Program-made: the position numbers and the translations under genes
Notes under the pieces: generated by a model
The model's input: the letters and a program-made list of their open reading frames with translations, nothing else
What the model was told of the DNA's origin: nothing
Databases searched by the model: none
Shown: positions 1 through 43,483 of the stretch, one piece after another
How the letters are laid out: each line of letters opens with the position of its first letter
Numbering within the stretch: position 1 is the first letter of the stretch
Origin: an uncultured Rubritalea sp.
Lineage (GTDB): Bacteria > Verrucomicrobiota > Verrucomicrobiia > Verrucomicrobiales > Akkermansiaceae
Length of the DNA stretch: 43,483 nt
Assembly (NCBI GenBank): GCA_937132085.1
Contig: CAKZNV010000074.1
Span: 1-43,483, forward strand
Direction of reading: 5' to 3'

Positions 1-878
1 TGGAAATTCTTATGGACTTTCTTTAGGCCTTTTTGGTCTACGTGGGTGTAGATCTGGGTGGTGGAGATGTCGGCATGGCCTAGCATTTCTTGGATCACTC
101 TAAGGTCTGCGCCGTTCTGGAGCAGATGAGTGGCGAAGGAATGACGCAGGAGGTGTGGATACATCGTGGATTCTATGCCTGCGGCTTTTGCTCGCTCTTT
201 GACTATCGCACGCACACGCTCAGGGCTTAGCTGACCACCTCTAACAGAAAGGAAAATTTGTGATGAAGTCTTAGATTTGACTAGCTGAGGTCGCTCTAGT
301 TTCACGTAGCGTTCTATCGAATCTAGCGCTTGCTTGCCAACTGGAACGATTCTTGTTTTGTTGCCCTTTCCTGTGATCCGGATGAAGCCTTCGTCTGTGT
401 CTAAGTTTTCTAAGCGTGCCCCACAGACTTCGGATAATCGTAAGCCTGAGGCGTAGAATAGTTCAAGAATAGCACGGTCTCGCTTACCGAGAAATTTCAT
501 GTGATCGATCGACTCTAACAGACCGATAACATTCGTCTCATGCACCGAATCAGGAAGCTTGGCATCTGGTTTGGGAGCGAGAAGAGGCTCAGCGGCGTCA
601 ACAGTAACGTAATTTCTGCCAGAAATAAACCTCCAGAATACTTTCAGATGCACCACTAAAATTCTGAGTGATGAAGCGGCTAGACCATCTTTCTTACGAC
701 TGCCCACATAAGCAGCTAACTCATCAGTCCCTACGTCATTCGCTGTGAGGCCTTTTTCATCCAGCCAGATTGATAGCTTCTCTAGTGTCTGTCTCACGGA
801 CATTTGATATGAGGTCGATAGCCCCCGCTCAGTCGCAATGTAGAGCACGAAGGAATCGATCAATCTCTCAAATGTCAT
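1..878 (-). CDS. xerD: Tyrosine recombinase XerD (3' end cut by window edge)
   Basis: Site-specific recombinase of the XerC/XerD family, which resolves chromosome dimers at dif. I translated it by hand: 292 codons from the ATG at 878 are open to the window edge. The N-terminal SAM-like core-binding domain spans about residues 1-100. The catalytic domain shows the full set: Arg in ASGLRLSEV (about 147), Lys in GKGNKTR, HLLRHSFATH (HxxRH), a GHADIST motif and the nucleophilic Tyr in TTQIYTHV (about 277). Only the last few residues can be missing. It is far from the integrative element and lacks element-type features, so it is read as the housekeeping enzyme. XerC is the alternative name, but the sequence style fits XerD better. 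Confidence 0.92.
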   Translation of the reverse strand, partial: MTFERLIDSFVLYIATERGLSTSYQMSVRQTLEKLSIWLDEKGLTANDVGTDELAAYVGSRKKDGLAASSLRILVVHLKVFWRFISGRNYVTVDAAEPLLAPKPDAKLPDSVHETNVIGLLESIDHMKFLGKRDRAILELFYASGLRLSEVCGARLENLDTDEGFIRITGKGNKTRIVPVGKQALDSIERYVKLERPQLVKSKTSSQIFLSVRGGQLSPERVRAIVKERAKAAGIESTMYPHLLRHSFATHLLQNGADLRVIQEMLGHADISTTQIYTHVDQKGLKKVHKNF

Positions 879-887
879 GCTTTCGTA

Positions 888-1427
888 TTATTTAGACAGT
901 GGTGGGTAAACGAGGAATTCTTTGTCTCCTTCAACAAAAATGTAGCGACCATCAATACCATCTTTCCTCAGAACTAAGGTGTCCTTCATAGTGAAACCAT
1001 CCTTGATAATCTTGTATTTGATTTCCATGATGGGTTCTATTGTATTCACACCGATATGAGTGAGCTTGTAGGAAACTCCTTCTCCGACCCATTCTTCTAA
1101 CTGAAGTCTCACATCTTTTTCCCAAGCTTCGTAGCCTGGTGTAATGCGAACATCTGACTTAGGTGTGGCTACTACCTCAGAATTTTTCTCTGTTTCAGTC
1201 TCCACGACTTTTTCTTTATCATCATTGTCTGGACTCAGAGATTCTGTAGCCTTTTCAGTAAGAGGGATTCCATACTTCCAAATTAGAAACGCGATAGCTC
1301 CCAGAATGACTAATTTAATCAAACTAGCTCCAGCACTGGGTGTGGACTTAGTTGATTCAGCCGCTGGGGCTATAGTTTTATCGGAAAGCTTTTCTCCCTC
1401 CATTTCACTCTTATGTTCATCAGACAT
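888..1427 (-). CDS. Single-pass membrane protein of unknown function
   Basis: 179 aa from the chosen ATG at 1427. The first 35 residues are polar and rich in Ser, Glu and Lys, one membrane segment follows (LIKLVILGAIAFLIWKYG, about 36-53), then an acidic linker and a C-terminal domain of about 75 residues ending in FLVYPPLSK. I do not recognise the family. The frame stays open upstream to 1583, but that would overlap the divergent tlyA gene. An ATG at 1475 is an alternative start and would add a hydrophobic stretch. It sits 9 nt downstream of xerD in transcript order reversed, so both are read leftward and may share a transcript. Confidence 0.7.
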   Translation of the reverse strand: MSDEHKSEMEGEKLSDKTIAPAAESTKSTPSAGASLIKLVILGAIAFLIWKYGIPLTEKATESLSPDNDDKEKVVETETEKNSEVVATPKSDVRITPGYEAWEKDVRLQLEEWVGEGVSYKLTHIGVNTIEPIMEIKYKIIKDGFTMKDTLVLRKDGIDGRYIFVEGDKEFLVYPPLSK

Positions 1428-1516
1428 GCTTGAAATCTGAACTACTAACAGAGAAATTGCAATCTTCTGTATCATTTCTCTTTGCTTAAACGCAATGCCC
1501 AGTCCATCATCCCCAC

Positions 1517-2245
1517 ATGGCAAAAGAACGAGCAGACGCACTACTACTGTCCAGAGGACTCTGTGACTCACGTGAGCAGGCAAAACGTCTGATCCTAGCA
1601 GGTGAAGTGATGACTGGGACCACCCGTGTCAGTAAACCTAGCACGAAACTGGATCCAGAAGCAGACCTCAGCGTCCGTGAAAAGCCAAAATTTGTCAGCC
1701 GCGGCGGCCTCAAGCTCGAAGGAGCGCTTAAAGAATTTGGCATCGACCCAACAGGTCTAACATGCCTCGACTGCGGAGCCTCCACTGGTGGTTTCACTGA
1801 CTGTCTGCTACAAGGCGGAGCAGTGAAAGTCCATGCAATCGATGTAGGAACGAACCAACTGGTGTGGAAAATCCGTAACGATGAGCGAGTCGAAGTGAAA
1901 GAGAAATTCAATGCTCGCTACATGGTTCCTGACGACATCGGCGAACTGGTAGATCTCGCAGTTACCGATGTCTCCTTCATCTCCCTCACTAAGATCCTAC
2001 CACCACTATTCAGCGTTCTTAAAGATGGTGGAAAAATAATCTGTTTGGTAAAACCGCAATTTGAGCTTAAAAGAGAAGATATTAGCAAAGGCGGAATCGT
2101 CCGTGATCCAGCGCTGCATCAGAGAGCAGTCGACAAAATCCATGACTTTGTCACTCAGGAACTAAAGCGTGAATGGATCACCGTCACTGACTCACCGATC
2201 ACTGGCACCGACGGAAATCGAGAATTTTTAGCTCTATTAGGATAA
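1517..2245 (+). CDS. tlyA: TlyA family rRNA (cytidine-2'-O)-methyltransferase
   Basis: 242 aa, the usual length for the TlyA/hemolysin A family, which 2'-O-methylates cytidines in 16S/23S rRNA using S-adenosylmethionine. An N-terminal S4 RNA-binding domain (about 3-60, ADALLLSRGLCDSREQAKRL) precedes an FtsJ-like Rossmann methyltransferase domain with the SAM-binding loop LDCGASTGGFTDCLLQ (about 84-100) and a VTDVSFIS motif. The family has historically been called hemolysin, but rRNA modification is the established activity. It starts a compact rightward run: its TAA is followed after one base by the next ATG. Confidence 0.93.
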   Translation: MAKERADALLLSRGLCDSREQAKRLILAGEVMTGTTRVSKPSTKLDPEADLSVREKPKFVSRGGLKLEGALKEFGIDPTGLTCLDCGASTGGFTDCLLQGGAVKVHAIDVGTNQLVWKIRNDERVEVKEKFNARYMVPDDIGELVDLAVTDVSFISLTKILPPLFSVLKDGGKIICLVKPQFELKREDISKGGIVRDPALHQRAVDKIHDFVTQELKREWITVTDSPITGTDGNREFLALLG

Positions 2246-2246
2246 T

Positions 2247-2504
2247 ATGATAACAAGAATATCAGAGAAGTGGAATTGCTTGTTTGGCAAACCAAGCGTG
2301 CGAATCATTTTCATTAATGGTCGCTGCAAACTACTCTCTGGTAAAATGCGCTCAACTAAACTACGCGATCTTGCCTCACTCCTCCGAGACACTAATAGCC
2401 CTAATGCTTGGATTCACTTTTACTCAGCCAGCCACTCTAAGCCCTACAGATTTAGCTCCACCGTCCCTGAGAGAGCGAAGCAGAAAATCCGCAATATTTT
2501 ATAA
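2247..2504 (+). CDS. DUF3634-like small protein
   Basis: 85 aa placed exactly between the tlyA stop (one base away) and the mscS start (two bases away), which strongly supports it as a real operon gene. The pattern VRIIFINGRCKLLSGKM followed by a long middle and a C-terminal AKQKIRNIL resembles DUF3634 proteins, which end in QRLRN-like motifs. No membrane segment is obvious here, although DUF3634 members often have one. Function unknown. An overlapping frame at 2284-2532 has no such fit and is treated as a shadow. Confidence 0.65.
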   Translation: MITRISEKWNCLFGKPSVRIIFINGRCKLLSGKMRSTKLRDLASLLRDTNSPNAWIHFYSASHSKPYRFSSTVPERAKQKIRNIL

Positions 2505-2506
2505 CA

Positions 2507-3781
2507 ATGCTCCAACTAGAACAAATCCGTGACTCACTCTGGGCACTCATTGATGATAAGCATGACTGGTGGCAGTGGGGTGTCCTCATTGGATGCTTCA
2601 TTCTTTCTCTGATCACCCGTAGGTTGATTAATCGCACTTTTGACAAAACAGAATCTAAGTTTGAACAATTCTGTAAAAACTACCTACATACGAAAAAGGA
2701 CATCCGTAAAGTCCCCATCTTTTTTGCTATCTATTTATGGATTGCTCAGGCTATTTTACCTAGGATTGGACAAGACTGTAAGTATGTAAACTCTATCGCT
2801 CTGTTAGTCACTGGATACTGTCTCTACAAGGTCACCACAGCTTTTGCTAAGAGTAAAGCCATGCCGAAATTCATTGGCATCATCGTGCTCGCAGCATTCG
2901 CTCTAGACCTATTTGGATGGCTTACCCCACTCCAGGCAGCACTCACTGATATCAAATTTAACCTCGGTGACATCACCATCGATATCTGGAAGATCTTCTC
3001 AGCGATCGCAGCTCTATTCGTTCTATTGTGGATCGTTTCCATCGCTAACAAAATAGTAGATTCCACTGTCCAGTCTCGACCAGAAATCCCGCCCTCCATC
3101 CGTGTTCTCATTGGCAAGGCATCCAGGCTATTCCTCTATATCACCGCCTTTCTCCTTACTTTAAAAATCGCTGGTTTCCCGCTGGGTTCACTAGCTGTCT
3201 TCTCTGGAGCACTCGGTTTAGGCCTTGGTTTCGGTCTACAGAAAGTCATCTCAAACCTCGTCTCAGGCGTCATTATTCTACTAGACAAATCCATCAAGCC
3301 TGGCGATGTCATCGAGATTAATGACACCTACGGCTGGATCAACACACTACGCACCCGCTACGTATCAGTGCTCACACGTGACCGTAAAGAAATCCTCATC
3401 CCGAACGAAGACTTCATCACCAACAACGTCATCAACTGGTCCTTCTCTGACAACAACGTCCGTATTCGCACCAATATAGGCATCGGTTATTCTTGCGATG
3501 TTGAAAAAGCCATTGAGCTCTGTGTTGCAGCCGCAGCCAAGATTCCACGTGTGCTTAGAAACCCAGCACCAAAATGCCTACTCATTGGATTTGGCGACTC
3601 TTCCATAGATCTTCAAGTCCGCTTCTGGATCAATGACGCTCACGAAGGTGTCGCCAATGTGCGATCACAAGTTCTGCTAGAAGTTTGGAAAACTTTCAAG
3701 GAACACAACATTGAAATTCCTTTCCCTCAGAGAGAAATCACAATCAAGTCCGAAAACTCTGACCTCAAAGGAATAGGCTAG
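2507..3781 (+). CDS. MscS-family mechanosensitive ion channel
   Basis: 424 aa inner-membrane channel that opens under membrane tension to release solutes during hypo-osmotic shock. The N-terminal half holds several membrane segments. The pore-lining TM3-like helix (GALGLGLGFGLQKVISNLVSG, about residues 234-254) is followed by the beta domain (SIKPGDVIEINDTYGWI) and a conserved PNEDFITNNVINW motif, with an alpha/beta C-terminal domain after it. It is longer than E. coli MscS (286 aa) because of additional N-terminal helices, so it belongs to the larger MscS-like group. It is co-directional and nearly abutting with tlyA upstream and rarD downstream. Confidence 0.92.
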   Translation: MLQLEQIRDSLWALIDDKHDWWQWGVLIGCFILSLITRRLINRTFDKTESKFEQFCKNYLHTKKDIRKVPIFFAIYLWIAQAILPRIGQDCKYVNSIALLVTGYCLYKVTTAFAKSKAMPKFIGIIVLAAFALDLFGWLTPLQAALTDIKFNLGDITIDIWKIFSAIAALFVLLWIVSIANKIVDSTVQSRPEIPPSIRVLIGKASRLFLYITAFLLTLKIAGFPLGSLAVFSGALGLGLGFGLQKVISNLVSGVIILLDKSIKPGDVIEINDTYGWINTLRTRYVSVLTRDRKEILIPNEDFITNNVINWSFSDNNVRIRTNIGIGYSCDVEKAIELCVAAAAKIPRVLRNPAPKCLLIGFGDSSIDLQVRFWINDAHEGVANVRSQVLLEVWKTFKEHNIEIPFPQREITIKSENSDLKGIG

Positions 3782-3788
3782 TAACTAC

Positions 3789-4676
3789 ATGGCTACTGAG
3801 CAACAAAAAGGGCTGATTTACGGATTAGCCGCGTTCTTTCTTTGGGGCGCTCTACCTATTTACTGGAAGGAACTCACAGAGATATCCCCTTCGGTAATAA
3901 TCGCTCACAGACTGATCTGGAGCACGGTCATGTTATTTGTCATCATCCTCATGCGAGGACGACTTGGCATTCTGTTAGAGAAAATTAAAGACCCTAAAAT
4001 GCTCATCGGATCATTCTTAACAGGAGCACTACTCAGCAGTAATTGGCTCATCTATGTCTGGTCTACTAATAATGGCAAAGTGGTAGAGATTGCCTTAGGC
4101 TATTACATCTTGCCTCTCTTACTCATCGTTCTCGGCTACTTCTTATTGAAAGAAAAACTCACCACGCTAGGAGTGATCGCAGTATGTATCGCCACTATCG
4201 GAGTGATCATTCAGGGCTACGGCATCGGCACATTACCATGGCCAGCACTTGGGGTGGCTGGATCATTCGCTATCTACAGTGTGTTTAAGAAGCTAATGAA
4301 GTCCGATGGATTTACTGCTCTGATTGTTGAGACAGCGATACTCTCACCCTTCGCCATAGCCTACCTTATTTATCACGAGACTAGGCACGGAGGCAGCTGG
4401 GGCAATGGATCAGCCCATGACATTTTGTTTATTGTCCTAACTGGTCTCGCTACTATCTCTCCCCTACTCTTCTTCACCTCAGCGGCGAAGCGTATCCCAT
4501 TCACCACAATAGGTATGCTTCAGTTCATCGCTCCGACCGGCCAATTTATCATCGGCATCCTCTACTTCCATGAAGCACTGAATAACACTCAGCTCATCTC
4601 CTTCAGCTTCATCTGGTTTGCAGTCCTGCTCTATTCGCTCTCCAAACGATCAAAAAAATTCTGCCCAGAAACTTAG
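3789..4676 (+). CDS. rarD: EamA family transporter RarD
   Basis: 295 aa with about ten membrane helices in two EamA repeats, as expected for RarD-type drug/metabolite exporters (DMT superfamily). The N-terminal GLIYGLAAFFLWGALPIYWK and HRLIWSTVMLF motifs are characteristic of RarD. The substrate is unknown; early work linked rarD to chloramphenicol resistance. It lies 7 nt after the MscS gene and ends 11 nt before a converging gene, with no clear terminator hairpin between them. Confidence 0.9.
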   Translation: MATEQQKGLIYGLAAFFLWGALPIYWKELTEISPSVIIAHRLIWSTVMLFVIILMRGRLGILLEKIKDPKMLIGSFLTGALLSSNWLIYVWSTNNGKVVEIALGYYILPLLLIVLGYFLLKEKLTTLGVIAVCIATIGVIIQGYGIGTLPWPALGVAGSFAIYSVFKKLMKSDGFTALIVETAILSPFAIAYLIYHETRHGGSWGNGSAHDILFIVLTGLATISPLLFFTSAAKRIPFTTIGMLQFIAPTGQFIIGILYFHEALNNTQLISFSFIWFAVLLYSLSKRSKKFCPET

Positions 4677-4687
4677 CCTAGATCACA

Positions 4688-5092
4688 CTATTCAACAAAG
4701 GTAACTTGGCTGATACCCGAGTCACGAATCACGTTAAGAATATCGATCGCAGCTTGCTGATCACAGTCGTCATTTACTTTGACTTGTATTATTAGCTGCG
4801 CATCTTCACTTTCCGCCTCTTTTAGCATCTTCTTCAAGAAGACACCCAACTGAGCAATCGTTTTCACTTCAATCTCATCATTGATAAAAAATTGATTTTC
4901 AGCATCCACTCTGATTAAGGTGGTCACTGTCTCTGCAGGATAATCTCCTGGTTGCGAAGCTGGCATCATCATTGGCAAATCGACCTCTCTAGGTCTTACT
5001 GCAGCAGCTCTCAAAACCTTCTGTATGCTATTATAAACAAAAACAATTGCCGCTAAGCTAAGGACTAATTTCACCACCCTAGCCTTAGACAT
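4688..5092 (-). CDS. ExbD/TolR-like protein
   Basis: 134 aa. One N-terminal membrane helix (VVKLVLSLAAIVFVYNSI) precedes a periplasmic domain. The C-terminal part matches the ExbD/TolR fold pattern: a beta strand with a charged start (TLIRVDAENQFFINDEIEV), a helix, then QLIIQVKVNDDC, a helix and a final strand VTFVE. ExbD/TolR proteins work with ExbB/TolQ proton channels to energise the outer membrane, but no exbB/tolQ is adjacent, so this looks like an orphan. The membrane helix seems to lack the usual functional Asp. Its ATG overlaps the TAA of the upstream hydrolase gene by one base (TAATG), suggesting coupled translation. The frame extends upstream inside the hydrolase gene and is not used. 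Confidence 0.6.
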   Translation of the reverse strand: MSKARVVKLVLSLAAIVFVYNSIQKVLRAAAVRPREVDLPMMMPASQPGDYPAETVTTLIRVDAENQFFINDEIEVKTIAQLGVFLKKMLKEAESEDAQLIIQVKVNDDCDQQAAIDILNVIRDSGISQVTFVE

Positions 5093-5934
5093 TAGAACAA
5101 GTCCTCCTGCTCTAGGGCTCCCTGCAGCATCTGAAAGGGATCGCCTTTCGCCCCGAACTCCACCCACTTGGTAGGTTCATGCTGACTAGCGCAGATTAGC
5201 TCCACAGTCTTCAGCCCCACATTTTCTAGCAGAGGTTGAATCGTCTTTTTACAAATATGATCATTATTACAATCGCTACTCAAATGCCCTAATAGAACGG
5301 CCATAAGCTTCTCACAGCCCACTTCTGAGATCAGTTCACCAGATTGAGTATTCGATAAATGTCCGTGTCTTGAAGAAATTCGCTGTTTCGTGCTCCACGG
5401 ACGTTTCTCATCAGCCTCTAATAGCTCTTCATCGTAATTTGCCTCTACGAATAAAGCATCAGCCCCTTTTAAGTTTGTTCGCATCGAGTGCGTGACACAG
5501 CCCACATCTGTCACTAAACCAAATTTCGCCGTAGCGGACTCCACCACAAAGCCAACAGGCTCCGCAGCATCATGTGGAATAGGAAATGCATTCACCATTA
5601 GACTACCAACTTTAAACCCCTGCCCAGTCTGGAACACCTTCCAGCTAACCTCACTCTTAATCCCGTATTCCAGAGCCTCCTTGGTCATCGCATTCGCAAA
5701 GACAGGAATATCTCTATTCTTCAAAAACACATTCAACCCACGAGCGTGATCACTATGTTCATGAGTAAGAAAGATCCCTTTCAGGCGATCAGGATCTATT
5801 CCCAGTAGCTCTAATCTAAGCACTATCTGCTTAGCACTCAGCCCTATATCTATTAGAAAATCTCCGTCACTACAGGACACCACAGTCGAATTTCCACCAC
5901 TACCACTGCCTAAGACTGCTACTTTCATACTCAT
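5092..5934 (-). CDS. MBL-fold metallo-hydrolase (YycJ/WalJ-like)
   Basis: About 280 aa. The N-terminus MKVAVLGSGSGGNSTVV and the zinc-binding motif THEHSDHARGL (about residue 60) are typical of the YycJ/WalJ and PhnP-like group of metallo-beta-lactamase-fold phosphodiesterases/nucleases. Further metal ligands are visible: His in IPHDAAEPVGF, Asp in GLVTDVGCV, and His in LLGHLSSDCN near the C-terminus. Two ATGs two codons apart (5934 and 5928) could start it. The extended frame to 5970 adds residues unlike the family. The substrate is unknown; WalJ homologues have been linked to DNA repair and cell-wall signalling. Coupled to the ExbD-like gene downstream. Confidence 0.85.
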   Translation of the reverse strand: MSMKVAVLGSGSGGNSTVVSCSDGDFLIDIGLSAKQIVLRLELLGIDPDRLKGIFLTHEHSDHARGLNVFLKNRDIPVFANAMTKEALEYGIKSEVSWKVFQTGQGFKVGSLMVNAFPIPHDAAEPVGFVVESATAKFGLVTDVGCVTHSMRTNLKGADALFVEANYDEELLEADEKRPWSTKQRISSRHGHLSNTQSGELISEVGCEKLMAVLLGHLSSDCNNDHICKKTIQPLLENVGLKTVELICASQHEPTKWVEFGAKGDPFQMLQGALEQEDLF

Positions 5935-6052
5935 CGGATTTGATTTTAGCGCAACCAAGCCAGTCCTCAAGCCTCTTTGTCAACTATTCATGCAACGCAC
6001 TTTTTACAATTTTAGTCTTCTCTCTAGAAAATTATCACTTAAACCTTATCCC

Positions 6053-6697
6053 ATGAACGCGATGAGAATACTAATCTGTGCCACCTTCACCATCATTGTG
6101 GCGGCACTTGTTTACACCTTTGTAAAACAAGATAATGAGCCAACACTAGCTGAGCTCAGACAAGAGCTAGCAGAAGCTCAAAGAAAAAAGCAACAAGACA
6201 GCTCATTCACATCGTTTAACTACCCTACGGAGCCTACCGCCATTCCGACTCCGAGCATGAGCGATCTAGAAGCTCAGCTAGCAGCAGAAAAAGACAACGC
6301 AGCGGAGCCTGAAGCCCTGACTCCAGAGCAAATCACAGCTCTCGCTAATGAAGCAGAAGCCCAGAGCTTAGAAGAAAGCGCACTCGATAGTGAGCTAGCG
6401 CAGCCAGCAGAAGGTAACGACAGAGCAATGCTCATCAAAGAAGCCCACGCTATGGCTCAAGTGAATCACTATGATTCTACTCAGCAAATCATCATCGTAG
6501 ATCTCAAACGCCCAGAAAGCATCGTCATGGGACAGATTCTTGGTATTCGTCGTAATAACGGAATTCTAGGTAGAGTAAAACTTGCTGGCAAAGTGACTAG
6601 TAATCCAAACCAAGCATTCGCTGACCCAGTCATCCCTTCCTTCTTCAATGGCAAAGTAGACATCCAAGTGGGTGACGAGCTTATCATTGTCCCTTAG
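6053..6697 (+). CDS. Membrane-anchored coiled-coil protein of unknown function
   Basis: 214 aa. A single N-terminal membrane helix (MRILICATFTIIVAALVYTFV) is followed by a Glu/Ala/Gln-rich region predicted to form coiled coil (about 30-140) and a compact C-terminal domain of about 65 residues (IIIVDLKRPESIVMG ... VQVGDELIIVP-like ending). The C-terminal domain has beta-strand alternation and a phrase, MGQILGIRRNNGILGRV, that looks like a small beta-barrel, possibly an envelope-associated domain. I do not recognise the family. The start at 6053 was chosen because the membrane helix begins right after it; an ATG at 6062 is equally possible. Confidence 0.65.
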   Translation: MNAMRILICATFTIIVAALVYTFVKQDNEPTLAELRQELAEAQRKKQQDSSFTSFNYPTEPTAIPTPSMSDLEAQLAAEKDNAAEPEALTPEQITALANEAEAQSLEESALDSELAQPAEGNDRAMLIKEAHAMAQVNHYDSTQQIIIVDLKRPESIVMGQILGIRRNNGILGRVKLAGKVTSNPNQAFADPVIPSFFNGKVDIQVGDELIIVP

Positions 6698-6729
6698 GTC
6701 ATCCGTTTACCACCTATACTCATTACTCA

Positions 6730-7827
6730 GTGGCACACCTCACTATTTCCCAACTCAAGCAAAATGCCGGCGCTACAGCCTGCACTGCTACGGTAGATGT
6801 TCAGATTCAAAAGTGCGTCCCTAAGACCACCAAATCTGGTAAGCCCTACATTCTAGTCACCTTCGTAGATGCGACTGACCAGTTCAGTCTCAACATCTGG
6901 GAAAACCTTCCTCAGTATCAAACTGTCCAAGACCTAGGAATAGAGGCCTTTATTAGACTAGAAGGTGATTGGATTCAGAACCAATACGGCATAGATGGAG
7001 TGCGCTGGCAACTACGCCTCCTCAATAAAGGAGAAATCGCAACTTTCCTTAGCGGAGACCCAGAGACTAAAGCAGTCCAAGACAAAGACTGGCAAGACAT
7101 CGTCACGCTCACTACTGCTATCTCAGACCCGAGGCTGAATGCACTTTGTGCTATTTTCCTCAGTAAACATGGCGACCACTTCAGACGCACGGCTGCGGCG
7201 AGAAAGAACCATCACGCTCGCAGAGGTGGACTAGTAGAACACGTAGCCCAGATGATGCGCTGCGCCTCAGCTATCTGCAAGGTCTACCCTAAACTAAACT
7301 TTGACCTCATGATCACTGGTGTTTTGTTTCACGACTGTGGTAAACTCTGGGAGAACAGCTATGCAGAATCAGGCTTCACTCAACCCTATGACCTCGAAGG
7401 CGAAATGCTAGGCCACATCCCGCTAGGCATTAACTTCGTTGAGAAACTCTGGACTAGCCTTATGGCTAGCGACCATACAGCGAACTGGGCTGAACTGCAG
7501 CCTAGTAGCGACCTAGTGCGCATTCACTTACTACACCTCATCGCGTCACACCACGGCACTTACGAGTTTGGCTCCCCTACTCTGCCTAGAACTCCTGAAG
7601 CTCATGCTCTACACCATATTGACAATCTCGATGCCAAGTATGAGATGTTCAAGCAAGCCTATCAAGTATCTAGCGAGCTAGCTCCCGGTATCTATGAGAA
7701 GCAATTCCCACTTCCAGCAAACCTAGTCGCCCCACTCCAGCATTTTGAAAATGATAGTGATGTTAGCGACGATCTAGAGATCAACAATGACCTCGAAGTG
7801 AAGCCATTTGACGGTGAGTTGTTTTAG
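6730..7827 (+). CDS. OB-fold and HD-domain protein, 3'-5' exoribonuclease YhaM-like
   Basis: 365 aa beginning with GTG. The N-terminal region (about 1-105) looks like an OB-fold nucleic-acid-binding domain (SGKPYILVTFVDATDQFSLNIWENL). The central part is an HD phosphohydrolase domain: His in GGLVEHVAQMM (about residue 163), the HD pair in GVLFHDCGKLWE (about 201-212) and the later H-H pair in IASHHGTYEFG. This OB + HD order is that of YhaM/CBF1 3'-5' exoribonucleases, where HD coordinates the metal. The C-terminal 30 residues are acidic and disordered. A role in RNA or ssDNA trimming is inferred from family resemblance. Confidence 0.8.
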   Translation: MAHLTISQLKQNAGATACTATVDVQIQKCVPKTTKSGKPYILVTFVDATDQFSLNIWENLPQYQTVQDLGIEAFIRLEGDWIQNQYGIDGVRWQLRLLNKGEIATFLSGDPETKAVQDKDWQDIVTLTTAISDPRLNALCAIFLSKHGDHFRRTAAARKNHHARRGGLVEHVAQMMRCASAICKVYPKLNFDLMITGVLFHDCGKLWENSYAESGFTQPYDLEGEMLGHIPLGINFVEKLWTSLMASDHTANWAELQPSSDLVRIHLLHLIASHHGTYEFGSPTLPRTPEAHALHHIDNLDAKYEMFKQAYQVSSELAPGIYEKQFPLPANLVAPLQHFENDSDVSDDLEINNDLEVKPFDGELF

Positions 7828-7831
7828 TCTG

Positions 7832-8233
7832 CTAAATAAAGCGACTAACAATCTGATCGTAATACGCTAGCAATACGTAGCAAATTCCTACTGTAGCGAT
7901 TAGTAGCCGAGTAACGCGGAGGCGTTTCATCCAAAACATAAATGGTAAGGCTGCGATGATCAGCTTCCCCCAATGCGCCCACCACTGAGCACCTGTGAAC
8001 TGTGCTTTCATGACCTCCTGCCTGGCTTCTGAGCCTGTGCTGTATTCAGCATAAAGCCCATACAACTGAAATAATACAAATACAGTGCCGAAAATAGCAA
8101 AGGCTAATCCGACCAATCCAGCCTGCCGAACAATCGCCACATCCTTATGTAGCAATCCAACAACGCCAAGCCAAACTAAACCCCAAGCTGCACCAGTAGC
8201 GATAAAGCCTGCTATGCCGACAACTTGTTCCAT
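7832..8233 (-). CDS. Four-helix membrane protein of unknown function
   Basis: 133 aa, mostly hydrophobic, with four likely membrane segments: GIAGFIATGAAWGLVWLGVV, AGLVGLAFAIFGTVFVLFQLYG, LIIAALPFMFW and LLIATVGICYVLLAYY. There are no catalytic motifs. The arrangement resembles small DUF-type integral membrane proteins but I cannot name one. It converges on the HD-domain gene with a 4-nt gap and follows rsfS on the same strand by 26 nt, so it is probably the distal gene of an rsfS transcript. Confidence 0.65.
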   Translation of the reverse strand: MEQVVGIAGFIATGAAWGLVWLGVVGLLHKDVAIVRQAGLVGLAFAIFGTVFVLFQLYGLYAEYSTGSEARQEVMKAQFTGAQWWAHWGKLIIAALPFMFWMKRLRVTRLLIATVGICYVLLAYYDQIVSRFI

Positions 8234-8259
8234 GGGTTTTACGTCGTGGTAAATCTTAG

Positions 8260-8619
8260 TTAATCACCAGATTCTTCCCAGGCAACTTCTGCAGCATCTG
8301 CCCAGAGACTTTCTAGGTCGTAGAGCTCTCTCATATCTTCGAGCATCACATGCACCATGACATCAACGTAGTCCAGAATCACCCAGCGAGCGTCTGTCAT
8401 ACCCTCTGTCCTGAAAGGTTCAGTCTTATGGTTCTGCATAAGATCTTTATCCATATCACGGAGAATCGCCTTCAAGTGAGGAGCTGATGTTCCAGAACAA
8501 ATCACGATGAAATCCGTGATCGATGATTGTCCACGTAGATCAAACACACGGATATTCTCCGCTTTATTCTCTTCCGCTGCATTTGCACATGCCTTAGCTA
8601 GTTGTATTCCTTCAATCAT
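8260..8619 (-). CDS. rsfS: Ribosome silencing factor RsfS (RsfA/Iojap family)
   Basis: 119 aa, the normal length. RsfS binds uL14 on the large subunit and blocks subunit joining when nutrients are short. The family signature is clear: ENIRVFDLRGQSSITDFIVICSGTSAPHLKAI (about 21-52) and ARWVILDYVDVMVHVM (about 82-97), then an acidic tail. Transcribed leftward, about 125 nt downstream of the tRNA-Ala gene on the same strand but separated from it by a terminator. Confidence 0.95.
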   Translation of the reverse strand: MIEGIQLAKACANAAEENKAENIRVFDLRGQSSITDFIVICSGTSAPHLKAILRDMDKDLMQNHKTEPFRTEGMTDARWVILDYVDVMVHVMLEDMRELYDLESLWADAAEVAWEESGD

Positions 8620-8654
8620 TTCCTTATTTCTCCACTAATACGTAGTTATAGTCT

Positions 8655-8683
8655 ATAAAAAAAGACCCAAGTTTAATGGGTCT
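8655..8683 (-). terminator. Rho-independent terminator after tRNA-Ala
   Basis: Perfect 7-bp stem AGACCCA/TGGGTCT (8663-8669 with 8677-8683) with a 7-nt loop, followed on the minus strand by a run of seven T. It lies just past the 3' end of tRNA-Ala and upstream of rsfS. Confidence 0.85.
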
Positions 8684-8744
8684 CGTTTATCATTAAATTT
8701 TTCACCCTCAAGAAATTCTATATAAATCAATACAAAACAGAAAA

Positions 8745-8820
8745 TGGTGGAGCATAGCGGAATCGAACCGCTGACCTTCTGCATGCCATGCAGACGCTCT
8801 ACCAATTGAGCTAATGCCCC
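8745..8820 (-). tRNA. tRNA-Ala(GGC)
   Basis: 76 nt with encoded CCA. Acceptor GGGGCAT pairs with ATGCTCC (one G-U), D-stem GCTC/GAGC, anticodon stem TCTGC/GCAGA around loop ATGGCAT with anticodon GGC, and T-loop TTCGATT between AGCGG/CCGCT-type arms. All arms are canonical. Confidence 0.96.
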
Positions 8821-8916
8821 CAATCCCTACTTGGAGTGTGCAGGTGGATTAGCTATAAATCATGGTTCATGCAAGCAGAATATTCTATTTTAGATGGAGT
8901 AATGAGTTTAAACATA

Positions 8917-8949
8917 CAGCCTGCAAGTCCATGTAGAACTTGCAGGCTG
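8917..8949. repeat. Perfect 12-bp inverted repeat in the 8821-9016 intergenic stretch
   Basis: CAGCCTGCAAGT at 8917-8928 and its exact complement at 8938-8949, loop 9 nt. It lies about 70 nt beyond the stop of the leftward polysaccharide-export gene and about 100 nt upstream of tRNA-Ala. The minus-strand side continues into a T-richer stretch, so it probably ends the export gene's transcript, though the T run is weak. The rest of this intergenic region shows no ORF. Confidence 0.5.
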
Positions 8950-9016
8950 CTTGGGTGACAACACCTGAGCCTTGCATTTCAGCTGTCAGACACTACACAA
9001 ATCCTCTTTAATCAGC

Positions 9017-9574
9017 TTATTCAAAAGCCCCTCTCTGCTTCACAGTCACCGTATCTTTAGGGTAAACTAGTAAGCCCTGATGCGCTGGTAAATTGATATT
9101 AAATTTATGGCGTTTGCCATTTCGAGTCAGATAAACATATTTGCTACCAAAAGCATTCCTGTCTCCAGCTGCCTGAATTGCCTGAATCAATGTCATCCCC
9201 TGTTCCCAAGCCACCGGACCAGCTCGATGCACATGCCCGCCTATACTGAGTGTCTGCTTAGCTACGCCATCCACCCCTTTTACGATGACTTCAATCACCG
9301 GCTCTTGGTAAATCTTATTCGACTTATAAATCTGTTCTATTTTTCTCTCCAATTGATCATTAGTCAGACCTTGAACCTTAATGATCGTCCCTGTCAGAGG
9401 AATCTTAATCGATCCCGTAGCCCCAACATGGTAATTCCCATTCACCTGAGCTTGTTCAGTAGTCGGCACACCTTTGATACTGATGATAAGAACATTCCCT
9501 TTAGCGATTTTGTCGTGAACATTTTGTCCCAAGACACAGCACACCCCTAGATATAGCATTATTAACACTTTCAT
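9017..9574 (-). CDS. Polysaccharide biosynthesis/export protein (Wza-like, single SLBB)
   Basis: 185 aa with an N-terminal signal sequence (MKVLIMLYLGVCCVLGQ; Cys at 12-13 might act as a lipobox but spacing is poor). Residues about 20-100 form a Poly_export domain (NVLIISIKGVP ... GSIKIPLTGTIIKVQGLTNDQLERKI, then EPVIEVIVKG), followed by an SLBB-like beta-grasp domain (LSIGGHVHRAGPVAWEQGMTLIQAIQAAGD). Such proteins form the outer-membrane exit of capsule/EPS export. At half the length of Wza and with no other export genes nearby, it is an orphan of uncertain partner. Confidence 0.85.
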   Translation of the reverse strand: MKVLIMLYLGVCCVLGQNVHDKIAKGNVLIISIKGVPTTEQAQVNGNYHVGATGSIKIPLTGTIIKVQGLTNDQLERKIEQIYKSNKIYQEPVIEVIVKGVDGVAKQTLSIGGHVHRAGPVAWEQGMTLIQAIQAAGDRNAFGSKYVYLTRNGKRHKFNINLPAHQGLLVYPKDTVTVKQRGAFE

Positions 9575-9698
9575 AATTTATATAATATTTAAACAGTTAT
9601 GAGATAAGACAGGCTAAATATTATTTCGTTCAAAAAACTTTAAAAATTATCAAATTACTGGACATTTGGCTAAAGCAAGGGTAGGAATCAATTCTATT

Positions 9699-11069
9699 AT
9701 GAAAGCAATTATTAATACGTTGTGTGCTTTTACTGCTGTTTTATCGTTATCAGCAACTGCACAAACTGAAAAACCGCCAGAAGATACACGTGAACCTGTT
9801 GCGGCAGACACGGAAGAATTTTTACTCAAAACAGATCTTTGGGACACCGATATCAAACAGTTTGACAAGGATCACCAAAAGTTCCTTTTCAAGTGGCTCT
9901 CTTCCGCGAAGAGAGGCCTCCGTTCTGAAGGTGAAAAGATCACTACCTTTGGTGTTGATACTGGTGAGATCATTTTCGGATCAAACCAGGGCAAGAACAT
10001 CAAGACGATCACAATCTCACTTTACAATAAAGGTGATGACAAAAAGATCACAGTGAATGCTCTTAAAGCATTGACCAAGAAGATGTCTGAGAGAATCTCA
10101 GCGAAGACAGGAACTTCTCCTGAAAAATCCACTAAAAAAGGTGCCATCACTGTTCAGAAAAGCCTCTGGAAATTTGGCAAAACAGCATTCCTTTTAGAAG
10201 CATCTATTAGTAGAGCTGATGGAGCAGAATTCCTCAGACTACGTGTAGCTTCTACCAAGACGCTAAAAGACGGCAACCAAACAGCAAACCGCTCAAGCCT
10301 CAAAGGCAACGTCGTTGAAGATAGAGTAACTGGTGATGTATACCTAGAAAACATCCCTATGGTGGACCAAGGTAAAAAAGGATATTGCGCCTGTGCTTCT
10401 GCAGCTCGTATTTATCAATACTACGGTCTCACAATCGACCAACACGAAATCGCTCAAATGGCTGGCTCAACAGCTGCTGGTGGAACATCTATCGTGGAAA
10501 TGGTGACAGCTCTTAAGAAAGCTTCTTCAGAGTTAGATTCACGAGTTCTCATCAACTACGAATATCCTAAGAACATGACGGATAAAGAAAGTAACTATAA
10601 AAAGTATCTCTCTGGCAACAAGGAAATGATGAGAGATATCAATGCTTACCAGCAGCTTGCTAAGAAAAAAGGAGGCACAAGCTTCAATATTAAAGGCGAG
10701 AAACCATACGCAAGAATTCCTCACGGTTACACAGTTTCGTTTCAAGGGTTTATCCAAGACTGTGACCCTGAAATCTACCGTGAAGTAATGATGAAAAAGT
10801 CATCATTCAAGCGTTGGAAGAGCAAGATCGAAGACTTCATCGACCAAGGCATTCCAGTTGGTTGGTGTCTACAGCTTGGGCTATTCCCTGAGCCAGGACT
10901 TCCTCAGGCTTCAGGTGGTCACATGAGACTCATCATTGGCTACAACAAGAAAACTGATCAAATCATCTACTCTGACTCATGGGGTGAAGGACATGCTAAG
11001 AAGAGCATGGATGCAGGTAAAGCATTCTGCATGACTAACGTGACCCTCGTTCTTCCTCCATCTAGGTAA
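9699..11069 (+). CDS. Secreted C39-like cysteine peptidase domain protein
   Basis: 456 aa from the ATG at 9699, chosen because it opens a clear signal peptide (MKAIINTLCAFTAVLSLSATAQ). The N-terminal half (about 30-210) is Lys-rich and of unknown fold. The C-terminal half fits the papain-like peptidase C39 family 2: candidate nucleophile Cys230 or Cys232 in KKGYCACASAARIYQYYG, His408 in ASGGHMRLIIGYN and a downstream Asp in YSDSWGEGH. C39 peptidases often trim leader peptides, but this one lacks a transporter domain and is exported, so an extracytoplasmic protease role is more likely. Divergent from the export gene, sharing a 124-nt AT-rich intergenic promoter region; ends at a strong terminator. 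Confidence 0.75.
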   Translation: MKAIINTLCAFTAVLSLSATAQTEKPPEDTREPVAADTEEFLLKTDLWDTDIKQFDKDHQKFLFKWLSSAKRGLRSEGEKITTFGVDTGEIIFGSNQGKNIKTITISLYNKGDDKKITVNALKALTKKMSERISAKTGTSPEKSTKKGAITVQKSLWKFGKTAFLLEASISRADGAEFLRLRVASTKTLKDGNQTANRSSLKGNVVEDRVTGDVYLENIPMVDQGKKGYCACASAARIYQYYGLTIDQHEIAQMAGSTAAGGTSIVEMVTALKKASSELDSRVLINYEYPKNMTDKESNYKKYLSGNKEMMRDINAYQQLAKKKGGTSFNIKGEKPYARIPHGYTVSFQGFIQDCDPEIYREVMMKKSSFKRWKSKIEDFIDQGIPVGWCLQLGLFPEPGLPQASGGHMRLIIGYNKKTDQIIYSDSWGEGHAKKSMDAGKAFCMTNVTLVLPPSR

Positions 11070-11097
11070 GATCCAGTTCAAATCGCTAAACTTTTCA

Positions 11098-11130
11098 ATG
11101 CGCCTATCTTTATCGATAGGCGCATTTTTT
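11098..11130 (+). terminator. Rho-independent terminator after the C39-like gene
   Basis: Perfect 11-bp stem ATGCGCCTATC/GATAGGCGCAT (11098-11108 with 11115-11125), 6-nt loop, then TTTTT. It is 28 nt past the stop codon. Confidence 0.92.
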
Positions 11131-11224
11131 ATGTGAAAATCACCATTTAAGCTCTGATAGAGCTGGTCAAGCAGTGACTTATCTTGTTAAGAACATTCAC
11201 AGAAACCAATTAACAATAACATCT

Positions 11225-12421
11225 ATGTATCCACAAACTTTCCAAGACCACCTAAGCGAGACCATCTCTGATATAAAAAGTGCCGGCCTCTACAAGTCTG
11301 AGCGCTACATCACATCGACTCAGAATGCTACTGTCACTCTCGATGATGGCTCCAATGTGATCAACATGTGTGCCAACAACTACCTAGGACTATCAGACCA
11401 CCCTAGAATCATAGAGGCTGCATCTAATGCGGCAAAGCGCTGGGGATTCGGAATGGCTTCTGTGCGATTCATCTGTGGAACTCAGACTCTTCACAAAACT
11501 CTCGAAGAGAGAATCTCTCAGTTCCTCGGCACTGAAGACACGATCCTCTACCCATCATGCTTTGATGCTAACGGTGGACTTTTCGAAGTGCTACTCACCG
11601 CTGAAGACGCAATCATTTCTGACAGCCTCAACCACGCATCTATCATCGACGGAGTAAGACTCTGTAAAGCAAAGCGTTTCCGTTATGCGAATAACGACAT
11701 GGCCGACCTAGAAGCCAAGCTCATAGAAGCAGACGAAGCTGGTGCAAGATACAAACTCATCACAACAGACGGTGTTTTCTCAATGGACGGCATCGTTTGC
11801 CAACTCGATAAAGTTCACGAACTAGCAGAAAAATATAATGCTATTGTTCACTTTGATGACTGTCACTCTACAGGCTTCATGGGAGCTAAAGGCAGAGGAA
11901 CTCACGAACACTGTGGGCTTTTCGGCAAGATCGACATCACCACTGGCACACTTGGTAAAGCACTCGGTGGAGCATCTGGTGGCTACACATCTGGTAAAAA
12001 AGAAATCATCGAGCTACTTCGTCAGCGCTCACGTCCATACCTCTTCTCTAACACAGTAGCTCCAGTCATTGCAGCTGCTTCACTTGAGGTCTTCGACATG
12101 CTCGAAGAGTCAACTGAGTATGCAGACAGAGTCAAAGACAACACCGAATATTTCCGTTCTAACATGGCATCCACAGGATTCACCATCGCTGGAGTAGATC
12201 ACCCTATCTCACCAGTCATGCTCGGCGACGCGGCATTATCACAGCAGTTCTCTCAGAAGCTTCTTGAAAACGGCGTATACGCTGTAGGATTCTTCTACCC
12301 AGTAGTGCCTCAGAACACAGCTCGTATAAGAACACAGATCAGTGCAGCACACACTCGTGAGCAGCTTGATAAAGGCATCGAGGCATTCATTAAAGTAGGC
12401 AAAGAGCTCGGCGTAATTTAA
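11225..12421 (+). CDS. kbl: Glycine C-acetyltransferase (2-amino-3-ketobutyrate CoA ligase)
   Basis: 398 aa from ATG 11225, the same length as E. coli Kbl; an in-frame GTG at 11174 would add 17 unrelated residues. It is a PLP-dependent alpha-oxoamine synthase that cleaves 2-amino-3-oxobutyrate with CoA to glycine and acetyl-CoA in threonine degradation. Visible signatures: [45 protein letters not shown], and the PLP lysine in [14 protein letters not shown]. No threonine dehydrogenase (tdh) is adjacent, although it is often the neighbour. Family members BioF and HemA are possible but Kbl fits best by length and motifs. Confidence 0.93.
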
Positions 12422-12443
12422 GCTCAGCGAACAATCAGAGCGT

Positions 12444-12481
12444 GACCAAATTTCAGCAAAACAACTTGCTGAAATTAGGTC
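12444..12481. terminator. Hairpin downstream of kbl
   Basis: AATTTCAGCAA (12449-12459 region) pairs with TTGCTGAAATT over a 6-nt loop and is flanked by GACC/GGTC, giving 15 pairs with one mismatch. There is no T run on the plus strand, so it is a transcript-end or stabilising hairpin, not a textbook terminator. Confidence 0.45.
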
Positions 12482-12534
12482 TGCTTATAGCGTTGCAAGT
12501 GGATAAAAAGGCTGTAATCTAAATTAAGTTACCT

Positions 12535-15500
12535 ATGTTTATCCGCCGTCTCATGATACGCCTACGCATCGCATTGATTCTTATCTTTGTGCTAGGCTCG
12601 CTTACCGTAATTGGCGGAATCATTTACCTGAACAATCAGGGGCTAAATAAAGGCATCCGCCAACAAATCTCTACCGAGCTAGAAAACCACGGTGTTTATG
12701 TAGAATTTGATAGCTTAAAATATCACCTCTCCAAAGGCCTCATCGCTGAGAATGTCACCCTCTACACAGACGCTACGAGAGAATCAAAGGTCGCCTTTTT
12801 GCCGAATATCATCGTTAACTTCGATAAAACGAAGTTGCTCAGAGGCATTCGTAAGATCAATAGTATTTCACTGATCAACGGTAATGTCGAAATGCCGATC
12901 AACCCCTACGATCCTAACGGCACCAGGCTCGAAATTAACGACATCAACGGCACTATCGTTGTCAATGATTTCAAAGCGATCACTACAAACAAACTGACTG
13001 CCAAGTATCAAGGAGTCCAGCTAGAGATCACCGCTAACCTTTGGCAAGAAAGCCAGGCGAAAGGAAAAAGACAGCCAGAAGAATTTTACAAAAAGAGGGC
13101 TGAAACTTATTCCAAGTTTCTCGAACATCTAGATAAATGGGATTGGTCAGAAGAAGGAGCTCCATTCATCCAGATCCAAGCTAAAGGAGATCTCAGCACA
13201 CCACAACTCATCAATATCCAGTTCACTGCTACCTCTTCTGCGATGAGCTACCAATACTACCTCATTGAAGACATCATCATTTCAGGCGACTACAGTCACA
13301 ACCTTCTCACTCTAGATAAACTCCAGTTTTATAACAACGATAAGTCCGTCCATGCTGTAGCCGACTATGATTTCAAAAACAGAGATTGTCACTATCAACT
13401 AGAAAGCGACATCCATCTCAAGGAATTGGTCTCCACATTCTTCGATAAAGAAGTGCTAAAAGGTGCGCAGATGAGCGAAAGCATTATCCGAGCGACTGGC
13501 GAATTCACTCTACCTCTAGCCCTAGAGGACATCCCCTACGCTAGTGTATTACCCAGCTTCGCAAACCCCTTTTCAGGCGTTGAAGTCCAGGTCACAGGCA
13601 CCGCTAAATTCAAAGATTTCCAATATCTAGGCAGTCAGTTCACGTCACTCTCATCTGACTTTTCCTGGCATGACGGTGACCTCTACCTCGATAGACTCAA
13701 TGGAGAAAGTGATGACGGTTTCATAAAAGCCAGGCTCTTAATCAAGGATCAACTCATTCAGTATAAAGTAGAATCCACACTCCCTCTAAAATCATATAAA
13801 CCATTCTTCCCTAAAAACCCAAAGCTCGAGGCTCAACTAAAACAGATAAAGTTCCAACCTGACTCAAGCTTCTACTTTAAATCAAGTGGCAACATCAATG
13901 CCAATGATCTAACCGACTGGGCCTCGAAAGGTTCATTCAGCCTGACTCGAACTGGCTATGGTGAGGACATTTCAACTCAGTCCGTCGTGTCAAATTTCGA
14001 TTGGAATAGAGGCTACCTTAAAGGAGACTTAAAGATCACTGGTGCAAAATTCCGCAAAAACGAAATCCAATCACTCACAACTACGATTGAATGGAAGGAC
14101 AGCATTCTGAGCCTTACAGACTTTAGCATCCCAGATCTCGGCATTTCAGCAAAGAAGATCAATTCCAATATCCAACAGAAAGAGGGCAAACTCAATGGCA
14201 ACGTTACCATTATAGATGCCAAGTTAAAACAACTAGTGTTTGGCCAGCTCGATGCTTCAGTCCGAACTGGTGAGAGTGATACTCATGGTCGAATCAATGT
14301 AACCAATGCCACATTCAGAGGTCAGTCGCTCATTCACATGAAATCTGATTACCAATTAGGAGCCAGCCCTCAGCTGAAAAACATCGATATTCTGCATAGC
14401 TCAGGAGGGATCACTGGCACGCTAATAAAGAAGACTGATGGATATTTCCATTACAACATGACCTCCACTGCTGATCCTAATATTTACATTCCCCTACTGC
14501 ACAATAAAGGAACTCAAGAGACTATCTCAAAATTTGGCCTCGACTCAAAATCAAAAATTAAAATCACCTCAGTAGGTAAACTCAATTCTAAAGATCTCAG
14601 AGATTGGCAATCCACTGGATCAGCACAGATCTCGGACTTTAAATTCAATGGAGTGCCTCTGAAAAACCTCTCAAGTGAATACAAGATCAATGCTTCTAGA
14701 CTACTTGCGTCTAACGCTAAGATCGAATTCGATTACACTAACTACACGCTACGTAGAAATAACTCTAAAGGCGCTAGATCAGGAGAAATTCAGATCGCTG
14801 AAGTCCTCGTAGACAACATTACTAAGACTACTTCTATTAGAAAACTCTCAGGTAAAGCCTACCCTGCTCCTATTGCTCGCATGTTTCATACACAAACTGC
14901 CGATCACATAGAAGAATACCATTTCTATGATCCTCCTAACTTAAGCGCTAGCGGCATCTTCGATAATATTCCAAGAGAAACTAAGGATAAGAAAATAGAC
15001 TTCTACTGCAACTTCGCCTGCCCCAACAGCGTCACTCACTATAAATTCCTCGATGGCAACGTCGCCTTAGAAAACCTTAAAGTAAATTTACGTATTAAAC
15101 AGAACACCATTTATGCTAGTAAAATATCTGCTACTACATTCAAAGGACCACTCCAAGGTGAGTTCACTGTCAATATACCTAAACAAGGACCCGCAAACTA
15201 CTCAGGCAAGATGAATTTCAAAGCTCTCAGCTTTAGAGATATCGGAATTACCTACAACTTTGATGAAATTCCCAAGGGTGAACTTACTGGCAATCTCCAC
15301 TTTACTGGACAAGCCGACAATCTCCGCAAATTCAATGCCTCTGGCAGCATCTCGCTCGATAAAGGAAACATCTTCTCAGCTCCCGTCCTCGGCCCCATCA
15401 GTCTCATCTTGAACCCCATTCTTGGTAAAGGCACATTTAACGAACGCTTGAAAAACCTCTCGGCAACATTCATCATCGAACAAGGCGTAGTGAAAACAGA

Positions 15501-15825
15501 TAACATCCAATCACTCACTCCGAGCATGACTTTCGTAGGAGAAGGCTCAGTAGATTTAGTCACAGACCAAATGGACATGACCGTTCGTATCAACTACCGC
15601 GGCATCATTGGTAAAGCGATGGAGGTGGGAGCGGAAATCGTTCGACTCCCCTTCAACATGTTACGAGCGCTCTTCATGAACAAGAAACCAGAAGTCGCCG
15701 GCCTACTCCAGATCCGAGGCACTGGAAAATACAAGGACCCTAAGTGGCGAATCGTCCAGTTCGACGTCAACCGTGGTTTCAAAGGAAAACTTTTCAATCC
15801 ACCCAAGGCTCTTATTGTTCCTTGA
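12535..15825 (+). CDS. Large AsmA/DUF3971-like envelope protein
   Basis: 1096 aa with one N-terminal membrane helix ([22 protein letters not shown], about 10-31) and a long periplasmic body of repeating beta strands. The organisation and the C-terminal region (about 990-1060: [18 protein letters not shown] ... [19 protein letters not shown]) match AsmA-like proteins of the bridge-type lipid-transfer (TamB/AsmA/YhdP) superfamily. The family moves phospholipids between the membranes. Direct assignment to TamB is not supported, as the diagnostic DUF490 motif is not clear. It lies between kbl and fabV, both co-directional. Confidence 0.75.
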
Positions 15826-15874
15826 CCAATTCTCTCTAACATCAGAGACTCTAATCACACTTAAATTACTCATT

Positions 15875-17071
<1,197 letters not shown>

Positions 17072-17095
17072 GAATAGCCTCGGTAAACAATTTCC

Positions 17096-17135
17096 AAAAG
17101 CCAGTCTGCCAAGTAGTTGCAGTCTGGCTTTTTTG
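17096..17135 (+). terminator. Rho-independent terminator after fabV
   Basis: AAAAGCCAGTCTGC pairs with GCAGTCTGGCTTTT with one mismatch, ends in six T on the plus strand, 25 nt past the fabV stop. Confidence 0.9.
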
Positions 17136-17163
17136 TGCCCAGATCGCAGCAAGATCGCAGGCA

Positions 17164-17188
17164 TAAAAAAAGCCCACTTTCGTGGGCT
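17164..17188 (-). terminator. Rho-independent terminator after tRNA-Leu
   Basis: Stem AGCCCAC/GTGGGCT (17171-17177 with 17182-17188), 4-nt loop TTTC, followed on the minus strand by a run of seven T. Sits 15 nt past the tRNA-Leu 3' end. Confidence 0.9.
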
Positions 17189-17202
17189 AGAGAAAAGAAA
17201 AA

Positions 17203-17284
17203 TACCGAGAACAGGAATCGAACCTGCACGTCCTAAGACACCTGAACCTAAATCAGGCGCGTCTACCAATTCCGCCATCTCGGC
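17203..17284 (-). tRNA. tRNA-Leu(TAG)
   Basis: 82 nt plus discriminator A; CCA is not encoded (TTTT follows). Acceptor GCCGAGA/TCTCGGT, D-arm GCGG..., anticodon stem CCTGA/TCAGG around loop TTTAGGT with anticodon TAG, then a short variable arm typical of Leu and T-loop TTCGATT. Confidence 0.93.
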
Positions 17285-17361
17285 TTCTTTTCGCTGGGCG
17301 GAAAACTACCCTCTTTTCTCATAAATGCAACATCTTTTTTGTGTAAAGCTGCATTTTATTT

Positions 17362-18117
17362 TCAAACGACCTTAATGTCATGCCCTTCAGAGTATGCGAT
17401 ACTTTCTCCATCCCTTTCTAGCACAATAAACCCATCATTATTTATACCTAGCACTTTGCCTATCACCTGTTGCCCCATACTCTGCATCGTCACGACCTTA
17501 CCAGTTAATACACAGCGTTTTTGATATTCATAAACCAATTTATCATAGCCATTACCACACAAACTCCCCCACTGAAAGATCGCTTTTACCAGCTCAGCTA
17601 AGAGTTTTTCTCTCTCTACATTGATATCTCCCTGACTAAGTGAAGTAGCCGTATCAAGCAATGCGCTTCCAGACACATTCATTCCCACTCCGATCACTAC
17701 CATTCCATTAGTCACCTCTATCAAAATACCAGCCACTTTTTTCCCACCTATATGAACATCATTGGGCCACTTTAACCCTAGCTTGTTACTTTTTTCTATA
17801 GCCACACTCTCTAGAGTTACTGCTACAGCCACTCCTACAGCTAGAGAGAAGCGATACCATAAACTTGGGTCGATATCAGGATCAATAACGAGCGAGAACA
17901 ACAGCCCCTCTCCAGGCTCACATTGCCACGATTTACCGCCTCTCCCTCGACCTCCCGATTGAAAATCCGTGAGCACAATTGCTCCTGACTTTGCCCCACT
18001 AGATACTAGCTCTTTTGCGTAGTCACTTGTGCTAGTCAATCGATCAAAGTAGATCACACTATCTGGTGAGCGTTCATAGATAGGTGAGTATGATAAAAAT
18101 TTAGGGACGTCGAACAT
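17362..18117 (-). CDS. birA: Biotin--[acetyl-CoA-carboxylase] ligase, BirA-type without DNA-binding domain
   Basis: 251 aa from the ATG at 18117; an upstream TTG (18150) is less convincing. It joins biotin to the biotin carboxyl carrier protein through biotinyl-AMP. The BPL catalytic domain is complete: RLTSTSDYAKELV, GGRGRGGKSWQCEPGEGLLFS (adenylate loop; consensus GRGRxGRxW), LKWPNDVHIGGKKVAGILIE and GVGMNVSG; a small C-terminal domain follows. The N-terminal winged-helix repressor domain of E. coli BirA is missing, as in monofunctional ligases, so no autoregulation is expected. Confidence 0.92.
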   Translation of the reverse strand: MFDVPKFLSYSPIYERSPDSVIYFDRLTSTSDYAKELVSSGAKSGAIVLTDFQSGGRGRGGKSWQCEPGEGLLFSLVIDPDIDPSLWYRFSLAVGVAVAVTLESVAIEKSNKLGLKWPNDVHIGGKKVAGILIEVTNGMVVIGVGMNVSGSALLDTATSLSQGDINVEREKLLAELVKAIFQWGSLCGNGYDKLVYEYQKRCVLTGKVVTMQSMGQQVIGKVLGINNDGFIVLERDGESIAYSEGHDIKVV

Positions 18118-18257
18118 AGGAAATTTTCTAATAATAAGCACCTCTAACAATCCGAGTAGTCAGAACCTTCCAGAAGATAATGGAGTAATGGCTACGACTT
18201 TTCTCGACAGGAAATACTGCGCTTGGTATTAATGTAATTTGAATCAAACCTATTTCT

Positions 18258-19163
18258 ATGCAAGCAATTATAATCCAACCTCGAAAACCACTTCAATACG
18301 CCCCTATTACTACAGGGAGAGAACTCGCACATTGCCTCGTTGCCAATATGCCACTCCACACATTAATTGCCACGGAACTCGTTAGAGCTGGTTTTGAAAT
18401 CATTGAGGAGAGTCAGAGTAACGGCCACACTGTGCGCCTCCCACTAGATCACTGGATAGAAGTCGGCGCTCTCTGCATGCTAGCGAGAGCTACAACCCCT
18501 ACTCAGCTAGTGGACTCAAATGGCGACATTGTAGCATGGGTAGGCAGTGCTCGATCAGAGGACTGCACAGAGAAAATGATTACTGAAGCTCCATGCTTTA
18601 GAATTTCCTACTCATGGGATCTACTAACTCTCAACGAAGAGGTGTTAGACGCCATCCCGGAATCAGAGATTTTAGGAGAAGTAAGCAAGCTAACAGAAAT
18701 TAATGGTAAGCTACACCTAGGGAAAGGATCCAAAATCCTGCCAGGCGTAGTCATCGAAGGAAATGTTGTAATAGGTGAGAATTGTAAAATCGGCCCAAAT
18801 GCCTACATCCGTGGTAACACATCCATCGGAGATAACTGCACTATCGGAAATGCTGTTGAAATCAAGAATTCAGCCATTTACCCAAATACCAGGATTTCGC
18901 ATCTTAGCTTCGTTGGAGACTCCATAATCGGTAGCTTCGTTAATATAGGAGCCGGAACTATTATTTCGAACTACAGACACGATGCTAGAAACCACCGGTC
19001 GATGATAGATGGTAAGTTGATCGACACTGGTAGAGATAAATTCGGAAGTATCATCGGAGATGGAGTCAGCACAGGTATCAACACCTCAGTTTACCCCGGA
19101 AGAAAGATCGGTAAAGGCCGCACGACTAGACCCGGCGCCATCGTCGATAAAGACCTCATGTAG
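18258..19163 (+). CDS. Left-handed beta-helix (hexapeptide-repeat) protein, GlmU C-terminal-like
   Basis: 301 aa. The first 150 residues are a short domain unlike a nucleotidyltransferase core (no GxGTRM loop). From about 155 the hexapeptide repeats begin (VVIEGNVVIGENCKIGPNAYIRGNTSIGDNCTIG) and continue to residue 290. Near the end, VNIGAGTIISNYRHD and SIIGDGVSTGINTSVYPG match the acetyltransferase part of GlmU and related sugar-phosphate acetyltransferases. It could be a sugar-modifying acyltransferase with an altered N-terminus, or a non-catalytic relative. I do not assign a substrate. Confidence 0.7.
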   Translation: MQAIIIQPRKPLQYAPITTGRELAHCLVANMPLHTLIATELVRAGFEIIEESQSNGHTVRLPLDHWIEVGALCMLARATTPTQLVDSNGDIVAWVGSARSEDCTEKMITEAPCFRISYSWDLLTLNEEVLDAIPESEILGEVSKLTEINGKLHLGKGSKILPGVVIEGNVVIGENCKIGPNAYIRGNTSIGDNCTIGNAVEIKNSAIYPNTRISHLSFVGDSIIGSFVNIGAGTIISNYRHDARNHRSMIDGKLIDTGRDKFGSIIGDGVSTGINTSVYPGRKIGKGRTTRPGAIVDKDLM

Positions 19164-19167
19164 CAAC

Positions 19168-20475
19168 CTACTTAATAGGATTTTTCAACTGAGAAAAATC
19201 TGCGCCAGTAGGACTCTGGAATACCCTAAGACCAAACTCAGGTAGAACAGCATAAAGGTGATCAAATATATCTGATTGGATCGCCTCATAGTTCGCCCAC
19301 CTATTGTCTGTAGAAAACACGTAGATCTCTATTGGGAGACCATGCTCACCAGCTTGAAGTTGGCGCACTAGCAATGTTTCGTCTTGAGAAACTTTAGGGT
19401 GATTCCTTAGATATTCGGTAATATATGCTCGGTAAGTTCCTATATTTGTTAGAGCTCTAGCATTGATAAGATCATCTTCATCAACATTGCGCTCATTATT
19501 CCAGAGTGTAATTTCTGCAAGTTTGTTCTCAATGTGCTTTTTCAGAAGAGACACCTTTTTCATTTTCTCAATACCTTCGTCATCTAGAAATTTGATACTC
19601 GATATATCTAAAGTGAGCGATCTCTTCACTCGGCGCACATTACTGTTACTCATTCCTCTCCAGTTCTTAAAACTATCAGAGATCAATGAATAAGTTGGAA
19701 TAGTTGTAATCGTCTTATCCCAGTTTCTCACCTTTACAGTGGTCAAGGCCACTTCTAACACTTCACCGTCTGCTCCAAATTTTGGCATCTCAATCCAGTC
19801 ACCTCTAGCAACCATTCTATTGGCAGACAGCTGAATACCAGCCATTAAACCGAGGATAGAATCTTTGAAAATCAACATCAGCACTGCCGTCATTGCTCCT
19901 AAACCTGAGAAGATCAGCAATGGAGACTTACCCACTAGCGTTGCTATTACGAAGATGATAGCGACCAGAATCAGAACAATTTTGATCACCTGGAAGAAGC
20001 TCTTAATAGGTAGTTCCTTTGAAACATCGTATCTTTGATAAATCCGATCCGCTATGTTGAGGCATGAATTGATTAACATCACCACCATCAAGACCAAGGA
20101 TACTTCACTCACACTAGCAATCACATCACCGATCATGCCGACACCCTTCATGTAGGTAGCCCCGAAAATTAAAGGAGAAGTTTGCCAGACAATAATCACA
20201 GGAACTAACATTGAGAACCATCGGAACACTCTGCTTCCTAGCACCTCATCATCCCAATCATTTTTAGAAACCTTAACGAGCTTAGTGACGAACCTAAGTA
20301 ACACCCTACGAGTCAAATAATAAGCAAACGCACTGACAATCAGAACCCCGAGAAACAACGTTCCCGTAATTAATAGCTGCTCAATAAATTCAAGTTTTTC
20401 ACCAACATTAGGTTCTGTTAGATCTTTACCAAAGAAAAGTTCTGCGAGTAGATTGTGCCAAGCTCCGTGAGTCAT
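19168..20475 (-). CDS. MscS-family channel (YbdG/MscM-like)
   Basis: 435 aa from the ATG at 20475; a TTG at 20505 would add 10 residues. Five membrane segments are recognisable in the first 190 residues, followed by a pore helix region with SGLGAMTAVLMLIFKDSILGLMAGIQLSANRMVARGDWIEM. This is the YbdG-type TM3 and beta domain (IEMPKFGADGEVLEVALTTVKVRNWDKTITTIPTYSLISDSFKNWRGM in outline). It is longer than MscS itself and has the YbdG-like extended C-terminus. The function is osmotic safety valve by family; second MscS-like gene in the window. Confidence 0.88.
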   Translation of the reverse strand: MTHGAWHNLLAELFFGKDLTEPNVGEKLEFIEQLLITGTLFLGVLIVSAFAYYLTRRVLLRFVTKLVKVSKNDWDDEVLGSRVFRWFSMLVPVIIVWQTSPLIFGATYMKGVGMIGDVIASVSEVSLVLMVVMLINSCLNIADRIYQRYDVSKELPIKSFFQVIKIVLILVAIIFVIATLVGKSPLLIFSGLGAMTAVLMLIFKDSILGLMAGIQLSANRMVARGDWIEMPKFGADGEVLEVALTTVKVRNWDKTITTIPTYSLISDSFKNWRGMSNSNVRRVKRSLTLDISSIKFLDDEGIEKMKKVSLLKKHIENKLAEITLWNNERNVDEDDLINARALTNIGTYRAYITEYLRNHPKVSQDETLLVRQLQAGEHGLPIEIYVFSTDNRWANYEAIQSDIFDHLYAVLPEFGLRVFQSPTGADFSQLKNPIK

Positions 20476-20553
20476 GCATACCCAATAAAACAATCCATCC
20501 CGCAAGCAACTCTAAAATGATGATATTCAGCACTTAGCAGCTAATCCCCCACA

Positions 20554-21393
20554 TCACTTGCCGACACCTTCGCTCCACTCACCTTCAGGCACAGGGATCG
20601 ATTTGATGCTCTTCACTTTCAACACAGGATAAACCACACCGTCTTTACGTTCATAGCTAATGATACCCGCTACTCGCACCCAGCTATTGTGGGATATGTC
20701 AGGTAGCTCACCATCGAACTCTATCGACAACGGAATAGCCTTCGTGTCCGCAGCACAACAGGTCATGAACAAGCGATACAGGCGCATCCTCTTCCCGTCA
20801 GGGTTTCTGTTCTGCTCATCTCTAAGCTTACCTTCAGTCTCCACATAGAGACCATTCATCACCTTCTCTTGCTCCACATCACCTGCTGAGAAAAATAATT
20901 CTAACAGGTTTAACTGAAAGGCTCCATCAGCCGACTTGCTACGAGTATCCTCTAATGTCTCAATGGTAAACGGAGGGAGATCTACAAAACTAAAACTACT
21001 CGCATCCACATCTTTATCAGACAGCGCCATTTCATGTTTCACTGTAAACCCATGCTGAGTCACAGCCAATGCAGCGCCCAATGGAAGCAATAACAAAATC
21101 AACGCCATCATAGGATGCATATCACTACCGTGTTCGTGTCCACAGTCATCACCATGCTCATGCTCATGTTCTTCCTCGTGGTCTCCATGATCACAACAGC
21201 CTGCTGCTTTAGAGTCTTGAGTGCAGAGATTGAACACCGCTAAAACCATAGCTACCAGACCACCGATCAACACATAGATATGAAACTTATCATCTAAATA
21301 CTGAGTCAACAGATCACTCTGATAAAACCAGATCAAGATCAGTCCCCAGGCTAGCACTCCAATGCTATACACAATGTGCTCAAATTTTTTCAC
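20554..21393 (-). CDS. TIGR03943 / DUF1980 family protein (metal-linked partner of the permease)
   Basis: 279 aa starting with GTG that overlaps the permease TGA by 4 nt, so translation is coupled. Two membrane helices in the first 60 residues, then a His/Glu/Asp-rich segment (CCDHGDHEEEHEHEHGDDCGHEHG in outline, about 66-90) that looks metal-binding, a third helix, and a soluble C-terminal domain with CCAADTKAIPLSIEF. This is the pattern of TIGR03943 proteins, which pair with UPF0718 permeases. In Bacillus the corresponding pair (YcgQ/YcgR) is under zinc control. No Zur box was found by eye. Confidence 0.82.
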   Translation of the reverse strand: MKKFEHIVYSIGVLAWGLILIWFYQSDLLTQYLDDKFHIYVLIGGLVAMVLAVFNLCTQDSKAAGCCDHGDHEEEHEHEHGDDCGHEHGSDMHPMMALILLLLPLGAALAVTQHGFTVKHEMALSDKDVDASSFSFVDLPPFTIETLEDTRSKSADGAFQLNLLELFFSAGDVEQEKVMNGLYVETEGKLRDEQNRNPDGKRMRLYRLFMTCCAADTKAIPLSIEFDGELPDISHNSWVRVAGIISYERKDGVVYPVLKVKSIKSIPVPEGEWSEGVGK

Positions 21394-22496
21394 TGCGCCA
21401 CCTCCTCTGACACAAGTTCTATACCTTCACTAGCTTTCTCTATTTTATCAGCAAACATCTCACCCCAGCCCCAAGTAACTAACCCTACAATGAGAAACAG
21501 CCCTACACTAAACCAGAGTAGGAACCTCTTGGTCATCACTGTCTGATAAAGGAACAGTAACTTCACATCTAACATTGGTCCTAAAACCATAAACGCCATC
21601 TTCGCTCCATAAGAAACGAAACCGATCGCTGAAGCCATAAATGCGTCTGATGTGCTACACACGCTCAGCAAAAACGCCAAGGACATCATTCCACCTATCT
21701 CAGCGACAGGACTGGATAACGCCATCTCGAACTGTGATTGATACTGCACATAAAGCATGTTGAACATCGCAGCCAAAGCCGCACCAATCGTGAAATACAC
21801 ACCCACATCCACACAATCCCGCATTGCCGATCGCATTGCTGAGACAACCTTGGCATCATTCTGAGGCTCACTGTGAGAATGAGTATGATCATGACTATGG
21901 TCGTGATCATGATCGTGACCACAGCATCCGCCTTCATCATGGCTATGCTCTGAGCAATGTGCATGGTCTTGCTTTTTCTTATCGTCATGCGACCTCACGG
22001 TCTTCAGCACTGACTTACGCAGCACTTTCTCTACCGGAAGGAATAAAATGATTATACCAACAAACACCGAAATCCCGTAACCCATGGCACAACGAGCAAG
22101 CACGATATCCCAAGTAAAGGCGTAGTTATCAAAGGCATTCCATGTGCTCCAGATCGTAACAGGATTTAAAATAGGAGCCGCTAACATATAAGTAAATGCA
22201 CAGCTTACCGGCAAACCTTTCGCCACTAGCCTACGGATCACAGGCACCACCGCACATTCACAAACTGGCAACACCAAGCCCATTAGACCACAGGTCAAAA
22301 TAGCCAGCACCTTCTGCTTAGGTAACACTCTGTCCAGCATAGAGGCTGGCATATACACATCCATGAACCCACTGATCAGAGTCCCTAACAGAATGTAAGG
22401 CGCCCCCTCAAGAAAGAGCGAGAGAAAACTATACGCAAGATCCGGCCAGCCAATCACAGCCAGCGTCTCACCAAAGTATGCTAATAAGAAATCCAT
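21390..22496 (-). CDS. UPF0718-type permease with His-rich loop
   Basis: About 368 aa from the ATG at 22496; a TTG at 22532 is the only longer option. It has about eight membrane segments with the family features EGAPYILLGTLISGFMDVYMP, GLVLPVCECAVVPV and MLAAPILNPVTIWSTW. A long central hydrophilic loop (about 165-220) is extremely rich in His, Asp and Cys (CSEHSHDEGGCCGHDHDHDHSHDHTHSHS in outline), suited to binding zinc or nickel. Transport direction and substrate are not known; metal efflux or metal loading is inferred from the loop and partner gene. Confidence 0.83.
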   Translation of the reverse strand: MDFLLAYFGETLAVIGWPDLAYSFLSLFLEGAPYILLGTLISGFMDVYMPASMLDRVLPKQKVLAILTCGLMGLVLPVCECAVVPVIRRLVAKGLPVSCAFTYMLAAPILNPVTIWSTWNAFDNYAFTWDIVLARCAMGYGISVFVGIIILFLPVEKVLRKSVLKTVRSHDDKKKQDHAHCSEHSHDEGGCCGHDHDHDHSHDHTHSHSEPQNDAKVVSAMRSAMRDCVDVGVYFTIGAALAAMFNMLYVQYQSQFEMALSSPVAEIGGMMSLAFLLSVCSTSDAFMASAIGFVSYGAKMAFMVLGPMLDVKLLFLYQTVMTKRFLLWFSVGLFLIVGLVTWGWGEMFADKIEKASEGIELVSEEVAQ

Positions 22497-22581
22497 AAAA
22501 CCAACAAACTTCTGCACCACGATCCCCCACAAAGCAAGCCAAGAGGCTGAAATATTAAACTAACCCAGACGATCTCCATAA

Positions 22582-22636
22582 GTTCTCTAGTTTCCTGAGA
22601 GAGCCAAGAGTTAGATGCCCGCTAAGCGAAACTATT
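22582..22636 (-). pseudogene. Relic of a GIY-YIG nuclease gene
   Basis: About 55 nt clearly homologous to the 3' half of the intact GIY-YIG gene at 26871-27146: the blocks TTCTCTAGTTTCC, GTTAGATGCCC-CTAAGC and AAACTAT occur in the same order with the same spacing. Nothing longer remains and it is not an ORF. It stands next to the terminator and tRNA fragment of copy 1, as the intact gene stands next to copy 3. Confidence 0.7.
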
Positions 22637-22670
22637 TTCATGGAAGTTAAGCACAATGCCATCAACAAAC

Positions 22671-22700
22671 GAAAACGCCGTAACAATTAAGTTACGGCGC
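22671..22700 (-). terminator. tRNA-fMet terminator, copy 1
   Basis: CGCCGTAAC (22676-22684) pairs with GTTACGGCG (22691-22699) over a 6-nt loop, with T run on the minus strand. It differs by one base in the loop from copies 2 and 3 and follows a tRNA 3' fragment, so it is a duplicated tRNA terminator. Confidence 0.85.
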
Positions 22701-22707
22701 TTTAGAT

Positions 22708-22744
22708 TTGGTTACGGGAGTAGAATTTGAACCTACAATCCCGC
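22708..22744 (-). pseudogene. tRNA-fMet 3' fragment, copy 1 (degenerate)
   Basis: 37 nt matching the T-arm and acceptor 3' end (with CCA) of tRNA-fMet. It has two substitutions against copy 2 and shares copy 2's ATCCCGC variant segment and not the intact gene's, so it pairs with copy 2 as the far end of an older insertion. Marks the left boundary of the TIR/HEPN/PIN region. Confidence 0.75.
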
Positions 22745-22829
22745 TGTATCAGACTGTATATATGAATCGATAATTACTGTTGCTAGCATATTTTTGAATG
22801 TGTAAAACTATGTAACTTTATTATAAGGA

Positions 22830-23939
22830 TTATTGATAATAATCCTCTCTTCCCGTTGCATAAATCGATATTTGGTCACCATCAATCATTGCAGTTATAG
22901 GAGGGCTAATAGTTAGGACTGGTGGATTGCAACTATGGTCAACACAAAATCTAAACTTAAGAGAACCGGTAATTTCTTCGTCTTCGCTAAATTCGACTTT
23001 TTCGCTCATAGAACCTGTGCCAAAATAGATCCCATCTTCACTATCATAACTGGCGTTAGCCAAGTCCCTAAAGTCCAGGTTCGCTGTATAATGGACTTCG
23101 GCTGTAAATGACACTTCACACTCATCATCACCAATACTGGTGATGTCAAATTCCACAGTATTCATACTAATAACTTCTATGTCTTCAACCTCTCCCTCTT
23201 CTAAATCTTCTTCTATAATAAAGTATTGTTCATTGAACACCTCATTGATTGTATCCAAAAAATACTGAGCGTCGCTTAAAATGGAGAGTTGTTGCTTGAG
23301 TAGTTTCTCTAGCTGATCCTCAATTTCTCTATCCTTAATAAGACAATATTCAATAAATTGTGGAATAGATTTGAAGTAGAAAAAGTGTTCCTTTCCTCCT
23401 TGATTACAGTATTTCGCTAGGTCAGGATCAGCAGAAATAACATGAATGTTATTACCCGTATCAATATAATGCTCTTCAAGTGACTGCATGGCAAATGCAT
23501 CAGCAAACTCTTTACTTTTACTACCTTCTCCGAATGGTGGAGATTGCTCAAAGTATTGACTCATAATCATATTTGAATCAATACTATCTAGATTTATAGC
23601 AATGGTATTATGTGCACTCAGAAATTCATCTAGATCAGAAGTGAACTTATCAATTAGTTCTTGAACAAGTGAGTCTCTATTTTTCCGAGAATTCACCCAA
23701 TGCCCATACTGTAATATATATGGATTATCTTTTTGTGCTCTATTTAGTGTAGCAACTGCCCCTACCGAATTAGATTTAATATGCTTGTCTAATTCACCTC
23801 GAATAGGACTGGGTAGTAGCAAATTCAACGGTTTCCCTCTAAAATGCTCACAGAATATTTTGAATTCACGACTTTCAGAGTTGTAATGATTTTTATCGAA
23901 AACATTAGTGTCTATAAAAACTTGAGGATGGAAATTCAT
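22830..23939 (-). CDS. PIN-domain protein (DUF4935-like), candidate RNase
   Basis: 369 aa. The N-terminal 190 residues form a PIN nuclease domain: FIDTNVF (Asp10), EFADAFA (Asp147) and ISADPDLAKYC (Asp171, Asp173) supply the usual acidic metal-binding residues. The region LLLPSPIRGELDKHI matches the DUF4935 subgroup. The C-terminal half (from about 235) is acidic and beta-rich with no family I recognise. PIN proteins cleave single-stranded RNA, and in toxin or defence settings halt translation. It is the last gene of a leftward three-gene operon, 79 nt after the HEPN gene. Confidence 0.78.
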   Translation of the reverse strand: MNFHPQVFIDTNVFDKNHYNSESREFKIFCEHFRGKPLNLLLPSPIRGELDKHIKSNSVGAVATLNRAQKDNPYILQYGHWVNSRKNRDSLVQELIDKFTSDLDEFLSAHNTIAINLDSIDSNMIMSQYFEQSPPFGEGSKSKEFADAFAMQSLEEHYIDTGNNIHVISADPDLAKYCNQGGKEHFFYFKSIPQFIEYCLIKDREIEDQLEKLLKQQLSILSDAQYFLDTINEVFNEQYFIIEEDLEEGEVEDIEVISMNTVEFDITSIGDDECEVSFTAEVHYTANLDFRDLANASYDSEDGIYFGTGSMSEKVEFSEDEEITGSLKFRFCVDHSCNPPVLTISPPITAMIDGDQISIYATGREDYYQ

Positions 23940-24018
23940 ATTAAAAAGAATGGCTTTATTGATTTAGACATAGGCTAGTTAGTTACTAGGGTTCTTTAGT
24001 AAATTAACTATCAGTTTA

Positions 24019-25266
24019 TCATGTTATAAGGTTGCTCTCATGCTGAGATGAATACCAACGGATTGATTGCTCCGTGACAACACGACATAATTTAGCCAAA
24101 AAAGGTAGGTCTTCGGTCGGACACTCATCTCCAGTTTTTGTGTAATTTAGTTTAGCATGAACTATTTGGTTACGTGTAGAGCTGATAGAAGCTGATAGCT
24201 TGGTTAATGCCATGCTCTGTTCTTTAGCTATTGAATCTATTTTGAGTTTGGAGAGAGTTAGATAGTCAGGACTGATTTTTGAAAGTTCGACTGCATCACA
24301 GCATTTGTTGATTGTAAGTTTCAGAGCTTCGCTGTCTTTCATATACTGTTTATGGTGAGTGGTAATTATGGATTCGAGTTCCAGGATGTAGGAGGAATCT
24401 GGATCTAAGGCTCTAGAACTTTGTAATTTTGACCTTACTGATTTTGTAAGATCTTCTCTCACAACCGTCGCAGAAATATGCTCTAATACTTTTACGTAGC
24501 CGATTATCTGAAACTCAGGATCATCTGTAGCAATGGCTAAAGAATAAAGATTTAATACCTGTGATAATTTTTCAGTATGAAGTAGCGGCCGGTAGTTTTT
24601 CGGTATTACAACTTCATCGCAAAAATATGCCTCTTCTTCTGCTAATTCATAATCATACCTCTGTGTCTTTCTTAAGGAAAGCCCATGAGAAGATGCAAAT
24701 TCAAAAATCAAACTGTTTACTATTCTTTTTATTGTTTGCTCGTTTTTCTCTCCATCCCATTTTATTTCAATAAATAGATCATCATTTACTGGTGGGTAAA
24801 AATCAGAGTAAGAACCATCTTTTACGACAGCAAAACCAAACATAGTAACATCCTTTTTGAGTCTTACTTCGTATTTTGTATTTAACTCTGAAACAGTCAG
24901 AGAAAAATGACTTTTTGCGATCTCTTCCAATTTCCTATGACTTTCATAGCTACCTGTTGGCTCAACCATGACGCAACACCTCTTGTCAGTCCAGCACTCA
25001 GTAAGACCAACAAGCTTTACGACTTTTACTTCTTGTGAGAAACTTTCAAGTTCTGCATAAGTTAAACACAAAGCTTCACCATCGCTATGGGGAAGGTGTA
25101 AATAAATTTCATCCTCTGGGTTAATATAATGCTCAATGGGGTCGTAATCTTCCCACCTAGGATCAATATTATCAAGATGATCGAGATCTAGATCAATCTT
25201 GAGAGCCTCTTCAATGCGATCAAGTGCTTCACATACTGTTCTTATAAATTTTTTATTGTCTTCCAT
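24019..25266 (-). CDS. HEPN-motif protein, putative RNase
   Basis: 415 aa. The C-terminal domain carries the HEPN signature R-x4-H: RNQIVH at 365-370 in SASISSTRNQIVHAKLNYTK, preceded by helices as in HEPN folds. The rest (about 1-250) is an uncharacterised domain with a Trp/Cys segment (LVGLTECWTDKRCCVMVEP) and an ordered middle region. HEPN domains with R-x4-6-H are metal-independent RNases of many abortive-infection systems. Not a recognised named family. It sits 20 nt downstream of the TIR gene in the operon direction and before the PIN gene, in the same AT-rich base composition. Confidence 0.7.
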   Translation of the reverse strand: MEDNKKFIRTVCEALDRIEEALKIDLDLDHLDNIDPRWEDYDPIEHYINPEDEIYLHLPHSDGEALCLTYAELESFSQEVKVVKLVGLTECWTDKRCCVMVEPTGSYESHRKLEEIAKSHFSLTVSELNTKYEVRLKKDVTMFGFAVVKDGSYSDFYPPVNDDLFIEIKWDGEKNEQTIKRIVNSLIFEFASSHGLSLRKTQRYDYELAEEEAYFCDEVVIPKNYRPLLHTEKLSQVLNLYSLAIATDDPEFQIIGYVKVLEHISATVVREDLTKSVRSKLQSSRALDPDSSYILELESIITTHHKQYMKDSEALKLTINKCCDAVELSKISPDYLTLSKLKIDSIAKEQSMALTKLSASISSTRNQIVHAKLNYTKTGDECPTEDLPFLAKLCRVVTEQSIRWYSSQHESNLIT

Positions 25267-25286
25267 TATATTTACACGCTCAATTG

Positions 25287-26399
25287 TTATTCGATTAAAC
25301 CCTCTCGTTCCAAAACCTGACGAATATCTTCAAACTTTGCTGAAATATTGCCGGCGGGAAATCTAATTTGACCTAATCCTTGAACGTTAGAAAATTCTTC
25401 ACAACCTTCTTCTAATAGAAGTATAGCTTTTTCAAAACCTAAGCGACCTTGAAATAGACCAGCCTCGTGAATAACATTCATTCGGGCATGCATTTTACTA
25501 TCCACTTGCTCATCTTCTGCGGTTAGCACTATAAATGCAATTGCTGAGTTATCTAGCATTTGAGAAAGTCTAGCGATATTAGTCACGCCAGCCACAGGAA
25601 CACGGTTAAACTCATCATAGGGCAGACGCATACGATCTTGAATAAAATCTTTTAAGTCCCTCCACACTGCTGATCTCCCATGCCCAATGAAAATATTGGT
25701 TCCAACTCTTTCCGACACTATAGCTTTCTGTGTTAGGTTCTCTACATGTGACGCAGCTCTACGAGTTAGTTTAGCTAAGTCAGAGCATGAAGTATAAGGA
25801 TATTTTATCTCTGACATTTCTGCTAATACTGAAATATGAGGTGGAGTTTGAAAACCAGCCTGAACAGCTATCATATCTCGTGATATGTGTTGACCACTAG
25901 GTTGCAAAGCTCGCACTACTTTATTATAGGATAGTATATTACATTCTTCAATTTTTACTAAAAGGTCTGATAGGAATTTATCTCCAGAGTGTCTAGATAG
26001 CACTGTTGTAAGAAGTGACATTATTTCTGATTTAGCATCATCAAATTCTTCAGCGACTCTTTCAGATTTGCTTTTTAGATCACTTAGGTTGGTAACTTTA
26101 GACTCCGTTTTGATGATTTCTACTACATTGTCGAATTCATATTCGCCCCAATTACCCTTTGTTCCTTGTTCACCAATCGTTCCTTGAAATCCCCACTCAA
26201 TACTAAATCGCGCTCCTGGAGGTATGGGTTCGAAATCCCCATAATAGACTCTAGAATGGTAACCAAGCCAAGATCCTGACCAAGATTTCCCAGCTATATT
26301 AGCACTATTTTCTAGAGAGTTAAGCTCTTCATTTGGTAAACCCTTTGAAAGTTTGTCTAGATTACCAGTTATTTTTAAGACTCTATCAGCAACACTCAT
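25287..26399 (-). CDS. TIR-like domain protein (predicted nucleotide-binding / NADase)
   Basis: 370 aa. The C-terminal 135 residues (about 232-368) match the TIR-like domain PF10137: NIFIGHGRSAVWRDLKDFI, then LSQMLDNSAIAFIVLTAEDEQ and ARMNVIHEAGLFQGRLGFEKAILLLEEG. Glu312 in HEAG sits where the FELG-type catalytic Glu of TIR NADases is found. The N-terminal region (about 35-105, SWSGSWLGYHSRVYYGDF...) is a domain often fused to this TIR type. A middle helical region links them. By family, NAD+ cleavage during phage infection is the expected outcome. First gene of the leftward operon with HEPN and PIN. Confidence 0.8.
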   Translation of the reverse strand: MSVADRVLKITGNLDKLSKGLPNEELNSLENSANIAGKSWSGSWLGYHSRVYYGDFEPIPPGARFSIEWGFQGTIGEQGTKGNWGEYEFDNVVEIIKTESKVTNLSDLKSKSERVAEEFDDAKSEIMSLLTTVLSRHSGDKFLSDLLVKIEECNILSYNKVVRALQPSGQHISRDMIAVQAGFQTPPHISVLAEMSEIKYPYTSCSDLAKLTRRAASHVENLTQKAIVSERVGTNIFIGHGRSAVWRDLKDFIQDRMRLPYDEFNRVPVAGVTNIARLSQMLDNSAIAFIVLTAEDEQVDSKMHARMNVIHEAGLFQGRLGFEKAILLLEEGCEEFSNVQGLGQIRFPAGNISAKFEDIRQVLEREGLIE

Positions 26400-26477
26400 G
26401 TAATTTTAATAGAAGGTTTGTTTCATAAAGTCAAATGCATCAAAAGCATTGAGGAAAACAATAGTTACCAGTAGTAT

Positions 26478-26642
26478 CTATTGATGTATCTGTGTGTAGA
26501 TTTTCGCTATTAACCATGCGCCTACGCAAAATAGGACACCACCACCCATGCTTTCGATTTGACTCCGAAGGTTCCAAGCCCCCTCTTGTCTGTGGCGACT
26601 CACAGGCTCTTGTGTGAACGCAGCAACTAGTATCAATACCAT
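26478..26642 (-). CDS. Small candidate membrane protein upstream of the TIR gene
   Basis: 54 aa, found by reading an alternative frame. It starts with a hydrophobic stretch (MVLILVAAF), has a charged middle (RHRQEGAWNLRSQIE), and a second hydrophobic segment GGGVLFCVGAWLIAKIY. It stops 78 nt before the TIR start and is co-directional. A longer overlapping ORF in another frame (26440-26676) reads as Cys/Arg-rich nonsense. No Shine-Dalgarno is seen. It could be a short leader gene of the operon, or chance. Confidence 0.35.
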   Translation of the reverse strand: MVLILVAAFTQEPVSRHRQEGAWNLRSQIESMGGGVLFCVGAWLIAKIYTQIHQ

Positions 26643-26783
26643 CAAGTGATCTAAATTGACATGCTCTGGCTAGCATTCAAGAAGAGCTTGAAAAAATCAT
26701 CCAACAGTTCATGCAATAGATCACGTGAAAAGGCGTATTTCAACTGTATTTAACCGCATATACACTTTCCTTAACAGACAAAC

Positions 26784-26813
26784 GAAAACGCCGTAACAGT
26801 TAAGTTACGGCGC
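26784..26813 (-). terminator. tRNA-fMet terminator, copy 2
   Basis: CGCCGTAAC (26789-26797) pairs with GTTACGGCG (26804-26812); T run on the minus strand. Identical to copy 3. Confidence 0.85.
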
Positions 26814-26821
26814 TTTAGATT

Positions 26822-26906
26822 TGGTTACGGGAGTAGGATTTGAACCTACGATCCCGCGGCTGCGGGATTATTAGCCTGACGAGCTACCTGGCTGCTCTTC
26901 TCCGTA
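26822..26906 (-). pseudogene. Rearranged tRNA-fMet-like sequence, copy 2
   Basis: Carries the tRNA 3' part (T-arm, acceptor, CCA) and the D-arm (GAGCAGCCAGGTAGCTC) of tRNA-fMet. The anticodon region is replaced: loop CTAATAA would read AAT, and a GC hairpin ATCCCGC-AGCC-GCGGGAT stands where the 3' anticodon stem and variable loop should be, so the anticodon stem cannot pair. The 5' acceptor TACGGAG can pair partly with TCCCGTA. Judged non-functional or highly unusual. It overlaps the last codons of the GIY-YIG gene. Confidence 0.6.
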
Positions 26907-27146
26907 GATCCCCCTTAAGGTCTTTAAACCTGAACCGCCCTTTTGACGTTTCAGTTTATTCTCTAGTTTCCTTGCATCACTCAATGTTAGATGCCCACTA
27001 AGCCAAACTATCCTCCAAGGTCCATATTTAGCAGTCCATTTAGAGACTCCTTCATTATGATCCAGAAGACGATTTTGAGGATCTTCACTTAAGCCTATAT
27101 AGATTTTTCCATCTGGGTTTTCTAGTATGTATACTTGGTGAGTCAT
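26871..27146 (-). CDS. GIY-YIG nuclease family protein
   Basis: 91 aa. The GIY-YIG motif is read as VYILENPDGKIYIGLSEDPQNRLLDHN (VYI and YIG halves, with Arg and His/Asn in place), followed by the helix LTLSDARKLENKLKRQKGG. This is the small single-domain type (UPF0213-like), associated with DNA repair or mobile DNA, unlike UvrC. Its C-terminal codons run into the tRNA-like copy 2, so the true protein end may be altered by that junction. It lies between two tRNA-fMet copies. Confidence 0.82.
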   Translation of the reverse strand: MTHQVYILENPDGKIYIGLSEDPQNRLLDHNEGVSKWTAKYGPWRIVWLSGHLTLSDARKLENKLKRQKGGSGLKTLRGIYGEEQPGSSSG

Positions 27147-27154
27147 GGCTAAAC

Positions 27155-27184
27155 GAAAACGCCGTAACAGTTAAGTTACGGCGC
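27155..27184 (-). terminator. tRNA-fMet terminator, copy 3
   Basis: CGCCGTAAC (27160-27168) pairs with GTTACGGCG (27175-27183), T run on the minus strand. It flanks the displaced tRNA 3' end and is therefore read as the native host terminator, moved away from the tRNA by insertion of the element. Confidence 0.85.
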
Positions 27185-27192
27185 TTTAGATT

Positions 27193-27245
27193 TGGTTACG
27201 GGAGTAGGATTTGAACCTACGACCTTCAGGTTATGAGCCTGACGA
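27193..27245 (-). pseudogene. tRNA-fMet 3' half, copy 3 (displaced attachment-site end)
   Basis: 53 nt identical to the 3' part of the intact tRNA-fMet (CCA, acceptor, T-arm, variable loop, anticodon loop with CAT, part of the stem). The sequence leaves homology right after GACGA, followed by element sequence. Confidence 0.9.
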
Positions 27246-27275
27246 AAAGAACGATTTATATAGACAAAATACACA

Positions 27276-27297
27276 GGGGTGCAACTAGGGGTGCAAT
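27276..27297. repeat. Candidate integrase arm-type repeat, left end
   Basis: Two copies in tandem of GGGGTGCAAC/T, separated by two bases, 31 nt inside the left attachment core. The right-end equivalent (36781-36802) agrees at 19 of 22 positions in the same orientation. Confidence 0.55.
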
Positions 27298-27331
27298 ATA
27301 TACACTCGACATGCAATGAGTATTAGTCTAT

Positions 27332-28639
27332 ATGCAGTGCATGTCTGTTAAGAAGAAAGTAGCTCGCAAACGTGCTAAGAATGTTGAATCGACCAACATT
27401 ACAGTTACGGAAAAGATGAAGAACAATGGTCGCTATGAGTGGCTTTCATATTGTGTTCAAGGTTGGCAAGTAGATGGAAAGTGGCAGAGGAAGTATTTCA
27501 AAGAGAAAGACAAAGCAGACCGATTTGCCGCAGATAAAAGAATTGAACTCATGAACGCAGATCGAGCTAGACGTTCACGCATGACCACACTAGACGAAAA
27601 TCAGCTTCAAATGGCTGAGAAAGCCCTAGACCGCCTCGGAGACACCTACAGCCTAGACGAAGCTGTCTCGTTCTTCCTCGATAACCACAGACCGCCAGAG
27701 TTCACCATATCGCTTTCAGAAGGCATTGAAGACTACCTCAAGGAACAAAAACAAGCAGGAACAAGAGAACGAACTCTGAAACAAAAGAAAAGCGTTCTCA
27801 AGATGTTTAAAGACCATGTGGACGACATCGACGTTCACGCTTGCTCTACCTCCAGAGTGAACACCTTTTTAAAGAGCCTACGAGCCAAAGACAAAATTTC
27901 TCCAGCTACTAAGAAGACATGGAACAACTACCGTAACGACCTGAACCATTTCTTTCTCTGGGCTGGTGAAGAAGACCTCACAACAAGTCGTCCGTGGTTA
28001 TTCCAAAACCCAGTCGAGAAGGTTAAAATATTTTCAGCTAAACAAATTGCAGAGCAGCGACCACAAAAAGCAACAACTAGTGCAAAGGACGTGGAGCATT
28101 TCTTTTCTGTTCTCATGCGGTGGAGATCGGGTGCATTGGTTAAATTCTACGCCCTAGCATATTTTGCAGGAATCCGACCTGATGGAGAAATGAGAAAACT
28201 ATCAGAGCTAGAAGACACGCTCATCAACCTTAAAACTGGAATCATCAATATTCCTGCCAGTGTTTCCAAGACCAAAGAAGAACGCCAAGTATTCATTTCC
28301 GACAATCTCAAAAAATGGCTTATTGCTTATACGGACATGCCAATCATCCCATCAAATTTTGACCGCATGAATAAGCAACTCAGAAAGCATTTCAAATTAC
28401 AACATGACGAGACACGACACAGCTTTATTTCCTATCATGTGTCTGTTCATCGTTCAGTTGGTGACGTAGCATTACAAGCTGGTAACTCAGAGAACATCGT
28501 TCGCAAGCATTACCTCAATCTACACCCTGCCGAGGAAGGAAAACATTTCTTTTCTATCATCTGTGATCTAGAAAAGAAAAGAGCAGTTGCATCATTGAAA
28601 ATAGACCTACAAGGTCAAAACCACTTGAAAGCCATCTAA
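27332..28639 (+). CDS. int: Tyrosine integrase of the element
   Basis: 435 aa (or 432 if it starts at the ATG 27341). N-terminal arm-binding and SAM-like core-binding domains (about 1-240) precede the catalytic domain: Arg282 in YFAGIRPDGEM, a Lys in SVSKTKEERQVF, Arg362-His in HDETRHSFISYH, and Tyr394 in IVRKHYLNLH. The first His of the HxxR motif is Asp359 here, a variant seen in some integrases. It is next to the left att core and oriented into the element. It inserts the element into the tRNA-fMet gene. Confidence 0.9.
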   Translation: MQCMSVKKKVARKRAKNVESTNITVTEKMKNNGRYEWLSYCVQGWQVDGKWQRKYFKEKDKADRFAADKRIELMNADRARRSRMTTLDENQLQMAEKALDRLGDTYSLDEAVSFFLDNHRPPEFTISLSEGIEDYLKEQKQAGTRERTLKQKKSVLKMFKDHVDDIDVHACSTSRVNTFLKSLRAKDKISPATKKTWNNYRNDLNHFFLWAGEEDLTTSRPWLFQNPVEKVKIFSAKQIAEQRPQKATTSAKDVEHFFSVLMRWRSGALVKFYALAYFAGIRPDGEMRKLSELEDTLINLKTGIINIPASVSKTKEERQVFISDNLKKWLIAYTDMPIIPSNFDRMNKQLRKHFKLQHDETRHSFISYHVSVHRSVGDVALQAGNSENIVRKHYLNLHPAEEGKHFFSIICDLEKKRAVASLKIDLQGQNHLKAI

Positions 28640-28716
28640 TGCAATACAACGCAAAGAAATGTAAGGAAGTGAACCTACTTGACACACCATGAAATAAAGG
28701 GTAATTTTTCATTGTA

Positions 28717-29340
28717 ATGATCGCAGATAAAAAAGCCTCAAAATCGGCAACCATAGCACAGCAAGTTTCTAGCAGGATTAGAAACCGTGGTCGTGGTGCT
28801 GTATTCACCGCCAGTGACTTTGCAGACCTTGGAACAAGAAGCACTATCGACTGGGTGCTGCAACAACTCACGGAAAAAAATAGTATAAGAAGGCTTTGCC
28901 GTGGAGTCTATGACTACCCTATTCAAAGCCGTATCGTAGGCGTAGTGCCTCCCTCACCCGAAGCTGTAGCCAAAGCCATTACCAAACGTGACGGCTCACA
29001 AATTCAGGCATCAGGAGCATACGCTGCAAATTTGCTAGGACTCAGCGAACAGCTTCCCGCTCAAATCATTTTTCTCACCTCATCCGATGAACGCTCTATC
29101 ATGATCGGCAAGCAAAAAATCATTCTTAAAAAAACTACACCCAGAATCATGAAGATGGCAGGACGCACAAGCGGACTCATTACCCAAGCATTCAAGTATC
29201 TAGGTAAAAAATCAATCGACTCAGAAATCATCGAGCAGCTAAAAACAAATCTAACAGACAAAGAAAAATCACAACTCAAACAAGACCTTGCTTTTCCTCC
29301 TGCATGGATCGCTGACTACTTTAGAAAAATAATCACATGA
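28717..29340 (+). CDS. AbiEi-like antitoxin / DUF6088 transcriptional regulator
   Basis: 207 aa. The N-terminal winged-helix region (VSSRIRNRGRGAVFTASDFADLG ... TIDWVLQQLTEKNSIRRLCRGVYDYP) is the DUF6088 / AbiEi-type pattern, with a C-terminal extension of helices. It overlaps the toxin gene by 4 nt (ATGA), the classic arrangement for a type IV toxin-antitoxin pair in which AbiEi represses its own promoter and neutralises the toxin. Upstream is a 77-nt gap after int holding the likely promoter. Confidence 0.85.
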   Translation: MIADKKASKSATIAQQVSSRIRNRGRGAVFTASDFADLGTRSTIDWVLQQLTEKNSIRRLCRGVYDYPIQSRIVGVVPPSPEAVAKAITKRDGSQIQASGAYAANLLGLSEQLPAQIIFLTSSDERSIMIGKQKIILKKTTPRIMKMAGRTSGLITQAFKYLGKKSIDSEIIEQLKTNLTDKEKSQLKQDLAFPPAWIADYFRKIIT

Positions 29341-30371
29341 ATACATTCCTCACATTACCAGAAACAGAACGCAGTGCCATCTTCACGGACGTTGCAAACA
29401 AGATCGGCATTCCGCCCTACTACGTTGAAAAAGACTTTTGGGTGAGCTGGATGCTAGAAGTTCTCTTCGATGATGATGCAGAGCTAAGCCCACACATCAC
29501 ATTCAGAGGAGGGACATCTCTTTCTAAAGCTTACAATGCAATCAGCAGATTCTCAGAAGACATCGACCTTTCAATCTCAAGAACCTGGCTTGGAGTCACA
29601 GAGATCAACGATCCTGCTCTAGCCGAAACCAAAAGCCAAGCAGAGAAGCGACAAGGAAAAATCCGCAAACTCACCAGAGCCAAATTAAATGAATCTGTTC
29701 TCCCTCTCATTCAAAAAGCGGTTGAGTCTTCACCTCTCAGTGTATCAGATTTCAACATTGAACCAGAAGGAGAAAACACACCATTCGATCAATCCAGAGA
29801 TCCATACTGCATTTACTTCAGCTACCCGACAACGGTGCAAAATCCCGCCAGTGGCTACATATCAAGCAGAGTAAAACTAGAGTTCAGTGCAAGAGCAGAA
29901 GGAACACCAGAAGAGACTAAAATCATTCAATCATTCGTAGCGGATTACTACCCTGACATTTTTAAACAAGCACAGGTATCTGTTAGAACCATTCTCCCAG
30001 CCCGCACATTATGGGAAAAGCTATTCATCATCCACGAAGAAAACACCGCACCAGAAACAAGGCAACCAAAGCCAAGGCTATCAAGACACTACTATGATCT
30101 TTACCAGATCATTCAAAACGATCTAGCAAGCACAGATTCAGAACTATTTGAAGAAGTCAGAGATCACAGAAAACACTACTTTTCTCAAAACTGGGTAAAC
30201 TACGAAAATCTAACAGTTTCACAATTTCAAGTCACACCACCCGAGCGATTAGCCCCGATCTGGTCAAGAGACTACGAAGCCATGAACACCATGGTCTATG
30301 AAAAAATGCCATCACTTGATGTTGTCCTATCGACTATTCAGAGATATATTGCAACTCTTAGCAACAAGTAG
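29337..30371 (+). CDS. AbiEii/AbiGii-type nucleotidyltransferase toxin
   Basis: 344 aa. The nucleotidyltransferase signature is FRGGTSLSKAYNAI (about 59-72) followed by RFSEDIDLSIS (about 74-84), which supply the catalytic GGTSLxK and SxDIDL motifs. Family members inactivate tRNA by adding pyrimidines or nucleotides to the 3' end, and AbiEii is the toxin of phage abortive infection. It overlaps the antitoxin gene by 4 nt. The long C-terminal domain ends 2 nt before the next gene. Confidence 0.88.
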   Translation: MNTFLTLPETERSAIFTDVANKIGIPPYYVEKDFWVSWMLEVLFDDDAELSPHITFRGGTSLSKAYNAISRFSEDIDLSISRTWLGVTEINDPALAETKSQAEKRQGKIRKLTRAKLNESVLPLIQKAVESSPLSVSDFNIEPEGENTPFDQSRDPYCIYFSYPTTVQNPASGYISSRVKLEFSARAEGTPEETKIIQSFVADYYPDIFKQAQVSVRTILPARTLWEKLFIIHEENTAPETRQPKPRLSRHYYDLYQIIQNDLASTDSELFEEVRDHRKHYFSQNWVNYENLTVSQFQVTPPERLAPIWSRDYEAMNTMVYEKMPSLDVVLSTIQRYIATLSNK

Positions 30372-30373
30372 AA

Positions 30374-30982
30374 ATGGGGAATCCATATCCAAACATCCCT
30401 AAAGAAGCTTTTCCTTTCCAATATGGAAGTGATGAATGGGATTATGCTCATTTAAATTTCAGACTTGAGTTCAATCGAACTCAACACGAATTACTCAAAA
30501 ATTGTAGTAATCAAGTACCAGATGAAGTATTACTTAATAGCCTTCTATACATTCACACCTTGCCAAATTTTTTAACCCCTGAGAATCTTTCCAACAGTGA
30601 CGGAAAAACTTTATCTATTTTTCAAAGTAAATTAGAAATATCCCAAGAATATATTATTAAGTATCTTGAGCAAGCCCTCATTCAAGATAACGATGTAATG
30701 CTCAAAGAACTTATTAAAGCAAAACATCTCATTAAAATTCAATGCCCTTTGGGTTTACCCATAGCACCCGATACTACAAGCAAGTATGGCGGAGTAACTG
30801 GTATAACTCAGACTGTTAGAAAAATAGTCTATGACTGGTTTGGTAATTCACCTCCTTGTGACTGGATGGTTACTTACAAAGAAATTTCTAAAAGACATTC
30901 CTCAGACCACTATCGCCCCGCAAACGATGACTTGAAAAAATATTTGAAGAAACTAGGTTTTGCAAATTTGATTGATCTATAA
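30374..30982 (+). CDS. Protein of unknown function in the element
   Basis: 202 aa, polar, no membrane segment or known motif. The N-terminus is NPYPNIPKEAFPFQYG; the middle has helices; the C-terminal part (CDWMVTYKEISKRHSSDHYRP) is basic and could bind nucleic acid. Starts 2 nt after the AbiE toxin stop and is probably co-transcribed. I do not recognise a family; a phage-control or third toxin-antitoxin part is possible but unsupported. Confidence 0.65.
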   Translation: MGNPYPNIPKEAFPFQYGSDEWDYAHLNFRLEFNRTQHELLKNCSNQVPDEVLLNSLLYIHTLPNFLTPENLSNSDGKTLSIFQSKLEISQEYIIKYLEQALIQDNDVMLKELIKAKHLIKIQCPLGLPIAPDTTSKYGGVTGITQTVRKIVYDWFGNSPPCDWMVTYKEISKRHSSDHYRPANDDLKKYLKKLGFANLIDL

Positions 30983-31058
30983 GGGTTCAGGAACGGAAAT
31001 ATTGTAATGCAATCACTCCGTTCGATTTTTCATACTATGCAAGGACAATGCTTGCGAT

Positions 31059-31316
31059 ATGAAACAACAAGCAAATAGTAATAAACAGCAGCCATCTGAA
31101 AACTTCACTACAGATGAGAATATATTAGTCGGGCAAAATAAATGCAGGGAAATGGTGTTCCCTTGTGCAGAAGATAGACCTAGCCATCGCACCTTTACGC
31201 AATGGCGACTAGATGGTTTCTTTCCTTCGATAAAAATCGGAAGACGCATTTATCTTAGTGTGCCAGCCGTCCGTAAAGCACTAGCTAAACGATTCACCAT
31301 CCAGTCAGTTGACTAA
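31059..31316 (+). CDS. Small HTH protein, excisionase/MerR-like (Xis candidate)
   Basis: 85 aa. The C-terminal half (PSHRTFTQWRLDGFFPSIKIGRRIYLSVPAVRKALAKRF) is a winged-helix domain with the excisionase-type phrase TQWRLDG-F-PSIKIGRRIYLS. Likely directs excision or regulates element genes. The N-terminal 40 residues are polar and Gln/Asn-rich. Placed between the unknown gene and the primase-like gene, a common position for AlpA/Xis regulators in small islands. Confidence 0.7.
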   Translation: MKQQANSNKQQPSENFTTDENILVGQNKCREMVFPCAEDRPSHRTFTQWRLDGFFPSIKIGRRIYLSVPAVRKALAKRFTIQSVD

Positions 31317-31329
31317 AAAGAAAAACGCC

Positions 31330-31385
31330 CCAGAAAGGGACGTATTCTTAATTCGTGGATGAACTAAGCTTAAGTCCCTTTCTGG
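31330..31385. repeat. Perfect 12-bp inverted repeat between xis-like and primase genes
   Basis: CCAGAAAGGGAC (31330-31341) with its complement at 31374-31385, spacer 32 nt containing CTTAA/TTAAG. It could be a terminator-like structure, an operator, or part of a replication origin. The arms sit symmetrically around the start of the replication genes. Confidence 0.55.
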
Positions 31386-31413
31386 ATTTTTACAATTAAA
31401 AATCAGAAAGAAA

Positions 31414-32433
31414 ATGAAAGCAATTACAAGAACTATTAAACAAGCATTAGCTCAAGCTCAAGCTAAAGCAAGTAAGCATCCTTCATCCAAAGCTCTATTA
31501 GAGTTTGATAAAGCTGGAGGCGCATCAGGGAGAACACATAGCAATCTATTCAAAAGCACTATCGCTCTAAAATACTACGGAGTCTCTGAAACTATTGCAG
31601 CATCGTGGCTATGGAGTAAATATCAAGATCGCTATCCTAATCTATTCAGCCAAGTAAATTTAGTCATCAATAAAGTCTATACTTCATCTAACAGTTTCAC
31701 ACCTACAACAAGTAACAATAAACGAACCATTCCTACTAGCAGCATGACTAAAAGAAAACTTACTGATGACGTTATTCACAACAACATCAAGAAGGTTATA
31801 AGTTATGATAAACCTATCCCCAAGGATAGACCCAACATTCATCTTCTACCTGAGGATATACTCTGGAGCATTCACAAGAGTAAAACTTTAATCTGCATTG
31901 GTAATTCTGTGTTTGATTTCTCAACAAGAACTCTTGCAGAACATGGTATAGCGGTTAATGATGCACAGTTTATCGTTGCCAATCCAATGAGTAAAAAACT
32001 TGGGACAACTCAAGAAGGTAAGCGTTCTGCTCGCTGTAAAGATAATGCTAGTAGCAAGCCTAGTTTACTTGTATTTGAATGTGACATAGTTAAAGGTTTC
32101 CGTAACCAAGCCAAGATCATCTTTTTCTTGGCAGATATATTCCCACTCATTGTTGCTCACTCTTCTGGAAATAAATCTTACCATGCATGGTTCAAAGCTC
32201 CAACTACTCAGACAGAGATCATCAAAGCTAAAGAACTACTGATTGCCGTAGGAGGAGATCCAGCTTCATTGAGAGAGTGTCAGCTCGTGAGGATGCCAAA
32301 TGCTTATCGAGATAACGGTAACAAGCAAAAGCTGGTATTTTATAAACCCCATTCAATGTCTGGAAAAATTAATACCGATCTACTAAGCAAGTATTACAAT
32401 GAGTTTGTTTCTCAGAAAGGAGGGTCTGTTTAA
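31414..32433 (+). CDS. Primase-like replication protein (archaeo-eukaryotic primase type)
   Basis: 339 aa. The C-terminal part reads as a compact primase core: acidic pair in LLVFECD (Glu222, Asp224), then ADIFPLIVAHSSGNKSYHAWF with His257, and CQLVRMPNAYRDNGNKQKLVFY at the end. These are typical of AEP/RepB-like primase domains in plasmid and island replicons. The N-terminal 130 residues (basic, KALLEFDKAGG...) are unassigned. Its stop overlaps the next ATG (TAATG). It would start element replication together with the DUF3987 protein. Confidence 0.65.
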   Translation: MKAITRTIKQALAQAQAKASKHPSSKALLEFDKAGGASGRTHSNLFKSTIALKYYGVSETIAASWLWSKYQDRYPNLFSQVNLVINKVYTSSNSFTPTTSNNKRTIPTSSMTKRKLTDDVIHNNIKKVISYDKPIPKDRPNIHLLPEDILWSIHKSKTLICIGNSVFDFSTRTLAEHGIAVNDAQFIVANPMSKKLGTTQEGKRSARCKDNASSKPSLLVFECDIVKGFRNQAKIIFFLADIFPLIVAHSSGNKSYHAWFKAPTTQTEIIKAKELLIAVGGDPASLRECQLVRMPNAYRDNGNKQKLVFYKPHSMSGKINTDLLSKYYNEFVSQKGGSV

Positions 32434-33848
32434 TGGCTAAGTTGACTAAGAAAGATTCTGAGCTGTTAGAATGTATTCCATCAAAAGCTAGAGAATTTAT
32501 TATTGCTATAAATAATTCTACACACAGTCCGATACCTCTTATCTTAACGTGCCTATTATCTACTAATTCAGCTTCTCTAGGAGGTGGTTCAAGAGTGATT
32601 TTTGATGGTTGGGAAGTATGCCCAAATATTTATGGAATGGCTGTTGCTCCCAGTGGAATTGGTAAAAGTTCAGGTGTTAAGCCGATTATTAAACCGTTAG
32701 ACGACATTCAAAAATCTTATAGAAAGACTTGGGAAGAATGGCGTTTAAAGAAAATAAGTGAACTTGAAATCATCATAATACAGCTCGATGAAGCTAAGAA
32801 AAGCATCAAGAAATCTGGTATAACAATAGACCCGAGTTTACGAGAAACACATGAAGATCTAACAGCACAAAAAGAACACCTTCAGGAAATCACCTCTCCC
32901 ATAGCGAAACCTCTTCTAACAATTAACGATTTCACCGAGGAAGCTTTGTCAGTCTATGCTTCAAAACAACCATACCATTCATTGTATCTCGTCACCGCTG
33001 AGGGTAGAAATGTTCTAAGTATCATAAACGGGCGATATGGAAGTAATGGCTCAACATCAGAAACATTTCTTATCATGGCATATTCTGGCGATCCTCTGGC
33101 AGTCACTCGCTTAAGCCGTGAAGAACTTAGAATTGAGGCTCACCTATCTATGTTCCTAGCAGTTCAAGAAGACGTTTTCGAGAACAGCCTCAGAAGCCCT
33201 ACATTTACTCAAAGTGGCTTTTTCCCCAGATGCTTAATCACTCGACATAGAGAACGAATCAAGCCTCAACCTCGAAGAAATCCCCTTAGTCAAGAATTGT
33301 GTGCTTGGTGGCAAACTCACCTAAAAAACAACTACGATCATTTTCGTAATGAAGAAACAGTCAAGAAATTTAAATTCTCAAAACAAGCTAAAGAAATATT
33401 GCGCCACGAAGAAAAGAATCAGCTCAATGCGGTTCAAAAAATGTCAACTATACATGATTCGTATTTTGCCAGACATTTAGAAAATCTGATGAAAATTTCT
33501 GTGAACTTACACTCTCTTTCATACGGAGCAAAAGCATTAGATAAAGTTATAACCTCTAAATTTGTGTCAAAAGCGATAGAGCTAATGCAGTTTTACAGAG
33601 ATGAACAACTATCCATCCTTCAAGACTCTGAACGCAGAGCAGATGAGCATCTTAAAACACGGCTAATCGACATTCTAAGTGAGACAGTGGCTAACTCTAA
33701 TACTCTACGAGATCTTAAAAGACGTAATAATATATCACCTCAAGAATGCGAACGAATCTCTAGCAAGTTTCCTGATGTATTTTGCATTGAAACAAAGCAA
33801 TCGGGTAAAAAAGGAGGAAGACCGTCTAAAGTAATTCAGCTTCTATGA
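32433..33848 (+). CDS. DUF3987-like P-loop protein (replication helicase type)
   Basis: 471 aa. DUF3987 proteins accompany primases in phage-like replicons. A Walker A motif is visible at APSGIGKSSG (Lys78), a Walker-B-like acidic stretch later (YLVTAEGRNVLS region), and SMFLAVQEDVFEN with helicase-like arrangement follows. The C-terminus ends with a basic KKGGRPSKVIQLL segment. Translation is coupled to the primase gene. The role in origin unwinding is inferred. Confidence 0.75.
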   Translation: MAKLTKKDSELLECIPSKAREFIIAINNSTHSPIPLILTCLLSTNSASLGGGSRVIFDGWEVCPNIYGMAVAPSGIGKSSGVKPIIKPLDDIQKSYRKTWEEWRLKKISELEIIIIQLDEAKKSIKKSGITIDPSLRETHEDLTAQKEHLQEITSPIAKPLLTINDFTEEALSVYASKQPYHSLYLVTAEGRNVLSIINGRYGSNGSTSETFLIMAYSGDPLAVTRLSREELRIEAHLSMFLAVQEDVFENSLRSPTFTQSGFFPRCLITRHRERIKPQPRRNPLSQELCAWWQTHLKNNYDHFRNEETVKKFKFSKQAKEILRHEEKNQLNAVQKMSTIHDSYFARHLENLMKISVNLHSLSYGAKALDKVITSKFVSKAIELMQFYRDEQLSILQDSERRADEHLKTRLIDILSETVANSNTLRDLKRRNNISPQECERISSKFPDVFCIETKQSGKKGGRPSKVIQLL

Positions 33849-34215
33849 TGTAACGGTTACGCAGATTTTGCAGATAAAGTCACTAATGAGTATTCAAAAG
33901 CCATACTTTCAAGAATCGTTTAGAATGACATGTCTTTTCCTGCAATACCTGCGTAACCTGTTGCACTCAACAACTAGTAACTAGGGGAGTATCTCCCTGT
34001 GAACGTATCCCATTTTACTTAGTGTCTCACTATAGGGCGAGTTATGATGATTTACTACCATTTACGACATAAAAAATAAACCGATTTCCCTATCTGAGCG
34101 CACACATATATGAAGATCACAATCTCTGGGGGAATTTCTGTTAAAGCCCACCCCCTACCCTCCATTTTGACTATCGGGGGTTCCCTAGGGGGGGGTATTC
34201 ATCAATAACTTAGCA
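33849..34215. other. Non-coding 367-nt stretch, candidate origin region
   Basis: No ORF found. It holds GGTTACGCAG (33855-33864) and its inverse at 33949-33958, a small palindrome GTAAC-G-GTTAC, several short hairpins (e.g. AGGGGAGTATCTCCCT), and a run of G and C tracts around 34125-34196 (CCACCCCCTACCC, GGGGGTTCCCTAGGGGGGGG). It also contains a 15-nt match to the downstream part of the T7-type promoter (CTCACTATAGGGCGA at about 34026). It lies right after the replication genes and before the converging envelope genes. Confidence 0.5.
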
Positions 34216-34572
34216 TCACTTACTAGGTTTGAAGAAATACTCCTGATTTCCTCTCAGATGTTCGTGATACCAGCTACCTTTACTAGAAGCCTTGTTCCAT
34301 TCCGTCCACTTTGACATAGGAAATTTCTGGTAAATATGCCCCTTGCTAACATCACTCTTAAAATAGACTACAAGCCATCTGTTAGGACTAGATGCGTAGT
34401 ATTCCGCTCGGTGTACGTCAGAGCTACTAGAGGTCAACACGGAGGCTTTATATGTATATTGAACATACTCAATAGTAGATTCGTAAGTTGAGAAGTCTTT
34501 TTTGGGTTTGGAGCATGAGACCTCAAGAAAGAAAACACAGTAAAGCAGTGTGGATATAGCCTTCATTTTCAT
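34216..34572 (-). CDS. KTSC-like lipoprotein
   Basis: 118 aa. The N-terminal signal MKMKAISTLLYCVFFLEVSC ends in a lipobox (LEVSC, Cys20), so a lipoprotein. The rest (KGHIYQKFPMSKWTEWNKASSKGSWYHEHLRG) resembles the KTSC domain, with the conserved SKG and Y/F-H-R pattern. KTSC domains are often in phage or RNA-related proteins; role here unknown. Its start codon lies 0 nt from the previous gene's stop, a tight leftward run. Confidence 0.65.
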   Translation of the reverse strand: MKMKAISTLLYCVFFLEVSCSKPKKDFSTYESTIEYVQYTYKASVLTSSSSDVHRAEYYASSPNRWLVVYFKSDVSKGHIYQKFPMSKWTEWNKASSKGSWYHEHLRGNQEYFFKPSK

Positions 34573-35463
34573 CTAGTATGACCAGTTAACGTCTATCTCG
34601 TTTTCTTTTTCTAAAAGAGCACTAACTAAATTCACATTAGCTATAATAGAATTTTCGACGTATGTAAACACTTCCATACCCTTCACAATGTCAACATCTA
34701 CTCGCCATACTATTTCCTCTGGTAGAGCTAAGACGGGTTGGTCATTTTTTTCTTCACAATTGTTCAATAATTGGAGCATGTAGATTTGACAGATAGACGC
34801 AACTTTTTGAAATGATAAAACTTGAGGGAAATCAAAATCTTCGCAGGCTGCATCTATTAGTAATGTGTTTAAATACTTACATATTTTATCTCCTGTGGAT
34901 CTATTATCATAGTCTAAAGAGGTCACAGCCCAAACTTGTAAAAGCGAGAATAAATAGGTTTCTGCTAGAGTATATTCACCGACAGAACGAAGCTCATCAT
35001 CATCTTTACAGAGTATTTGAATGCCTTCTTTAATCCTAGAATACTCCGTTTTAGAAATTTCTTTCATTAGCTCAGTCAAGGGCATCTTTTCAGATGATTC
35101 TTCTTGAATAGGAGGTTGACTATTCGCCTTTCGAGCCAGATTTACATAGTGAGTTGATGATCTCTGATTCCCTCCAATCATGGCTTTACGCTGAATTGAC
35201 ACCTCACGCTTACTCAAGTATAATTTAATCAATTTCAGCCATTGAAAAAACACTCCTAAGATCACGAACACTGACATTACATTGATCGCAAATTCAATTA
35301 CTCTAATAGGCGCACCTAAAACCCACCAATTTTTTTCATATGCCCAATCAGAGACATAGCCCAGAAGATGACCTCCAAACAAAACAAGCGCAATGACTAA
35401 TCCATTGAAAATGGGGTAGCTGACTAGATCAGCTACAGTTAATTTTTTAGCAGTAGAATTCAT
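34573..35463 (-). CDS. Membrane protein of unknown function
   Basis: 296 aa. Two membrane segments near the N-terminus (FNGLVIALVLFGGHLLGYVSDWAY and VIEFAINVMSVFVILGVFFQWL), then a cytoplasmic-looking polar domain with a long helical region. No family recognised. Part of a leftward run of four, which may be an accessory phage-exclusion or envelope module. Confidence 0.6.
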   Translation of the reverse strand: MNSTAKKLTVADLVSYPIFNGLVIALVLFGGHLLGYVSDWAYEKNWWVLGAPIRVIEFAINVMSVFVILGVFFQWLKLIKLYLSKREVSIQRKAMIGGNQRSSTHYVNLARKANSQPPIQEESSEKMPLTELMKEISKTEYSRIKEGIQILCKDDDELRSVGEYTLAETYLFSLLQVWAVTSLDYDNRSTGDKICKYLNTLLIDAACEDFDFPQVLSFQKVASICQIYMLQLLNNCEEKNDQPVLALPEEIVWRVDVDIVKGMEVFTYVENSIIANVNLVSALLEKENEIDVNWSY

Positions 35464-35472
35464 AATAAAACT

Positions 35473-35883
35473 TTAATCTATTTCGCCATTCCATGCCGCT
35501 TTACAGACTATCCCAGCACTTACACTCATCACAATTGCTCCTATGATACCAATAGCTGAATTAGGAATTACATTAAACAAAGATAAAAGAGTAAACATCC
35601 AGATAATACCAGTAAAAATCGTTGCTACATTGTTCTTGTGCGACGGAGCAATTAAGTAAGCAAAGTACACAAAAGCTCCTCCAAAGATCGCACTGGCTAT
35701 AATTTTAGTCCATAATCCAGAATCATTGAAAAGAACAAAAACACCATGCATAAGACATGCGCCAAGAATCGAAGCAGGGAGAATAGCCAGCCAACGTAGT
35801 ATGGTTATTCCAGTATTTTCTTTAGGCTTATGAATCGTTTTACAGTCAGTTGTATTCCTATGTTGATCAGTGTGATTATTCAT
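35473..35883 (-). CDS. Small membrane protein with four helices
   Basis: 136 aa. After a polar N-terminus of about 25 residues come helices ILRWLAILPASILGACLMHGVF, IIASAIFGGAFVYFAYLI, VATIFTGIIWMFTLLSLF and AIGIIGAIVMSVSAGIVC. No motifs found. In the same leftward run as its neighbours. Confidence 0.6.
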   Translation of the reverse strand: MNNHTDQHRNTTDCKTIHKPKENTGITILRWLAILPASILGACLMHGVFVLFNDSGLWTKIIASAIFGGAFVYFAYLIAPSHKNNVATIFTGIIWMFTLLSLFNVIPNSAIGIIGAIVMSVSAGIVCKAAWNGEID

Positions 35884-35901
35884 AATGCTAGAGATTAGAA
35901 A

Positions 35902-36390
35902 TTAGTAAACGATACTGTAACGGTTGCCTTTGTTGTCATAGCCTTGTCCATGTCCGTGAGTAGGGCTATTGGCAGAGGTGACATAGTTAAGAGTGATAAC
36001 TCGCCCTTTATTGCCTCTTACTATTGCCCTGCCTCTTTGATCATTACTGTATGTGTGTCCAACTCCTGAATAAGAAGTAGAGCCATACACTCCTAAATTG
36101 TAAGGATTGTTACCGTATGAACCGTAATTGCTGTATGATTGCCCTGAGTGATAGGAGTTTGACCCTCTAACGATAGTCGAGTAGCGTCCCACACATAACT
36201 CCCCGTCTGGCATTTGAACCTCAGCTTTTCCAGAGCCTGAACCATTCCATGTAAATTTAGCAGGTATGCTCGTAATTCCTTGTTGAGCAAGTTTTCCTTG
36301 AGTAGGAGTTAAGGTTACTTTTTTAGTTATAGAACAAGAAGTTGTAATGAAAGCAAAAATGGCACAGCTGACTAGGTTGGTGTATTTCAT
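35902..36390 (-). CDS. Gly/Tyr/Asn-rich lipoprotein
   Basis: 162 aa with signal MKYTNLVSCAIFAFITTSC; the lipobox is ITTSC (Cys19). The mature part is low-complexity, rich in Gly, Ser, Tyr and Asn (QSYSNYGSYGNN, VGHTYSNDQRG), with an RGNKGRVITLNYVTSAN segment. Likely surface-exposed in the outer membrane or periplasm. Family unknown. Possibly controlled by the divergent XRE regulator, which starts 61 nt away. Confidence 0.6.
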   Translation of the reverse strand: MKYTNLVSCAIFAFITTSCSITKKVTLTPTQGKLAQQGITSIPAKFTWNGSGSGKAEVQMPDGELCVGRYSTIVRGSNSYHSGQSYSNYGSYGNNPYNLGVYGSTSYSGVGHTYSNDQRGRAIVRGNKGRVITLNYVTSANSPTHGHGQGYDNKGNRYSIVY

Positions 36391-36399
36391 GAAATCAAC

Positions 36400-36413
36400 C
36401 TGACAACTGTCAG
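36400..36413. promoter_or_regulatory. Candidate operator between lipoprotein and XRE regulator
   Basis: Palindrome CTGACA-AC-TGTCAG in the 61-nt divergent intergenic region, 38 nt before the XRE start codon. Symmetric sites like this suit dimeric HTH regulators. Binding is inferred from position only. Confidence 0.4.
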
Positions 36414-36451
36414 ATCAATCTGCAAGTCAAATTTTTGCTAACAACTAGCTA

Positions 36452-36682
36452 GTGAAAGAGACAATAGCAGATCAGTTAACCAGAAAAATAATTTTAAAGC
36501 TAAGAGATATTAGAGTTGAAAAAGGATTATCTATGACTGAGGTCGCAAGTCGGGCAGGTTTAGATCAAGTTGCAGTTTCGCGACTAGAAAAGGGTGAGAG
36601 AAGCCCAATGTTACGCACAGCTATTTCAATCGCAAATGCTTTAGAGGTTAGTTTTTCGGATATAATCAAAGAGCTTGAATGA
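36452..36682 (+). CDS. XRE-family HTH transcriptional regulator
   Basis: 76 aa from a GTG start. The helix-turn-helix reads LRDIRVEKGLSMTEVASRAGLDQVAVSRLEKGERSPMLRTAISIANALEVSFSDII, a full Cro/C1-type domain and nothing else. Typical element regulator of lysogeny-like or excision genes. Divergent from the lipoprotein gene with a palindromic site between. Next to the right end of the element. Confidence 0.88.
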   Translation: MKETIADQLTRKIILKLRDIRVEKGLSMTEVASRAGLDQVAVSRLEKGERSPMLRTAISIANALEVSFSDIIKELE

Positions 36683-36780
36683 TTCCTTCATTACTTGGTA
36701 GGAAAAATCCCCCTCAATAAAGTAGAGGTGTAGCCCATAGCTTCGTTATAGATCTACTTGAATCTAAGCAGAAAAATATG

Positions 36781-36802
36781 GGGGTGCGACAAGGGGAGCA
36801 AT
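36781..36802. repeat. Candidate integrase arm-type repeat, right end
   Basis: GGGGTGCGAC-AA-GGGGAGCAAT in the same orientation as the left-end copy at 27276-27297, 104 nt inside the right attachment core. 19 of 22 positions agree. Confidence 0.55.
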
Positions 36803-36868
36803 AGAACCGTCATTTTAGTGCATTTTGTTGCATATTCCTGCATTTCGTAAAACTGAATAAGCACAAAC

Positions 36869-36901
36869 AAAAACGCTGTAACTCGTTAAAGTTACAGCGT
36901 T
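36869..36901 (-). terminator. Terminator of tRNA-fMet carried by the element
   Basis: CGCTGTAAC (36874-36882) pairs with GTTACAGCG (36891-36899), T run on the minus strand. Its sequence differs from the three host-type copies but keeps the same structure, so the element supplies its own terminator for the reconstituted tRNA. Confidence 0.88.
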
Positions 36902-36906
36902 TAAAT

Positions 36907-36983
<77 letters not shown>

Positions 36984-37079
36984 ATTAAGGTCTTGAACCG
37001 GCACTTGGTGCTTTTTGGTTCGGGCGGAACCTATGACAGAAAATGAATTACCGCAAGAACTTTCTGCTCTTTATTTTCA

Positions 37080-38756
37080 CTATTCTCGTTTGGCCTCTTC
37101 TTCTTGAATAATTTTGTCTAACTCCTCGGCAATTTCAGAAGAAATATCATTGAGTCCACCAGTCATTTTCAGAGGAATCCAGACTCTAGCAGTCTTGGTA
37201 TCCATAGGGTAAACACCTAAGATTTCAGGATACTTCTCAAACACTTCTGGTAAAAAACCTAGTCTTAGCTTTCCTGAAAATCTATTCACTCTTTCTTCAT
37301 CTGATTCAAAGTGAAGACCATTCGCCTCAATTGACTCTAGTTCTTTCTTAGGCTCGCCAGCACTATTAATGCCGTCAGCTTCTTCTACTTCACTAGCTTT
37401 GACTGAATTGTAAGTAAAATCACCTTCTACGATTAAGAATGAACCTACACGCATATCAGGAATCTTAAAGCTGGTATTGTAGCCTTGTTGAGTGACCTCA
37501 AATGACCCAGTATCAAAGGCTAACAATGAATAACTATGAACTGTATCTCTGAACTGCAGCACATCTTGAAACAATGAGAACGAACCTCGTAGAAAGATTC
37601 GGCTATCTTCCTTCGCTTTCGCTAGTTCCTCAGCAGTCGCTTTATCATCGTTTGCCTTTGTAGTGGACGCAACAACTTTAGATCTAGCATTATTCAGAGA
37701 GACAGTCGTCACTACTTTAAGTCCGTCACGGGTATTCATGTTACCCGATATCACTCCATCACCTTTGATCTTACCATTAAACCACTTCTCGTATTCTTTT
37801 CCTACAAGCCTTAGAACATCTATTCCAGCAAAGGAATACTCTCCCGTTACTTCTGGTTTAGCTTTGACTGCTATCTCAGCGGAGAAATCTATTGAACCTC
37901 CATCCACATGAAGTTTTGCAGAGTTAATTTCAACTTTACCATCCTTGTAACAGACGACGATCATCTTCTCGATAGCTGCATTTTTCAACCAACCATGAGA
38001 AAACTCGCCTCGTTCGATTTCTAATGACCAAACATTGTTAGCATACTGAGCCTTGATGGAAGCTCCTTTGATTTCGCCTTTATCTGGTCCGTATCCCCAT
38101 TTTAAATTTGCCTCTCTGATCGTAATGTTATGAGCAGCTAAGTTTGATGATTTTTTAAAGATCTGCTGGTAACTTTTCAGAGCTTGATCATCTGTATCCG
38201 CTCCTATTTTAAGCATACAAGTTAGAGTAGAAATATCGATATCTCGAGCTTTCCAGCCACTAGAAAACATACCATCAGTGATACCAAATGGACTAAGAAC
38301 AATACCGCTGACTGAGAAATGTTTTTTATTCTCTACCAGCATCTGACGCCCAGTCTTATCTTCTTCCACTTCCATGTCATACCAGTCTTGGAAGAATGTC
38401 TGCTCTGAAGCTTTAAGCTCAATGTGTGAGATCTTCATTTCGCCGTCGATAATTCCTTTATCGACTCTCCGCATACTCTTCACCTTAGCTTCAGAGGCTT
38501 GAAACCAGTTTTGAACATTGCCCTGCACCATATCACGGTAGCCAACAGAGGCTGGTCTGCTAGATAGGTAGAACCAAAAGATAGTCAGACAGATCAAGCC
38601 GAGAATGAGTAATTTAAACGCTAGAACGCACAATTTCGGGAATAGCGAGTTAATACCTTTAGCATGTTTTATCTGAAACAAGGTTCCTTGCTTAGATATC
38701 CATTGATCTAGCCTGACGTTGAAGTCAGCTTCTAGGCTATTTAGTTCTGGGTCCAT
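37080..38756 (-). CDS. AsmA-like single-pass membrane protein
   Basis: 558 aa. The N-terminal 40 residues are cytoplasmic, then one membrane helix (LCVLAFKLLILGLICLTIFWFYL, about 42-64) and a periplasmic domain of AsmA/DUF748-type repeats (GWKARDIDISTLTCMLKIGAD, VDGGSIDFSAEIAV, FNGKIKGDGVISGN, LRGSFSLFQDVLQFRDTV). It is likely a lipid-transfer or envelope-maintenance protein. Length and pattern are similar to the larger gene at 12535-15825 but the sequences are not close. Lies just outside the element. Confidence 0.65.
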   Translation of the reverse strand: MDPELNSLEADFNVRLDQWISKQGTLFQIKHAKGINSLFPKLCVLAFKLLILGLICLTIFWFYLSSRPASVGYRDMVQGNVQNWFQASEAKVKSMRRVDKGIIDGEMKISHIELKASEQTFFQDWYDMEVEEDKTGRQMLVENKKHFSVSGIVLSPFGITDGMFSSGWKARDIDISTLTCMLKIGADTDDQALKSYQQIFKKSSNLAAHNITIREANLKWGYGPDKGEIKGASIKAQYANNVWSLEIERGEFSHGWLKNAAIEKMIVVCYKDGKVEINSAKLHVDGGSIDFSAEIAVKAKPEVTGEYSFAGIDVLRLVGKEYEKWFNGKIKGDGVISGNMNTRDGLKVVTTVSLNNARSKVVASTTKANDDKATAEELAKAKEDSRIFLRGSFSLFQDVLQFRDTVHSYSLLAFDTGSFEVTQQGYNTSFKIPDMRVGSFLIVEGDFTYNSVKASEVEEADGINSAGEPKKELESIEANGLHFESDEERVNRFSGKLRLGFLPEVFEKYPEILGVYPMDTKTARVWIPLKMTGGLNDISSEIAEELDKIIQEEEAKRE

Positions 38757-38825
38757 TTATTGGTCTGGTGGTTTGAAAATTCGTCGGAGTGTAAGCAGAC
38801 AGAAACAAATGAATATCTCTGCACG

Positions 38826-38859
38826 AAAAAAAAGCGTGAACGTTGGGAACGTTCACGCT
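38826..38859 (-). terminator. Rho-independent terminator after the YlbF-family gene
   Basis: Perfect 12-bp stem AGCGTGAACGTT/AACGTTCACGCT (38833-38844 with 38848-38859), loop GGG, then a run of eight T on the minus strand. Confidence 0.95.
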
Positions 38860-38918
38860 GATAATACATAAAATTGTGTTTTTGGCTAGTGAAACTAGCT
38901 CAATGAGATGTTAGATGA

Positions 38919-39356
38919 TTAGCTGCAGCATCCACCACCTTCGCCGCCGCCACCACCGCAGCATCCACCACCGCTTGCAGCAGCAATTTCGTCTTCAGAT
39001 GGGACATGTCCTAGCTCCATAGTCATTCCAACATACTTGGAAACTGTGCTCTGGATTTCTTGGAGATCTTTCTGTGCTGCCATGAAGTCAGTCACTGTTG
39101 AGTTTTGAAGAAGCTGCTCACGTGCTTGCTCGAACTCAGAGATTTCTGATTCGCTAAGCTCTACGCCTGAACGTTGCTTTTGGTTCAGTGAATCACCCAT
39201 TTCGTGAACGGACTGATACTGAAGCTTAGCTTCATCATTGTTGAGGAATTTCTCTACCTGTGACTGAAGGGCTTTGAATGACTCTTGATTGACGATTGTC
39301 TCACAAAGTTCCTTGGTCTTAGCTACTACTGTTGTTTCTTCTAAAAGCATGCTCAT
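38919..39356 (-). CDS. YlbF/YmcA family protein with Gly-Cys tail
   Basis: 145 aa, ATG at 39356 preceded by AAGGAAAGG as Shine-Dalgarno. It is an all-helical protein of the Com_YlbF (DUF964) family: VVAKTKELCETIVNQESFKALQ ... HEMGDSLNQKQRSGVELSESEISEFEQAREQLLQNS. In Bacillus, YlbF, YmcA and YaaT form a complex controlling RNase Y maturation of transcripts. The C-terminal tail is unusual: Gly/Cys-rich (GGGCCGGGGGEGGGCC in outline, four to five Cys), a potential metal or [Fe-S] ligand set. In its own transcript with a strong terminator. Confidence 0.85.
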   Translation of the reverse strand: MSMLLEETTVVAKTKELCETIVNQESFKALQSQVEKFLNNDEAKLQYQSVHEMGDSLNQKQRSGVELSESEISEFEQAREQLLQNSTVTDFMAAQKDLQEIQSTVSKYVGMTMELGHVPSEDEIAAASGGGCCGGGGGEGGGCCS

Positions 39357-39465
39357 GCCTTTCCTTAAACCCTAGTTACTAATTTGGCAACACTAGCTTT
39401 AATATTTTTCTACAACTGTCACAAATATGCGCATTCTGTAGTGTATCTATTCGTGAACTCTGAGC

Positions 39466-40509
39466 TTAAGATTCCGTAGGATCTAGCTTTTCAAGCTTAG
39501 CCCTGAGAGCTCTCACCTCTTTCATAAGATCAGGCAGTTTTGCTAGAGCACCCATCTTTCGGTGTTCTTCACGCATCGGTCTTGCAGGGAAGCCTGCATA
39601 GACTTTACCTCCATCGAGTGATTTAGTAGCTCCTGCTCTGCCAGCTAGCACAGCTTGATCTCCTATTACGATGTGTCCACCCACTCCACCTTGAGCGGCT
39701 ACAGTTACATAGTTACCTAGCTTAGAACTACCTGCTAGACCACTCTGAGAGACGATCAAACAATGTTTCTGAGTCTGAACATTATGCGCAATTTGCACTA
39801 AATTATCTACCTTGGTGCCTGCACCGATAACGGTCTTACCAAATCTTGCTCTATCAATCGCTGTATTCGCTCCGATCTCTACATCGTCACCTAGCACGAC
39901 TATTCCGACTTGATCTACCTTAACATGACAGCCGTCCACAAGCTCGTATCCATAGCCATCGGAACCGATCACACAGCCTGGCTGAAGGATCACTCTATGA
40001 CCTATTTCACAATGCTCACGCACCGTCACATTAGAATAAACTAAGCAGTCTTCACCGAGCTTAGCGCCTTCGCAAATTACGGAATTGGAGCCAATTTCTG
40101 AACCATCACCGATCTCACAACCTGCTTCAATCACAGCTCCAGCTTTCACAGACACTTTCTCTGGATTTAAACTCACACCCTCAGCCACATGAGCTTTAGG
40201 ATGAATTCCCGGAGTGAACGTTCTCTGCTGGGTAGCGAGCGCTTTTACCACTGCGGCAAATGCATACGATGGATTCTCGACTTCTATCAACACCACATTC
40301 TCAGGCACGCTTGGTAATCCAGCTGGCACCAGGACAGCAGCGGCATTGGTAGCGAGGAAGTCTGCAAAATACTTTTCATTCCCTAGAAAGGAAATTTCTG
40401 TCTGCCCAGCTTCATCCAGTGAAGAGACTCCGGACACTTGCTTGGACTCGTCTCCTTGTGTGATTTTACCACCCGTGAGCTTTGTTATTTCTGATATTGA
40501 TAGTTGCAC
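39466..40509 (-). CDS. lpxD: UDP-3-O-(3-hydroxyacyl)glucosamine N-acyltransferase LpxD
   Basis: 347 aa, normal length. LpxD transfers an acyl chain to UDP-3-acyl-GlcN in lipid A synthesis. An N-terminal uridine-binding domain (LTGGKITQGDESKQVSGVSSLDEA) is followed by hexapeptide repeats (SEIGSNSVICEGAKLGEDC...), the catalytic His in VQIAHNVQTQ and a C-terminal helix with YAGFPARPMREEHR. Its presence supports a Gram-negative envelope. Divergent from sppA with a 108-nt shared upstream region. Confidence 0.97.
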   Translation of the reverse strand: MQLSISEITKLTGGKITQGDESKQVSGVSSLDEAGQTEISFLGNEKYFADFLATNAAAVLVPAGLPSVPENVVLIEVENPSYAFAAVVKALATQQRTFTPGIHPKAHVAEGVSLNPEKVSVKAGAVIEAGCEIGDGSEIGSNSVICEGAKLGEDCLVYSNVTVREHCEIGHRVILQPGCVIGSDGYGYELVDGCHVKVDQVGIVVLGDDVEIGANTAIDRARFGKTVIGAGTKVDNLVQIAHNVQTQKHCLIVSQSGLAGSSKLGNYVTVAAQGGVGGHIVIGDQAVLAGRAGATKSLDGGKVYAGFPARPMREEHRKMGALAKLPDLMKEVRALRAKLEKLDPTES

Positions 40510-40617
40510 ACAGCACGTTTGCCTAATTTTCCTAGTTTGTCACTGCCGTAAACTGCCAATTAAACATTTTTTAGCTTTCTGTAACCTTCCAGCCACATTT
40601 TGCTAACTACTAATACT

Positions 40618-42417
40618 ATGAAATATTCTAATCCTAATTTAAAAAATCTGGCTAAGCCATTAGCAGCTCTTTCACTTTCGCTCTCTGCTCTACCTTCCCT
40701 AGCAGACACAGTGGCGGTCTATGATCTAGAAGGCAACATCGGTGAGAGTGGCAATAAACAAGTGAGTCTCATGGATCTAGGAAATGCTGGCCGAGCACTC
40801 ACACATTTCGACATCGTAGAGAGCCTCAACTCAGCCATCACAGACGCTGAAGTCAAAGCAGTAGTGCTCGATGTAGACGCAGCTCAGATGTCACTCGCTC
40901 AAGTTCAGGAAATGCGCCGCCTACTCCTAGCTATCCGTAAAGCAGGCAAAGATGTCTGGCTCTACACTCAGCAGCTCAACACCCGCACCGCTCTACTAGG
41001 TAGCGCTGCGAACCACATGACTCTACTCCCAGAGGGAAATGTAGCGCTCAATGGCCTCTACTCAGAAAGCATGTATTTCAAAGGTCTCATGGATAAAGTC
41101 GGTGTCAAAGCTGAAGTCATCCACATCGGTGATTTCAAAAGCGCTGGCGAAACATTCTACCGCACTGGGCCTAGTGACTACGCTCAGAAGCAATCCGACC
41201 TACTCATGGACTCTATGTATAAGCAGATCATCAGCCAAGTCGCAGCAGGTCGTGGCATCGCTCCGGAGAAGATGAAGGCCATCATGGACATGGGAATGAT
41301 CACCGCCGAGCAAGCTCTAGAGCTAAAGCTAGTCGACCACCTCGAGTATCGCACCGATTTCATCAATATCATTCGTAAGAAATACGGAGAAGAAACAACT
41401 TACGACAAAGGCTACAACCTCCCTGACCTAGACGGCCCAGAAATCAACGGCGTCATGGATCTCCTCAAGCTTGCTTTTAAAAAGGACAAAAGCTCAGCTC
41501 TTAAAGAAGACTACATCGCAGTGATCACACTAGATGGTGGTATCGACGACGCATCGATCGCTCCAGTCAGAACAGAAATCCTCAACGCTAAACGCAACGA
41601 ACACTGCAAGGCAATCGTCTTCCGTATCAACTCACCGGGTGGATCAGCTCTCTCTAGCGATGTCCTCTGGGAAGCTACAGAAGAATTTAAAGCCACAGGC
41701 AGACCATTCATCGTATCCATGGGCGGAGTTGCTGCTAGTGGTGGCTACTATGTCGCAGCTGGAGCAGATCACATCTACGCAGAAGAAGGCACCATCACAG
41801 GATCTATCGGTGTTGTCGGTATGAAATTCGTAATCGGTGGAGCCATGGACAAGCTCGGTATCACCACTCATTCATCTCAGCGAGGCAAGCACGCTGACAT
41901 CTGGAACACTAGCCGCAGCTACACAGCGGAAGAACAGAAGATCGTTCGCGAATCTATGCTCGATGTCTATGGCACCTTCAAAAAGCGCATCACTGATGGA
42001 CGCGGAGAAAAGATCAAAGGCGACCTAGAAAAGCTAGCTGGCGGCAGAGTCTACTCAGGCATCGATGCTCTTAAGATCGGATTAGTCGATGAAATCGGCG
42101 GCCTCAATGAAGCCATCGAGAAAGCCGCAACGATGGCGAAGCTCGAAACCTACAACACCTTCTTATTCCCTAAGGCTAAGAATGGACTCGAAGGAATGTT
42201 CGCCAAAGACAGCAAGAAAGATCAGCACGAATTCATCGGAATGGCAGCCAAGAAGTCACCGAAAATCTTCGAAGCAGCATTCCTAGAAACTCCTGCTCTA
42301 AGACTCCTCGGACCTGACAAACAACGTCAGATCATCCAATTCATCAATCAAGTAGAGTCATTCCAAGACCAACGTATCCTACTCATTGCACCTAGTTTCA
42401 ATACCAAGATGAAGTAA
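40618..42417 (+). CDS. sppA: Signal peptide peptidase SppA, 67K type
   Basis: 599 aa, the long double-domain type. N-terminal signal or anchor (LAKPLAALSLSLSALPSLAD), two S49 repeats. The Ser-Lys dyad is split across the domains: Lys174 in HIGDFKSAGETFYRTGP, Ser374 in GGVAASGGYYVA. It cleaves left-over signal peptides in the membrane. The TTG at 40600 would only add 6 residues; the ATG at 40618 is taken. Followed by an inverted repeat element. Confidence 0.95.
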   Translation: MKYSNPNLKNLAKPLAALSLSLSALPSLADTVAVYDLEGNIGESGNKQVSLMDLGNAGRALTHFDIVESLNSAITDAEVKAVVLDVDAAQMSLAQVQEMRRLLLAIRKAGKDVWLYTQQLNTRTALLGSAANHMTLLPEGNVALNGLYSESMYFKGLMDKVGVKAEVIHIGDFKSAGETFYRTGPSDYAQKQSDLLMDSMYKQIISQVAAGRGIAPEKMKAIMDMGMITAEQALELKLVDHLEYRTDFINIIRKKYGEETTYDKGYNLPDLDGPEINGVMDLLKLAFKKDKSSALKEDYIAVITLDGGIDDASIAPVRTEILNAKRNEHCKAIVFRINSPGGSALSSDVLWEATEEFKATGRPFIVSMGGVAASGGYYVAAGADHIYAEEGTITGSIGVVGMKFVIGGAMDKLGITTHSSQRGKHADIWNTSRSYTAEEQKIVRESMLDVYGTFKKRITDGRGEKIKGDLEKLAGGRVYSGIDALKIGLVDEIGGLNEAIEKAATMAKLETYNTFLFPKAKNGLEGMFAKDSKKDQHEFIGMAAKKSPKIFEAAFLETPALRLLGPDKQRQIIQFINQVESFQDQRILLIAPSFNTKMK

Positions 42418-42426
42418 AATAATTCG

Positions 42427-42526
42427 GAAGCAGGAAGCGAAAGCACGAAGCCGCAAGCGTCAGACTAGATAACTAGATTCAATAACACCTAACGCTTGCG
42501 GCTCCCCGCTCCGTCCTCCGTGCTTC
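42427..42526. repeat. Imperfect 35-bp inverted repeat (REP-like) after sppA
   Basis: Arms at 42427-42461 and 42491-42526 share the outer GAAGCA end and the inner GCCGCAAGCGT block with several differences between; the loop of 30 nt includes CTAGATAACTAG. Could act as transcript-end structure or be a dispersed palindromic element. Confidence 0.6.
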
Positions 42527-42626
42527 AATCCGTTCGTTCTGCAAGATCTCAAATCATTCAAGACATCAAAACCTGCAACGCAGTAAATAAAAATTTGTGT
42601 GATAAAGTGTGGAATAATTCCTCATC

Positions 42627-42664
42627 AAGAGCCATCTTATGGACATGATTCATAGATGGCTCTT
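42627..42664 (+). promoter_or_regulatory. Perfect 11-bp hairpin around the selenoprotein start codon
   Basis: AAGAGCCATCT (42627-42637) pairs exactly with AGATGGCTCTT (42654-42664); the ATG at 42639 and the one at 42645 lie in the 16-nt loop. AAGAG in the left arm is the nearest thing to a Shine-Dalgarno. The structure would limit translation unless opened. It is followed by a short T-rich run, so a weak terminator is the alternative. Confidence 0.5.
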
Positions 42665-43483
42665 TATTATGTCCGCACTCACCACCACTCTCATATCCAG
42701 CTGTTCAGCGACCGACTCTGACACACCTCCAGAAATTGGGACAATTGAATGGAAGACCGATTACCCAAAAGCACTCGCTGAATCTAAAAAATCATCGAAA
42801 CCCATCTTCGCCCTCTTCCAGGAAGTCCCCGGCTGAGCAGGTTGTCAGCAGTTTGGTCAAACTGTTCTCACTCACCCACTCCTCGTCGACACGGTAGAAT
42901 CTACATTCACCCCCATCCTCATCCGCAACAACGTCGCAGGCAAAGATGCCGAGCTACTTAAGAAATTCAATGAACCAGCCTGGAACTACCAAGTGGTCAG
43001 ATTCCTAGACAGCTCAGAGAAAGACATCATCCCCAGAAAAGACAAAATATGGACGATCGACAAACTCACTGAGCGAATCCAGCAGACACTCACTAAACAA
43101 GAAATCAAAGCACCAAACTCGCTCAGACTCCTCAAGCTAGAAACCGAAACTAGCAAACAAAAAACTATCGCTCTAGCCATGCATTGCTTCTGGACTGGTG
43201 AAAGAAAGCTCGGTGCCATCGAAGGAGTCATCCTCACCGAGGCAGGCTGGCTCGATAACAACGAAGTCACCCTAGTCACCTACCATACCGACAAAATTAC
43301 TCTATCGGATCTACTAGACAAAGCTGCCGCCATCGACTGCGCCCACAAAGTCTATCTATCCACAGCCAACGAACGTAAAACAGCAGAAGCTCTCAAACGC
43401 TTCTCCATCGGCAAACTAGACAACAGCTACAAAAAGGCCAAAATCAACGACCAGAAAAAACAACTCTCAGACACCAAATACGC
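42639..43483 (+). CDS. Predicted selenoprotein lipoprotein, thioredoxin-like and MsrA-like (in-frame TGA; 3' end outside window)
   Basis: 281 codons to the window edge, with one TGA at 42834-42836 (position 66) read as selenocysteine. The N-terminus MDMIHRWLFIMSALTTTLISSC is a lipoprotein signal (lipobox LISSC). A thioredoxin-like domain follows, with the redox site FQEVPG-U-AGCQQFG (U66-x-x-C69). Residues about 178-235 are MsrA-like: ALAMHCFWTGERKLGAIEGVI with Cys183 in the GCFW position, then VTLVTYHTDKITLSDLL. A short ORF ending at the TGA is rejected because the frame is open for 215 more codons of recognisable domain sequence and a SECIS-like stem-loop follows. A TGC-to-TGA mutation or read error is the alternative. 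Confidence 0.82.
42834..42866 (+). promoter_or_regulatory. Candidate bacterial SECIS element at the in-frame TGA
   Basis: TGA at 42834-42836; AGCAGTTT (42847-42854) pairs with AAACTGTT (42859-42866), 8 pairs including one G-U, apical loop GGTC starting 18 nt after the TGA. Bacterial SECIS elements have the loop 16-37 nt downstream with a G among its first two bases; both conditions hold. Confidence 0.7.

Follow-up and report, generated by a model that had tools for sequence, protein, structure and literature searches.

A very likely VPGU-type selenoprotein joining a thioredoxin-like and an MsrA-like domain in an uncultured Rubritalea sp.

The end of a 43,483-nucleotide stretch of DNA from an uncultured Rubritalea sp. 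(assembly GCA_937132085.1, contig CAKZNV010000074.1; hereafter the window) carries a gene in which an in-frame TGA at 42834-42836 very likely encodes selenocysteine (Sec). By model score, the predicted product belongs to NF041383 (Trx_VPGUxxT_two, "VPGUxxT family thioredoxin-like (seleno)protein, type 2"). The reading that we favor with reasonable confidence, from the sequence and by analogy with PilB of Neisseria, is that of an NF041383 selenoprotein whose Sec66/Cys69 pair would act in cis as a relay to Cys183 of an attached MsrA-like domain, with a substrate of the sulfoxide type. The gene is a clean case in which a standard caller would leave a 65-residue stub despite a full selenocysteine machinery in the genome, and the comparison offers a testable function, in which electrons would pass in cis from a Sec-thioredoxin to a reduced MsrA-like site. 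The features concerned, all on the forward strand, are listed below.

42639-43483, plus strand: coding sequence of the selenoprotein, incomplete at the window end; it continues on contig C122, bases 78-192 including the stop codon, to 319 residues
42702-42704, plus strand: Cys22, predicted lipidation site in the lipobox ISSC of a signal peptide (from sequence; Cys in 15/73 alignment rows)
42732-43109, plus strand: thioredoxin-like domain, residues 32-157, of DsbH / DsbD-gamma type (Pfam Thioredoxin_7; fold matches with Z 12-14)
42834-42836, plus strand: TGA codon, very likely selenocysteine 66, first position of UxxC (frame reading, Cys/Sec homologues)
42843-42845, plus strand: Cys69, second residue of the UxxC pair, invariant in the family (73/73)
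42847-42866, plus strand: SECIS-like hairpin with a stem of 8 base pairs and the apical loop GGUC (42855-42858), 18 bases downstream of the TGA
43146-43481, plus strand: MsrA-like domain, spanning residues 170-281 within the window, with a further tail on C122 (profile-profile E 3.5e-16; fold Z 13-15 to MsrA)
43185-43193, plus strand: Cys183-Phe184-Trp185, equivalent by alignment to the catalytic Cys-Phe-Trp of MsrA (Cys and Trp 73/73)
43263-43265, plus strand: Glu209, equivalent by alignment to the general acid Glu94 of MsrA (71/73)
43338-43340, plus strand: Cys234, at the place of MsrA Tyr134 by alignment, candidate resolving Cys (Cys 55/73, Val 13/73)

From the ATG at 42639 the frame stays open for 281 codons to the end of the window when TGA is read as a residue, and the only TGA is codon 66. 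The NF041383 model spans this codon in a single match (residues 32-280, 315.8 bits, E = 3e-94), which places the two sides in one protein and excludes a chance continuation of the frame. A preliminary description of the window, made from its letters, had already joined the two sides and had placed the TGA within VPG-U-AGC, as the first position of a UxxC motif, which agrees with the translation. Its start codon and open frame stand, while the length that it gave was too short. The window ends in 77 bases that recur exactly as the first 77 bases of another contig of the same genome, C122, and are found nowhere else in that genome. Shared ends of 77 bases are typical of neighboring contigs from a k-mer assembler, so the join is likely to be real; across it, the frame reaches a TAA stop after 319 residues.

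The preliminary description had called the gene a selenoprotein and had proposed searching the genome for selA, selB, selD and selC and aligning homologues at position 66. The search returned the complete set: selA (502.6 bits), selB (305.6 bits), selD (373.4 bits, with an in-frame TGA of its own) and a tRNA-Sec (58.3 bits, with which ARAGORN agrees, anticodon TCA). In the alignment (A2; 73 rows, 72 Cys relatives and the window), the residue 66 column is Cys in all 72 relatives, giving Cys or Sec in every row; the rows had been chosen by a [UC] motif, yet among 80 loci only Cys and Sec are found at this position. TGA occupies it in eight homologues besides the window, and Sec forms are under-counted because the search pattern had Cys at position 66. 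A tRNA-Sec above 58 bits, a cut set above matches of 47-53 bits that resemble class II tRNAs, was present in six of seven genomes with a TGA form versus 4 of 15 with a Cys form (one-sided Fisher about 0.015, calculated by hand). Together with the hairpin described below, the machinery and the Cys/Sec homologues bear out the selenoprotein call. The open frame would also be expected if TGA had been reassigned to Trp or another residue throughout the genome, and nothing else was found that points that way. Relatives have Cys at position 66 and never Trp, and the genome has the sel genes and a tRNA-Sec whose anticodon is TCA, which led us to reject reassignment to Trp. The further TGA codons that were detected lie at known Sec sites of MsrA and SelD. 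Genome-wide reassignment is the least credible of the explanations considered.

The SelD gene just mentioned (genome G000, contig C201, 41132-42058, L051) has its in-frame TGA in SCGGUASK. A second selenoprotein of the genome, an MsrA (G000, contig C246, locus L002, 1210-1989, minus strand), has its TGA in GMGUFWG and is membrane-anchored, with a long C-terminal extension.

The published bSECIS model has an apical loop of 3 to 9 bases with a G in the first two positions, a stem of 4 to 16 bp, a distance of 16 to 37 bases from the TGA and an energy limit of -7.5 (PMC13188914). The hairpin of the window agrees with it in loop (GGUC), stem (8 bp) and spacing (18 bases); it folds with -12.9 kcal/mol over 55 bases, within the limit, and with -7.2 over 39 bases, narrowly short of it. 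Its stability against shuffled sequences was not significant on its own (z -0.66), and the weight lies on the comparison with relatives. Scored in the same manner, 9/9 TGA genes versus 2/73 Cys genes have a hairpin with a stem of 5 bp or more whose apical loop contains GGU (Fisher 2e-10, a value that is only indicative because the criterion was fixed after the TGA folds had been seen and the rows are related; the GG/GU loop itself comes from the published model). The apical loop starts at base 22-23 in four TGA genes (the window, L057, L131 and L028) and at base 29 in the other five (L070, L090, L091, L097 and L102). An ordinary Rfam scan of the window returned tRNAs only. A Cys form from a Methylacidiphilum-labelled MAG (L094, 2189-3121) has a 9-bp AGGU hairpin 3' of its Cys codon, possibly a relic of a former Sec state.

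We consider it strongly supported that SelB and tRNA-Sec would decode the TGA with the aid of this hairpin. If instead the TGA came from faulty sequencing or assembly, or from a nonsense mutation that had struck a Cys gene, the true product would be a Cys protein or a nonfunctional stub of 65 residues. The codon is indeed one base away from TGC or TGT and most relatives have Cys, but such an accident is very improbable in a genome that has the complete Sec machinery and in which two more genes, both of selenoprotein families, have in-frame TGA codons, in a frame that is open to a normal stop, with TGA recurring in eight other records and with a hairpin nearly confined to TGA genes.

The score to NF041383 exceeds the curated cut-off of 275 bits despite the truncation of the protein at the window end. 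A 2026 review names this family as a VPGU selenoprotein, formerly the hypothetical protein OS_HP5 (PMC13188914), and no function assigned to it was found. The window has VPGU at the motif ending in position 66, and its relatives have VPG[C/U] or IPGC. The Thr expected three positions after Sec from the family name is absent, with Cys there in the window and in all 73 rows; since relatives with UxxC or CxxC pass the NF041383 model, the name VPGUxxT is not literal for type 2 and a Cys at this place is compatible with membership. All aligned homologues share with the window copy the [VI]PG[C/U]xxC motif and a C-terminal half with C[FY]W (Cys183-[Phe/Tyr]-Trp in 73/73 rows). The preliminary description had looked for novelty in the UxxC pair and in the MsrA fusion, and both are general features of a catalogued family. 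Within it, the window copy represents the Sec form and has a lipobox; it is at most about 50% identical to the relatives sampled, has Sec at the same place as the family, and defines no new type. The type 1 model, NF041382 (Trx_VPGUxxT_one), matches only the N-terminal half, with 123 bits, far under its cut-off of 350, and stops before the MsrA-like half.

Eight tested relatives pass the NF041383 model, and those passing come from Verrucomicrobiota, Planctomycetota, Actinomycetota (Acidimicrobiales), Bacteroidota, Myxococcota and Thermodesulfobacteriota. Among 387 genomes sampled from the phylum, 10, including that of the window, have a member over the cut-off, two of them with TGA. A tree built from 81 sequences requires five changes of the Sec label (four to five in bootstraps), at least two of which are forced by well-supported branches, and the window groups on it with L028 (support 96/84), the one further TGA gene of its bacterial family. 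As read from this tree, Sec and Cys have been swapped several times in the family. These swaps, along with a decoding hairpin at two spacings, would make the family useful for studying the origin and decay of SECIS elements.

The N-terminal half had been proposed to be thioredoxin-like and the protein to be a lipoprotein. The AlphaFold model of the part encoded in the window (pLDDT 92.7) matched, over residues from about 28 to 157, 3f9u (Z 14.2), DsbH (13.1) and DsbD-gamma (12.6), which along with the Pfam Thioredoxin_7 match supports the former proposal. DsbH and DsbD-gamma domains have the same fold, are likewise exported and carry their redox pair where the first helix begins, behind the first strand, but they lack the VPG[U/C]xxC motif and the fused MsrA-like half. 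Residues 18-22 (LISSC) fit the lipobox pattern of a signal peptide, which makes the lipoprotein proposal plausible; the sequence contains an export signal, and the exported protein is probably lipidated at Cys22. A lipobox is found in only part of the family. By eye, the Acidimicrobiales members L110, L111, L113, L117, L118, L121 and L130 seemingly have no signal peptide and may act in the cytoplasm.

The C-terminal half had been described as MsrA-like, with Cys183 in HCFW. The position of this Cys is correct, and both profile and fold comparisons agree with the assignment. Residues 170-281 superimpose on H. pylori MsrAB (7e43) with Z 15.0 over 106 residues (rmsd 2.3) and on Clostridium oremlandii MsrA with an rmsd of 1.5-1.7 Å, and a profile-profile comparison against 18 MsrA or MsrA-like sequences taken from the genomes analyzed gave E = 3.5e-16. 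The scores to PF01625 (19.9 bits) and TIGR00401 (19.5 bits) stay below the curated cut-offs of 23.7 and 108.1, respectively. In the MsrA profile alignment there are two gaps of 17 and 15 columns, with approximate edges, which take out the NPTY segment and the D-x-G-x-Q segment and align Cys234 with Tyr134. The NPTY segment carries Tyr82 by E. coli numbering. Both proton-donor tyrosines, Tyr82 and Tyr134, thus lie in gaps or are replaced (by Cys234 or Val), within the approximate gap edges. In MsrA these two residues help to bind and protonate the sulfoxide, and Glu94 is the general acid (PMC6210582). Since two segments are lost while Cys183, Phe184, Trp185 and Glu209 are kept, the domain is a descendant of MsrA in reduced form. 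It shares with MsrA, including the Sec-MsrA of C. oremlandii, the fold (Z 13-15), the Cys-Phe-Trp motif and the general-acid Glu, but two MsrA loops, about 17 and 15 residues long, are absent from it. In the C. oremlandii enzyme, moreover, Sec is in the MsrA domain, whereas in the window protein it is in the thioredoxin domain.

In the reading that we favor, the Sec66-Cys69 pair would give electrons in cis to Cys183, as suggested by the anatomy of the protein and by PilB, in which a thioredoxin-like domain recycles the Msr domains (PMC6210582). The MsrA-like domain would reduce an oxidized sulfur substrate, presumably a sulfoxide and most simply methionine sulfoxide, and Cys183 could be recycled either directly or through a Cys183-Cys234 disulfide. 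Because Cys234 is replaced by Val in 13/73 rows, it is not essential throughout the family. A membrane protein of DsbD/CcdA type would be the upstream electron source, for which DsbD transmembrane homologues in the genome are candidates. PilB (a fusion of thioredoxin-like, MsrA and MsrB domains) likewise has an exported thioredoxin-like domain before an MsrA domain in one chain. The window protein differs in having no MsrB domain and no C-terminal resolving Cys, in an MsrA half without the Tyr82 and Tyr134 segments, and in the Sec of its thioredoxin half.

Methionine-sulfoxide repair by this protein is plausible. Since both tyrosine segments are gone, another sulfoxide or an oxidized thiol as substrate is a serious rival. 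One version, which we hold only tentatively, is that members of the family are selenoenzymes that reduce themselves within a single chain, and that their MsrA-like half, deprived of the sulfoxide-binding tyrosines and having gained an active-site Cys234, reduces something other than the methionine sulfoxide of proteins in the cell envelope. Alternatively, Sec may hold, but the MsrA-like half may have lost its activity on methionine sulfoxide and serve as a thiol-based module for substrate binding, disulfide exchange (with another oxidized thiol) or metal binding. The loss of the Tyr82 and Asp129-Tyr134 loops beside a retained Cys183, Trp185 and Glu209 would fit such a module, as would the true MsrA enzymes that the genome encodes separately and the weak profile hits on heavy-metal-associated domains (E 0.02-0.14). 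However, the CFWxxE motif and the general-acid Glu are retained almost throughout and the profile and fold matches to MsrA are far stronger than those to metal domains, so that a heavy-metal-associated domain was rejected as the best reading of this half and a non-Msr module of any kind seems to us rather unlikely, if less so than an error at the TGA.

The genomic context yields no function. Upstream, at 221 bases from the selenoprotein gene, is the gene for the signal peptide peptidase SppA. When the ORFs flanking 80 relatives were clustered in search of a conserved operon partner, neighbors were shared among close relatives only; immediate neighbors vary, and none that is conserved links the gene to methionine-sulfoxide repair. 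Between SppA and the selenoprotein gene there is a palindromic repeat (42442-42510; 22-base arms, 82% complementary), whose half-site GAAGCCGCAAGCGT matches 24 genomic sites with at most one mismatch (control, 0), several of them in inverted pairs about 45 bases apart. By these properties the palindrome is a dispersed REP/MITE-like element. Past the selenoprotein gene, at about 1475-1680 of C122 (L003), an open frame resembles the start of a site-specific integrase and adjoins a tRNA-like stretch in which ARAGORN makes no call. Elsewhere in the window, a tRNA called as Ile with anticodon AAT, unusual for bacteria, is found at 26822-26906 on the minus strand; it scores 29.9 bits, just above the gathering score, and overlaps an ORF.
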